From assembly GCA_025558095.1 (NCBI GenBank), contig JAIVFI010000008.1:248001-312000 (forward strand): DNA of 64,000 nucleotides, given 5' to 3'. This document shows, piece by piece, positions 1 to 64,000 of this stretch (position 1 is the first letter of the stretch; each line of letters starts with the position of its first letter). The notes under the pieces are model-generated. The model worked only from the letters and a program-made list of their open reading frames with translations, ran no database searches and had not been told where the DNA came from. The translations under genes and the position numbers were made by a program. Source of the DNA: Hyaloraphidium curvatum. Lineage: Eukaryota; Monoblepharomycota; Hyaloraphidiomycetes; Hyaloraphidiales; Hyaloraphidiaceae.

Positions 1-978
1 AGCGGTGTTCAACGGTCCCATCTTCAAGGCTCTCGTCGTTCTCCACAGTGCGTACAGATTCCTGCCGGGCTGCCCCGCCTCGGCACCATCTCCGACCGGG
101 CCCGTGCGCTGATCCTGCCTCCCACCGTCCTCTCCGAACTCCAGACGTCTTCCTCGCCGTCTTCTCGGCCCTGACGTTCCTCAACGCTGCGCCCCACGTC
201 TTCAACTTCTTCTACCAGGGCGGATTCAGCAAGGCCGCGGTAAGCTCGGCCCGAGGTGCCGAAAGGTGCCGTTGCTGACCCGTGTCGTGTGATCCAGTAC
301 TGCGATGCCAAGTCGGAGCTTTGGAATCCTTTCCTGCACTACTGGTCGTGGCTGTTCTACCTTTCGAAGTACTACGAGATCCTGGACACCGTGATCATTC
401 TTCTGCAAGGTCGGCTTGTCACGTTTGGCACTTCGCTGTAGCAACCGCTCACTGCCTGTCCTTCAACCGCGATTTCCAGGCAAGAAGACCTCGCTCCTGC
501 AGTCCTTCCACCACGCCGGTGCCATTCTCTCCATGTTCTGGTGCACCGCGTCCCAGACGACGGCCGTGTGGATCTTTGTCTGCTTCAACTCCTTCATCCA
601 CACCAGTGAGTTCGTCTTTGAAGCTTTGTGGCGCCGCGCTGACCGCTTCTTCCAGTCATGTACACCTACTACACCGCCTCGACCTTCGGCTTCCGCTTCC
701 CCTTCAAGTCCCTGATCACCTACTCGCAGATCACCCAGTTCCTGGTCGGCGACCCGCTGGCCATCTCGTACCTCCTCATCCCCGGCTGCATCAAGCACGA
801 CAGCCCCGACCTCCCGTGGTACCGGAACGAGCGGTGGTCTGACACCTACACCATCGTCTACGTGGCCGCCCTCGTCGTGCTCTTTGCCGACTTCGCAAAG
901 AAGTCGTACTCGAAGAAGGGCGCGAAAGCAAACGGCGCCAACGGCCATGCCAACGGGGCCGCGCTCAAGAAGGAGTGA
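1..978 (+). CDS. ELO-family fatty acid elongase, 5'-truncated by window edge
   Basis: 3-keto-acyl-CoA synthase subunit of the ER elongase that condenses malonyl-CoA with long acyl-CoA. The N-terminus lies before the window. Exons read <1-47, 145-239, 298-409, 480-605 and 656-978, joined by introns of 97, 58, 70 and 50 nt. Joining them gives family landmarks in order: LHNVFL, YLSKYYEILDTVIILLQGKK, the catalytic histidine box QSFHHAGA, and HTIMYTYY. Hydrophobic segments follow, and the tail is lysine-rich (ends AALKKE), as for an ER-resident polytopic enzyme. Substrate preference (saturated versus polyunsaturated) cannot be read from this. It converges on the next gene 170 bp away. Identification is firm; missing first exon(s) are certain. 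Confidence 0.93.
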
Positions 979-1149
979 TCTGGGCTGCACACTGTAGGGA
1001 CCCGGATTGTTCGGATCGATGGACTCCGCCACGTGGAAGGAAGGGAGGAGAAAGATAAAGATGTTGTTTGACGGGCTGCAGCGCGCCAGCACGTGTTCAA
1101 CGAGTCAATTTCACAATCTAGACATCGTACAATGTGGAGTTCGTGGCCA

Positions 1150-4100
1150 TCACGCCGGTCCGCCGGTCGCCCCGTCGATCCTTTTGTTCGGCGGCAGACG
1201 CTTGAGCTTGTGCACATAGAACGATCCTCCGGCAGCTTTAGCCTGCTCGCTGCTGTTGGAAGACGACGACTGGTTCGTCAGGGGCGGTGTGTTTGGAGTA
1301 GCGGCGGGGTTGAGGATGGAGTCGGCGGTGGGGATCGACGAGGCCGACACAAGCGAATGGTCGTGCAGCGCCGTGAGGGCCGCAAGCGCAGTTGCTTCGT
1401 CCAAGCTGATGCGCGGGATCTGGATCGGCGGGGGCACCGCCTTCTCCGTGGCCACCGGCGCCTCATCTCCTGCACCCGTCGCCAAAGCCTGCGCACGGCC
1501 AGCCGGCGCTTCGCTCTGCGTCGGCACGGCCGCCATGTGAACGTCGCCAACGCCGACATGGTCCACCTCGGCCTTCATGGCGACGTCGGGGATGTTGATC
1601 CTGCTCACGGCCGACGCGCTGAGCACCGCACTGGAAGCTGATTCCGGCTGCGGGTCCACGTCCATGTCCTGAGGGCCCGAAGCCTGCGCCGACGGCGCCG
1701 CGATCGCCTCGAGGATGGAGGCGACGCTCACAGAGGCCACGGTCTCGACCGCCGAGGCAGGTTGGGCGTGCTCTGGCAACGGAGGGACCTGCTGCATCGC
1801 AGTACCCTGGTCCTGCTCCGCTGCCGAAGCAGCGCCTGGCGAAATGAGTCCGTCCGCGGCCGCACCGTCGCCGCCGTCCGCGTCGGCCCCGGCGCCAACC
1901 CGCTGGTACCCGCTGATTCCCAGAATCCCGGTTTTCTTCTTCTTGGGCTTCATGCGCGAAGGGTCCGGCAGCGGCAGATCGGCGACCTTGACCGGAGGAG
2001 GCTTGACGGGCTTCGGTGGCGGCCGGGGTTTCTTTGGCGGCGCGGTCTTTGCCGGAGGCTTCTCCTTCTCCTGCTTGGTTGCGGCTGGCTTCGCTGGCGG
2101 CGCCGACTTTGACGGCGGGGGAGGCGAAGCTTCCCTCTGCGCCTCCTTCTTGCGATCTCGCCGGTGTCGGTCCCGCTCGCGGTCCTCCTCCTCCTCGGAT
2201 CGTGCCGCGTCGTCCATCACCACGTCCTCCGTGGCCGACTCGTGCGCCAAGCGTTCCGCTTCCATCCTCGAAACCTCGAGCAGGCTCTCAATCATCGGGC
2301 TGCGGATCCGCTCCGGCTCGTCCTCGGCCGACGACCCGTGTTCGTGGGGCTCGTCGTAGAGTTGCGCGAGCGCGTCCAATTTCCGCGCGGCGCGGCGCGG
2401 GATAGGGGCACTGTCGATCACCGGCGACATTGAGCGCCGCCGTGCGCGCTTGGGCACATTGTCTAAAGAACGGTAAGCCAGCGACCAGATATCGCAGTGC
2501 AAGAAACGCACCTCGCCCATCGCGTTCCTTCTTGACCCGAACCGATCCGTCGACCATCTCCTCGTCCGAATCCGAAGACTCGGGCTCCACCTTGACCGCG
2601 GGGCTCGCGCTCCGCCTGCCCTTCTTGGACTTGCGCTCCTTCTCGCCGTCGCCCTTCCCTTTGGAGCCCTTGGACTTCTTGGCCTTGCCTTTGCGGCGCC
2701 CGCTGCCCCACTCGTCGAGGTCGTACGAGCCTTCCCGGCTGCTTCGCTGCTTTTCCTCGATCTCCTCCAGCTGCCGCCTGAGGATCGCGAGCTGCTCCTC
2801 CTCCTCCATGCGCATGCGGGTCTCGGGCGAAGGGCCGGGGGAGCCGTGCTCCGGCGCCGAGGACTTGGGCGGCCGGCCGCGCTTCTTCTGCGGCGTCGAC
2901 GGGTCCTCGGCGGCCTTGGGCTCCTTCTCCTTCTTCTTGTGGCTCTTGGACTTGGCCATCGGTCCCTCTTCGCGGTCGGAATGCCCCTTATCCTTGTCCT
3001 TGCGCTCCTTCTTCTTGGGCGGCTCTGACGGTTCGGCCGCGGACGCCTGCTTCTCCTCCGCCGGCGCCGCCTTGCCCTCGTGCGGCTGGTCCTTGGGCGC
3101 CGTCTTGCCCTCCTGCTTCTCGATGATCCGCATCAGCGCCTGCAGCTTCCTCTCCTCGCGGGTGACCGCCACGTCCTTGACCGCATCAAACCACGCGAAC
3201 CCCCATCCGAGCTGCGACGCCTCGCGCTCCATGCTGTGGTGCCCCTTGGCCGAGCGCCCGTTTTCGGAGCCCGTGCCGCCGTTGGCGGTGCCGCTGACGT
3301 GGGAGCTCGCGGATTCCGAGACGACGGAACCGGCGCGCACGTGGCCCGAGGAGCCGCGGCGGCCGTGCGTGGCGTGGTGGTGGTGCACGTGGCCGTTGGG
3401 CTGGTGGAAGGGGGCGCCGTCGCCATTGCCGCTCAGCTCCATGACCTCGGAAGAGCTGCCGGGGAAGGGGCGCATGATCCACTCGGGTTCGGAATGGGGG
3501 CGCCACGAGTCGGCCGGGCGGCGCAAGAGGTCCGCGCACGCGGCGTCCTCGCAGTCGTCCGGCGCGGCCTTGCCCGCGCGGTTGCGCAGGCTGGCATCGG
3601 CGCCGTATTTGAGGAGGAGTTCGACGACGGCCGAGTGCCCGTTGGTGGCCGCGTCGATTAGCGGCGTGTCCAGCTCGTCGTTTGCCGAGTCCACCTCGGA
3701 ACCAAGCCGCAGCAGGTGGTGCGCGGCGTCGGCGTGCCCGTACAGGCACGCCAAATGGAGCGGAGTGTAGCCGCAATTGTCCTTTCTGCGGACGTTGGCC
3801 CCGTAGAAAATCTGCGTCATGATCTCGGAGACATCGCCGGCCACGGCCGCGGCGTGCAGGGGGATCCTGCCCTCCGGATCGGCCGCGTTGACCTTGCAGA
3901 TCATCTCCTCCCACTTTGTCAGGCACTCGACCATCTCGGCGTCGTCGGCGACGTCCAGCGCGGTCTGGTTCTTCTGGTTCCGCGCGTTGAGGTGCGCGCC
4001 CGACTGCAGTAGCTTCTGGACCACGTCCACGTATCCGTTCTCGGCCGCGTCGTGGAGCGGCGTGTCGAGCACGTTGCAGGTGGCGTTGACGTCCGCGCCG

Positions 4101-4720
4101 TACTTTATCAGCAGGCTGGCCGTTTCCAGGTGGCCGTTCACGGCCGCCTTGTGCAGGGGCGTCCAGCCCCCGTAGTCCTTCAGGTTGACGTCCGCGCCGG
4201 CGTCGATGAGCTGGCGCACGGCCTCGAGGTCGCCGTGCTCGCAGTAGCGGAAGATGGGGGTCTGGCCCGACCGGTCCTGCACGTTGATGGCCTGCAGCTG
4301 AACGGGGCGGCGCTTCTTCCCCGGCGGGTTGGTGGCGAAAAGGACGCCCGTCCGCGGCGAGTGCTCCTTGGAGGAGCCGCCGCCGTCGCGGCCGCCGTGG
4401 CCGGGGCGGGAGGGTGCGGCCGAGTTGGATCTCTCGCTGCGGGCGTTCTCCTTTGCGGAGCCGGGGGGTTTGCCGGCGCCCTTCGAGGCGGGCTTGGAGG
4501 CCGAGGCGCTCTTCTTCTTCCCGCCGTCGGCCTTTGCCGGCCGCGAGTCCGACGAGGTCGACGAGAGGGAGGAGGAGCCGGAAGAAGAGGACGAGGTGTC
4601 GGAGTCGCTGGCGTCCGAGAGGTCGCTCGAGTCCGAGTCCCTCGAGCGCTTGCGGGAGTTCTGAGCGGCGTGGCCCATGGTGCCGTTCGGCTGCGGGCGC
4701 TTTTCGGTGGAGGTGGTCAT
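1150..4720 (-). CDS. Ankyrin-repeat nuclear protein, Hos4/Set3-complex-like
   Basis: Two exons (4720-2512 and 2462-1150) with a 49-nt intron give 1,173 residues. A Ser/Asp-rich basic N-terminus is followed by about seven ankyrin repeats around residues 150-410 (motifs such as GWTPLHKAAVNGH and DTPLHDAAENGYVDVVQKLL). Then come long low-complexity stretches with many KKK/RKR nuclear-localisation-type clusters, an AT-hook-like KKRGRPPKSS, and a Pro/Lys-rich C-terminus. The repeat block resembles Hos4, the ankyrin subunit of the fungal Set3 histone deacetylase complex, and metazoan ANKRD11/12. That assignment is from remembered family likeness only, so I keep the name generic. The ATG at 4720 was chosen over an in-frame ATG at 4780 because similarity does not extend upstream. 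The role would be chromatin-linked repression. Confidence 0.85.
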
Positions 4721-5247
4721 CGCAACCCCGGCCTGCGCGAGGTGAGAGGGGGTTCCCCCTATTACGACAACGTCGCGCACACCTCCGAGCGGTCGCGCGC
4801 GGCCAGTGCTGCCTCAGCACATCCGGCGCCGGGCGGCCCGCGACGAATCACGCCCGCGGCACTCCGCTGAACGGGACGGCGAGTGCGGAGGGGGTTGGGC
4901 CCGCTCCCCGGCCCGAAAAACCGACGCCCCCGCCGGGCACTGGCAGAGAAAAACGAAAAGAATAGGTGGCTGCCTAAGCGCGGCCGCCAGGAGGGGCAGA
5001 AGGGGCCATCGGGGGTCAGTAAAGGAGGTTTCTCGGAACGAACCGCTGCGGGCGCAGCTGCGCAGGCGTTTCTCATCAGCTGATCCCACCCCGAAGAGCC
5101 GGGACGGTGCGACCTCCAAAATACCATTTTCCGTGCGGCCTAACACCGGAGGCAAGTCATCAGAGCATTCCATGGGGCGATCGCGACGTGGACGTCCCGG
5201 CAGCGCCGCCGCAGCCAGATCGGGCTCGTCAACATGGTATCGATTGA
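4721..5247. other. Intergenic, 527 bp
   Basis: Promoter side of the ankyrin gene and 3' flank of the SNF5 gene. I see no additional coding exon with splice support and no RNA gene. Confidence 0.5.
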
Positions 5248-6722
5248 CTACAGAGGCGTCGCAAACCTCGTCCCGCCAAACTTGTGGACGGGGTTCAGCG
5301 GCGACGGCCGGTACACCGGCAGGGGGTATGTTGGCGTGGCAGACGGGACGGCCGAGAGCGCGTATCCCCTCCGTCCGCCGCGGCGGTTCCGCCTGGCCCG
5401 GGGCGTCAGATCCCGCGCGATAAGCCAAAAGGGAAACCCACCTCGGGTTCCTATCCCGCTCCCTCGTCAGCTTCACCAGGTCCGAGTCGGTGAGATCCTT
5501 GATGATGGGCTCCCAGTCGTCCTCCCGCATCCGGAACCCGTGCCGCCCGACCTCGGGAGCCTGCATCTCGTCCTCCCACGCTATCCGCGCGGCGACCAGC
5601 TGCTCGCGGATGCTGTGCGCGATGGAGGGGACGAATTCGGGGCCGAGCGCCATGTCGGCGCAGAGGATGCGGGCAAAGACCTCGGGGGTGACCTTGGTCG
5701 AGGAAGGCGAGAGGGGGTATTCGAACTTGTCGCGCAGGTGGGTGTTGCCGATTATCAAATCGAGCTGGCAGAATATGAGACGAATTTTAGCTGGGCGAAA
5801 CGGGGTCCGGCAAAGGCAAACGAACCCGAATGACCACCCTCAGCGTGTCCGAAGCATGGTCCACCGTCTTCCTCTCCTCCGCCTCCCCCGGGCTCGGTTC
5901 CTCGTCCGGCTCCGTCCGCTGCACCAGCGGTTCGTCCGGCACCACGGCCCCCTCGGGGTCCTCCGCCACCGCGGGCACGTACGCCGCGCACTGCGCGCGG
6001 ATCTGCGCGACGATGGACTGCACCAGCTGCGCATGCATGGTGGTCTTTTCCATCACCCGGCGGGGCTGGCCGCGCGGGCCGGGGACCATGACGTCCGCGA
6101 GGAGGAGGTGGGCAAAGTGTTCGGGGGTAATGAGGGTTTCTGTGGGCCAAGGAGGAGGGTCAGAGGTCAACCAGCGTCCCCAGTGACATCCGCCTCAATC
6201 TCCGACCCACCGTTGACGTTCCAAAGAAAGGTATCGGAGAGATGGAAGTTGTCGATGTCAAAGTCGATCCGAATGGGGACCAGCTTGACCGGGAGCGACG
6301 CGCACTCCTCGAGCTCGCTCCTCGTGCTGCCCCAGGCGGCCCGTCAGCCCCGCCGCAAAAAACGGCGGCGCGTCCGTAACCCACAAGTACAGGTGGTGGT
6401 TCTTTAGCCGCGCCTTCTTCTCCGAGTTGTACAGCACCATGCCCGAGAACGGCCTCGTCACGCTGATCTCGTCGTACGGGTCCGCGATCCCCGCCATGCC
6501 GCTCGTCTCGGACGTGTACGTGCGCCGCCCCGTGGGCGTGCCGCCGTACGTGTCGTCCTTGCGCGGGCGGCCGGGGCGGCGCTTGGCGGGCTGCTGCCGC
6601 GAGGACGACGAGTCGTCGCTGTCGGAGCCGTCGAAGTCGACCTCGTCGATGTTGACGTAGGCGCCCGCGCCGTACGGGTTGCTGGGGTTCGCGCGCACAT
6701 TGCGCACGGGCCGGCCCGCCAT
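5248..6722 (-). CDS. SNF5: SNF5/SMARCB1/SFH1 chromatin-remodelling subunit
   Basis: Core subunit of SWI/SNF or RSC remodellers. Five exons (6722-6385, 6326-6211, 6139-5826, 5764-5442, 5392-5248) total 1,236 nt, 411 residues. Both SNF5 repeats are clear. Repeat 1 is RIDFDIDNFHLSDTFLWNVN joined across an intron to ETLITPEHFAHLLLADV. Repeat 2 is LDLIIGNTHLRDKFEYPL followed by VTPEVFARILCADM and SIAHSIREQL. The N-terminus holds an acidic patch and KRRPGRPRK, an AT-hook/NLS-like motif. The Arg-rich tail after repeat 2 is short and ends FGGTRFATPL. At 411 residues it is nearer the size of SFH1/SMARCB1 than of yeast Snf5. Which remodeller it serves is not decidable. It shares a 141-bp divergent promoter with the citrate carrier. 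Confidence 0.93.
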
Positions 6723-6863
6723 GGCGGGCTGCAGCGGGGGCACAGGTGTTGGAGGAGCGCGTTCGGACGCGGTCAGCACCCGACCTCCCTCCCGGTGCCC
6801 GTTTTTCGCGAACCGTAGCGTCGATTTGCTTACACCGGGCTCCGGCCCCGCGGACCCGCGACC
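6723..6863. promoter_or_regulatory. 141-bp divergent promoter (SNF5 / citrate carrier)
   Basis: Only 141 bp separate the two start codons, so both promoters and 5' leaders must lie here or overlap the genes. No recognisable TATA box stands out. Inferred from gene layout. Confidence 0.6.
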
Positions 6864-8222
6864 ATGGCCGATTCCAAGGGCAAAAAGCCGAGCGCGGTGC
6901 TCTCGATGCTGGCCGGCGGCTTTGCCGGCGGCGTCGAGGCCACCCTGACCTACCCGACCGAGTGGGTGCCCGCCGTCCCCTCCAACTTCGCCTCCTGACC
7001 AAATCCCATAGGTACGTCAAGACCCAGATGCAGCTCCAGGGCAAGCAGGGCGCCGGCGCCAAATTCAAGGGCCCGATCGACTGCGTCGTCAAGACGGTCC
7101 GGGAGCGCGGGATCGCGGGGCTGTACAAGGGGCTGTCCGCCATGGTCATCGGCAACTCGGCCAAGGCCGGGGTGCGGTTCGTCGCGTACGAGCAGTTCCA
7201 GAGGCTCGTCGCGGGGCCGGACGGGAAGGCGTCGAGCGGGGGGATGATGCTGGCGGGGCTGGGGGCGGGGATGACCGAGGCGGCGCTGGTGGTGACGCCG
7301 ACAGAGACGATCAAGTGGGCAATGCTCTGGCGTTGGCGTGCTGGACGGCAGCAGATTTCTGATCGTGCCCCCTTTTGTGGAACGGCGCGACCCGGACAGG
7401 ACCAAGCTGATCCACGACCAAAACTCCCCCTCCCCCCGCTTCCGCGGCCTCACCCACGCGACGGCCACCATCTTCCGGGAAGAAGGCATCGCGGGCATCT
7501 GGCGGGGTGTGGGGCCGGTCATGGCGCGGCAGGGGGCCAACCAGGCCGTTCGGTTCTCGGCGTACGGGACGATCAAGGATTGGATCTCGAAGCGGTACCC
7601 GGTGGACGCAAAGGGAAGACCGGTGACGCCGTGGTACGTCAGTTTCGGGAGCGGTCGGTGTGCTGCGGTTGTTTGGAGGCCGGTTCGGTGTTTGATTTGG
7701 CGTCGCTCAAACAGGCGTCGTCGCGGGCATTATCACCGTCTACGCGACCATGCCGGTGGACGTCGTCAAGGTTTGACGTTCTTCCACGCCCGCAACAGCA
7801 CCTGCTGACGGCCCGGACCGCAGACGAAGATGCAGTCGCTCGACGGCAAGCAAAAATACGGCAACTCGCTGCGCTGCGTGGCCATGGTGGCCAAGGAGGA
7901 GGGTATCCTCGCCTTCTGGAAGGGGGCAACGCCGCGATTAGGCCGGCTGATGGTGGGTGTCGCTCCAAAGGGGTTGGGAGCGGGTGGGGCGCGGGTGCGT
8001 TCCTTGGAGGGCGCGTTCGCTCCCAATCCTTCCCCTGCTCTTCTACCCCGCCCGTCATTTGAAGCAGGCTAACTTTCGCCATCCCCACGACAGTTCTCTG
8101 GAGCAATAGTCTTCACGACGTACGAACAGATCATGAAGGTGTTCGAAAGCGTGGGTTATCACCGCCGCGGACCGGCCCGACGGCTGATTTCGAAATCTTC
8201 CAACCAGTTAAATTGGACCTAG
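6864..8222 (+). CDS. CTP1: Mitochondrial tricarboxylate (citrate) carrier, SLC25A1/Ctp1 type
   Basis: Inner-membrane exchanger of citrate for malate or other carboxylates. Six exons (6864-6961, 7012-7314, 7400-7653, 7715-7770, 7824-7952, 8094-8222) total 969 nt, 322 residues, the usual size for the mitochondrial carrier family. The three carrier signatures are visible: LTYPTEYVKTQMQLQ, VVTPTETIKTKLIHDQ and YATMPVDVVKTKMQSL. The stretch TKLIHDQNSPSPRFRG after repeat 2 is typical of citrate carriers rather than other SLC25 members. The last intron (141 nt) is longer than the rest. The C-terminal extension after YEQIMKVFESVGYH, about 20 residues, is somewhat longer than I expect, so the final stop could belong to a read-through of a short 3' segment. 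Confidence 0.92.
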
Positions 8223-8651
8223 ATAGATTGTCTTGCTGCTCATGGCACGGTGGTGAAAGGTATAGAGGCGACTGGCTTGTGACAATGGGATGGCGCTTTT
8301 GTTTCTTCAGGCGCTCCCACCCTGTCCCTTGTCACGACTCACGACCGGACGTGAAGCCAAGCAGCAGCGGAATCCTCCTGTGCTTCGCCGCGCAGGAGCT
8401 CGGTCCTCTTAGCTGAGCGCACCGGGCCGGATTCCACGGCCGCCGGCCTCCGCCGAGTTCCGTTCCGCCGCCCGCCGCCCCTCGCGGCGCACCGACCGCC
8501 CGCTGATCCGAGGTCTATGAGTGCGTGAGCGCCGCGGCAGCTTCGCCACAGCGCCGCGGCAGCCGCCGGCCGGGGTCTCGGTGGGTGGCGCGGTCGCCGC
8601 CCCGCCGCCAACCGTAACCGTCGCCTCTCCTTTGGCAGACTCCCCCGCGGG
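8223..8651. other. Intergenic, 429 bp
   Basis: Between the citrate carrier stop and the cyclin start; presumably carrier 3' UTR and cyclin promoter. Nothing else seen. Confidence 0.5.
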
Positions 8652-9812
8652 ATGGCGTTTGCGGTGTCGCGCCGGCGCGGCGCCACCTACGTGAGCACGC
8701 CCGGCTCGTCGCCCGACGGCCCGCTCGGCCGCGCGTTCGGCCTGCCGTCCCCGGCCGCCAAGCTGTCGTACGCCTCGCTCGCCCGCGCCCGCCGCTCGCC
8801 CGACGCCGACTCGCGCACGCTGCTCGGCGAGGAGTCGCGGCGCACGCCCGAGGACCGCTTCCTCGGCCATGTGTCGCAGCTCGCCGCGGTCGTCTTCGAC
8901 TCGGTGTGGCGCGGCCACGGCGAGGGCGGCTTCGCGGCGCAGCCGAGGACCAGCAGGGAGCTGCAGCCGTTCCTGCACGCGCTGCTGCTGAGCACGCGCC
9001 CGATCACCGCAGCCAGCGTGCTCGCCGGCCTGTTCTACGTCGAGCGGCTGCGCAAGGCGCACCCCACGGCAAACGGAAGGGAGGGCTTCGAGGCCAGCGT
9101 CGTGACGTGCGCGCTGCTGCTCGCGACAAAGTTCTGGTCGGAGGACGGCCACGGCGACCGCGGCGAGCCCGCCCAGGTCGGCCTGCTGGACGGCCCGCTC
9201 GACGACGCCGAGGACGACGACTGCGCGTGCCGCTGCTGCCAGCGCAGGCGCGCCGCCGACGTGGAGGAGCCCACCCCCTACCTCGGCGGCGACGACTTTT
9301 GGCGCCCCAAGACGTACCGCGACATGGCCGCGCTGGACCCCGGCCGCAGGGACGTCTGGGACCTGGCCACGAGCGTCGAGGACGCGGCGGACGAGGACTG
9401 GCAGCCCGGGCGGCGCTCCAACGCCTACTGGGCCCGCCGCGCCGGCATCCCCCTCCGCGACCTCACGACCATGGAGGCCGAATTCCTCTCGGGGCTCGGC
9501 TTCCGGCTGTGCATCGCCCCGGACTGCTTCCTCCAGTGGCTGGGCCGCGTGGAGGAGCACGTGCGCGCGGACGTCAAGACGGGCGGCATCCGCCGCGGGA
9601 GGCACCTCCTTGCCGTCGTGCGCTCGGTGCGGGAGGAGGTGGCCGCCGGCATGCGCCGCGACTCGCTGCCCCCCGCGCTGGTGCGCTCGCCGGCGCCGCA
9701 GCACGGCCCGCGCAGGCCGGCGGACGACTTCCCGTTCGCCGCGCACCTGATCGAGCGCTCCATGACCCCGGAATCGGTGTCGTCGGACGCCACGGCCTCG
9801 ACGCCGTACTGA
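8652..9812 (+). CDS. PHO80/PCL-type cyclin
   Basis: Intronless 386-residue protein. A cyclin box of the Pho80 family is visible. Helix-like segment ITAASVLAGLFYVERLRK is followed by VTCALLLATKFW, then a long acidic, Cys-containing insertion (about residues 175-255). The family block NAYWARRAGIPLRDLTTME and EAEFLSGLGFRL comes next. Pho80-family cyclins activate Pho85-like CDKs in phosphate, glycogen and polarity control. The insertion between the second and third cyclin helices, with paired cysteines (CACRCCQRRR), is unusual. The C-terminus carries SMTPESV and DATASTP, possible proline-directed phosphorylation sites. Family assignment is solid; which CDK and pathway are not determinable. Confidence 0.85.
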   Translation: MAFAVSRRRGATYVSTPGSSPDGPLGRAFGLPSPAAKLSYASLARARRSPDADSRTLLGEESRRTPEDRFLGHVSQLAAVVFDSVWRGHGEGGFAAQPRTSRELQPFLHALLLSTRPITAASVLAGLFYVERLRKAHPTANGREGFEASVVTCALLLATKFWSEDGHGDRGEPAQVGLLDGPLDDAEDDDCACRCCQRRRAADVEEPTPYLGGDDFWRPKTYRDMAALDPGRRDVWDLATSVEDAADEDWQPGRRSNAYWARRAGIPLRDLTTMEAEFLSGLGFRLCIAPDCFLQWLGRVEEHVRADVKTGGIRRGRHLLAVVRSVREEVAAGMRRDSLPPALVRSPAPQHGPRRPADDFPFAAHLIERSMTPESVSSDATASTPY

Positions 9813-10031
9813 ACGCCGGACGATCTCAAAAAGCGCGCGAGCGCCGCGCCGGACACTCGAATTGGAACCGCACTTTCTCGTCTCCTTCGTCCCCCGCGGA
9901 CACACACCGTTGGTAATGAATCAGCAACACTGCATGCGCATGCGCCAAAAAAAAGGAAGGTTGGCTCCGGTTTCCTAGACTCTACGTATAGGTCTCGCCG
10001 CGATCGGGAATGCAATCTCTATTCCCCCATC
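9813..10031. other. Convergent intergenic, 219 bp
   Basis: 3' flanks of the cyclin (+) and histidine kinase (-) genes; contains an A-rich run near 9948-9957 and no gene. Confidence 0.5.
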
Positions 10032-12653
10032 CTACGCGCCGCCCGATATCCCCTCCATCCCGTCCTCCCGCCCCTCGAGCCTGGGCAGCGGCCGGTTGGA
10101 GAACTCCACCATGGCCCTGCGGAGCGCCTCGACGTCCAGGGGCTTGGGCAGGAACCCGTGCATCCCCGCGCCGAGGCAGAGGTCGCGGTCCGAGGGGAGC
10201 GCGTTGGCGGTCAGCGCGACGATCCTGTGTCCCGGAGCGGGGGTCAGCTGCGCGGTGGGAGGGGAACGGGGGACGAACCAGGGCTGCTGCCCGCCGAGGT
10301 CCTCCGCGGCGATCATGCGGGTGGCTTCGATGCCGCTGGCGCGGGGCATCGACATGTCCTGCGGATACTGTCAGCGTGTGCGGAGGATGCGCAGCCGGGC
10401 GGAGCGAACCATGAGGACGATGTGGAACGGCCTGCGCTCCTCCCTGACGGCCCTGACGACCGCATCGACTGCCTGCACGCCGTCCAGCGCTGCCGCCGAA
10501 CACTGTCAGCCCCATGCGCACCCCATGTCCGCGCAGCAAAGACCCACCGAACTGCACGTCGGTGTACCCCAGCCTCCGCAGGAACTTGTGCGCCACCTTT
10601 GCGCCGATCGGGTTGTCCTCGGCCACCAGCACCCTCGTCGCGGCCGGCTGCGCGGCGCTCAGCATGCCCGCGGCCTCGGGCTCCCCCACGGCGCGGGCGC
10701 GGATGCGGGAGCCGATGCTTGATGCGAGGCGGGCGGCGTGCGCGTCGGGCGGGGAGCGCGGAGGGGGGGAGGGGAGGTCCCATGCGGCGGGGGCGTCGTT
10801 GCCGAGGGTGGAGGAGGAGAGGTCGGATGAGTGGCGCTCGTACGGGGCGCGGTCGAGCGGTTGCAGCGACGGGAAGAGGGAGGGCGGGGCGGGTTTGGCC
10901 GGGGGTTCGGGGAGCAGGTCGCCCGGGTCGGAGGAGGCGCGGCGGGGGGTGAGGGTGGGGCTGCGCGGGGTTTCGGCGGAGAGGCTGGGGCGGCGTCCGC
11001 GGGGTGCTGCTTCGAGGGTCGATGTGGAGCCCAGGGAGGAAGCGAGCTCCACGCCCGTGGGATCGGACCGCGTCTCGGCGTCGAGGTCGGGGGCGTCGAC
11101 GACCCCGACGGGCACGGTGAAGAAGAACTCGGAGCCGCGGCCGTACTCGCTGTCGAAGTCGATGGTGCCGCCCATGGCGTCGACGAGGGAGCGCACGATC
11201 GAGAGGCCGAGGCCGGTGCCCTCGTACCGCGGGCGGAACTTGCCATCCTGCGCATCGGCAGGGTGCATGCAGTCAGGCGGCATGCACGAGGGGCTGCGGC
11301 GAAGAGGCACGCACCACCTGCGAGAAACTCTTGAACAGCAAACCCCTCCTGTCCCCCGGTATCCCGATCCCCGTGTCGCGCACCCGCACCGTCAGCTCGT
11401 ACGCCCCCTTCCTGACCCCGGGCTCCGTCTCCTCCCCGTCCCCCGTCTCCCTCCCTTCCAGCGTCACCCTCACCGAGCCCCGCTCCGTGAACTTGACCGC
11501 GTTCGAGACCAGGTTGGTCAGGCACGTCCGCAGCTTGTCCGCGTCCCCCCAGAGCACCATTCCCTGGGGCACCGAGCTCCCGTACAGCAGCTCCACCCCT
11601 TTCGCCCACGCCCTGAGCTCCAGCAGCCTCAGGCTCGGGGCGACCACGTCCTCCTCGGCGCGGAAGGGGTGCTCCGCGGGGGCCAGCATGCCCGCCTGGG
11701 ACTTGGAGAAGATGAGCACGCCGTCGACGGTGCGGAGCAGCTCGTCCGCGCAGTCCTTGATGATCTGCACGCTCTCGGCCTGCTCCGCGCTGAGGGAGCC
11801 GTCGGGCTTGGCGCGCGAGTCGCGGCGGTGCGTCGAGGAGGAGGAGGAGCCGCCCGAGGTGCCGCGGGCCCGAGAGGAGCCGGTCATGGAGGTCGAGGAG
11901 GACCATTGCCGGGCAAAGGCCGGCAGGGGCTGGCCGGCGGGGGAGAGGAAGGGGGGTTCGGAGGGAGGGGACGAGGTGGGGTCGTCGTCGGCCTGCTCGG
12001 CGGCGTGGAGGAGGGAGGAGACCATGCCGAGGATGCCGTTGAGCGGGGTTCTGCGGAGGAGGGCGGGGGATGCATGCGGGGTTCGGTGGGTTGCGGCGGA
12101 TGCGGGGATCCGGGAGAACGGGCGGCCACGCCGGGGAGGCGTCCGATCAGATTCCGCATGCGAGTACGGCGACCCTCCCATACCTCAGTTCGTGCGAAAC
12201 GGTCGCGATGAACAGCGCCCGGGCGTCCGATTCACGCTTGAGGTCGTCGCACCGTCCCTGCAGCTCGGCGTTTGCCCGGACCAGCTCGGCGTTGCGGTCC
12301 GCGAGCTGGCGGTTCGACGCCTTCAGGCCGTCGACGTACTCGGGCAGCGGCGTGCCCGGCAGCGGCGTCGGCGGGCCGCGCGGCGAGGAGGGCTCCGATC
12401 TGCGGCGGCCGTGCGCGGGCGAGGGCGGGACGGGCGTTGCGGGGGCGGCGGGGCGCGCGGCGTCGAACCAGCAGGCGCCGGGCGGGTGCTCAGCCTTTGG
12501 AGGCGTGCCCGCAGCGGAGTGCCGCCAGCCGCCGCCGCAGACGAAGGCGCAGTGCGCGTGCAGCAGCGCGGCCAGGTTGCGGTTGTCGTCCCGCAGGGCG
12601 CTCAGCTCGGCGTCGAACAGCGGCACGCGCGGCGGCGGCACCGGCGCGGGCAT
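10032..12653 (-). CDS. Hybrid histidine kinase without a recognisable sensor domain
   Basis: Five exons (12653-12184, 12050-11318, 11247-10548, 10489-10410, 10358-10032) total 2,310 nt, 769 residues. Order: an N-terminal segment with a coiled-coil-like stretch (QLADRNAELVRANAELQGR), the phosphoacceptor box ATVSHELRTPLNGILGM, N box TNLVSNAVKFT, G1 DTGIGIP, G2 EGTGLGLSIV, then a Ser/Pro-rich linker and a receiver domain. The receiver has VLVAEDNPIGAKV, the phospho-Asp region HIVLMDMSMPRASG and the lysine motif GFLPKPLD. The protein should autophosphorylate on His and pass phosphate to its own receiver, then to an Hpt protein. No PAS, GAF, HAMP, MCP or TM segment is apparent, so input probably comes through the coiled coil or a partner. 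The first intron (133 nt) splits the codon right after the catalytic His-Glu-Leu. Confidence 0.9.
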
Positions 12654-14296
12654 CGTGGCGAAGGAGTGCGGAGAGGGAGAGACGCGAGAGGCAGGCGGGG
12701 TGTGTGCGGTTGCGGTTGCGGTGGCGGTTGGCCGCGACGGGACGGCAGGCGCACGCCGCGGAGCCCTCCCAAGACAGCTGCCGAGCGCCGCTGAGGGTTG
12801 CTCGGCGCCCTCCGCCGCGCAGGCAGTCGGCCGGCCGCCGGGAGCTCAGCGGTCCGGATCCGCGAGAAGGCGGGAAAGCGGAAGCGGTGAAAGCCCTCCG
12901 CGGACCCCGCGAACCGTCGTGCGGCACTCCCTCTCGCCGTCCCGCCCTGCTCCAAGAAAGATCAGCGCGCGGTGTGCGCGGGAACCGCCGTCGCCGCCGG
13001 TCACGTGGAAGCCGGCGGCCGGTCGAGTCCCGCGGTCGCCGACTCCGCGCGCTGACGTGGCGCGGCAACCCACACACGTCGGGTGCCAGCTAGCCACCCA
13101 AACCGGAAACCTCCGGCCCGGCGGGAAATCGCCCGGACGTTCGTGCAAACCGCTGCAGCGCAAACCCGAGCTCGACGCGTCCGCCGCGGCGGCCGTCCCT
13201 CGCTGCTCGCGCGGCGCGCGCCGCTCTGCCGCCCTCCGCTCGTGCCTTCTAGCCCGCCCGGAGGCGCGCTCGGCGGGTGCCCGGCCCTCCTCACCCGCTC
13301 AGCGACGGGCCAAGGAGGACACGGTGGCGACGGTGCACCGCCATATTGACGTCAATTTGCCCTTGCCCCTTTTTCGGTCGGCCTCCGCTCAGGGACGGTC
13401 CCCGGCCCGCGCCGCAGCCCCCGGACGCATCGGGATGCGGATGGGATGCAACTGATTGGTGCATCAATCGACGGACTGGTGTTTGTGGCCAGTTTGGACG
13501 GCATCGTTGCTCCGGTGGACGCTGGAACCGAGCGGAAGGGGCAACGCCACATCGCACAGCCTCCGCGACCGGCCGGCCTGCGGCCACCGGTGCCCGACCT
13601 TTCGCTCGGCCGAAGGAACCGCATCCTCCCCGCAACCTGCCTCCTCTCCGTCGCCGGAAACTCCCTCGCGCCCGACGCCCCGCGGATCGGTGGCCAGCGT
13701 TACCCGCGGAGGCCGCGGCGAATTCGGATCGCGACTTGCCGCCGCCTCCTCTTCCCCAATCCCTGCTTTACCTTGGCACGGACACCGTTCAAACGCGGGG
13801 CCTCTGCAGCCGGCGAAAGCCGGCGTCCGGAAGCGGGACGGGCTTCCATGCGGCGGCGGCGGCGGGAACCGGTGCTGTGCGGTCCCCCCGAGGGCTTCCG
13901 TCGCCGCTCCCGCCGTTTATCCGGCCGGACGGGACGGGGAGCAAATCATTCGTTCGTGCCGAGGCGCAGAATCGGCGGTCGTATACATGGCGCAATGAAC
14001 GTGGTGGCGCGAAACATGCGGCGTTAGACGCTGAAGAACGTCCCGCCTCGACTTGGAAGAATGAATCAACACATTGAACCATACAGCGCAGCCGGTTCTC
14101 CTCTCCAATCGCCGGTTTTGGCGGCCCCGTCCTCGGGAGCTCCCTCTTTCCGACCGCGCGAACGTCGCGGACGATGGCAACGAGGTGGATGTGCAGGACC
14201 GCAAGGGCCCACACCACGGCTTTCGGTCCCGGGAGTCAGACGAAGCGAATTCATGGTTCAATACATCCCGTACCAAAACACGCCGGTACCCTTCCA
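12654..14296. other. 1.6-kb intergenic region, no supported gene
   Basis: This stretch is GC-rich and full of long but compositionally meaningless open frames on both strands. None shows a start, splice chain or family motif I trust. It separates the kinase 5' end from the distal end of the left repeat arm, so it should include the kinase promoter. A lineage-specific gene cannot be excluded. Confidence 0.4.
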
Positions 14297-14322
14297 ATCC
14301 ATATCGCCGCCCCGTCCCTCCA

Positions 14323-17300
14323 TCACTCCAGCACCCGCACCGCCTCCTCCCACCACGGCCCGTCCTTCCCATGCGGCGGCTCCTCCGTCCACAGGGTCGG
14401 TACCTCGCTCCGCTTGCGGTTGGCTTTCCCGTCGCCCCACTTGTGCCTGTGCGGGATGTCGCCCACGTACTCCCCGGCGTGGTTGAGCAGCCCCTGCGCG
14501 CCGCCGGGGTGGAACTGCGCGTCGATCGAAACCTCCTCGCCGCCGAGCAGGCCGGCTGCGCGGAAGATCCGGGCGTTGGAGAGCAGCGCGACGACGGCGG
14601 GGTCGGCGAGGATGCGCCGGATCTCCCGGACGCGGGGGTCCGCAGCACCGGGGAGCGCCGGCACGGGGGAGGCGTCGAGCAGCGCGGGGGTGGGATCGGA
14701 GGTGGGATCCGGGCCGATGAGCGCCACGTCGCGTTCCGCGAGGCGCCGTATGCCAAAGATGGAGTGAATGAGGCCCTTGACGGTCTGGCTGAAGAGGCGG
14801 ACGGCTGCCGGGGCATGGGGTCAGCTCGCTTTGGGGCACCGGGCGAAGGCAGATGCGGACCGCTTCCGATGAGGTCCCCGAGGTCGATCTCGAATCCGAC
14901 GCCCCACTGTTGTCCCGCGATGATGCCGGAAATGTCGCAGTAGAGCCTCCCCGTGGCGGCCGTAAGGCCGCTGACTCGCAGGTCCAAGCCCGCGTTCGCC
15001 GACGAGATGCTGAAGAAGTTTCGGCCTGCGAGGAGGGCCTTGGAAATGGCGTCCAGGGCCTTGGATGCGATGGTGGCGACCGTCTTGGCGGCCTCGAGGA
15101 CGACGTTGGCGACGTCGAGGGCGGCCTGTGCGACGCTGTTGGCGAACTTGGCGGCGCTGCAGCCGATGTCGCACACGGCGTCGACGATGACCTCTGCGGT
15201 TGCGAGTCAGGATGTGGCGTAAGGATCAAGAATCCGAGAGACGCACCGCGGATGAGGGTCCACGCTTGGCAGATCCATTCGACGATCTGCTCTGCCAGCC
15301 CGCAATTGAGAGCGATGAACTGTAAGAGGATCGCAGGTCAGGACCGCACACAACAGGGGCCGTCAAAATCCGCACGTTGTGTCCGTGGCTGCGAGGTGCT
15401 CGAGCGTCAGGATTCGGCCGTACGAAGAGCGGCTACTTTGCTCACCATTCAAAGTCGAAGAAGCCGCAGCCGCGTCGGACCTCGGGACACCGGAAAGTCT
15501 GCGTCCAAGCTTGTTGGAACCACGTCCGTCAACCCAATGTCGTTGCCCAAGAGGAAAGTTGCGACCTACCGGAGCAATCCGTCCTCTCCTTGATCGCCTT
15601 CACGCACTGATCGTGCCGACAAACTTCCCACCGATTCAGCCCAAGCAGCAATAGCGAAAAAAGGAACCACTCACCTCCTAGCAGAGTCTGCTCCACGCTG
15701 TCCTTTGCCTCGCTCACCGCATTCTGCGCCGCCGACATGGCCTTAACTCCATCTTGGCACCAGGCAGAGATCTGGGCCAGGACTTTGGCGGCGAACGTGT
15801 CAAGGTTCCTGCAGGTCCGGGACGGTAAGTGCGCCGCTTCGATCGATCGGCGAGCGGAGACCCCACTGGAGCTGAACGTATGCGGTAACGGCCATGGTGG
15901 GCCATCCTTTCAAACTGAGGTCGGCCGTGACGTTGATTTTTGCTTCCAACGAGAAGAAAGTCGCGTCCAGGTAGACGCGGAAGCGGTTGGGCATCACAAT
16001 GTCGGCGATCGCCGTGGCCTGGCGACGGACCAGGCATCAGAAGGCGCAACCGGAGGGCGATGGCAAATGCTTACCGCGACGACGCCGCCGAAAAGGGAGA
16101 CGTGGCCCGAGCCTTGGATGGTAGGCATAATCATCTTGGAGCCGCGGGCGTCGACGTAGAGGAAGGGGCCTTCGTTGAGCGCCGTGCGGTTCTTGACAAA
16201 GACAAAGATATCGCCGCCGATCCTGCAAGCAGAGTCAGCACAATGGCGAGCTCGATCGTAGGCGGCAACGGACTTCAACGGCGCAAGGGCGATGTCCACA
16301 AGGAATCCGTTGGTGGGATTGATCTCAATCTCGGCACGACCCTTGTACCCTGCAGACCGGAAGCGGTTCAGAGGTCGTCCCGTTCTCCGGCCAACGGCAC
16401 TCACCGAGAATGTTGAAAGCACCCTTGAAGTAGATTCCCTTCGGGAACTTGACTCCCGGCACGGGTTCCTGTTCCGAGAGCGCGGAGAATGACGCCGTGG
16501 TGATGCCCGGGAACCCGGTTTCGCCGAGGACGGAGGGAAGCTGGGGGCTGCCGTCGACGAAGGCGTCGAAGATGTTCTGGAGCACGAGGTTGCGGACCTT
16601 GACCCCGAACCTGCAGAGCGCTCGAGTCAGCGCGCGCATCCCCGTCAGCCCGCCACGCCACCCACCAGTTCGCGTCAGGGTTCGAAGGATCGATGCCGAT
16701 GTAGCTGCAGACAACGTCAGCGGATTCCGTGACGGAATCGGAGGCAAACCCACCCCGCGGCCGAAATGCACTTTGTCCTCGGTGCCGACGGCGCGAGTGT
16801 GCAGCATCTGCAGCCGCACGTGGACAGCGTGCGATCGGCGTACCACTGCCGTGTGGGATCCCGCTCGCAGAACATCTTCTCGGTCGACCCCGGGCCGCCG
16901 TTGATCTGGTCTTGTTTCGGATCCAGGATAAACTTGAGCTCGGCGTCCGTCCAGTCCGTGCATTTGAAGGTCTTGGGCGGCGGCGTGTCGCCGTAGTAGC
17001 AAGGTTGCGGGCCGATGGCGATCTGCGGGGCAGAGGCAACTCGTCAGACAACGACAAGGGAGTCGTAGATCAGCAACTACCTCGCCGCCCAAGGTGAACG
17101 CGGGCATGGGAAGGCCAAGGACGGGGGAGGTGGCCGTGACCCCCAGGGCAATGACGATGTTGCCGACCTGTAAAGGATGCGCATTCAGATGGGGCGGACG
17201 ATCTGTAGCGCCGCTCAAAACCCACGGCAAAACGCGGGATCCCGAAGGCGTTGCTCCACATCCCGGCCATGTACCCCTTGAGCTCAACCTTGGGAGGCGT

Positions 17301-20300
17301 AAAGATTGCCGCGACTTCGGCCTGAGGCGCCAATCAGCCACTGCAGACGAGCCACGCCGGACGAGGCCCACCCCGAAAGTCAGGGACTGAGTCGCCGACA
17401 CCTTGACCACGAGCTCGCCGACCACCGCCAGCCGCGTCTTCTTGCCGAGCACTAGCTCGAAGCCGACCTTGCTCAGCGTGAGGTCGTTGTTGATCTTGAG
17501 GTTCACGAGCGACGCCGCGCAGGCGAACTCGTCCGACTTGACACGGATGGCGAGGCGCAGCCGCGCGCTGCCCATGAATCCCCTGAAGGTCTGGCAGATG
17601 CTTTCGCCCTTGCAGTCCGAAGGGAATCCAAAGTCCGCCGCGACGACGAGCCTGCAAATCGGGGATCAGCGAGTCGATTCTAGCGACGGCGACAGAAGCA
17701 CAAACCCGGCAGGGATCGACGTCTCGGCTGCGATCGAGGGGATCGACCACTTCCAGTCCGGATTGCTGCCCAGATCCACCGACGTCATGGCCACCGTCGC
17801 AAACACCGCCGTCCCCGCGTTGGACGGCGCCACCGGCACCGCGTTGAGGTTCATCTCGGCGCTCCCCATGGCCGTGAGCAGCTGGCCCACGGACGAGAAG
17901 CTGCCGACCTCGATCACCAGCGCCGCGGCGGCGATCCGCTTGCTGTCCAGGGTGCCCGCCTGCAGCTCGAGGGTGGCCACGGGGACCGGGGAGGGGGATC
18001 CGCGGGCGCGGAACTGGTAGCTGCCGCCCTGATACATGGCCCGCATGAGGAAGTTATTGATGCTGAAGCCCTTTATCGCTTCGGTGACGAAGCTGAGGTC
18101 AACTGGGGAAGAGACGTCAGCTGCCTGCGGGCGCTCGCCACGGGAGCAAGACTGTACCGGGAATGACGCTGGTGGCAAGCTCGGCGAGTATCGCCCCCAG
18201 CGGCAGGCTCTTGCTCTCGATCGTGACGATGAACTTGGGTGCGCGCGGGTAGAGCGCGTGCCGCGCCCCGCGGTCCGCGTCGCCGTACCGCTCCAGGGCA
18301 TTCACCGGAACCGGGTCGCGCTCCTCTCGCAGCGCCATTCGCCGCCGCCTCTTGCTCTCGAACGGTGACCTCAACCCGCCCTTCAGCGGTACTCAGCAAA
18401 TGGCTCCGCGGAGGAACCTCAGCCGCACGCACCTCCCCCGCCTCCTGCATCTCCGAGTCCCAAACCACCGCCCTCCCCGACAGCGGCACCTCCACCTCCC
18501 CCCTCGCCGAGACCACCTTCCCGTCGACCCTCCAGTTCCCCGTGACGGCGAACCGGAACGACGAGGTGCCGTTGGTCCGCGCGTAGCCGGCCTCGAAGAG
18601 CACCTCCTCGAGCTTGAAGAAGCCGCCGTCGAGGGAGATGAGCTGGCCTTTGGCGATGGTGGCGATGCTGCGGCATGGCGGCGCGTGCGGTGAGCGAAGG
18701 AGGAGGGGGAGACGATCGGGGTCAGTCGCAAACTCCGACGATCGCGATCCGGGACGCAACAACTACCCACATCGTCACGGAATGGTCGCACGGGCTCCCA
18801 GCCCCGGGCGCGCATATGGTCCCCGCGATGCTCTTGAGCACCCCCGCGTTCTCGAGCCACCCCTGCACGTCCGCATCCGGCACCGACACCGTCACGCCCA
18901 TCGTCCTGACCAGCTTCATCAGGCCCCAGTTGAGCCCGTCGAGGTTGATGTCGACCGAGATGCTGGCGTTGGTGAAGGAGAGGGTGACCAGCGGGCCGGT
19001 GTTGTTGAGCGCGGGGACCGAGAGGCGGGCCTTGCCGGTGACGGTGTACACTTCCGCGTCGAGGACGATGCCGAAGGAGAGGGAGGTGAGCTTGACGCCG
19101 TCGGCGATCGGGATGTCCCCGATGGTCGCGGCGATGTCGGCGTAGATGGCCTTGCCCGAGGTGTCCGAGTGGATCAGGAACTTGGTCAGGTTGAGCGCCG
19201 GCAGGCCGCCGATGCAGCTCTCGCAGAAGGACGAGGCGAAGCTGATGTCCGACCGCGAAAAGATGGCCGAGGCGGCGATGCTCTGCGACGAGTTGAAGTT
19301 GATGCACAGGCCGCCGTTGCCGACGGCCACGGCCAGCTCGGGGAAGTTGGACGAGAGGCCGAAGAAGGTCTGCGCCTTGCCGGCGACGATTTCCGAGAAA
19401 AGCGCGTAGTCGTCGTCCGACATCTGGCGCAGCGCCGACGCGGTCGAGTTGACCACGTAGACCCCGTCCGTCTGGCACCTCTGGCAGAGCTCCACGTAGT
19501 TGTTGCACGAGAACTGGCTCCCCGCGCGGGTGGTGAAGGTCGTGCGGCTCTTGGAGGTGGTCGAGGAGCGGGTGATCGTGGTCGTCTGCGACAGCGAGGT
19601 GGTGCTGGGCGTCTGCGTGAAGGTCGTGATCGACGTACTCGTTGTGCGGGTCGTGGTGGTCGTCGGTTCCTGCGTGGTGGTCGTCGGCTTGGGCAGCACC
19701 TTGCCGACGACGTCCGAGCACTGGTAGCACCACGAGTCCGGGTCCGCGTACTGCTCCTGGCTGCACTCGATACGCCCGTCCGGCCCGCTCCCCACGGCCG
19801 AGTTGGCCGCGGTCCACAAGTCCTCCAGGGTCTGCGCGGAGATGCAGGCGCCGTCGAGGGAGAAGCAGAACTCCTCGTACAGCATCATTTCCCCGTACTC
19901 GTCGTAGCGGGCAAAGACGTGGGCCACGAGGACGAAGTAGCCTGCAGAGGTCTGGCAGGGGGTCCAGTTGTGCCTGAGGTGCCATGCTTCGGAGGGGTTG
20001 ATGCGCCGGCTGCGGGTTCGCAGGGGTTTGGGGACGCAGCGGTGCGACGGACGCGGCGCGCTCACTTGTAGATCCGGACCTCGTCCACCGCCCCGTTCAG
20101 GTACGGCGCAATCAGCATCCTCCTGGTGCCGCTGTTGATGGCCACGTTCCCGAAGATCTGCACGGGTTGTCAGTCGAAGCCCCCGACGCGGCCAGAGAGC
20201 GGCACGCACCACGGCCAGCGGGTTCTGGTCCCACAGGTCGGAGGCCAGCTCGATCCCGTTCGCACTGGGGAAGCTCGAGAGGTACCCGCGGGTCAGGATC

Positions 20301-20932
20301 AGCGTGTGGTAGCCCCCGGACGGGAGACCGCCGGGTAGGTTGGGGTAAGGCATGGTCACTTCGTTGCCCGCGCTGGTCGCGAAGCCGAACCGGCCCCGCC
20401 CCGTGTCGGACCAAAACTGCCAGGCGTAGAAATTGGGGGCCAGGAGTTTCCATGCTGCGATCGCCAAGGGGCGTTGAGCATGGCGGGGCGGGATAGGAGG
20501 GGGACGCCACTCGCCTCTCGCCGCGTCCTGGTCCGTGTCGGGGTCGGTGCGGAAGCGCACGACGATGGAAAAGTCCGAGGTGCCGAAGTCGCCCAGCGAT
20601 GTCGGCTGCAGGTTGAAGTAGCCTCCGCCCGAGACGCTCGAGTACCTGAATGCCTTGCGGGGCGGACTGGAGAAGGGCACGTCCTCGAGCGTCGGCGGCG
20701 TGCTGCCGGTCAGCGACACGGTGAAGCCGGGGACGGAGTTGCACGCGGAGGGCAGCGTCGCGTTGCGCGTCGGGTCGTAGAGCAGCCGCAGACGCAGCCC
20801 GCTCTGCACGATCCAGCCCTGGTCGCACGGGCCGACCTCGTCCGCGGTGGCGGTGGCGAGGGCGGCGAGCAGCACGGAGAGCGCGAGCGCGGCCCCGCGC
20901 CACGCGCGACCACCGGTCCCGCGGATCGCCAT
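14323..20932 (-). CDS. Giant secreted LamG-like/Thr-rich-stalk protein, left copy
   Basis: Unrecognised family; the inverted copy is at 33,907-40,554. A signal peptide (basic start, then LALSVLLAALATATA) precedes a LamG/concanavalin-like jelly-roll with SDFSIVVRFRTD, GGYHTLILTRG and PYLNGAVDEVRIYK. A Cys-rich block (DSWCYQCSDVVGK) and a mucin-like Thr/Ser stalk of about 55 residues follow. Then comes more than 1,000 residues of beta-rich, sequon-containing repeats lacking a known signature (for example LEEVLFEAGYARTNGTSSF). The C-terminal exon ends DGPWWEEAVRVLE. Many short introns interrupt it (at least 14 exons by comparison with the other copy); I give the span, not every exon. Expected to be cell-surface or extracellular, possibly adhesive, by architecture only. 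It is transcribed away from its neighbour at 21,311 from a 378-bp divergent promoter. Confidence 0.75.
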
Positions 20933-21310
20933 CGCCGTCTGCCCGAGGGGATGCGGATGAGTGAGGGCGCGAATGCGTCAGCGACGCGGTCGGCTGGTGC
21001 GGCTCCTGGGGGCGGTCTGGACCGGTCCGGCGGCACAATTGGCCCGCGGCACGGAGCCATCCGGCTATGGGAACCCGCGCCGCGTGCCGCGAACGCCCGC
21101 TGTCGCGATCGGCGGCGGTGCGGCGGCGGCGGGCGGGCGCGCGGGCGGGCGGCGTCGGTGCGCGTCCGGCGAGTCATGCGTAATCACGCCGCCCGCCCGC
21201 CCGCCGCAGCCTCCGGCCGGTCTCGCCCCGCAGGATACGCCGACCAGGTTGCCGCCTCACTCGGCAGACGCTCCCGCGGGATCTCGCTCCGGCTGCCGCG
21301 CCGCTCGGAG
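20933..21310. promoter_or_regulatory. 378-bp divergent promoter, left arm
   Basis: Lies between two outward-facing signal-peptide genes. The equivalent region of the right arm is 349 bp and clearly different in sequence, unlike the downstream coding bodies, so the two gene pairs may be regulated differently. Confidence 0.6.
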
Positions 21311-24298
21311 ATGCGCGTTGCGGCGCAGAGGCCGCTCGCCGCCGCCGCCGCGCTGCTGCTCTTTGCCGCGGGCGCCGCCACCGCAGACAGCCACGACTTC
21401 GACCCCGACGCCTTCCTATCTTCAGGCCGCGGCAGCGACGCGATTCGCAACCACATCGTCTATGTACCCGAACACGAGCACGGCAGCTGGGCGCTCGGCG
21501 ACACACTCGTCGTCCGCGGGGATCAGCCGCTGCCGGACGACGATGATCAGGCAGACACGGACTCGCACAGGCTCGGCCGCAGGGACCCGGCCACAGAGGA
21601 CCTGCCTCCCGCCGCCTTGCCACGCCGCGTGATCCGCGACGTCCCCGGCTGCCCCGCCGCCCCGGCCATCGCCCTGTCCCCCGCGCAGCTGGACGCCGGC
21701 GACCCGTTCGACCTCGTGATCACGAACCTGCCGGCCGTGGGGGTCGACTTTGGCGACAGCTTGCCTCAATTTTTCGCCTTCTGGAACGCCTCGGTGCTCG
21801 AGATCAACGGCGCGGCGACGACGACGCTCACGACCGTGCCTGATCAACCAGTGACCACCTCGGGGGCGAGTTTCGGCGGCTGCTTCGCGACCCTGTCGCT
21901 CCCTGCCGCCATCACGGCCACCCTGACGCAGACCGGCGAGACGGCGAGCATCACGCCGAACGTCACGGGCCGCTACTTTGTCGACGCGACCATCAGCCCT
22001 GGGGACTACAGCACCCGCTTCGCCTTCCAGGCCACGACGGTGGGCATTTCGCGCATTTCCTTCCCATACCTTCTTACCCGCGTGCTCGCAGACGCCATAC
22101 AGCTTCACCCCTCCCCCCGGCTACGTCCCCCCCACCAGCACCGCCGCCGACCCGACCCCCCAACCCCGCTCATGCCTGCAGCTCCCCTCCATGCGCGGCG
22201 CCAACCCCACCGGCGTCCCCGTGTACGAGGGCGCCCTCGCCGGCTCCCCCATCCCCGTGACCCTGGCCAACGTGCCCGAGACGCTCGTGGGCTGGGCGCC
22301 CGGGGCAAAGACGACGACGCTCGAGGCCGTCTATAGGGCGGGGGAGATGCGGACGCTGGCGATATCGACCGTGGTCGCCGGAAAGAGCACGGGGACTTCC
22401 ACCAAGACGGTCACGGTGGCCACGGGCAAGATGGGTGTGTTTTCTCGTCCATCTTGCGTGGGCGAGTCTCATTCCCGATCTCCTTGCCAGTGACGACCAG
22501 GAGGACGTTCACGACCAGCCTCAACAACGCCGTCGACGGCTGCCTGCCGACGCTGGTGGACGGCAGCAACTGGGTGGTGCCGACGGTCAAGGTGGCCAAG
22601 GACGCGATCGTGCAGCTGGGAGGCGTCGTCGACGGCACGCCGATCCTGGGCGTGGCCATGGTACGCAGCGCCGGCTCCTCGACCGCCATCGTCTTCATCC
22701 GGGTCGGATCATCCGCAGATGAAGGAGGCCTTCACCAAGGTCGTCCCGCCGTACCCGACCGACCGGCCCCTGCCCCCAAAGCCGACCTCGATCGTCCCCA
22801 CCTCGTGCGGCAGGTTCAACGCCTACGCCACCCCGACCGCCGTCACACCCGGCCAGGTGATGACCCTGGTGCTCTCCAACGTCCCCGCGACCCCCGTCGG
22901 CCTCCTCGAGAAGGGCTACTCGACCGTTTACGAGGCCCGCTACGCCGCCACCATCCTGTCGGACTACGTGTCCGTCTCGGCGATCCCCACGCGGACGTAC
23001 ACCACCACCCTGCGCACCAACGCGTGCATCAACTTCACCGCAACCATCACCGCCGGCGCCGCCACGCGGTTCCTGCCGCTGACCGCGGCGCCCAGCCCGA
23101 CGAGGGTGTACCAGGTCCGCATGGCGGCGAGGAACTACTCGGACCAGCCGGACGTCCCGCCGCCTGCGGAGTACAGGGAAGCAGACGACGTGCGGACGTT
23201 CTACGTGGGTCCCACCCCGGCGAGCGCCCCATGTGATGCTGATCGACCCGCATCCGCCATGCAGCTCTCCGCCGGCCCCAACACGCCCCCAACCGTGATC
23301 GCCGGCAAGTTCCCCTGCCTCGCCGGCCCGCTCCGCACCCGCACGCGGATCACCTTCGACGCCGCGGCGTGGGCGTCGCGGTTCTACCGGTACAACCGGA
23401 CCACGTCCCGCGGGGTGACCACGCACCGCCTGAGCATCCGGCTGGGGTCGCGCAACGCGTTCTCGTTCGGGTTCGTGGCGAGGGACTACGATCGGGGAAG
23501 GGGGAGGATGGGTGGGTTTCGTCGTGCCGTCGGGGTGCCGTGGAGGAGCTGATTGCTGCCCCGGCGCAGATCTCTACGCGGCCAACGCAGCGGGGTTCCA
23601 GCGCCCGCAGGACTGGGCGTTCGAGTGGCAGCCCACGGGGGTCTTCACCGGGCGCACCATGCCGCCATTCACCGTGACGACGACCTACCTGGTAAGGGGC
23701 ACCCGCGTGGCATGCCGACGGATCTGACGGATCGCCCGGCGCGCAGGCCGACAACCTCATGTACCCCAACGGCACCCTCCTCCGCACCCCCCGCGCGCAG
23801 ATCCGCGCCGAACACAGCGTCGTCGTGCGCCCGTACTGGTCGGCCACGCCCAAGGGCGGCCGCCCCACGATCTTCGCCAACGTCACCGCCAAGACCTACG
23901 GCACCTCGGACAACGTCACGCTGGCGTGCGCGCATCCGGGGGCCAAGCGGTCCGCATTTATGGTGCTGCCGATGGCGGTGTTGGGGAGGCAGATGACGCA
24001 GGCGGACTTTTCGAGGGAGAGCGTAACCACGCGGTGGTCCTTCGTGGGTCCGATCGCACTGCTTTCCGCGCCTTTGGCTGACCCGGCGCGCATGCAGACA
24101 ACGGACAAGGCGGGCAGATGGGTCCCCCCGCACAGGCCGGTGCTTTTCACCAAGAACTTCGGGCCGCTGGCCGAGATGGACCTGCGGTACGCATCGGATG
24201 GGGAGGGGAGGTCCGGGGAGGGCAACCCGAACGCGCCCGAGGGGAGCCCGGACAGGGAGGGGCTGAGGAAGATGCTGGAGCGGTTCAGGCAGGTGTAG
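21311..24298 (+). CDS. Secreted repeat-module protein (882 aa), left copy
   Basis: Unknown family. Seven exons (21311-22039, 22092-22434, 22491-22660, 22719-23204, 23265-23511, 23570-23691, 23747-24298) total 2,649 nt. The signal peptide is MRVAAQRPLAAAAALLLFAA and the mature part begins near DSHDFDPDAF. At least four related modules of roughly 140 residues each start with a Pro/Cys segment and carry a beta-strand pair (FDLVITNLPAVG, IPVTLANVPETLVG, MTLVLSNVPATPVG). This suggests Ig-like beta-sandwiches. Sequons (NVTG, NFTA, NRTT, NGTL, NVTA) support passage through the ER. The C-terminus is charged and ends LERFRQV with no anchor. Divergent partner of the giant LamG-like gene. Nearly identical to the copy at 30,567-33,557 apart from exon 1. 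Confidence 0.78.
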
Positions 24299-24444
24299 GT
24301 GGTGCGGCAGGTGGATTGTTTTGGACGCAAGGCTTTATAGGGGTCTCTGACGGACAACGATCCGGAGAACGTGGCGGGGAGTCAACTGATGACGTTGAAC
24401 AGAGTTCATTGATCGCGGTCTATCGGGGCTTAGGAAACAAGTCT

Positions 24445-26508
24445 TCAATCGTCGGACAGATCCGGGAGTACAAACTCGGCTGCCTCGGCCTCGATCAGCC
24501 TCCTCGTATCCTCGACTCTCCGCAGCTCCTCCCGCAACGACGGAAATGTCCGCTGCAGCACCTCTTCCAGGTTCCCACCGTGCTCGTGGCGTCGGAGAAC
24601 AAGGATCCGCGCGTCCATGGCCGGCCTGGTGGCCACAAACCGCTCCCACGGCACCGCCGAGATCGAAAGACCGGCTTCAACGGCCGCCTCGACCATGGCC
24701 AACGTCGTCTCGGGCTTCCGCTGCACGTACGACAGCACGAACGACATAGAGGCACCGTCCAAGAAAGCGCATATCTGCGAAAACAGGTCCGCCAATGACG
24801 CGCGAGTCGTCGAAGGGTAAACGATCTCGGCCGCGATAGCTGCCTTAGCCAGGGGCGCAATTTCCCTCAGCGCGATGCCCGAGCTCCAGTCCCAAACTGC
24901 CGTCCGAAAATAGTTCGCAAGCCTGTTGGCGTCCAGCGTCCTTTTGGCATTTTCCAACGCCTCCTCGTTGCCATCTGTGGCAATCAGCTCCGCCTCTTCC
25001 TCGCGCTCTCGGAAAAGGCATCCCAGGCCCGCAGTCACGAGGCCGGTCCCGCAGCCCAGCTCCACCGTCTTCCGCGGCACGAAGCCCAGCTCCTCCTCGC
25101 AAGCGTGAGAGGTGAGGAACGCCAGAAGCGCGAGGCTGCCGGCGCCCCAGAGCATCGTACCCGTCCTGTCCCCCGCCGAGCCCGCGGGGCCCTCGAGCAC
25201 GTGGCCGGGTGTGGATTCGAGCAGGGAGACGGCAACGGGGTCGCGAAGGTTCGGAATGTGGAGGTGCGTGATCCGGAATCCGTGCGACACGAGGTCGTCC
25301 GTGGGCCTGGCGTGAGAGTCAACGGTCGGATCGTTTCGGCCCAAAGCGCAACACGCACCTCACCCCAAGTGGTTTCCGTTCTCCAGCGGCACCGGTCCCC
25401 ACGGCACCTCCTTGAAATCCACGAGGTGAGGCGGCCCGGGCGCCACCCAGAATCGCGGCGCCGCTCCGGTGCGGGAGCAGCTGACGAACGAGCCGAAGGT
25501 GAGGAACTGCGGCCCCGCCACGGTCGGGTCGCGGCTCCGAGAGACGGGAGCGGAGCGGTCGGCCAACGCGGCCATTAGATCCTTCTCCGATTTCAGGTTG
25601 GGAGCCGCCGAAGAGATCACGCCGAGCCGAGCGCGGCTGAAGCCGGGATCATCGTCCGCGATGGAGCACGACTTCGCGCCGGGAGTGAGCGGGTGGTTGG
25701 TGTGCAGCAAGATGTCCGACACTCCCTCGTCGCGGTAGACGCTTCCGCCCGCGCCGGCTTCGACCGAACGGAGGCCCTCCGGGGAGGCCAGGGCGTAGTG
25801 CTGCCCAATCGCGTGGCCGACGCTCTTGAGGAACGTCTCCGCGGAGGAAATGTCCGTGCGCTCGAGGAGGCTGCGGATGACAAAGGCGACCGGGAGGCCA
25901 GAATCGCTCGTGGGAAGCGTGGAGAGGTTGTTGACGGCAACGGCGAGTCCGGAAGAGTTGCAGCCGAAAAGTGCGATCAGGCCCGCGGCCGTAAAGACCA
26001 GCAGCGCCGAGGGGCCGTCGCCGGCGTCAGAAAGGTGGTGTCTCACGACAACCTGGCTGCCGTCGTGGAAATCGGGAATATCCATCGTCTGGGAGAGGTA
26101 GACCCCGCCGTCCCGTGATGTGAACCCGGCAACGGTGCAGCCCGGCGGCTCTCCGTTCGGAACCCCGTTCGACGTCCGTTTCTTCCACTGCTTCGAGAAT
26201 TCCCACTCCTCGTCGAGCAGGTTGTACGCGAGAACGTGTTCGAAGGGAAGCCCGGCTCCATCAGCGATCCCGCGGACCTCCTCCAGCAAGTGAAGGGCAT
26301 GCTCCGTAATGGTGGCCACGTAGCCGGTCTCCTCGACAAATACCTTCAGATACGCGTCCGCAGAATCCAGAGAATGGGTTCTGCAGATCCCGTCGAGGAA
26401 CAGACCGATCTGCGTGCGGATGATGTCCCCCAGCAGCTGTCCCTGCGCGAACCCGCGTTCCGACGCCGTGCCGGCCACATCAATGATGCGGAGCTTGCCA
26501 TCGGCCAT
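24445..26508 (-). CDS. Predicted C45 acyltransferase fused to a class I SAM methyltransferase
   Basis: Exon 1 (26508-25364) encodes a protein of the peptidase C45 / acyl-CoA:6-aminopenicillanate acyltransferase family. The conserved Gly-Cys autocleavage site is GEPPGCTVAGFTS, followed by LSQTMDIPDFHDG and LFGCNSSGLAVAVNNL. Exon 2 (25306-24445) encodes a METTL21/family-16-like methyltransferase with SAM motif I KTVELGCGTGLVTAGLG, LIATDGNEEAL, AVWDW and AAEIVYPSTT. A 57-nt intron beginning GTGAGG, overlapping the apparent TGA of the first part, joins the frames; the total of 2,007 nt gives 668 residues. The methyltransferase frame has no ATG before its motif I region, which favours a fusion. 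Alternative: two genes, the second with an unseen start exon. The acyltransferase fold acts on amide/ester substrates; the substrate is unknown. Confidence 0.7.
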
Positions 26509-26650
26509 CCTCCGGTGGTGTCACACGTCAAATGGGGCCTTGCGGTGGTTTGTTTCACGGGGTCGGAAGCCGGATGATGCCGATCCGCGCGGCGGCCGAT
26601 CCGCGCCCGCAGTTTTCACTCCCCGAACTTGTCCCCCGCCGCACCCCGCC
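26509..26650. promoter_or_regulatory. 142-bp divergent promoter
   Basis: Between the start codons of the C45 fusion gene (-) and the two-TM protein gene (+). No specific motif recognised. Confidence 0.5.
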
Positions 26651-27323
26651 ATGGAGTTCCCCAGCCCCGCCACGCAGCGCCGCGGGCGCAGCGAAGCCAC
26701 GTCGCGCGCGTCGGCGCCCGAGAAGGCCAAGCGCCGGCTCGTCGAGACGCTGCGGCTGAACCAGCTGCGGGCCATCGACTTCCTCGTGCCCGGCATCCTG
26801 CTCGTCGGCGCGCTCATCTTCTGGCTGTCGTCGGGCGAGCCGCTCTTCGGCGACATCGACGACGGCGGCGACCCGCACTCGTCGACGAGGCCCAAGTTCA
26901 AGCACGAGCACGCCATGCTCAAGGCCGCCCTGGAGCAGCACACCCCCGAGCGCATCGCCGAGCACGCCATGAAGCACGTGCAGGCGCAAATCGCGAAAAA
27001 CCATGCGGAGCACCACGGCTACGAGTACCAGGAGCCCAAGCAGGAGGAGGAGGTCCGCGACAAGAACGACCCGTATTACGCCGACCCCGAGGCGGATCGG
27101 CACCAGGAGTTTTCCTTCCTGCGCGTCATGGCCCAGGCCTGCCTCTTCTTTGGCGTCGGCTTCCTTCTCCTTGCCATATGGGGCTCGATGTGGGTTTCGT
27201 CCCCTTTCGCGCCCGGTTGGACGCGGCGCCGAGAGATCAGTCCTGATCTGCCCTTTCCGCAGCACCGCCGACGACCCGAACATAAAGCCCTTGAAGGTCG
27301 AAGAACTTAAAAAGATCCGCTGA
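26651..27323 (+). CDS. Two-TM membrane protein of unknown function
   Basis: Two exons (26651-27189, 27263-27323; 73-nt intron) give 199 residues. A basic N-terminus (RRLVETLRLNQLR) precedes TM1 (IDFLVPGILLVGALIFWL). Then comes a highly charged His/Glu-rich loop of about 100 residues (EHAMLKAALEQHTPERIAEH, predicted helical). TM2 follows (AQACLFFGVGFLLLAIWGSI), with a short lysine-rich tail ending VEELKKIR. The Lys residues near the C-terminus could act in ER retention. I do not recognise the family. The open frame running past the splice site would give a 223-residue product with a scrambled Arg-rich tail; the spliced form is preferred for its branch site (CTGAT) and clean tail. Confidence 0.7.
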
Positions 27324-27582
27324 TGTGCGGGAGGACAGGAGATGGGCGGCATCTAGCCCGGCGTCGGCCGCCGGGTCGTGGAGGAGAAAGCGTCGTGATC
27401 ATTGGACTCTTGGACGGACGGACGCGGGATATCACCATCGTGCTCGTGGTCGGGCACGGCCGCAATGTACAGCTCGGACGCTGCTGCGAATCGGACTATC
27501 TTGGAGCTTGGACTTTGGCTTCACCGTCCACGACAACACAACTCCTTGCTAACGGGCCAATCACAAACCTGGACATCAAATC
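27324..27582. other. Convergent intergenic, 259 bp
   Basis: 3' flanks of the two-TM gene (+) and the dehalogenase-like gene (-). No gene seen. Confidence 0.5.
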
Positions 27583-28674
27583 TCACAGGGCACTCCTTCC
27601 CGGCGTCTTGGCGTACTTGAGGAAGATTGCCACGCAGTCCTCCGGAGCGTCTTCCTGAGGCGGGAGGAGGAAGATCGAAACCCAATCTCAAGCCCGTCCA
27701 ACGCCGACGTACCTGAGGAAAGTGTCCTGCCCCGGCGATCCGGTCCAAGGTGGACCCCGGCACGCCCGCGTGCCACTTCTCCGCCCACTCGTAGGTGAAC
27801 ACCCCGTCCGCATCCCCGAACGCAAAGTGCACGGGGATTCCGAGCGTCGGCAGCGCTTTGAAGCACCTCTCCTGGTCCGCCGCGTTGCCCTCCAGCGGCT
27901 GCGCGAACGGGATGCAGAACGGGAACCTCCGCGCGCCCGCTTTGGACCCGTACGAATCGTAGGGGGCGTCGTAGGCGCGCTTGACCGCCTCGCGGTCGTG
28001 GCCCGGCCGCCGGAGCGAGCCCGAGACTACGCGGCCCGTGGGCATGTCGCCGCCGAGGGACTTGGGGTCGGTGGCGCGGGCGCGCCACTCGCGAATGCCG
28101 GGGGAGTAGACGTAGCCCTCGTGGTGCAGCCAGGTGTTGAGGATGTAGATGCGCTCGAAGCGGTGCGGCTGGTCGCAGACCTGGCGGAGGCCGGTGGGGC
28201 CGCCCCAGTCCTGGTCCCGGGTGGTGAGCAGTGGGGCATGTGCCGAGGCGTGACGCGTACCTGGACGACGATGTGGATCCGTTTGAGGTCCAACGTGTCG
28301 ATGAGGTGCCTGATCCGTTCGCAATGCCTGTCCGGGCGCGTCAGGCACCGTCCCCCTGCATCTCGGCCGACCGACCTCTCGACCACGTAGAAATTGTCGT
28401 CGGTAGGCTTGTCGCTCCGCCCAAAGCCAATATGGTCCGGCGCAACGACGCGGAACCCGGCCGCGACGAGGCGAGGGATCCACTTCCGGTACATGTAGCT
28501 CCACGTCGGTTCCCCGTGCATGAGCAGGGCCACAGGCGCGTCCTTCGGCCCCTCATCGAGGTGCGCGACGCGGAAACCGCGCCAGTCCAGGTAGTGCGGC
28601 TTGAAGGGAAAGTCCGGGAGCTCGAAGTGCGAGTCGGGCGTGCGGGACACGCCAGGAAGGGGATTCGAGGCCAT
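27583..28674 (-). CDS. Haloalkane dehalogenase-like alpha/beta hydrolase
   Basis: Four exons (28674-28376, 28327-28261, 28210-27713, 27654-27583) total 936 nt, 311 residues, the normal length for haloalkane dehalogenases. The oxyanion-hole motif is [14 protein letters not shown], then [16 protein letters not shown]. The nucleophile Asp sits in VVQDWGG, a motif recreated exactly at an intron junction. The catalytic His is in [13 protein letters not shown] near the C-terminus. The Trp after the nucleophile, used in halide binding, is present. The family hydrolyses carbon-halogen bonds; related enzymes include epoxide hydrolases, but the Glu in HGEP and the DWGG nucleophile fit dehalogenases better. 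Cytosolic: no signal peptide. Unusual in fungi; origin by transfer is possible but not shown here. Confidence 0.87.
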
Positions 28675-28892
28675 CGCGGCGCGTGCGGACGCGGGGAGAC
28701 AGGGAGGCAGTGGGGTGGATTCACGTGTGTCGGAGGCGAGGCCGACGCGGATTTACTCCGTCCCGCCGCGCCAGGCGGCGGAGCGCGTCGGCTCGGCGGG
28801 CCGCTTCTGAGAAGCGGTCAAAAGCTGCCCCGGATCGCTCATTCAGAGCAGCATTCTCCCTTTCCGACCACTGCAAACACCGGCAAATCACG
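28675..28892. promoter_or_regulatory. 218-bp divergent promoter
   Basis: Between the dehalogenase-like gene (-) and the oxidoreductase gene (+). Includes both 5' leaders; no motif recognised. Confidence 0.5.
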
Positions 28893-30371
28893 ATGCCCGC
28901 CCCCGCCGTGGTGCGTGTGGTGCCGATTCGCCTTCGCGTCGCGCCTGACCTGGCCCCGCCTCTCGCAGAACTCGGACCGCCCGCTGGACCTCATCGTCCA
29001 CGGCGCAACGGGCTATACCGGCGTCAACGTCCTCGAGTACCTCGCCAAGCACGGCCCGCGCGACCTCCGCTGGGGCATCTCGGGGCGCTCCAAGGTCAAG
29101 CTCGAGGAGCTCAAGGCCAAGGTCGAGGCGACCGCACCGCACTACGACGTGCGCGTGATCACCGCCGATGCCTCGGACAAGGAGAGCGTGCGGAGCATGG
29201 TCTCCCAGGCCCAGATCGTGCTGGCGTGCGCCGGGCCCTTCACCAAGGTCGGAACACCGTCGTCCGCTTGCTCTTTCTCCCTCCTGACTTCCTGTTTTCC
29301 AGGTCGGCACTCCCGTAGTGGAGGCCTGCGCCGAAACTGGCACACACTATGCCGACATAACGGGCGAGACCCCATGGGTCCACGACATGATCCAGCGCTT
29401 CGGTCCCGCCGCCGAGCGCACCGGCGCCCTCCTCGTGCCCTTCTCCGGCTTCGACTCCGTTCCCAGCGACCTCGGCGCGTTCCTGGTCGCCGAGAAGCTC
29501 GCGCAGGGCGGGGAGAGGACCGTCAGGGTGAACCAGAGCCTGTGGGCCGTCAAGGGCGGGATTTCGGCGGGCACGATGGCGAGCGGCCTCGAGCTGACCA
29601 AGGAAGGCGTGCTGGATGCCTACCTCCTCAACCCCGAAGGCGGTGCGTTGCCTCATTCCTCAGCTTGCGACCACTCCCCTGACCATTTGCCCCTTTAGAC
29701 AAATCCGGCCCCGACCAACCCCTCTTTCCCCTCTTCTTCTACCAGCCCGCCCTCGGTCGCTGGCAGGCCCCCAACCCCATGTCCCTCATCAACACCCGCG
29801 TCGTGCGCCGCACGCAGTCGCTCCTCTCGCACCGGCACGGCCGCTTCTCCTACCTCGAGACCGTCTCGATGCCCGCGATCCCCGTCGTCGGGTTCCTCGC
29901 GGCCATGTGGATCGGGTGGGGTTTCCTCTGGGCGGCGCTGTTCGCGGCGTTCGCGCCCGTGTGGGTGAAGAAGGCGGTGCAGTCGTGGATCCCGGTGGGC
30001 AAGGCGTTCGGGGTGGAGGACGAGGGGGGTTTCTTTGTGAACAAGCTGATCGGGACGGGGGAGAAGGGCGGGAAGGTGGTGCTGACCTGGAGGGGGACCT
30101 CCGATCCCGGTGCGTTGATTCGCTGCGCTGCCGATATGGAGGATACTGATCGCCTCCATGGGCAGGCTACCGCGAGACGCCCCTCATGCTCGTCGAGTCG
30201 GCGCTGTGCCTCATCAAGGACCGCGACCGGATCCCGGCCGTCGCCGAGGGCCGGTGCGGCTTTCAGACGCCCGCGTCGGCGTTCGGGCACGTGCTCGCTG
30301 AGAGGCTGGAAAAGGCGGGCGTGAAGCTCGAGTTTGCCGCTGCGGACGGGGTGGCCAAGAAGGCCAAGTGA
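28893..30371 (+). CDS. Saccharopine dehydrogenase-like oxidoreductase (SCCPDH / trans-acting enoyl reductase type)
   Basis: Five exons (28893-28910, 28969-29247, 29303-29642, 29699-30109, 30166-30371) total 1,254 nt, 417 residues, typical for SCCPDH-like proteins. The first exon is only 18 nt. Rossmann fold start: LDLIVHGATGYTGVNVLEYL, where GATGYTG is the dinucleotide-binding loop. Then AQIVLACAGPFTKVGTPVVE and HYADITGETPWVHDMI, both characteristic. A hydrophobic segment (AAMWIGWGFLWAALFAAFA) in the C-terminal third matches the membrane or lipid-droplet association seen in the family. Animal SCCPDH is a lipid-droplet protein; mycobacterial relatives are enoyl reductases. The true substrate is unknown; it is not a lysine-pathway enzyme by default. 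Confidence 0.88.
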
Positions 30372-30566
30372 GGCGCCATCTTTTCAAGAGTTGCATATCT
30401 CTTCAGTGTTCGTTTCTTGGTCCTGCATAGACCTGCATAGATAGATGCTCTTCGGCATCGCGTAGAGCCACAGAATGATCGTTCAGTTCCCGACGCTGAA
30501 TTCGTCTACGTGTTGCCAGGCTCTCCTCTCACGCACTCGCATCCAAAGCTCCACCTGCCGCACCAC

Positions 30567-33557
30567 CTACACCTGCCTGAACCGCTCCAGCATCTTCCTC
30601 AGCCCCTCCCTGTCCGGGCTCCCCTCGGGCGCGTTCGGGTTGCCCTCCCCGGACCTCCCCTCCCCATCCGATGCGTACCGCAGGTCCATCTCGGCCAGCG
30701 GCCCGAAGTTCTTGGTGAAAAGCACCGGCCTGTGCGGGGGGACCCATCTGCCCGCCTTGTCCGTTGTCTGCATGCGCGCCGGGTCAGCCAAAGGCGCGGA
30801 AAGCAGTGCGATCGGACCCACGAAGGACCACCGCGTGGTTACGCTCTCCCTCGAAAAGTCCGCCTGCGTCATCTGCCTCCCCAACACCGCCATCGGCAGC
30901 ACCATAAATGCGGACCGCTTGGCCCCCGGATGCGCGCACGCCAGCGTGACGTTGTCCGAGGTGCCGTAGGTCTTGGCGGTGACGTTGGCGAAGATCGTGG
31001 GGCGGCCGCCCTTGGGCGTGGCCGACCAGTACGGGCGCACGACGACGCTGTGTTCGGCGCGGATCTGCGCGCGGGGGGTGCGGAGGAGGGTGCCGTTGGG
31101 GTACATGAGGTTGTCGGCCTGCGCGCCGGGCGATCCGTCAGATCCGTCGGCATGCCACGCGGGTGCCCCTTACCAGGTAGGTCGTCGTCACGGTGAATGG
31201 CGGCATGGTGCGCCCGGTGAAGACCCCCGTGGGCTGCCACTCGAACGCCCAGTCCTGCGGGCGCTGGAACCCCGCTGCGTTGGCCGCGTAGAGATCTGCG
31301 CCGGGGCAGCAATCAGCTCCTCCACGGCACCCCGACGGCACGACGAAACCCACCCATCCTCCCCCTTCCCCGATCGTAGTCCCTCGCCACGAACCCGAAC
31401 GAGAACGCGTTGCGCGACCCCAGCCGGATGCTCAGGCGGTGCGTGGTCACCCCGCGGGACGTGGTCCGGTTGTACCGGTAGAACCGCGACGCCCACGCCG
31501 CGGCGTCGAAGGTGATCCGCGTGCGGGTGCGGAGCGGGCCGGCGAGGCAGGGGAACTTGCCGGCGATCACGGTTGGGGGCGTGTTGGGGCCGGCGGAGAG
31601 CTGCATGGCGGATGCGGGTCGATCAGCATCACATGGGGCGCTCGCCGGGGTGGGACCCACGTAGAACGTCCGCACGTCGTCTGCTTCCCTGTACTCCGCA
31701 GGCGGCGGGACGTCCGGCTGGTCCGAGTAGTTCCTCGCCGCCATGCGGACCTGGTACACCCTCGTCGGGCTGGGCGCCGCGGTCAGCGGCAGGAACCGCG
31801 TGGCGGCGCCGGCGGTGATGGTTGCGGTGAAGTTGATGCACGCGTTGGTGCGCAGGGTGGTGGTGTACGTCCGCGTGGGGATCGCCGAGACGGACACGTA
31901 GTCCGACAGGATGGTGGCGGCGTAGCGGGCCTCGTAAACGGTCGAGTAGCCCTTCTCGAGGAGGCCGACGGGGGTCGCGGGGACGTTGGAGAGCACCAGG
32001 GTCATCACCTGGCCGGGTGTGACGGCGGTCGGGGTGGCGTAGGCGTTGAACCTGCCGCACGAGGTGGGGACGATCGAGGTCGGCTTTGGGGGCAGGGGCC
32101 GGTCGGTCGGGTACGGCGGGACGACCTTGGTGAAGGCCTCCTTCATCTGCGGATGATCCGACCCGGATGAAGACGATGGCGGTCGAGGAGCCGGCGCTGC
32201 GTACCATGGCCACGCCCAGGATCGGCGTGCCGTCGACGACGCCTCCCAGCTGCACGATCGCGTCCTTGGCCACCTTGACCGTCGGCACCACCCAGTTGCT
32301 GCCGTCCACCAGCGTCGGCAGGCAGCCGTCGACGGCGTTGTTGAGGCTGGTCGTGAACGTCCTCCTGGTCGTCACTGGCAAGGAGATCGGGAATGAGACT
32401 CGCCCACGCAAGATGGACGAGAAAACACACCCATCTTGCCCGTGGCCACCGTGACCGTCTTGGTGGAAGTCCCCGTGCTCTTTCCGGCGACCACGGTCGA
32501 TATCGCCAGCGTCCGCATCTCCCCCGCCCTATAGACGGCCTCGAGCGTCGTCGTCTTTGCCCCGGGCGCCCAGCCCACGAGCGTCTCGGGCACGTTGGCC
32601 AGGGTCACGGGGATGGGGGAGCCGGCGAGGGCGCCCTCGTACACGGGGACGCCGGTGGGGTTGGCGCCGCGCATGGAGGGGAGCTGCAGGCATGAGCGGG
32701 GTTGGGGGGTCGGGTCGGCGGCGGTGCTGGTGGGGGGGACGTAGCCGGGGGGAGGGGTGAAGCTGTATGGCGTCTGCGAGCACGCGGGTAAGAAGGTATG
32801 GGAAGGAAATGCGCGAAATGCCCACCGTCGTGGCCTGGAAGGCGAAGCGGGTGCTGTAGTCCCCAGGGCTGATGGTCGCGTCGACAAAGTAGCGGCCCGT
32901 AACGTTCGGCGTGATGCTCGCCGTCTCGCCGGTCTGCGTCAGGGTGGCCGTGATGGCGGCAGGGAGCGACAGGGTCGCGAAGCAGCCGCCGAAACTCGCC
33001 CCCGAGGTGGTCACTGGTTGATCAGGCACGGTCGTGAGCGTCGTCGTCGCCGCGCCGTTGATCTCGAGCACCGAGGCGTTCCAGAAGGCGAAAAATTGAG
33101 GCAAGCCGTCGCCAAAGTCGACCCCCACGGCCGGCAGGTTCGTGATCACGAGGTCGAACGGGTCGCCGGCGTCCAGCTGCGCGGGGGACAGGGCGATGGC
33201 CGGGGCGGCGGGGCAGCCGGGGACGTCGCGGATCACGCGGCGTGGCAAGGCGGCGGGAGGCAGGTCCTCTGTGGCCGGGTCCCTGCGGCCGAGCCTGTGC
33301 GAGTCCGTGTCTGCCTGATCATCGTCGTCCGGCAGCGGCTGATCCCCGCGGACGACGAGTGTGTCGCCGAGCGCCCAGCTGCCGTGCTCGTGTTCGGGTA
33401 CATAGACGATGTGGTTGCGAATCGCGTCGCTGCCGCGGCCTGAAGCGAGGAAGGCGTCGGGATCAAAATTGTGGGAGTCGTCCGCCGCGGAGGCGACGGC
33501 GGCCCCCGCGGCGGCGAGGAGGAGCGCGGCGGCGGCGGCGAGCCGCTTCGGCGCCAT
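30567..33557 (-). CDS. Secreted repeat-module protein (883 aa), right copy
   Basis: Mirror copy of the gene at 21,311-24,298. By reflection its exons are 33557-32826, 32773-32431, 32374-32205, 32146-31661, 31600-31354, 31295-31174 and 31118-30567. All splice sites are preserved and the total is 2,652 nt, so it appears intact. Exon 1 differs: the signal peptide is MAPKRLAAAAALLLAAAGAA and the mature start SADDSHNFDPDAF, against DSHDFDPDAF in the other copy. From about residue 40 onward I find almost no difference (one seen: Asn for Asp in an antisense frame near 32.9 kb). Transcribed towards the spacer, tail-to-tail with its twin. Function unknown; probably extracellular. Confidence 0.78.
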
Positions 33558-33906
33558 GGCGAAGACCGCAGTCGGCCGGCCAGTGAGGCCGCGGGATTCC
33601 GGCCGCAGGTGGTTTTGGGTCTGTCGGGGGAACCGGCGGGCGGCATTATATGACGCGAGCGTTTCAATTCCGCGGACGCTGCAACCGTTTTCTCGGCGCC
33701 CGCGAGCGCAACCGCCGCCGCTGCACCGCGAAAGGCGGCGGACGGTCCAGCGCCGCGATTATCCGGGGCCTGCGGACGCCGGATCGCTGCTTCGGGGCCT
33801 CGAATTGCACCGCCGGGCCCTCCTGAACCTGCACCAGCCCGTTCGTCGCCTCCCCCTCCTCGCTCATCATTCGAAATCGCCGGCGCGCGGCGCGCTTCGG
33901 CAGCAG
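33558..33906. promoter_or_regulatory. 349-bp divergent promoter, right arm
   Basis: Drives the head-to-head secreted-protein pair of the right arm. Sequence and length differ from the left-arm promoter at 20,933-21,310. Confidence 0.6.
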
Positions 33907-36900
33907 ATGGCGCCGCGCGGGGCGATCCTCCGGGGTTGGCGCGCGGCCGCGCTCGCGCTGGCTGCGCTGCTGGCCCTCGCCGCGTCCGCCGCCGCCGACG
34001 ACCCCGGCCCGTGCGATCAGGGCTGGATCGTGCAGAGCGGGCTCCGGCTGCGCCTGCTGTACGATCCGACGCGCAACGCGTCGTTTCCCTCGCCCTGCAA
34101 CGACGTCACGGCGGCCTACCCCAACTTCCAGATCATCACTTCTGGCGGCAACACACCGCCGACGCTGGAGGACATACCCTACAGCAACCCGAAGCGCAAG
34201 GCGTTCAAGTACTCCACCGTCGACGGCAGTGGCGGCCACTTTGCCCTGTCGCCGACGACGCTGGGTGACTTTGGCCAGTCAGACTTCAGCATCGTTGTGC
34301 GGTTCCGCACCGATTTCGATACCGCCTCGGACGACTCCAGAGGTGACGCCCCTGCGCGTGCGATAGCCGCCCTCCTACTAACGCCCCCCCCGCCCCCCAC
34401 CCCCCTTCGCCGGCTGCCCGCAGGGTGGAAGGTTCTGGCGCCCAATCTTTGGAACTGGCAAATCTACTCGGACAAGGCGAGGCGTCGGCACGGTTTTAGC
34501 GCGACGAGCCTTGGATCCGTGGACTACCCGTACTCGGACGCCCCCGGCTCGTACCCGGACGGGGGTTACCACACCCTTGTCGTCACCAAAGGCGAGACCG
34601 GCCGCGGGGTCGGGGTTGCGGTCTTCACCGACCTGGAGGAGTGGCGGTTCCAGCCGGCCATGTTTATTGTGGGTCGGCGCATGCTCCCGGCCCACTTTCG
34701 GCTCACCCGCCCTCGGCAGAATCCCAACGCCATCAACAGCAACACAAGGCGGATGCTGATCGCGCCGTACCTGAACGGGGCCGTGGACGAGATCCGGATC
34801 TACAAGTAAGCTCGTCCACCCCACGTGCGTGCGCCTGTCCGACAGCCGTTCCCGTCCAGCCGCAGGATCAGCAATGCCGAGGCCTTCCACCTGGCCCAGA
34901 ACTGGAGGCCGTGCCAGACGGCCCAGGGTTACTGGGTCCTCGTGACATACATATTCGCCCGGTTCGACGAGGAAACGGAGGAGATCTTCCTGTACGAGGA
35001 ATTTTGCTTCTCTCTGGACGGCGCCTGCATTTCCGCCCAGACGGTGGACGATCTCTGGACCGCGGCCAATTCTGCAGTCGGAAACGGCACCGACAACCGG
35101 CTCGAGTGCACCCCTCAACAGTACGCGGACCCAGACTCGTGGTGCTACCAGTGCTCCGACGTCGTCGGCAAGGTGCTGCCCAAGCCGACGACCACCACGC
35201 AGGAACCGACGACCACCACGACCCGCACAACGAGTACGTCGATCACGACCTTCACGCAGACGCCCAGCACCACCTCGCTGTCGCAGACGACCACGATCAC
35301 CCGCTCCTCGACCACCTCCAAGAGCCGCACGACCTTCACCACCCGCGCGGGGAGCCAGTTCTCGTGCAACAACTACGTGGAGCTCTGCCAGCGGTGCCAG
35401 ACGGACGGGGTCTACGTGGTCAACTCGACCGCCTCGGCGCTGCGCCAGATGTCGGACGACGACTACGCGCTGTTCTCGGACATCGTCGCCGGCAAGGCGC
35501 AGACCTTCTTCGGCCTCTCGTCCAACTTCCCCGAGCTGGCCGTGGCCGTCGGCAACGGCGGCCTGTGCATCAACTTCAACTCGTCGCAGAGCATCGCCGC
35601 CCCGGCCATCTTTTCGCGGTCGGACATCAGCTTCGCCTCGTCCTTCTGCGAGAGCTGCATCGGCGGCCTGCCGGCGCTCAACCTGACCAAGTTCCTGATC
35701 CACTCGGACACCTCGGGCAAGGCCATCTACGCCGACATCGCCGCGACCATCGGGGACATCCCGATCGCCGACGGCGTCAAGCTCACCTCCCTCTCCTTCG
35801 GCATCGTCCTCGACGCGGAAGTGTACACCGTCACCGGCAAGGCCCGCCTCTCGGTCCCCGCGCTCAACAACACCGGCCCGCTGGTCACCCTCTCCTTCAC
35901 CAACGCCAGCATCTCGGTCGACATCAACCTCGACGGGCTCAACTGGGGCCTGATGAAGCTGGTCAGGACGATGGGCGTGACGGTGTCGGTGCCGGATGCG
36001 GACGTGCAGGGGTGGCTCGAGAACGCGGGGGTGCTCAAGAGCATCGCGGGGACCATATGCGCGCCCGGGGCTGGGAGCCCGTGCGACCATTCCGTGACGA
36101 TGTGGGTAGTTGTTGCGTCCCGGATCGCGATCGTCGGAGTTTGCGACTGACCCCGATCGTCTCCCCCTCCTCTTCGCTCACCGCACGCGCCGCCATGCCG
36201 CAGCATCGCCACCATCGCCAAAGGCCAGCTCATCTCCCTCGACGGCGGCTTCTTCAAGCTCGAGGAGGTGCTCTTCGAGGCCGGCTACGCGCGGACCAAC
36301 GGCACCTCGTCGTTCCGGTTCGCCGTCACGGGGAACTGGAGGGTCGACGGGAAGGTGGTCTCGGCGAGGGGGGAGGTGGAGGTGCCGCTGTCGGGGAGGG
36401 CGGTGGTTTGGGACTCGGAGATGCAGGAGGCGGGGGAGGTGCGTGCGGCTGAGGTTCCTCCGCGGAGCCATTTGCTGAGTACCGCTGAAGGGCGGGTTGA
36501 GGTCACCGTTCGAGAGCAAGAGGCGGCGGCGAATGGCGCTGCGAGAGGAGCGCGACCCGGTTCCGGTGAATGCCCTGGAGCGGTACGGCGACGCGGACCG
36601 CGGGGCGCGGCACGCGCTCTACCCGCGCGCACCCAAGTTCATCGTCACGATCGAGAGCAAGAGCCTGCCGCTGGGGGCGATACTCGCCGAGCTTGCCACC
36701 AGCGTCATTCCCGGTACAGTCTTGCTGCCGTGGCGAGCGCCCGCAGGGAGCTGACGTCTCTTCCCCAGTTGACCTCAGCTTCGTCACCGAAGCGATAAAG
36801 GGCTTCAGCATCAATAACTTCCTCATGCGGGCCATGTACCAGGGCGGCAGCTACCAGTTCCGCGCCCGCGGATCCCCCTCCCCGGTCCCCGTGGCCACCC

Positions 36901-39900
36901 TCGAGCTGCAGGCGGGCACCCTGGACAGCAAGCGGATCGCCGCCGCGGCGCTGGTGATCGAGGTCGGCAGCTTCTCGTCCGTGGGCCAGCTGCTCACGGC
37001 CATGGGGAGCGCCGAGATGAACCTCAACGCGGTGCCGGTGGCGCCGTCCAACGCGGGGACGGCGGTGTTTGCGACGGTGGCCATGACGTCGGTGGATCTG
37101 GGCAGCAATCCGGACTGGAAGTGGTCGATCCCCTCGATCGCAGCCGAGACGTCGATCCCTGCCGGGTTTGTGCTTCTGTCGCCGTCGCTAGAATCGACTC
37201 GCTGATCCCCGATTTGCAGGCTCGTCGTCGCGGCGGACTTTGGATTCCCTTCGGACTGCAAGGGCGAAAGCATCTGCCAGACCTTCAGGGGATTCATGGG
37301 CAGCGCGCGGCTGCGCCTCGCCATCCGTGTCAAGTCGGACGAGTTCGCCTGCGCGGCGTCGCTCGTGAACCTCAAGATCAACAAGGACCTCACCCTAAGC
37401 AAGGTCGGCTTCGAGCTCGTGCTCGGCAAGAAGACGCGGCTGGCGGTGGTCGGCGAGCTCGTGGTCAAGGTGTCGGCGACTCAGTCCCTGACTTTCGGGG
37501 TGGGCCTCGTCCGGCGTGGCTCGTCTGCAGTGGCTGATTGGCGCCTCAGGCCGAAGTCGCGGCAATCTTTACGCCTCCCAAGGTTGAGCTCAAGGGGTAC
37601 ATGGCCGGGATGTGGAGCAACGCCTTCGGGATCCCGCGTTTTGCCGTGGGTTTTGAGCGGCGCTACAGATCGTCCGCCCCATCTGAATGCGCATCCTTTA
37701 CAGGTCGGCAACATCGTCATTGCCCTGGGGGTCACGGCCACCTCCCCCGTCCTTGGCCTTCCCATGCCCGCGTTCACCTTGGGCGGCGAGGTAGTTGCTG
37801 ATCTACGACTCCCTTGTCGTTGTCTGACGAGTTGCCTCTGCCCCGCAGATCGCCATCGGCCCGCAACCTTGTTACTACGGCGACACGCCGCCGCCCAAGA
37901 CCTTCAAATGCACGGACTGGACGGACGCCGAGCTCAAGTTTATCCTGGATCCGAAACAGGACCAGATCAACGGCGGCCCGGGGTCGACGGAGAAGATGTT
38001 CTGCGAGCGGGATCCCACACGGCAGTGGTACGCCGATCGCACGCTGTCCACGTGCGGCTGCAGATGCTGCACACTCGCGCCGTCGGCACCGAGGACAAAG
38101 TGCATTTCGGCAGCGGGGTGGGTCTGCTTCGATAGTGGGCGCGGAATCCGCTGACGTTGTCTGCAGCTACATCGGCATCGATCCTTCGAACCCTGACGCG
38201 AACTGGTGGGTGGCGTGGCGGGCTGACGGGGATGCGCGCGCTGACTCGAGCGCTCTGCAGGTTCGGGGTCAAGGTCCGCAACCTCGTGCTCCAGAACATC
38301 TTCGACGCCTTCGTCGACGGCAGCCCCCAGCTTCCCTCCGTCCTCGGCGAAACCGGGTTCCCGGGCATCACCACGGCGTCATTCTCCGCGCTCTCGGAAC
38401 AGGAACCCGTGCCGGGAGTCAAGTTCCCGAAGGGAATCTACTTCAAGGGTGCTTTCAACATTCTCGGTGAGTGCCGTTGGCCGGAGAACGGGACGACCTC
38501 TGAACCGCTTCCGGTCTGCAGGGTACAAGGGTCGTGCCGAGATTGAGATCAACCCCACCAACGGATTCCTTGTGGACATCGCCCTTGCCCCGCTGAAGTA
38601 TGTTGCCGCCTACGATCGAGCTCCCCATTATGCTGACTCTGCTTGCAGGATCGGCGGCGACATCTTTGTCTTTGTCAAGAACCGCACAGCGCTCAACGAA
38701 GGCCCTTTCCTCTACGTCGACGCCCGCGGCTCCAAGATGATTATGCCGACCATCCAAGGCTCGGGCCTTATCTCCCTTTTCGGCGACGTCGTCTCCGTGA
38801 GCATTGGCATCGTCCTTGTTGTGCGCCATCTGATAACTTGCTATCCTCCCTCAGGCTTCAGCCATCGTGGACATCGTGATGCCCAACCGCTTCCGTGTTT
38901 ACCTGGACGCGACCTTCTTCTCCTTGGAAGCCAGGGTCAACGTTACGGCCGACCTCAGCGTGAAAGGCTGGTCCAGCATGGCGGTTTCAGCCTACGTCCA
39001 ACTCCGGTTGGATCCTCGTTCGCAATCGATCGAAACTGAGCGCTTACCCTCCCGGAACGCAGGGGCCTCGACACCTTCGCCAGCAAGGTCCTGGCCCAGA
39101 TCTCGGCGTGGTGCCAAGATGGAGTTAAGGCCATGACGGCGGCGCAGAGCGCGGTGAGCGATGCCCGGGACAGCGTGGAGCAGACTTTGCTCGGAGGTGG
39201 GTAATTGCTTCGCTTTCTACTGCTGCTCGGGCTGACTCGCTGGCAAGTTTGTCGGCACGACCAGTGCGTCACGGCGATCAAGGAGAGGACAGACTGTTCC
39301 TGTAAGTCGCATCTTCGGTGTCCGGTGACGACAATGGGTTTGACACGAGCTCCTCCAGCATGGAAGCAAACTCTCCGGTGCCCCGAGATCCGACGGGGCT
39401 GCAGCTTCTTCGACTTCGAATGGTGAGCAGAGCAGATGCCCTTTGTAAGATCGAATCCTGACGCTCGAACGCCCCGCAGCCACGGACACAATGTACGGAC
39501 TTTGGTGGCCCCTGCTGCGTGATGCTAACCTGCGTCCTTTCACAGTTCCTTGCTTTGAACTGCGGGCTGGCGGAGCAGATTATCGAATGGATCTGCCAGG
39601 CCTGGACACTGATTCGAGGTGCGCCCCGCGGATCCTGGCTGGTTCCGGTCTGGTCCTGACTCTCGACTGCAGAGGTCATTGTCGACGCCCTGTGCGATAT
39701 AGGCTGCGGCGCCGCCAAGTTCGCAAACTCGGTCGCCCAGGCCGCGCTCGGCGCGGCCGAGGTCGTCCTGGAGGCCGCCAAGACGGTCGCCACCATCGCC
39801 TCCAAGGCGCTGGATGCCATCTCCAAGGCCCTGCTCGAGGCGCGCAACTTCTTCAGCATATCGTCGATGAACTCGGGCTTCGACCTGCGCCTCAGCGGCG

Positions 39901-40554
39901 CTACAGCCGCCACAGGCCGTTTCTATTGCGACGTCGCTGGGATCATCGCCGGCCGCTCGTGGAGCGTCGGCTTCGAGATCGACCTCGGGGACCTCATCGG
40001 AAGCGGTGGGGTTTCGCAATGTGGTCGCCTGGCCGGCGATCTGACACCTGCGCCCGCCAGCGATCCGCCTCTTCAGCCAGACCGTCAAGGGCCTGATCAG
40101 CTCCATCTTCGGCCGCAAGCGCCTCGAAGAACGAGAGGTCCTCCTCATCGGACCCGATCCCACCGCCGATCCCACCACCCCCGCGCTGCTCGACGCCTCC
40201 CCGGTGCCCGCGCTGCCCGGTGCCCCTCCGATCCCGGACCCCCGGGTCCAGGAGATCCACCGCATCCTCTCGGACCCCGCCGTCGTCGCGCTGCTCTCCA
40301 ACGCCCGCATCTTCCGCGCAGCCGGACTGCTCGGCGGGGAGGATGTTTCGATCGACGCGCAGTTCCACCCCGGCGGCGCGCACGGGCTGCTCAACCACGC
40401 GGGCGAGTACATGGGCGACATACCGCACCGGCACAAGTGGGGCGACAGGAAAGCTAACCGCAAGCGGAGCGAGATACCGACCCTCTGGACCGAGGAATCG
40501 CCGCATGGGCAGGATGGGCCGTGGTGGGAAGAGGCGGTGCGGGTGCTGGAGTGA
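33907..40554 (+). CDS. Giant secreted LamG-like/Thr-rich-stalk protein, right copy
   Basis: Exons I could join: 33907-34342, 34424-34668, 34720-34805, 34866-36101, 36204-36438, 36521-36713, 36769-37165, 37220-37499 (1,036 codons in frame so far), then 37550-37645, 37704-37790, 37849-38117, 38167-38205, 38261-38466 and onward from 38522 to a stop at 40554. The signal peptide has h-region ALALAALLALAASAAA. The LamG-like fold has SDFSIVVRFRTD, GGYHTLVVTKG and PYLNGAVDEIRIYK. A Cys-pair region leads to the Thr/Ser stalk (about residues 305-360), followed by beta-rich modules with many sequons and a second Cys-rich knot (STCGCRCC). No TM anchor or GPI signal was seen. Compared with the left copy the LamG exons differ strongly, whereas the stalk and middle are almost identical. 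Function unknown; surface or matrix protein is an inference. Confidence 0.77.
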
Positions 40555-40751
40555 CGGGGCGGCGATACCAAGCAGCCTGCGCCTTGCAAAGTCGAGGTTA
40601 CCACGACATGTATCTGCGCGGCATGTATTGGATATCCGCGATGACATGGTGGGGGAACGACGCGGAGCCCAACACGACGCGGCATCACACTTGCCACCGT
40701 CTGAGAACGCCTGCGGCCGCGGCGGCGGACAGAAAGCCGCCCACGCCCAGC

Positions 40752-42611
40752 ATGGGCCGCTGGACACCTCTGCGCGGAGTGCGCGTCGACGTCGCGGCGC
40801 GGCTGCCGCTGTGGGCCTCGGACTGGCGCGACGGCCTCTTCCACCGCCGGCCGCCCGGCTCGCGCCGCGTTTCGCCTTCGATCCTCGCGCCGGCGCTCTA
40901 CATCTTCACGGCGTCGGTGCTCCCGGCGCTCGCGTTCGGGCAGCAGATGGCCGTGGCGACGGGCGGGCTGGCCACGCCGCTGCAGACCTTGCTGTCGACC
41001 GGCATCGGGGGCGTGCTCCAGAGCGTCGTCGGCGGGCAGCCCCTCCTGATCGTCGGCGTCGCCGAACCCATCGTGGTCATCTGGGTCATACTGTACGGCT
41101 TCGCCGAGGCGCGGGGGATCGCGTTCCTCCCCTGGTGCGGCTGGGTCTGCACCTTCACTGCGGCGATGCTGGCCATCCTAGCGGTCACCAACGCCTGCGA
41201 TGCGGTCGGGCTCTTTACCCGCTTCGCCGGCGAGTCATTCGGCCTGCTCATTGCCATTCTCTTCGCGCAAGTGGGGATCGTGGGCGCCGTACACGAGTTC
41301 AGGCCCGAGGGCGGCGCCGGCTGGAGCCCATGGACGCTCGTCAACGGGCTTTGGGCATTGATTTTGGCTCTGGGGCTGGCGATAACCTCGCTAGGAACCA
41401 GACATGCCCGCAGATGGAGGTATCTGCGCGATTTGCTGCGGGGCTTGGTCGCGGACTACGGAGTGCCGATGCTCGTCGTGGCCTGGAGCGCGCTCTCGTT
41501 TGCCGTCGCTTGCACGGACTGCGGGGAGCCGGTCCCCCGGCGCGTACAAGCACCGGATGCGTGGGCTCCCGGTGCGCTGGCCGGGATCACCAGCACGGTG
41601 CCGGCCATGGCCTCGGTGCCGGGCCCGTACATCGCCGCTGCCCTGCTGCCGGCAGCGATCGTCGCCATGCTCTTCTACTTTGACCACAGCGTGAGCGCGC
41701 AGCTGGCCCAGAGCCCGGATTTCGGCCTGCGGAAGCCGTCGGCCTACCACTACGATCTGCTGCTCCTCGCCGGGACCACGCTCGCGCTGGGGCTGCTCGG
41801 GCTGCCTCCCGTGAACGGCGTAATACCGCAGGCGCCGATGCACACGCGCTCACTAGCCGTCGTCGACGACGCGGTTGTGGAGGAGCGGGTGGAGCTCCCA
41901 GAGCACGAGCCTCCGAAGCGGGACATCGAGAAGCAGGAGCTTGGCGAACTTTCTGCCCAGGATCAGCTGGAAAGTAACCTTGAGGAGCCCGATACCGACC
42001 GTCCTGCCGCTGCTCAACCTGCCACCGAACCGCCTGCGGACGTTCCGCACCACCCCCACATCCGCGTCACCGAAACGCGGCTCGCCAACCTGATCCAATC
42101 CCTCCTCTGCTTCGCCGGCACCGCCGCCATGCCGCTGGCCCGCCTGGTGCCCTCCGGCGTGATCTGGGGCTACTTCCTGTTCCTCGCCCTGGAATCCCTC
42201 CCGACCTCGCAGCTCTTTGAGCGCCTCCGCTTCTGCCTCACCGACCCCGCGCGGCGCCGCGCGGCGTTTTCCCGCCCGCACGCGGCGTGCCTCCGCACCG
42301 TGCCGTTCCCGACCCTCGCCTGGTTCACCGCGCTGCAGGTGTTTGTCGTGCTGGGCATCTGGGCGTTCGCCGCCTTCGCGGGCCCGGCGGGGGTGGCCTT
42401 CCCCGTGCTCATCGTGGCGCTGGTGCCGCTGCGCAGGTACGTCCTCCCGAGGTGGTTCGGGGCGCGGGAGCTGGCGGAGCTGGACAGGGCTGAGTGGGAG
42501 GAGGAGAGGGGGGAGCCGGCGCCCGAAGAGGCGGAGGAGGGGGGCGAGGTGGAGGGAGGGTTCGCGGGGGTCGAGCCGGTGCGGTGGGTGGATCCTGCGG
42601 CGGATGCGTGA
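40752..42611 (+). CDS. SLC4/Bor1-type anion exchanger
   Basis: Single-exon model of 619 residues from the ATG at 40752. This start was chosen over upstream in-frame codons because MGRWTPLRGVRVDVAARL leads directly into the family's cytosolic start and LFHRRPPGSRRVSPSILAPA. The 10+ membrane segments include family blocks FTASVLPALAFGQQMA, QPLLIVGVAEPIVVIW and TSTVPAMASVPGPYIAA. ALLPAAIVAMLFYFDHSVSA, SAYHYDLLLLAG and LGLPPVNGVIPQAPMHTRSL follow. The last matches the conserved GLPWxxGLIPQAPxHT motif of SLC4/Bor1. A hydrophilic acidic loop separates the last TM bundle. Fungal members export borate or exchange bicarbonate at the plasma membrane or vacuole. It starts 198 bp beyond the stop of the giant repeat-arm gene. 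Confidence 0.92.
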   Translation: MGRWTPLRGVRVDVAARLPLWASDWRDGLFHRRPPGSRRVSPSILAPALYIFTASVLPALAFGQQMAVATGGLATPLQTLLSTGIGGVLQSVVGGQPLLIVGVAEPIVVIWVILYGFAEARGIAFLPWCGWVCTFTAAMLAILAVTNACDAVGLFTRFAGESFGLLIAILFAQVGIVGAVHEFRPEGGAGWSPWTLVNGLWALILALGLAITSLGTRHARRWRYLRDLLRGLVADYGVPMLVVAWSALSFAVACTDCGEPVPRRVQAPDAWAPGALAGITSTVPAMASVPGPYIAAALLPAAIVAMLFYFDHSVSAQLAQSPDFGLRKPSAYHYDLLLLAGTTLALGLLGLPPVNGVIPQAPMHTRSLAVVDDAVVEERVELPEHEPPKRDIEKQELGELSAQDQLESNLEEPDTDRPAAAQPATEPPADVPHHPHIRVTETRLANLIQSLLCFAGTAAMPLARLVPSGVIWGYFLFLALESLPTSQLFERLRFCLTDPARRRAAFSRPHAACLRTVPFPTLAWFTALQVFVVLGIWAFAAFAGPAGVAFPVLIVALVPLRRYVLPRWFGARELAELDRAEWEEERGEPAPEEAEEGGEVEGGFAGVEPVRWVDPAADA

Positions 42612-42780
42612 TCCACTTTCTGCGAGCTTGTATCGGAAGATACATTCTCGTCGCGGTCGTCAGTACCTCGCGAGAGTTTGTGCAGAATGTGTGGGAGGTG
42701 ATGCGGCAAGGTCCGATCGCCGGCCTGATGACGTGTCCAAACAAACCAACTTCTCCCCCTCGCGCAACCGGCACCTCGCG

Positions 42781-43486
42781 ATGCCGCTCCCCCTCGACTC
42801 CCTCAACCACATCGCCCGCTCCTCCCCCCGCCCCCTCGCTCTCGCCGCCTTCTACTCCCGCGTCCTCGGCCTGCGCCCCGTCCGGCGGCCCGACCTCGGC
42901 TTCGCGGGCGCGTGGCTCGGCGTGCCGGGCGACGGCAGGGTGCTGCTGCACATCATCGAGGCGCCCGCAGGGGCGGAAGGCAGAGCGGCGCCGGAGCGGC
43001 CGATGGCGGAGGGAGGGGACGCGAGCAGGAGGCCGCCGGAGGACCCGCAGGGCGTGGCAAAGGGGCACCACCTCGCGTTCCGGACGGAGCGGTTCGACGA
43101 GTGCAAGAGGATGCTGGGGGAGATGGGGGTGGAGTATTTCGAGCAGACGGGGGTCGGGAGGTGGGAAGGGGGTGAGGACGGCGGGAAGTCCGGGGACGGG
43201 TGGGGCGAGACGAGGCAGCTCTTCCGTGGGTCGGCCGCCGCGCGGAGCGATAGCGTTCTGAGCTCATCCCCTCGTCCAACTGCGTTTCGTGCCCACAGTC
43301 TTTGACCCGGACGGCAACGGCGTCGAGATCTCCGAGCTGCCGCGCGGGCAGCCTCCGTTCGTCGACGCCACACCCGGCGCGACCTCGGCCGAAGAGGCGT
43401 CGCCAACTGAGGACAAGAGAGCGACGCGGGACTGCAGGTGGTCCCGATCCGATGGAGATGGCCGACCTGGTGCCTGTTCAACGTAG
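42781..43486 (+). CDS. Glyoxalase/VOC-fold protein
   Basis: Two exons (42781-43225, 43299-43486; 73-nt intron) total 633 nt, 210 residues. A single vicinal-oxygen-chelate domain: LNHIARSSPRPLALAAFYSR and VLGLRPVRRPDLGFAGAWL at the N-terminus, HHLAFRTERFDECKRML in the middle, and the C-terminal metal-binding strand LFLFDPDGNGVEISELP. This last is restored exactly by removing the intron. His (in LNHIA), His (GHHLAF) and Glu (GVEISE) match the usual metal ligands of the fold. Two low-complexity acidic insertions lengthen the core. Could act as a lactoylglutathione-lyase-like enzyme or dioxygenase relative; the substrate is not predictable. Confidence 0.85.
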
Positions 43487-43607
43487 CTACACGGCAGCGA
43501 CACCCGAGTACGCTTTCCACTTCCCTTGCCGCTGCGCTCCTCCCTTGACTACAAGATCCACCTCATCTTCCCGACGTCCGGCAGCCCCCGTGGTCCCCGA
43601 TCCCAGA

Positions 43608-44147
43608 TCACGTCGACGCTCGTCTGGGCACGAGCGTCCTGTCTCCGACATCCGCAGCCTCGTCGGCCTCCGGATTGTCCTTGACGGGCGCACCCGGCAT
43701 CTCCTTCTGCAATGCGGTCGAGTCCGAAGCTGCCGAGCGCTCGGAGAGCATGGAGTCGGCCGGCACGGCGGCCGAGAGCCAGGGTCCGAGCACCGCCTCC
43801 TGCGGCGCCTCCTCCTCGTCGTCCTCGCTCCATTCTGCCCAGGCATCGCAGATGCCGCGCACGAACCGCTTGTGGCACGGCGGGCAGTCCGAGGTGCGGG
43901 CGTGCGGGCACGGCGGGGCGGCGCCGCGGGCGGTCCAGAATGCCGGGGGCAGCGCCTCCGCGAAGAACGTGTGCCGAACGTCGACGCCGTTTGCCCACGG
44001 GGGCGGCAGCCGCACGGCGGCCCTCACGGCGAACGGCAGCGCGGGGAACGCGAGCAGCCGCTGCGCGGCGGGCGGCGGCGGCGCGCGGGTGGCCGAAGCG
44101 GCGGCGCGCGGGGCGGCGGCCGGCGCGGGCTCGGTGCGGATGGCCAT
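43608..44147 (-). CDS. Hypothetical protein with Cys/His cluster
   Basis: Open frame of 179 residues from an internal ATG (an upstream in-frame start at 44297 would add a low-complexity Arg-rich leader). The N-terminus is Ala/Pro-rich. The middle has WANGVDVRHTFFAEALPPAF and then CPHARTSDCPPCHKRF, whose spaced Cys and His residues look able to bind zinc. An acidic stretch (EWSEDDEEEAPQE) follows. I do not recognise a family. The amino-acid pattern of the central block is more protein-like than the opposite frames, but no splice or homology evidence backs it. It lies downstream of the retrotransposon insertion, which sits about 717 bp upstream of its start. Confidence 0.45.
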   Translation of the reverse strand: MAIRTEPAPAAAPRAAASATRAPPPPAAQRLLAFPALPFAVRAAVRLPPPWANGVDVRHTFFAEALPPAFWTARGAAPPCPHARTSDCPPCHKRFVRGICDAWAEWSEDDEEEAPQEAVLGPWLSAAVPADSMLSERSAASDSTALQKEMPGAPVKDNPEADEAADVGDRTLVPRRAST

Positions 44148-44858
44148 CGCGGCGCGCTGGTTGTCGCGGCCTCGAATGCGTTCGCAGCGGCGGTTTGCAG
44201 GGGTTCGGGCCGTCGGGATGGCGGCCCGTGGAATAGGCTCTTTGCTTTCGGACGCTCCGGGTCTAGCCCGCGGTCCACTCGGCCTCCGCCGCCGCACCGC
44301 CCTCGTTCCCCATGCCCCGCATGCAGCGAGACGCCGATGCGCGGATCAAGCCATAGCAGTCTCCCAATGTATGTGCGGGGGCGATCCGCGGCCGCAGCTT
44401 CCCACACCTTCCCGGACGGCGCCGTCCCAACGGCCGATACCAGCGACGCCCAGAGCGTCGGCCGCCCGCCGAGCGGCGACGCGGACGCCAACGCTGCGGT
44501 CTCCGCCTGCCTGCCACGGGGCCGCGAGGACCCCGGCCGCCCCCGGCACCACCGGAGCTGTGCCTCTGCTATGGAACCCTAGAGCTGTTGCGGTTGGAGG
44601 CGCCCGATACAACCCCGGCACGGCGCCGAAGCTCCGGCGGCTAAACAGCCCGTGCGGCCCATGCGGCCCCGGGATGCCGCGTCCTCGGCCCAGGAAACCC
44701 CGTCCTGTGCCGCGCCTTGCGCATCCCTCGTCCGAATGCAATCACCCGCCCCAGCGCCCGCATCCGTCCGCTGCCTTCCCGCACCGTCCGCATCCGCATC
44801 CGTGCAGCCGGCACCGCGCCGACGCCCCCGCGCCGCCGCCCCCGCACCACCTCCGCCA
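44148..44858. other. 0.7-kb flank between hypothetical gene and retrotransposon
   Basis: Very C-rich sequence with antisense open frames but no supported gene. Presumably the promoter of the hypothetical gene before the element landed. Confidence 0.4.
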
Positions 44859-44863
44859 TCCCG
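44859..44863. repeat. Target-site duplication, left (TCCCG)
   Basis: Five bases TCCCG directly abut the LTR and recur at 50,339-50,343, the 5-bp duplication expected of Ty3/gypsy integration. Confidence 0.9.
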
Positions 44864-44994
44864 TGTCAGGACGGGGCGCGGGGGACCCGTAAAGACCTGT
44901 GTTGACGACGTTGAGGAGTCACTACACAGCACTGCGCCTAGTCTTCCCTCGCCGGGGACCACCGTCCCCCTTGCCCCGACGCCGGCGCGTTACA
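44864..44994 (-). repeat. 3' LTR (131 bp)
   Basis: Same 131 bases as 50,208-50,338. Contains the last codons of the pol frame (stop at 44,922). Confidence 0.95.
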
Positions 44995-47900
44995 TCACCC
45001 CCCCCCAACCGCCGCGTAGGACCCGGCTTGTCCGGAAAGCGGCGGTGAAAGTCGGCAACGGCGTCGGGGGCGTGCTGGAGGTGCTCCCACGGTTCCCATG
45101 AGCGCTCCGATGGAGGAAAGTCCTTCCAGTCCACCAAGTACTGCAAGTGATTGCGGAATCGGCGGGAATCCAGGATCTGGTTAACCTCGTACTCGGGTTC
45201 GCCGTCAATGATGTCCGGGGGTGGAGTCTCTGCGACGCGGCCGGGAAAATCGGCGGTGTCCGAGGGAGTATAGGGTTCGAGAAGCGAGACGTGAAAAACG
45301 TCATGAATGCCCATCGTGGGCGGAAGATCCAATCGAAACGCAACGGGATTGATCTGCTCCTTAATGCGGTAGGGCCCGAGGTAGCGAACGTCGAGCTTGC
45401 GAGACGGTCGACGCGTACGAATATTGCGCGCCGATAGCCAAGCACGGTCGCCGACGCGGAAAACGGGAGCATCCTCACGACTGACGTCTGCGGAGTCTTT
45501 GTAGCGTTCCTGGGCCCGCTGGAGGTTCTCGCGAAGGACGTCGTGGAGGGCGCGAAGCTCCCGGATGCGTTCCTCGGCGGCGGGAACGCGCGGCGCGTCG
45601 GGTGCTAAAAGGTCGGCTCGCGGGTCGTAACCGTAGTTGGCGCGGAAAGGCGACATGCCAATGCTGGCGTGCACCGAGTTGTTGTACGCGAACTCGGCGA
45701 GCGGGAGCTGATTGAACCAGTCGTCCTGGGCGTAATTGACGTAGGTCCGGAGGTACTGCTCCAAAATCTGATTGATGCGCTCCGTCTGGCCGTCCGACTC
45801 GGGGTGCGCGGCCGAGGAGCGGTAAAGCTTGATGTCCATGAGTCCAAGAAGCCTTTCCCAGAATTTGGCGATGAATTGCGGTCCGCGGTCGCTGACGATG
45901 TCGAAGGGGAAGCCGTGGAGGCGGAATATTTCGCGAAGGAAGAGCCGAGCGGTGTCGTCGGCGGAGAAGTCCTTCCGCGCGCCAGCGAAATGAGCCTGCT
46001 TGGTCGACCGATCGGCCACGACGAGCACGGCGTCGAATCCCTCGGACTGGGGCAGGTCGGTGACGAAGTCCATACTGATCGAACGCCAAGGTCCGTCCGG
46101 GATTGGAAGTGGCTGGAGAAGGCCGTGCGGGGCATGGCGCGGGGCCTTGGTTCGCGTGCACGTCTCGCAGCTCCGAATGTAGCGGGCGACGGTGTCCCAA
46201 ACACGCGGCCACCAAAAATCTCGCAATATGAGCTCCACAGTCTTGCGAATTCCGAAGTGGCCGGCAGTAACGGCATCGTGACGGGTTCGGAGAAGCTCCG
46301 TCCGAGACTTGCCGACCGGCACGAAGATGAGACCGTCGCGGTAGAGAACGCCATCGAGAAGATGGAAACGAGAAACGGACGCGTCGTGAGCCTCCAGAAG
46401 AGCGATAATGCGACGGGCGAATGGGTCCTTGGCCGTATCGCGACGGATCATGTCCAGGAAATCCAACGAAGTCGCGTGGAGCGCGGCGACCAGGTGCGGC
46501 CCGAGGAGCGTGACGCGCTGTTGCGTAGAGACATCGTCGAAGTTGCCCGGAACGTAGTCGGAGCGGCGAGAAAGCGCGTCGGCGACGACTTGATCGGTGC
46601 CGGGTCGATGCTTCAAAACAAAGTCGTAGCCCGCGAGGGTCATGGCCCATCGAGCCTGACGGCGATTGAGCATCTGCTGCTTCATGAAGTACTCCAGGTT
46701 CTTGTGGTCCGTGAAGACGTCGACTTTATGCGGGCTACCCTCGAGGTATCGCCGCCACGCCTTGAACGCGTCGACAACTGCGAGTAGCTCCTTGTCGTAG
46801 ATCGGGTAGTTGATCTCCGCCGGCTGGAACTTCCGGGAATGAAACGCCACGGGATGCATAAGCCCGTCGTTGGGGGCGGGCTGCGACAGCACGGCTCCGA
46901 GGGCGAAGTCGGAAGCATCTGCCTCAACTGTGTACGGAACGGCTGGATCGGCGTTACGCAGGAACGGAGCCGAAGTGAAAGCGGATTTGAGCGCATCGAA
47001 GGCTGCGCGAGCTTCCGGCGTGAAACGGAACGGATCGCCCGGCTTGAGCTTAGTGAGGTCCGTGAGCGGAAGTGTGATCTGCGCGTAGTCCTTGATGAAG
47101 CAGCGGTAGAAGTTGGCAAAGCCGAGGAAGCTTTGGAGCTGGCGAAGGGTCGCAGGCTCGGGCCATGAGGTGATGGACTCGACCTTGGAGGGGTCCATGA
47201 TGACCTTGCCGTCGCCCACGATGAACCCGGCGTACTCGACGGTCGTAACATCGAACGAACACTTGGAGAGCTTCGCGTACAGGTGGTTGTCCCGGAGGCG
47301 CTGCAGAACCTGGCGCACATGCCCCGCGTGATCGGCTTCGTTCTCTGAGAAGATCAAGATGTCGTCGAGGTAGATCGCGACGAAGATGTCGAGTACGTCA
47401 TGGAAGATGCTGTGCATGAAGCGCTGGAAGATGGCCGGCGCATTCATGAGGCCCATGGGCATGACGAGGTACTCGAACTGGCCGTAGCGGGTGCGGAAAG
47501 CCGTCTTCCACTCGTCTCCTTCGCGGACGCGAATCTGACGGTAGGCTTCGCGGAGATCCAGCTTTGTGAAGATCTTGGCACGGGAGAGGCGGTCCAGAAG
47601 GTCGGAAATGAGCGGGATCGGGTAGCGGTCTCGCTTCGTGATCCGGTTGAGACCGCGGTAATCCTCGCAGACGCGAAGCCCGCCGTCCTTCTTCTTTGCA
47701 AAGATGACTGGAACCCCGCTCGGAGAATCCGAAGGGCGGAGACGCCCCGATGCGGAAAGCTCTTCGATGTGCTTCCGGAGTGCCTCGGATTCGACTTCGG
47801 AGAGGCCGTGGAGACGTCCAGAAGGAGGGACTGCCCCTTCTTCGAGTTCGATTGCGCAATCGAAACCGGGACGATGCGGCGGCAGTGACGATGCAGGCTT

Positions 47901-48080
47901 GTCCGGGTCGAAGACGTCCGCGAAGTCGGCGTACTGCGATGGGACCGTGGGCTCGGCGGCGGCCGCGCTTGCAGCGCGCGCGGCGGGGTCGGAGACCATG
48001 GCGACGAAGATCTGTGCGTCCTTGCGCTCGCGACGCATCTCGGCGACAAACTGGCGCGCCGAGAGATTAGCGATCTTCAC
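44922..48080 (-). CDS. pol: Retrotransposon Pol: reverse transcriptase, RNase H, integrase, chromodomain
   Basis: 1,052 codons counted from a GTG at 48080 that overlaps the protease-frame TGA; the frame stays open upstream (PPPPPK), so translation most likely enters by frameshift rather than initiating there. RT motifs: SPSGVPVIFAKKKDGGLRVC, LDLREAYRQIRV and YLDDILIFS. RNase H: TVEADASDFALGAVLSQ. Integrase zinc finger: H-H-C-C in AGHFGIRKT...CETCTRTK. Catalytic DDE: MDFVTDLPQ, DRGPQFIAKFW and PESDGQTERIN. A C-terminal chromodomain (YEVNQILDSRRF, YLVDWKDFPPSERSWEPWEH) should steer integration to marked chromatin. All catalytic residues look intact. Confidence 0.95.
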   Translation of the reverse strand: MKIANLSARQFVAEMRRERKDAQIFVAMVSDPAARAASAAAAEPTVPSQYADFADVFDPDKPASSLPPHRPGFDCAIELEEGAVPPSGRLHGLSEVESEALRKHIEELSASGRLRPSDSPSGVPVIFAKKKDGGLRVCEDYRGLNRITKRDRYPIPLISDLLDRLSRAKIFTKLDLREAYRQIRVREGDEWKTAFRTRYGQFEYLVMPMGLMNAPAIFQRFMHSIFHDVLDIFVAIYLDDILIFSENEADHAGHVRQVLQRLRDNHLYAKLSKCSFDVTTVEYAGFIVGDGKVIMDPSKVESITSWPEPATLRQLQSFLGFANFYRCFIKDYAQITLPLTDLTKLKPGDPFRFTPEARAAFDALKSAFTSAPFLRNADPAVPYTVEADASDFALGAVLSQPAPNDGLMHPVAFHSRKFQPAEINYPIYDKELLAVVDAFKAWRRYLEGSPHKVDVFTDHKNLEYFMKQQMLNRRQARWAMTLAGYDFVLKHRPGTDQVVADALSRRSDYVPGNFDDVSTQQRVTLLGPHLVAALHATSLDFLDMIRRDTAKDPFARRIIALLEAHDASVSRFHLLDGVLYRDGLIFVPVGKSRTELLRTRHDAVTAGHFGIRKTVELILRDFWWPRVWDTVARYIRSCETCTRTKAPRHAPHGLLQPLPIPDGPWRSISMDFVTDLPQSEGFDAVLVVADRSTKQAHFAGARKDFSADDTARLFLREIFRLHGFPFDIVSDRGPQFIAKFWERLLGLMDIKLYRSSAAHPESDGQTERINQILEQYLRTYVNYAQDDWFNQLPLAEFAYNNSVHASIGMSPFRANYGYDPRADLLAPDAPRVPAAEERIRELRALHDVLRENLQRAQERYKDSADVSREDAPVFRVGDRAWLSARNIRTRRPSRKLDVRYLGPYRIKEQINPVAFRLDLPPTMGIHDVFHVSLLEPYTPSDTADFPGRVAETPPPDIIDGEPEYEVNQILDSRRFRNHLQYLVDWKDFPPSERSWEPWEHLQHAPDAVADFHRRFPDKPGPTRRLGGGDVTRRRRGKGDGGPRRGKTRRSAV
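44995..45006 (-). promoter_or_regulatory. Polypurine tract
   Basis: On the minus strand a run of nine G followed by TGA abuts the 3' LTR, the expected site for plus-strand priming. The pol reading frame passes straight through it. Confidence 0.8.
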
Positions 48081-48982
48081 CTTAGGCGGCGGAGGCGGAG
48101 GTACCGCGGCGCGCCCCGACCGGTCCCATCGGCCGGGGTTGGCCTCGGCGGTTGTTCGTCGACCCCGCGGCCCAAGGGGACGGCCTGCGGAGGTCTGCCT
48201 GCGTCGCCCGATCCCATGGAAGCCGAAAAGGAAGCCGTGTGTTGGTATTCGGACTCCGTGATGTCCTCGAGGATGGTCCGGTCGCTGGCCTGGCTGGAGG
48301 CGGGGTCAGCAGCTGGGAGACATCCACCGGCAGAGACGGATACGTCCACCGGGGCCGCCCGGCTGGCGCCTTCAGCCGGGCTTGTCTTTGGCGGTTCCTG
48401 ATCCGCCGCCGGAGCCTTAGGCGCGCTCAACGGCGGGGAAACTCCCGGTGCGAACGGGCGAGGGATCCGCAGGGATCGACGGGACCAATCGAGCGCCGCG
48501 TTCACGAACTCGAGGTACGAGAGTCCGAGAACGACCGGAATCGACGCGCTGATGATGTTGAAGCTGACTCCGACGGTAATGCCATCGGCTGTCAGTGCGA
48601 CGGGCTCCGTCTCCTGGGTGACGTCGCCCGACGAAATAGGCCGCCCGTCCACCACGTCGAGCCCGAAAGGCGTGGAGCGCTGCAAGCACGAGTATCCAAC
48701 GCAGCGCGCGAAAGCCTCGTCCATGAAGCAGGCGTCGGCGCCGGAGTCCACGAGTGCGTCCACGATCCGAAGCCGGCCGTCCGGAAGCACGATGCGCACG
48801 GGAATGACGAAGGAAGGAACCGGGTCGGACCGGAGCAGAGGAAATGGCGGCCGCCCGGAAGACGCCGCCAAGCAAGGGGCACGGGAAAACTGAAGACTTG
48901 TATTGGCATCGCCAGCGTCGGAGGTGCCCCGGAATCCGAGCTGGCGTTTCAAAAAGACGACGATGCAGACTTGGCGGGGCAA
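48077..48982 (-). CDS. Retrotransposon protease-containing frame
   Basis: 302 codons in a frame one base back (-1) from gag, overlapping the gag end by about 33 nt. The retropepsin active site is ALVDSGADACFM, followed by VVLGLSYLEFVNAALDW, the usual flap-to-C-terminal region of gypsy proteases. The rest is Pro/Ala-rich linker up to a TGA at 48079-48077. No independent start is evident, so it should be made by frameshifting from gag. Confidence 0.85.
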   Translation of the reverse strand: MPRQVCIVVFLKRQLGFRGTSDAGDANTSLQFSRAPCLAASSGRPPFPLLRSDPVPSFVIPVRIVLPDGRLRIVDALVDSGADACFMDEAFARCVGYSCLQRSTPFGLDVVDGRPISSGDVTQETEPVALTADGITVGVSFNIISASIPVVLGLSYLEFVNAALDWSRRSLRIPRPFAPGVSPPLSAPKAPAADQEPPKTSPAEGASRAAPVDVSVSAGGCLPAADPASSQASDRTILEDITESEYQHTASFSASMGSGDAGRPPQAVPLGRGVDEQPPRPTPADGTGRGAPRYLRLRRLR

Positions 48983-50142
48983 AAGGCCTTGACGTGACCG
49001 GGCTGACCACAGTAAATGCAGAGCCCCTCGCGAAGGCGGCGCTGGCGCTCCTCCGGCGTCAGCTTGGCGCGCGACCCTGAGGACGCCGAGCCTGAAGCCC
49101 CGCCCGGCTGGCCAGATGCAGACGCGGAGCCCAGCACCATCGGCACGGGGCCGGAAGCACTTGCGGAAGGAGCTGCCGGAGAGACATGCGATCCGATGGG
49201 CACCGACTGCATCGCTCCGGGGTAGGGATACCCAGAGGTGGGCCGGTCGCGGCTCCGAGCTTTGCGCAGCGCAGCTTGCTGCTCGGAGAGGCGAACTTGA
49301 GCAGCAAATGCGATCTTCTTCGCTTCCTGGTACGTGCTGGGCTTCGAATGCTGGCCCATCTGGTTCACGATCTCCGCGGAGAGGCCAGCCAGGAACATAT
49401 CCATGAACGTGGCATCACTGTAGCCCTCGACATCCGGCTTCAGGCTTTCAAATTCGACTGCGTATTCGGCCAGATGCCCGGGCTTCTGGACGAGTGCATG
49501 GAGCGCATTGACGGCGGAAGTGTGTCGAAGTGGCATCTGAAAGGTAGAGAGAAACTCCTCGCGAAGCGAGATCCACGAGGGCGCAATCGTCCCGGAGCTG
49601 CTCTGCTGGGCAGCAAACCAGCGGAGCGCATCGCCCTTGAGAAGCAGACTGAAGAACGCGATCTTTTGGGCGTCCGAGGCAAGCTCCGGCTTGAGCTCGA
49701 GCGCGTTGTCGACCTGCATCATGAAGTAACGGGTGCGTGCGTGATCGGTCCCGTCGAACTTGTCCGGGGTAGGCACGTTGATCGGTTTCGCGGTTGGGGC
49801 AGCAGCGGCGTGCTGGGGCAGGAACCCCATGCGCGCGACAGAGCCGACAAACGCGTCCGTGAGCGCAGCGGCGGACACCGAAATCGGAGCAGACAGAGGA
49901 GCGTGCTGCGCGACGTGGGTTGCTTGGGAAGCGCGGTAGGTGGCGACTTGGGCACGGATCGGGAGCGCGATGAACTCGGGCTGAGCGTCGCCGAGGGCGT
50001 CCAAGAAGCTGACGAAAGCAGCACGCTCCTGCGGCTCGAGGGTATCAAGGAAAACCCTTTCGCGCTCGATAAGGACTTCGACGGGAGTCTGGGGGTCCGG
50101 GGTCGCGGAGAGGAGATCGCGGAGAGCGTCGGCGCCAGCCAT
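48949..50142 (-). CDS. gag: Retrotransposon Gag
   Basis: 397 residues from the ATG at 50142. The capsid-type region includes PDKFDGTDHARTRYFMMQVD, then DALRWFAAQQ and EEFLSTFQ. A single CCHC nucleic-acid-binding knuckle, CIYCGQPGHVKAFC, lies close to the C-terminus. The coding sequence ends TCT TTT TGA, a run of U residues across the stop that could support -1 slippage into the protease frame. Confidence 0.93.
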   Translation of the reverse strand: MAGADALRDLLSATPDPQTPVEVLIERERVFLDTLEPQERAAFVSFLDALGDAQPEFIALPIRAQVATYRASQATHVAQHAPLSAPISVSAAALTDAFVGSVARMGFLPQHAAAAPTAKPINVPTPDKFDGTDHARTRYFMMQVDNALELKPELASDAQKIAFFSLLLKGDALRWFAAQQSSSGTIAPSWISLREEFLSTFQMPLRHTSAVNALHALVQKPGHLAEYAVEFESLKPDVEGYSDATFMDMFLAGLSAEIVNQMGQHSKPSTYQEAKKIAFAAQVRLSEQQAALRKARSRDRPTSGYPYPGAMQSVPIGSHVSPAAPSASASGPVPMVLGSASASGQPGGASGSASSGSRAKLTPEERQRRLREGLCIYCGQPGHVKAFCPAKSASSSF

Positions 50143-50194
50143 GCTGCACCGAGGGCGAGGTCACGGGGAACGGGAAACGTGGATTCAGGGTTGG

Positions 50195-50205
50195 AACGTC
50201 GTCAA
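50195..50205 (-). promoter_or_regulatory. Primer-binding site, probable self-priming type
   Basis: Two bases inside the 5' LTR the minus strand reads TTGACGACGTT. This is the exact 11-nt reverse complement of AACGTCGTCAA within the LTR (50,256-50,246 on the minus strand). It does not look like the 3' end complement of initiator-Met tRNA (TGGTATC-type). Elements of the Tf1/sushi group prime minus-strand synthesis from the first 11 nt of their own RNA. Confidence 0.7.
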
Positions 50206-50207
50206 AC

Positions 50208-50338
50208 TGTCAGGACGGGGCGCGGGGGACCCGTAAAGACCTGTGTTGACGACGTTGAGGAGTCACTACACAGCACTGCGCCTAGTCTTCCCTCGCCGGG
50301 GACCACCGTCCCCCTTGCCCCGACGCCGGCGCGTTACA
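50208..50338 (-). repeat. 5' LTR (131 bp)
   Basis: Identical to 44,864-44,994. Should contain the promoter; if self-priming holds, transcription would begin at 50,256 on the minus strand. Confidence 0.95.
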
Positions 50339-50343
50339 TCCCG
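50339..50343. repeat. Target-site duplication, right (TCCCG)
   Basis: Matches 44,859-44,863. Confidence 0.9.
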
Positions 50344-50490
50344 CTCTCTGCCCTGGATCCTCGTCCCGCCTTGAAACAAGAACGAAGATGTGTTTACATC
50401 TCGATCTCCCGAATGTATGCCCTCTCTTCACTAAGTTCTCCTACAGACCACCTTTCTCTTCTTTCCTTTCCCACTGGATCCAGCCCGTCC

Positions 50491-51749
50491 TCAGTGGTGC
50501 TTCGCATGCTTCCCGATGAGCCCGATGGGCAGCACCAGCCTTCCCCACGTCTCGTTGATGAGCACCGCCGTCCCTGTGTAGATGCCCACGACCCCGAGCG
50601 CCTGAACGGCAAGCGATCAGCGAAGGGCAAGTCCGCCGCCGCCGCGGGACCCACGATGGAAAACACGCCCGAGAGGATGGTGCACACGTTGCTCCAGTGC
50701 CCGACGGCGGTGAAGATGAAGCTCAGCGCCGCGAAGCCTGCCGGGAACAACCTCCGGTCAGGCGCGATCGGCCGCGGGCGGGGCACCTCGCAGGACCCAC
50801 CAAAGATGCCCATGAGCGCCAGCGAGTGCTTCGTGGTGACGACGAAGATGCCCGCGGCGATGGAGCCCCAGGTGAGGAAGCTGATGAAGAAGACCCACTT
50901 GGACTCGGCGACGAGGGCGGCGGGGACGATGCCGACGATGATCTCGATGTAGAAGAGGCCCAGTCCGATCCAGAAGAATCCGAAGGTGGTGAACGCTGTA
51001 AGGAGATCCCGGGGTCAGATGGCGCCAGGCTTGACCGCAATTACAACCACTTGTCCCCGCAAACGTCTGACCGCGCCAGAGCTCGAAAGCACCGGCAACG
51101 ACCTGCGCGATTCCGCCGTGCACCAGGGCCCCTGGCGACACGTCAGTCGGCCCGGCCCGTGGGCCCGAAGACAGATCACGGCGATCGACGCCTACAGTTC
51201 ATCGCAAGCATGATGAAGCCAGCGTTGGGCTGGATCCCGATGTTCTGTGAGGAGGTAACGTCGATCGATGCCCGACCCGGATGGAGTGCTCCGCTAACGA
51301 TGAACCCGAACAGGATCGCCGTCACCGAGAATGCGTACAGCCCGAACGGGCTCGGATTCCCGATCGCCGGGCTCCAATCCGTCACGGCGACCTTGCGCAG
51401 CGCCTCGGGGTCGTACCCGAACGCCTCGGGCCCGCGCTCGACGAACGGGAACTTGGACGCGCGGCGGGCGAACGAGGCCTGCGGGGTCAGCGCAGAGGGG
51501 GAGGGGAGGTTCTCGTTGGCGCGGTGGAAGGGGGCGGCGTCGATGGTGACAGCCGAGCCGCCTCGGGGGCGGCCGTCGGCGGGGGCGTGGCTCTCCGGGT
51601 TGAAGACCTGGAGATGGAGGCCCGCAGATCAGACGCCGCGTCCGCGGCGCGCGAAGCCGGCAACCCACGTCCGCCTGTCCGTGGAGCATCGCTTGGTCCG
51701 TGACTATCGGCTTCACCCCGCCGTCCTCCATCTCGCGCGGTCCGTCCAT
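50491..51749 (-). CDS. GPR1/FUN34/YaaH-family acetate/ammonium transporter
   Basis: Seven exons (51749-51669, 51607-51299, 51244-51196, 51131-51051, 50995-50801, 50737-50655, 50601-50491) total 909 nt, 302 residues. An N-terminal hydrophilic region leads to the signature GNPSPFGLYAFSVTAILFG. Next come GFIMLAMNWALVHGGIAQVV, AGAFELWRGQTFAGTTFTTF and GFFWIGLGLFYIEIIVGIVP, then three further membrane spans. The GGIAQ and E-x3-G-x-T-F blocks are diagnostic and are only restored when short introns (54-64 nt) are removed. Six TM segments are expected, in the plasma membrane. Relatives carry acetate import or ammonia export. The retrotransposon lies just beyond its 3' end. Confidence 0.9.
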
Positions 51750-52232
51750 CACGGTGTCTGCCGAGGTCGTCCTGTCGCGGGGGTCTCGGGGGACGCTGGA
51801 GGGCCTCGTGAGCGCCACGGAACGGCGTGCGCATCGCAGCGAAAGTACTTCAAGTTCGACATGCTTAGCAGGGCGGAAATGAACAAGGTGGGAGAAAGGT
51901 GATGAGGTGGAGCGTGACGTGGCCCGCCGCGCCACACGCTCGCTCGGCAACGACGAATTTCGAGCCGAAGGACCAACAAATAGCCAACAGCGAAAACAGA
52001 AGGGACAATGTAGTCTTCCAGTGCGTGAAATCAAAACGTCATCGTTGATTCTGGCAATTCAACGACCTCTCGATCTGTCGTCCTCTTGTACTGTACACGT
52101 CCATGCCCCATGACACTAATTCGTCGCATCCAATAGCAGCAACACCCTGTGCAAACCCAATTTCTGACGCATGTTGCTCGCAAAGCACCCTGCGGCTGCA
52201 CGCCGGCAGGCGGAGCGCGGCCGTCTGGCCGC
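51750..52232. other. Intergenic, 483 bp
   Basis: Promoter of the acetate transporter and 3' flank of the actin gene. An open frame runs upstream of the transporter start but has no family support. Confidence 0.5.
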
Positions 52233-54013
52233 CTAGAAGCACTTTCTGTGAACGATCGATGGCCCGGCGTCGTCGTACTCCTCTTTCGTGATCCACATCT
52301 GCTGGAACGTCGACAGCGATGCCAGGATGGAGCCACCTGCAGGATCCGGAATCTGAGAAGGCGCTCTCCTCTGCAGTGAGCCCGACGCACCAATCCAAAC
52401 GGAGTACTTGCGCTCCGGCGGGGCGACGATCTTGACCATCATGGTCTGCGGCGCCAGCTGCGAGACCTCATAATGCAGGCGCTCTGCGATACCCTCAAAC
52501 ACTGCGTGGGAGAAGAGTTCAGCATCGGGGGGTAACAGCGGCAGAGACCGACCCACTTGTGGTGCCACCCGCCAGGACAATGTTGCCCCAGAGCTCCTTC
52601 CTGATGTCCACGTCGCACTTCACGATGCTGTCGTGGATCATCTGGTGAATGCCAGGTTGTTCCGTTCCGATCAAACTGGGCTGGAAGAGGGCCTGGAGCG
52701 ATCACGACGGGCAGAATGCTAGGACAGAATCGCAGCTCCGATCGACGGCTGGAACACACCTCCGGCGCGCGGAAGCGCTCGTTGCCGACCGTTATCATCT
52801 GGCCGTCGGGAAGCTCGTATTGTTTCTCTACCGCGCTGGAGTCTTGGGTATCCAACAGTTCTTTGGCGAAGTCTGCGCGCGGGTTTCCAATCAGCCCGAT
52901 TCAGGGAGCTCCAAAGGGCACGATTTGCTCACCGAATGCCACGTAGCCAAGCTTCTCCTTTATGTCCCTCACGATCTCGCGCTCGGCGGTGGTCGTGAAG
53001 GAATACCCGCGTTCAACGAGCAGCTTCATCATGTAGTCCGTAAGGTCCCTTCCGGCCAAATCCAGTCTCGTTATAGCGTGGGGCACCGCGTAGCCTTCGT
53101 AGACGGGTATGACGTGCGTCACGCCTTCGCCGGAATCGAGGACGACGCCTTGGAAGGAGGTCGGTGTCGCTCATGGGCAACACATCACGGAGAGGGGAAC
53201 CTACCGGTGTTTCGACCCGAAGCGTACAGGGCCAGCACCCCTTGAATTGCGACGTACATCTCTGCCGGAGAAGGAACGTGAGTCAGGATCTGCGGACGTG
53301 CAGTGCGGTTGGTGCCCTTACGGGGATGGTTGAATGTCTCGAAGGATATTTGGGTGAGCCTTTCCCGGTTCGCCTTTGGGTTCAACGGAGCTTCCGCTGC
53401 CCGGAAGCGGAATGTTAGCGACTCCGGATTATGGGATAGGGGCCGGACCAACTCAAAAGGATCGGATGCTCCTCAGGAGCGATACGGAGCTCGTTGTAGA
53501 ATGTGTGATGCTACCGCAAGGCAATCAGCATGTCGTGGGAGTGCGGACGGCGCAGATACGTGCCAGGATCTTGTCCATGTCGTCCCAATTGGTGACAATG
53601 CCGTGTTCAATCGGGTATTTGAGAACCAGGAGGCCTCTCTTGGCAACAGCTTCGTCCCCGACGTAGGCATCTTTGGTTCCCATGCCGACCATGACGCCCT
53701 GGCGTGCGGAAACCGCGCGATTGTCCGGTTGTTCGTCAGAAGCAAGCGATGGCCCCCTGCGTCGCCGGGGCACGCAGGGTCCACGCACCTGATTCCTCGG
53801 GCGTCCGACGATGCTCGGGAACACGGCGCGCGGGGCATCCTCGCCGGCGAAGCCCGCCTTGATCATGCCGCTGCCAATGTCGATGACGATGGGCTGGATT
53901 CCTTCCCCCTCCTGGCCGCGCGCGCCGGAGATGGCGGCCAGCGCTCCGGCGGCGAGCGCGGCGGCGCGGGCGATGCGGGCGACGCGGGAGTGGCGCTGGT
54001 GACGGCGTGCCAT
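52233..54013 (-). CDS. Actin with a 34-residue N-terminal targeting-like extension
   Basis: Ten exons (54013-53789, 53698-53564, 53510-53453, 53396-53322, 53261-53205, 53148-52933, 52872-52760, 52692-52557, 52501-52391, 52336-52233) total 1,230 nt, 409 residues against 375 for canonical actin. From [20 protein letters not shown] to the C-terminal [10 protein letters not shown] it is collinear with conventional actin. It keeps the D-loop [17 protein letters not shown], His in [14 protein letters not shown], Gln in [14 protein letters not shown], the phosphate loop [16 protein letters not shown] and the adenosine loop [15 protein letters not shown]. The extension starts [16 protein letters not shown], then [14 protein letters not shown]. 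It lacks acidic residues and could be a secretory signal peptide or a mitochondrial presequence. There is no internal ATG before the actin core. Intron 2 fits only as GC-AG (53563-53511); its GT alternative breaks the frame. Confidence 0.9.
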
Positions 54014-54156
54014 CGCGAATGCAGGAGTCGGGGCCGGTATGGGACACGCCTGACGCAGTGGGCCCTGAGCCCGCCAGCCATGCAGGGAGACCTGTCCCCA
54101 GTCCACAGGTTAATCGCACCCCCGCGAACTGCCGTAATCGGCCTTCGGGCAGCGCG
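54014..54156. promoter_or_regulatory. 143-bp divergent promoter of the actin / propeller-actin pair
   Basis: The start codons of the two actin-fold genes are only 143 bp apart, so they likely share regulation. No motif recognised. Confidence 0.65.
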
Positions 54157-57057
54157 ATGGCTGGCCGCTACGCCGCGCTGGCCTGCGCGGTGCTCGCCGG
54201 TCTCGCCGCCGCCGCGGAAGCCGCGCGGTGGACGAACATCGCCGTCGCGGGCGTGCCCCCTTCCGACAATCTGGTGGGCCCCTCCCCTGCCCTGTGCCGG
54301 CCCGGATCTGACGTGCGCTCAGGTGGATATTGCATTCAACCCGGCAAACAAGTTATTCCTCGCCGCCGGCCTCCTCGGCAACATCTACGGTTTCTCAGGC
54401 GCTTCCAGGGCCGCGGCAGGGACGCGCAATGGCACCTTTTCCCTGCAGCTGGACACGGACTACAATATCTCGAGCATCGTGAGAATCACGCGTCGTTACG
54501 GCTGCGGAGCAAAGTGGGCTCATTCCCGATCCCAGAGCTGCCCGGTCGCGGGGCAGTGCATCGCCGCCGGAGCAGGCCGGCCCATCTCAACGTGGCAAGC
54601 CGCGGGATGGTCGATCAGGCAGGCGCTTGCGGTGCCAAGGACGTTTACGTTTTCGTACATTGATTGTGTGGACGCCACCTTCTGCGTGGCGGTCGGCGCC
54701 GACGCCGCGCTGGCCGATGAGACCGGCAAAACCGGAGGTGCGTTGTGGTCACGGGCGCGCCGTAGCTCCACTGATCGTTACCGTGCTATGCAGGCCTGAT
54801 CTTCGTGAGAAGGAACGGAACATGGATTCTCTCTCAAGCTTCGATCCCCGCCATGATCGACGTCACTTGCTCCTCCCGCACCGACTGCACGGCCGTCGGC
54901 GACCTGTCCACCGTTTTGGCATTCAACGGCACCAAGTGGAACCGCATCGTTTTCCCGAATGCCACCTCGGATCCTTTCAAGGTCGTGCAGGTCGTTGGAG
55001 ACACCACGTTCATTTTCCGGACCGAGAGCGCCGCAGACGGCGGCACCGTCGCTCGCATTTACTACTACAGCAAGTCTCGCGGGACCTTCGACATGGTGCC
55101 GCCGTCCGTCCTTTCGGGGGTTTCGGATCTCATCAACATCAACTGCCCGACGAAAACCGACTGCATTGCTCTCGGCCTCGACAGTGACGCTTACGGCAAC
55201 GTCATCTGCCGCTGGAAGGGGCCCTCACCTACGGGCTGGACCAGAGGTGGATCGTGAGGCAGTCTGGCGCATCCAGCAACTGACCCACATCGCCCCGTGC
55301 AGATTCGGTGAATGCGACCATCATCAAGGGCATCTTCAACGCCGTGGAGTGCTCGACGCCGTGCGAGAGGAGCATTTCGGACAGATGCTGCCAGTGCGTC
55401 GCCGTTGGCGAACACGGCGTCGCTGCTGTGACCAGACCTACGCTGGTGAGCGGAACCGTTCCACGTTCGTCCTTCCATGCATCAACCCTGCCCTCCCAGG
55501 CCAGGACCTGCCTTTCGAGCAAACCGGACCCCAAGGCGCAGAGGATCCGCAGCGGTCAGCCGTCCGTCACGACCCCGTTCAAGCCCGAGGTTTTCCTCGC
55601 CAAGCAGGCCCTCGACGCGTCCAAGGTACTTGTGCTGGACCTCGGATCGACCACCGTGCGCGCCGGTTACGCCGGAGACGGCACGCCGCAGTTCAGCTTC
55701 CCGAACGTCTACGTGACGCTAGCCAACGGGACGACCCTGGTGGGCCAGCCGGCGGTCGACTTCCGCAGGCCTACCAAAGCCCCGATCGTCAACGGCATTC
55801 TTTCGGACACGTGAGTCGAGAACGGATGCGCGATCTTGCCGCACCGCTGATCCGCGCATCCCAGGCCCGGCCTCGTCCTCGTGATAAAGTACGCGCTCGG
55901 CCTCCTCGGCGTCCGCAACACGGCCCAGGTCGCCAACAAGCTCATCCTTCTGGTCTCGCCACTCAATACCATGGCGGTGCGCACGGCCTTTTCTGCCAGG
56001 ATCATGACCGAGTTCTCCCCCGCGGCGCTCTGGGTGGGCCAGCCCGCGCTCGTGGAGCCGTTCATCACGGGATCGGGTGCGTCTTTGCTCGTCTTCCGTG
56101 ATCGGCTATTGGCTCATCATCGGCTCGGATGTGCAGTCTCGGACGGGACCCAGGCCCTCTCATTGGATTTCGGACAGACCGCGACCGCCGTTCCTGTCTT
56201 CAAGGACAACGGCAACATCTTCACCTACCTGTCCGCGATCAGGACCACTACGCTCGTCGCCACGAACCTGGACGCCTACATCGCCCGCCAGCTCCGCATC
56301 ACCACCACTCAGGCTGCCGAGCTCAAGCAGGCCCGCAACGTGTTCTTTGCTTCCGTCCCCGACGCCGGCGCATCCAGGGGCAGAACGCCGCCCATCGGCT
56401 TCAGGCTCGCCAACGGCACCAACGTCACCGTCCCCGGCGACCTGAGGTGGACGATCCCGGAGGCGATCTTCAGGCCCGGCATCATCGGCGTCAGGGGACC
56501 CGGGTTCGCCGCCATCGCAGCCGCGGCCGTGGCTGCCTCCCCCCAGTCCTACAGGGCCGGGGCCGTGTCCATGAAAATCGTCGTCGCGGGCGGATCCACC
56601 CTGTTCAGGTCGTTCGGCGACCGGCTGCGCATCGAGATCGGCAAGCTGTCGCCTTGGAACATGGTCAGGGGGAACATCGACAACACCCAGGCGCTCCACA
56701 ACTTCACCAACATCTTGATGGCCCCCGGCAGGATCGGTGCCGCGTTCAGGGGCGCCAGCGGGCTAGGCGGTGGGTTGCCGGTTGCCCACCACCGATCGTT
56801 TCCGGCACCCTCGATCTCATCCCTGCCGGCAGCTGCCCCTGCTGCCGACGGACCCGACTACGTGTTCCCGGCAAACTTCAGCGCATCCGGCGCGGCGGCC
56901 TTTGGGAGTGGGTGCCTGCCGCCCGCGGTGTCGCGCTGTCTGATCTCACACCGACTTGCCAGCCGTGTGCCTGCCGCCCAACTCGGCGATCTGCGCGTGC
57001 GACAATGCGCAGGCCTCGCCATGCAGCGTTTCCGGGAGTGCGTGCGTGTGCACCTGA
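54157..57057 (+). CDS. Secreted propeller-like repeat protein fused to a divergent actin-fold domain
   Basis: Modelled exons: 54157-54273, 54323-54478, 54536-54737, 54794-55246, 55303-55445, 55500-55810, 55865-56076, 56137-56769, 56833-56907, 56963-57057 (2,397 nt, 798 residues; introns 55446-55499 and 56770-56832 are in-frame and optional). Signal peptide MAGRYAALACAVLAGLAAAA. Residues 25-420 hold repeats of a Cys-x5-Cys-x-Ala-x-Gly pattern (CPVAGQCIAAG, CVDATFCVAVG, CSSRTDCTAVG, CPTKTDCIALG), propeller-like. Then an actin fold: VLVLDLGSTTVRAGYAGDG, PIVNGILSD, LSLDFGQTATAVPVF, RWTIPEAIFRPGIIG and VVAGGSTLFRSFGDRL. A Cys-rich tail ends CSVSGSACVC. More than ten N-glycosylation sequons fit an ER route. 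The second phosphate loop has Ala where actin has its catalytic His. Confidence 0.83.
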
Positions 57058-57318
57058 TTGGACCGGCGGCGGTCGCCGGGAAGTATGCTTATTGTGGACT
57101 TTGGGCGAAAGTACGTTTGTGTACAACACAGTCACAGAAAGGAACTGTAGGGGCGCTTGTTGGTTGTCGACATGATCGATAAAGAGAATGCATCTGTACA
57201 CGAGTGACGATGGCGGTATCTTGTTACAGGCGGCAGCACCGGCGCGGCTCCTCCCATGCCCCAGACCCTCCTGCTCCCCGCACCCACGCTCCCGCTCTCC
57301 CTCGGGCCCAGCTCGGAA
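57058..57318. other. Convergent intergenic, 261 bp
   Basis: 3' flanks of the propeller-actin gene (+) and the MADS-box gene (-). No gene seen. Confidence 0.5.
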
Positions 57319-58532
57319 TCACTCGCCCCGCTGCCTCTTGATCTTGACCTTCTCCTCCTCCTGCGGCACCACCGCCTCGGCCGGCTGCTGCAACAGCACC
57401 AGCTGCTGCCCGCCGTAGCCCTCCCCCCCGACCATGACGAACTGCCCCAGCCCGCCCAGCCCCTGCACGCCGGGCGACGACAGGGCGTAGAACAGCTGCC
57501 CGTTGGCGCCCTGAACGAGGTACGGCATCGACACGGCCTGGGGCTGCTGCTGCTGGCTGGGGAAGGTGTAGACGGGGGAGTAGTTGAGCGGGGGGGTGTA
57601 GGGGTCGCCGCCGTGCAGGAGCGGGGTGGCCGTGGCGGCAGGTGGCGGGGTGGGGGGCTTGCTGGCCGGTTCCGTCGGGGGGGTGGAGACGGCGGGCGGG
57701 GTGGCGGCGGGGGAGGGCTTGGCGGAGCGGCGCGGCTTGCGCGGCGCGGAGGGAGCCGCGGCCGGCTTGGGCGGCGGCGGGGCAGGCGCGGGTTCGGGGT
57801 CCTCGGGGGGGCCGGCGGCGCCGGACTCGTCGTCCAGCTCCGAGGGGTCCGAGTTGAGGCACGCCTGGATCAGGTTCTTGCCCTGCTCGCGGGTGATGAT
57901 GGGCTGGAGCTTGGGCGTGGCAAATGTGTAGACATGGCCCGTTTCAGAGGCCACCAGCAGCAGGACCTGCGTGCCCGTGAGGGTTGAGAGCTCGTAGGCC
58001 TGGAAGGCGGCGGCAATGACGGGCGAAAAGGAGGCAAGGAGCGTTAGATGCCATTTCAGAAATGAAAAAGGCCTGGCGACGGCCAGCGACCAGGGAGGGG
58101 TGAATCGACCGAGGGCGGTCGGGCTCGCCGCAGCTGTGCCCTCCCGGTGCGGCACCCATCCGCTGCAGCCCGTCCTTTGGCCGCGGTATGCCTCTCCGAC
58201 CCGTTTTCCGCCACCCGGGACCCGAGTCCGACGACGCACCTTCTTCATGATCCCGGCCTTGCGCTTCGAGAAGGTGATGTGCCTGCGGCTCTTGTCGTGG
58301 ATGTACTCGATCTTTATCTTGCGCCTGCCCTGCCTGGCGGGCTTGCCGCCGCCGTCGTCGCCGTCGGACGAGCCCATGTCGTCGTCATCGTCGGCAGCTG
58401 GGCGGGGGTGGGGGTCAGGTGGGCGGGGCTGCCGGCGGCGGGTGGCCCACGTCTGCCGTTCTGCGCGGCGGCGAGCATCTGGTGCGAGAGGTGCGCGATG
58501 TCCTGCGGCTGCAGCAGCGCCTGCTTGCTCAT
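57319..58532 (-). CDS. MADS-box transcription factor, SRF/MCM1 type
   Basis: Three exons (58532-58451, 58397-58240, 57999-57319; introns 53 and 240 nt) total 921 nt, 306 residues. The start MSKQALLQPQDIAHLSHQML is followed by an acidic stretch. The MADS box is RRKIKIEYIHDKSRRHITFS and KRKAGIMKKAYELSTLTGTQ, then VLLLVASETGHVYTFATPKL and the SAM extension IITREQGKNLIQACLN. The 240-nt intron falls inside the MADS box after GIMKK. The C-terminal half is Pro/Ala-rich with a short Gln run, like an activation domain, and ends KVKIKRQRGE. It binds CArG-like DNA as a dimer with cofactors. The SRF type is separated from MEF2/RLM1 by KIKIEYI and TGTQVLLLV. Confidence 0.94.
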
Positions 58533-59380
58533 CGTCTGCGGCGGCCGTCAGCGGATGGCCGGAGGGGCCGCGCCACGCTCGACGGCAGGCGGCGGCGGGC
58601 GCCCGGACGACGCCCGCGCGCCCGGGGCCGCGACGCACCTCGCGCTGGGGGCACCACGGGTGGTTGCGCGGGCCCAATGGGACCGGAGTTCCACGCTCTC
58701 CGAAAGGGAAAAGGCTCGCTCGCTCGCTAAGGAAACGGGGCTGGGGTGAAGGTGGTTGTGAGGCTGAAAACGATGAAAAGGGAAGGAGGTCGCCCCCACA
58801 CACTGCCCCGCCCCAGCAGGGACCTCTCATGGCCTCCAAACACCGGGGAGAAGGGCTCAATCTGCTTTTATCCGTTTGGATCTCTTGAATATGTGGTGGA
58901 GGCGGTTGACGCCGTCAGGGGCGGCCGCGAGGGGCGGCCGCGAGCCGACGGGTTCATCACTACCACCGAAACCGAGGCGCGCAACGCCAAACGTGTTTCA
59001 AATGGCCTGCAATCGATGGCACCTGGTGCCATTTGGCCTGATGGCCCTTCTTTGGACGTCCAGAGGTGAGTTTCGAGTCGGCCGATATCCAGGTGCCCGG
59101 AAGAGCATCCGGGCCGAGTCCATCACCGCACTGTGGGGCCAATCTGCGAATCTTCTCTGCGTCTTTGATCGATTAGCGGTGCCATGGCCAAGTCTCATGA
59201 TACGCCAAGCGCCCGATGCCTTGTCGCGGCACGGCTCAATGAGTTAGCCGCCCGTGCCGAACACCACCGTCTCCCGCTCCGAGCCCCGCTCCTCCCGAGA
59301 CCGGCTCGTTCACGGCCGTTCCAACGCCGTCTCCCGAATTTGCACCCTTCGCCGAGGCCACCGCGCCCCCTCCGCCCGCG
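58533..59380. other. Divergent intergenic, 848 bp
   Basis: Upstream regions of the MADS-box gene (-) and the dienoyl-CoA isomerase gene (+). Contains short open frames without support; presumed promoters and 5' leaders. Confidence 0.45.
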
Positions 59381-60401
59381 ATGGCCGCCCCCGCCCCCAA
59401 CTACACCTTCGAGACCCTCCGCACCTCCTTCCCGGCGCCTTTCGTGCTGCACGTCGAGATCAACCGGCCCACGAGCCTGAACGCGTTCAACCCGACGTTC
59501 TGGGCCGAGTGCAAGGCGTGCTTCGAGCGCGTGGCCGACGACCCGGACGTCCGCGCTGTGGTCCTGTCGGGCGGCGACTCGAGGATCTTCACGGCAGGAT
59601 TGGACAGTCGGTCCCCCCTCACCGTCCGCCGAAACCCGCTGACTCGCCCGCCCTCCCAGTCAAGGCCTTCCAGCCCGGCGCCGCCCGCGCCAAGCCCGTC
59701 GACCCCGCGCGGGACGCCTACCGCCGCCTGAAGCACCTCAAGCGGGACATCCAGGACCCCTTCATCGCCATCGAGGAGTGCGACAAGCCCGTCGTCGCGG
59801 CGTGGGTCCGGCCCGGCGTCCGCCGCCCGGGCCGATCGCTCACCCCGCTCCCGCCCCCGTAGCGTGCACTCCACGGTGATCGGCGCCGGCTGCGAGATGA
59901 TCGCCGCGTGCGACATCCGCTACGCCACCGAGGACGCCCGCTTCAGCGTCAAGGAGGTTGACATCGGCATCGCGGCCGACTCGGGCGGCCTGCAGCGCAT
60001 CTCCAAGATCTCGGGCAGCGATTCGTTCGTCCGCGAGATCGTCTTCACCGCGCGCTTCTTCTCGGCGGCCGAGGCCGAGAGGCACGGGTTCGTTTCCAGG
60101 ATCCTGAAGGACAAGGCGGCGTGCGTGGCGGCGGCGGTCGAGACGGCCAAGCTGATCGCGGAGAAGAGCCCCGTGGCGACGCTGGGGAGCAAGCACATGT
60201 GGGTTTCCTGCTGCGTGGCGCTGCCGGGGAGGCGCTGACTCCCGCCCGCTGCGCAGCATGAACTGGAGCAGGGACCGCACCGTGCGCGACGGGCTGCACT
60301 ACACCAACGTGTGGTCGGCCATCTTCCAGCAGACCGAGGACATGGGGAAGGCCGCGCTGGCAAACGCCAAGAAGACCACGGCCGAGTTTGCCAAGCTCTG
60401 A
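59381..60401 (+). CDS. Delta3,5-delta2,4-dienoyl-CoA isomerase (enoyl-CoA hydratase family), peroxisomal
   Basis: Four exons (59381-59606, 59660-59801, 59863-60198, 60257-60401) total 849 nt, 282 residues. Crotonase fold: LHVEINRPTSLNAFNPTFW, VRAVVLSGGDSRIFTAGLDI, CDKPVVAAVHSTVIGAGCEM, ACDIRYATEDARFSVKEVDI and GIAADSGGLQRISKI. The Glu-Val-Asp and Ala-Ala-Asp acidic residues in the last two blocks are those used by dienoyl-CoA isomerase rather than hydratase. The C-terminus is AEFAKL, and AKL is an acceptable type 1 peroxisomal targeting signal. It removes odd-position double bonds so that beta-oxidation of unsaturated fatty acids can proceed. Confidence 0.9.
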
Positions 60402-60651
60402 ACTCCCGTTCGGGTGGGACCGCAGGGGGCAGGAGTTGGACGGACGGTCTAGGACGGCGGCATGGATCGCGCAGACGAATGATATTTGATGGCATACTTG
60501 CGGTTCGCGATGCTGTCAAAGGCCGCTCATTTTCCTTCCTCCCGAAATCCTTCCTCCGAAATCCTTCCTCCGCTAATCTACCTCCACCGAGCCGAATCCT
60601 CCGAACCAACCCATCGATCTGTCAGGAACCCTGCCCCGCTCCTCCGTTCCC
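60402..60651. other. Convergent intergenic, 250 bp
   Basis: 3' flanks of the isomerase (+) and the PB1-UBA-like gene (-). Nothing else seen. Confidence 0.5.
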
Positions 60652-61926
60652 TCAACCCAGCAGCTCCGCCACGGCGCCCTGCACGCCCCCGCTCCCGACC
60701 ATCCGCGCCAGCTCCTCGTCGCTCCTCCCCTGGCCGAGCCCCATCTCGCGGATCTGCGCCACCTGCGCCGCCAGCAGCACGGTCGCCGGCGAGGGGGGGA
60801 AGGCGGCGGCGGGGGGAGGCGGGAAGTGCGGCGGCGGGGGGCCGGGCCAGCCGCGCATCCCGGGGGGCGGGGGAGGGAACTGGTGCGGCGGGGGAGGGAA
60901 GGGGGGGAAGTGGGGAGGGGGAGGGGGGAAGGCGCCCGGCATCGCCGGGGGCTCGGGGCCGGGAGGAGGAGGGGGGCGGCGGGTGCGCGCGGCCATGTCG
61001 CCGATGACGCGGGCGACCTGCTGCGCGACGACGAAGGCCATGGAGAGTGCCGAGGCGCCGACGTTTGCGGCGGTCCCAGGGGCGGGCGGGGTGATGGTGG
61101 GCGTGGTCGGGGTGGTCGGCGGGGCGGCGGCGGGGGCGGCGCCGCGGCGGCGGTCGAGGTCCGCGGCCCATTCCTCGACGCTCTTGCCGATCCTGTCCGC
61201 CAGCTCGTCGATCCCGCCGTTGGCTTGGGCCTGGGGCTGCGGAGCCTGGGCGCGGGCGCCCTGCGTGGTGGCCTGCCAGGCGCCGACGCCCATGCCGGCG
61301 ACGGAGCGCACCACGTCAGCGGCGTTGGCGCCCACGGCGCTGACGACCCTCCTGACGAGCGCCTGCAGCTCGGGGTCCGAGTCCCAGTGCGCGCGCAGGG
61401 TGGCGATCAGGCTGCGGAGCAGGGGGAGGATCGGCTCGGGCGGGGTGCGCTGGTTGGCGGCGGCGGGCGCGGCGGCTGCCTGCGCGGGCTCCTCCGCGTC
61501 GCCGACGGGGAACGAGCCGGGCACGGAGCGCTGCTCCTCGACGTCCATGCAGTCGTCCGCGGGTGCGGCGCGAGCCAGCTCGTCCTCCATGGCGGCTGCG
61601 AGCTCCTCCTCGGTGACGGGCGTGGCGGGCGCCATCTCGCTGCGCGGGCCGTCGGCGGGGTCGGCGCGGGCGGGCAGCAGCGGCGGCACGGCGGGGTACG
61701 CGATGTCGGGCGCGGCGGCGGCGGGGACCAGCACCAGCTTGGCTCCCGCGGCAACGGCGGCGGCGAGCGCGGCGTCGTCGGCCACGGGGGCGCCCTCGGC
61801 GGTCTGCAGCGCGAGATGCACGCCGGGCGGCACGCCGAAGCGGTCGCGCGCCGTGGCGAGGACTTCCAGCAGAGGGGCCGCGGGCAACTTCCGGGTCTGC
61901 CCGGCAAACGCGATCTTGACGGACAT
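60652..61926 (-). CDS. PB1-like/UBA protein with Pro-rich linker
   Basis: Intronless, 424 residues. The N-terminal 70 residues (SVKIAFAGQTRKLP, then LLEVLATARDRFGVPPGVHL) resemble a PB1 or ubiquitin-like fold. An acidic Ala-rich middle follows, then a helical segment (LLRSLIATLRAHWDSDPELQ). Next is a strongly Pro-rich stretch (about residues 315-375). A C-terminal UBA-like three-helix motif reads AQVAQIREMGLGQGRSDEEL and ends VQGAVAELLG. PB1 plus UBA is the outline of p62/NBR1-type autophagy receptors, and ubiquitin-like plus UBA is that of ubiquilin or BAG6-like shuttles. No ZZ or NBR1 domain is seen, so the exact class stays open. It should bind ubiquitinated cargo. Confidence 0.78.
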   Translation of the reverse strand: MSVKIAFAGQTRKLPAAPLLEVLATARDRFGVPPGVHLALQTAEGAPVADDAALAAAVAAGAKLVLVPAAAAPDIAYPAVPPLLPARADPADGPRSEMAPATPVTEEELAAAMEDELARAAPADDCMDVEEQRSVPGSFPVGDAEEPAQAAAAPAAANQRTPPEPILPLLRSLIATLRAHWDSDPELQALVRRVVSAVGANAADVVRSVAGMGVGAWQATTQGARAQAPQPQAQANGGIDELADRIGKSVEEWAADLDRRRGAAPAAAPPTTPTTPTITPPAPGTAANVGASALSMAFVVAQQVARVIGDMAARTRRPPPPPGPEPPAMPGAFPPPPPHFPPFPPPPHQFPPPPPGMRGWPGPPPPHFPPPPAAAFPPSPATVLLAAQVAQIREMGLGQGRSDEELARMVGSGGVQGAVAELLG

Positions 61927-62191
61927 CGTGGGAGGGCGGGGGTGCGGCGGTCGTTCAGGTCAGGGAGAGGTGTCGCGGGTGTCTCTTGCGTACGCCGAAC
62001 GCGAGAGAACGTCCCGCTTTTGCGTTTCGGGATTGCTGGGGACGTCTTGCGCGTCGCTTGCGTTGCTTGGTCGGGATTCGCCCGCGCTGACCGGTTTCTG
62101 AGAGGTCCTAAAACTCATATTTCCGGGAGCCTCGCAAGCCCGCGAGCGCACCGCATCTCCCTCAGAAACACCGCAAATCACCGCACCTCTC
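61927..62191. promoter_or_regulatory. 265-bp divergent intergenic region
   Basis: Between the PB1-UBA gene (-) and the small tail-anchored ORF (+). Lower in GC than its neighbours; likely a shared promoter. Confidence 0.45.
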
Positions 62192-62389
62192 ATGTCCGCG
62201 CAGCTGCCCGTGTCGCAGGACCGCGCCGACGAGAAGGACCACCCGCAGATCCGCTCCTCCGACATGCCGGACTCCTCGAAGGTCCCCCCTCCGTACGGCA
62301 CCCGCTCGCACGAAGTGGAATGGTGGCGCTTGGCGTGGGTGCCAGCCGCCGCCGCGGCGTTCGCGGTGGCTTGGGCGGTGCGGAAGTGA
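62192..62389 (+). CDS. Small candidate tail-anchored protein (65 aa)
   Basis: 65 codons from ATG to TGA, intronless. A hydrophilic N-terminus rich in Asp, Ser and Pro (DMPDSSKVPPPYGTRSHEV) is followed by a single hydrophobic helix, WWRLAWVPAAAAAFAVAWAV, ending RK. A lone C-terminal TM with two basic residues is the outline of a tail-anchored ER or mitochondrial outer membrane protein. The placement, divergent from a well-supported gene at 265 bp, favours a real gene. I do not recognise the family, and a chance ORF of this size is possible in GC-rich DNA. Confidence 0.5.
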   Translation: MSAQLPVSQDRADEKDHPQIRSSDMPDSSKVPPPYGTRSHEVEWWRLAWVPAAAAAFAVAWAVRK

Positions 62390-62696
62390 GCGCCACGCCG
62401 CTCGGACTTTCCTCGGACTCGTTCTCCGGTGCGGACGGACTCCACTCGGGCCCCTGGAGGCCTCAATGACACTTGCTCCATGCTGGGCAACCGGTCTTTC
62501 TCAGTCCTATGTAGTGCAACTTAGCAGATACAAAATAGTCTCGCAACACTCGATCCGCGCAGTGCTCTTCGCCTCTCTCGTCCGTCGTCCGGTGCCCCTC
62601 CACGCAGCCGCCACACCTCCCCCCACCCTCGGCCCGGGCCAGCACGGTCCCCACGTCCGCCGCCTCGCACCCCGCCAAGGACACAGTTCCGCGGTC
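62390..62696. other. Convergent intergenic, 307 bp
   Basis: 3' flanks of the small ORF and the aspartic protease. No gene supported. Confidence 0.45.
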
Positions 62697-64000
62697 CTAG
62701 ACGGCGCACCCGACGGCCCACAACAGGGAAAGCACCACCGGGCCCCACGCAAGCCCCGGACGATCCATCCCCTTTGATCCGCCGGGCCTGCTCGTCGGAG
62801 TCGGCGGGACCGCCGTCCCTGTCGCCGTCGCCGTCGCCCACGCGCACGCCGGCGCCGGCGCCGGCATCGCCGCCAACCCACCCACCTCCGCGTCCCCCAC
62901 CCCGCACCCCCGCGCCTCGGCCACGTGCTCCAGCCCGTTCGCCTCGTCGATCGCCACCGCGCGGCCGCGGACAAAGGGGATGCCCAGGACGGAGAAGGCG
63001 CCCGGCTGGCCGGGGGTGAGGTAGAATTTCCAGCTCGGGGAGGCGGGGGAGGTGAGCGCCGCTCCTAGAGGCTGAGAAGCGTTGAGCGCCGCCAGGATGG
63101 GGAAGAAGTAGGCTTGCGGCGGGAGCAGGTAGGATGCGCGCTGCGGGGTGCCCGACGTCGAGCCGAGCACGAGCGTCACGTTCGGCCAGGCCGACAGTTC
63201 TGCATAGGTGAGCAGCCGCGGGTTGAAGTTTGACGCGGTGCATGTTGCGGCGGTGCAGCCCGGCAGGGCAGACGCCTGGGCGGCGAGGAGGGAGGTGAGC
63301 GCCGCGTACGCATTGGGACTCAGCTGGATGGTCTCGGTGCCTGTCGAGGGAATACAGTCAGCGCTCGCGCCGACGACGATGCTTCCCCGAGCATTCGCCC
63401 CCGAGCGTTCGCCCACCAGAGTCGATCAGAATCCCCTGCGTCCCCTCGTCGACGGCGGAAACGGGGCCTCCGCCAACCCCGATCCCGACGATGCTGGCCT
63501 CGATCGATCCCGGTTTGGCCACCGACGCGTTGGACGGCGGCGCGGTATTCATCGGCCAGGAAACGTACGCCGTCCTGTTCGCGGCGAGGTCCAGCGCACC
63601 CCACGTCACGGTACCCCCGAACTGCCCCCCGAAGCAGAGTGTAAACACCTGCGGCAGCCCGAGCGCGGCCGACAGCTGCGCAGGAAAGTTCGGGTACGGC
63701 GGCCCCGCCGCGGCCGCCGTGCCGACGGGGTTGAGCAGCGCGCTCCGCACGCCGACGATGCCGTCCACGTCCGAATTGTTGGGCAGGAACGCGGTGCGCT
63801 CGTACATGCCCGCGAACATCGCCGGGATCGAGACGTTGCCCGCCCCGGGCAGCGAGACGCTGTCGTTGAACACGGCGCCCTTCCAGCTGGCGCCGCTGAC
63901 GTAGCCGACCTGCTGCCCGCACTGCGGCGGGAAGCTCCCCGCCGTGCAGAACCCCCCGCAGAACCCCGCCGTGCAGGAAACGGGCGCCGCCGAGGCCGAC
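62697..64000 (-). CDS. GPI-type secreted aspartic protease (pepsin family A1), 5' part outside window
   Basis: The 3' portion only. Exons >64000-63417 and 63340-62697, with a 76-nt intron. Family landmarks: a Cys-rich strand (CTAGFCGGFCTAGSFPPQC), DVDGIVGVRSALLNP, the second catalytic motif TQGILIDSGTETIQLSP (recreated at the splice junction) and LGIPFVRGRAVAIDEAN. The first catalytic Asp lies beyond the window. Sequons (NDSV, NVSI, NRTA, NASV, NVTL, NASQ) mark a secreted product. The C-terminus has an Ala/Thr/Pro/Ser stretch and then a hydrophobic end (WGPVVLSLLWAVGCAV), the pattern of a GPI attachment signal. It would cleave proteins at the cell surface or wall. Confidence 0.87.

Follow-up and report, generated by a model that had tools for sequence, protein, structure and literature searches.

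Divergent gene pairs in Hyaloraphidium curvatum appear to point to an actin system outside the cytosol

Two divergent gene pairs in the genome of Hyaloraphidium curvatum, one on contig C8 and one on contig C24, appear from their sequences to indicate an actin system that lies outside the cytosol and has not been described. The C8 pair lies in the window, by which we mean the whole stretch of 64,000 nucleotides that was analysed (C8:248001-312000; the genome comprises 31.9 Mb in 55 contigs with a G+C content of 67%), and consists of an actin preceded by a signal-peptide-like leader and of a partner protein with a predicted signal peptide, propeller-like repeats, an actin fold and a Cys-rich tail. 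The pair is probably a dedicated secretory-pathway actin system, in which actin and partner would act together outside the cytosol. Actin is regarded as belonging to cytosol and nucleus and as dependent on the chaperonin CCT for its folding. No actin genes that carry a signal peptide or whose products are secreted, lumenal or ER-targeted were described in the open literature searched, which is weak evidence because subscription journals were mostly outside this search, and a review of actin network evolution (PMC12050087) contains neither the term 'secreted' nor the term 'signal peptide'.

Gene models were obtained with a purpose-written splice-aware protein-to-DNA aligner and place the C8 pair at positions 52233-57057 of the window. 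The actin gene (52233-54013, minus strand), modelled by spliced alignment and conceptual translation, encodes 409 aa in 10 exons (54013-53789, 53698-53564, 53510-53453, 53396-53322, 53261-53205, 53148-52933, 52872-52760, 52692-52557, 52501-52391 and 52336-52233). Its intron after codon 86 (conventional numbering) is of the GC-AG type, whereas the C24 copy has a GT-AG intron at this position. The partner gene (54157-57057, plus strand) encodes 817 aa in 9 exons (54157-54273, 54323-54737, 54794-55246, 55303-55445, 55500-55810, 55865-56076, 56137-56769, 56833-56907 and 56963-57057) that are separated by introns of 49-63 nt, all eight with GT-AG borders, and the same exon structure was found in the C24 copy. 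Exactly 143 bp lie between the two start codons (54014-54156), and the spliced models thereby reproduced the divergent arrangement and the coordinates of the original prediction without deviation. The counterpart of this intergenic region on C24 measures 579 bp, and no similarity between the two regions was detected. An assembly or gene-model artefact was rejected in view of the second locus on C24, and a pseudogene reading of the window pair was rejected on the basis of intact frames and a dN/dS of about 0.2. A Mcm1-like MADS gene of the fungal type neighbours the pair. IFT57 was not detected above its cut-off, and given this result the fungus possibly lacks a flagellum.

The protein encoded by the actin gene matched the Pfam Actin model with 467.7 bits (E = 3.3e-140), residues 37-409 aligning to model positions 2-410, and the predicted full conventional actin downstream of a 34-residue N-terminal extension was thus recovered. 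Its identity is 77.1% to the conventional actin of the same genome and 73.9% to yeast actin, the sequence of which served as yardstick and query. The residues D11, S14, K18, Q137, D154, H161, K213, E214 and G302 are retained and D157 is replaced by E, while inspection of the alignment showed conservation of the D-loop and of several filament contact stretches. Cytosolic actins have no targeting leader, and the window actin with its signal-peptide-like leader of 34 residues falls outside this definition. The predicted signal peptide comprises 33 residues (53915-54013, minus strand) with a likely cleavage site before Q34 of the form A-x-G/Q (A-R-G/Q), which shares one alignment column with the A-x-A/Q site (A-A-A/Q) of the C24 copy. 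It is very improbable that the leader is untranslated or non-functional and that the gene encodes a divergent cytosolic isoform. The first exon of the conventional actins in this genome spans 6 codons and ends at an intron, so that the true start might lie in an overlooked exon further upstream instead of in the leader. Against this, the leader ATG is the sole in-frame ATG upstream of the fold at both loci, the GC3 values of the two leaders are coding-like (0.90 and 0.80), and a leader of the same type is present in each of the two copies, between which the introns can no longer be aligned.

Entry of both proteins into the secretory pathway is likely in our assessment, and the targeting to the ER is well supported by the sequence features of both pairs. 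Signal peptides with their n-, h- and c-regions were scored by simple criteria and not by SignalP; the four leaders in the two pairs all satisfied these criteria, as did 1.5-2.3% of the 1044 open ATGs in this DNA, and no N-terminus among seven further actins and Arps did so. The two actin leaders differ in sequence, and each has a hydrophobic core with small residues at -3 and -1. The C24 actin opens with MAGPSVWSVVVRVLAAAVAALAVLGNAAA, followed by QDTGDE, and by eye this leader is a textbook signal peptide. The n-region of the window leader is atypical in being amphipathic (hydrophobic moment 0.42), and with seven Arg and its first 30 positions free of acidic residues it would also suit a mitochondrial presequence, in which case the actin would be imported into mitochondria and only the partner be secreted. 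We consider this explanation improbable, as the C24 leader has a single Arg and its long hydrophobic core runs without interruption to A-A-A/Q, and the window leader itself has a 15-residue uncharged core that is unusual for presequences.

The amino acid at position 12 also bears on the choice between ER and mitochondria. The sole N-glycosylation sequon of conventional actin is N12-G-S in the phosphate-binding loop, and N12-G-S/T is kept in yeast actin as well as in both conventional actins, the leaderless divergent actin on contig C12, Arp1, Arp2 and Arp3 of this genome. The two leader-bearing actins have I or L at position 12 and contain no sequon at all, which suits passage through the ER and not import into mitochondria. 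Altogether, 10 of 182 otherwise invariant positions are altered in both leader-bearing actins. Since the nuclear Arp4 homologue has likewise lost N12 (V), this loss is support for ER passage and not proof of it. Each leader-bearing actin has two cysteines (C285 and C374), compared with five in conventional actin. In the partner, 11 sequons are present in the window copy; 10 sequons and 21 cysteines are common to the C8 and C24 copies, and 16 cysteines are invariant across the three copies on C8, C24 and C43. The cysteines of the repeat region are all kept in the C24 copy and, within the shared part, also in the C43 copy. The part of the original prediction that placed both products outside the cytosol is therefore strengthened by two loci, four leaders, the loss of N12 and the conserved sequons and cysteines, with the reservation that the Arg-rich leader allows mitochondrial import for the window actin alone.

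The partner protein begins with the predicted signal peptide MAGRYAALACAVLAGLAAAAEA (54157-54222, plus strand), again according to the simple criteria. The following repeat region (54323-55445, plus strand) contains four exact C-x5-C-x-A-x-G motifs at residues 112, 154, 203 and 295, a number that was reached in none of 20,000 shuffles, and a Cys-rich variant at residues 345-360. With intervals of 42, 49 and 92 residues the motifs would match blades that are each about 46-50 residues long, and the head may be propeller-like. The head gave a weak match to Pfam DUF4394 that was below the cut-off (E = 0.035), and exon 3 alone, modelled with AlphaFold from its single sequence, gave a mean pLDDT of 53.6 and no significant fold match. 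The actin-fold domain (about residues 415-785; 55603-56907, plus strand) is free of cysteine, matches Pfam Actin from residue 415 onwards with E = 2.1e-24 and has Arp1 as its best PDB match (E = 2.4e-17). It is approximately 24% identical to actin and at most about 25% identical to every actin or Arp compared; equivalents of D11 and D154 and a Gly-Gly-Ser/Thr adenosine loop are kept, and the D-loop is missing. In a tree that omitted Arp5, 6, 8 and 10, the two partner copies of C8 and C24 formed a long branch of their own, showing no orthology to a named Arp class. The Cys-rich tail VCLPPNSAICACDNAQASPCSVSGSACVCT (56963-57057, plus strand) contains six Cys that are all invariant in the three copies. 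A signal-peptide-like start, an actin fold, abundant sequons and a Cys-rich tail had all been predicted for this protein and were found. The partner had no match in NCBIfam, and for the joint architecture of an actin fold and a disulfide-rich repeat head no counterpart turned up among the models of Pfam and NCBIfam.

The second divergent pair was revealed by Pfam Actin matches across the genome and is located on C24 (L013), with a partner of 814 aa on the minus strand and an actin of 400 aa on the plus strand. All nine introns of the C8 and C24 actins are situated at identical codons and in identical phases, and in the tree the leader-bearing actins of both loci group together with support values of 96/93. 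Four of the nine intron positions are common to the C12 actin, which suggests that the leader-bearing actins were derived from a C12-like cytosolic actin. The C24 actin has a longer branch and carries the substitutions Q137 to E, D154 to V and K336 to A, and because of these losses it is probably not a normal active ATPase. Both genes of the pair are under purifying selection (dN/dS about 0.2): the partner copies on C8 and C24 are 85% identical (dS 0.44, dN/dS 0.19), and the actin copies are 59% identical (dS 1.43, dN/dS 0.24). The dS of 0.44 for the partner versus 1.43 for the actin indicates that partner and actin evolved out of step with each other. The introns of the partner copies can still be aligned, whereas those of the actin copies cannot. 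Most simply, the partner copies would have undergone gene conversion or would stem from a younger duplication, the actin pair being older. On C43 (L032:5687-7944) lies a third partner copy, with 50% identity across 638 residues; the search did not recover its first 178 residues, and no actin gene adjoins it.

The functional pairing of actin and partner that was originally proposed gains from the fact that the divergent pair has been kept on both C8 and C24, and loses from the solitary partner on C43. This solitary copy, the very different dS of partner and actin copies and a partner fold that is only distantly similar to actin and has no D-loop would also be compatible with two secreted proteins that do not act together, the shared promoter being that of co-regulated secretome genes and the partner fold a diverged domain that binds ATP or a ligand and plays no part in actin assembly. 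We regard this possibility as rather unlikely, considering that the pair has been kept twice with both genes constrained and that the partner has preserved the D11 and D154 equivalents together with the Gly-Gly-Ser/Thr adenosine loop.

In the preferred reading, a joint secretory-pathway system, both proteins would enter the ER and would then move on to the cell surface, the wall or a secretory compartment. Signal peptidase would cut the window actin before Q34, and the mature protein would then have the usual length of an actin and the usual acidic N-terminus. The partner would be secreted as a propeller-like protein, rich in disulfides and N-glycosylated, to which a divergent actin fold of its own is fused. 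Passage beyond the ER is proposed because neither an HDEL-type ER-retention C-terminus nor a hydrophobic C-terminal membrane anchor is visible. The window actin would most likely form filaments or short oligomers outside the cytosol, and the actin fold of the partner would most likely bind or cap an actin end or mix into the polymer, while its propeller-like head may anchor the partner to a surface or bind a glycan ligand. Direct co-assembly of actin and partner can be advanced tentatively. With similar caution, we put forward that the pairs may constitute a eukaryotic actin filament system outside the cytosol, the two proteins co-assembling in the secretory pathway or the wall and folding without CCT. 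Folding is the chief difficulty for an exported actin, because conventional actin requires the cytosolic chaperonin CCT, and CCT would be out of reach of an actin that is exported co-translationally, which also speaks against entry into the secretory pathway as such.

It is also conceivable, and in our view decidedly unlikely, that the genes encode a set of secreted effectors, in which an actin mimic and a propeller-actin partner would target the actin of a host or prey. The C24 actin gene is intact and constrained but its product has lost catalytic residues, as might be expected of a filament blocker, and several copies of the family occur in one genome, with no relatives in the viral, bacterial and archaeal collections searched. 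However, no host-entry signal was identified, the sequons and cysteines of the partner suit an extracellular and not a cytosolic site of action, and the window actin, 77% identical to the fungus' own actin, has its nucleotide residues intact. Apart from one chance-level plasmid match, the search of viral, phage, plasmid, bacterial and archaeal collections yielded no relatives, and a viral or bacterial origin of the genes is accordingly unsupported.

If a secretory-pathway actin system is confirmed, it would offer a naturally occurring test case for the requirements of actin folding and polymerisation, and equally for the question whether a filament system can undergo export. Compared with conventional actin (PF00022; yeast Act1, human ACTB), the window actin is alike in its full length and, largely, in its nucleotide-binding residues and D-loop, and differs by its predicted signal peptide, the loss of the N12 sequon and of three of five cysteines, and its predicted secreted partner. 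The divergence of the partner fold, at about 24% identity, resembles that of remote members among Arp1-Arp10, from which the partner differs by its predicted signal peptide, propeller-like repeats, sequons and Cys-rich tail. Extracellular actin reported elsewhere derives from ordinary actin genes, which encode no signal peptide. Such moonlighting or leaked actin at the cell surface or outside the cell shares with the window actin the predicted place outside the cytosol, whereas the window actin is encoded by a dedicated gene that has a predicted signal peptide of its own. Actin-superfamily ATPases that work in the secretory pathway are known in BiP/Hsp70, which resides in the ER lumen, and in the ecto-apyrases. 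These proteins are related to actin only through the distant superfamily fold, while the window actin, for which a similar cellular location is predicted, is a true actin by sequence.

Between the window pair and the second divergent pair (stretch L013 of contig C24), identity across the partner locus is about 84% with introns counted in (window 54157-57057 against L013:5779-2895), whereas the introns of the adjoining actin genes can no longer be aligned, which suggests, on sequence comparison, that the partner locus has undergone gene conversion or differs in age from the adjoining actin. The leader-bearing actin of C24 (L013:6359-8123) has lost Q137, D154 and K336 in a gene that is still intact, and is probably a non-hydrolysing actin.

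Two conventional actin genes, in stretches L018 (contig C1) and L021 (contig C32), encode identical proteins but have different introns (8 and 7, respectively), with positions 18.0, 44.0 and 85.2 not common to both. A divergent leaderless actin (L023, C12:668145-669624), which is 74% identical to conventional actin, has four intron positions in common with the leader-bearing actins; of the cytosolic actins, it may be the one most closely related to them.

The window pair is adjoined by an SRF-type (Mcm1-like) MADS-box gene (57319-58914, minus strand), whose sequence is indicative of a fungus. Downstream of the actin, a minus-strand gene (50394-51628) likely encodes a GPR1/FUN34/YaaH family protein, a putative acetate transporter, by a weak match (E = 0.0023).

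A third partner copy (G000:C43:60186-62443, equivalent to L032:5687-7944) has no adjoining actin gene, and its repeat head is joined to the actin fold by a Lys/Thr-rich linker; its residues 1-178 were not found. Nearby, a minus-strand gene (L032:3497-4771) encodes a protein that combines rhodanese and P-loop parts and resembles tRNA 2-selenouridine synthase; a fungus would not usually be expected to have one.
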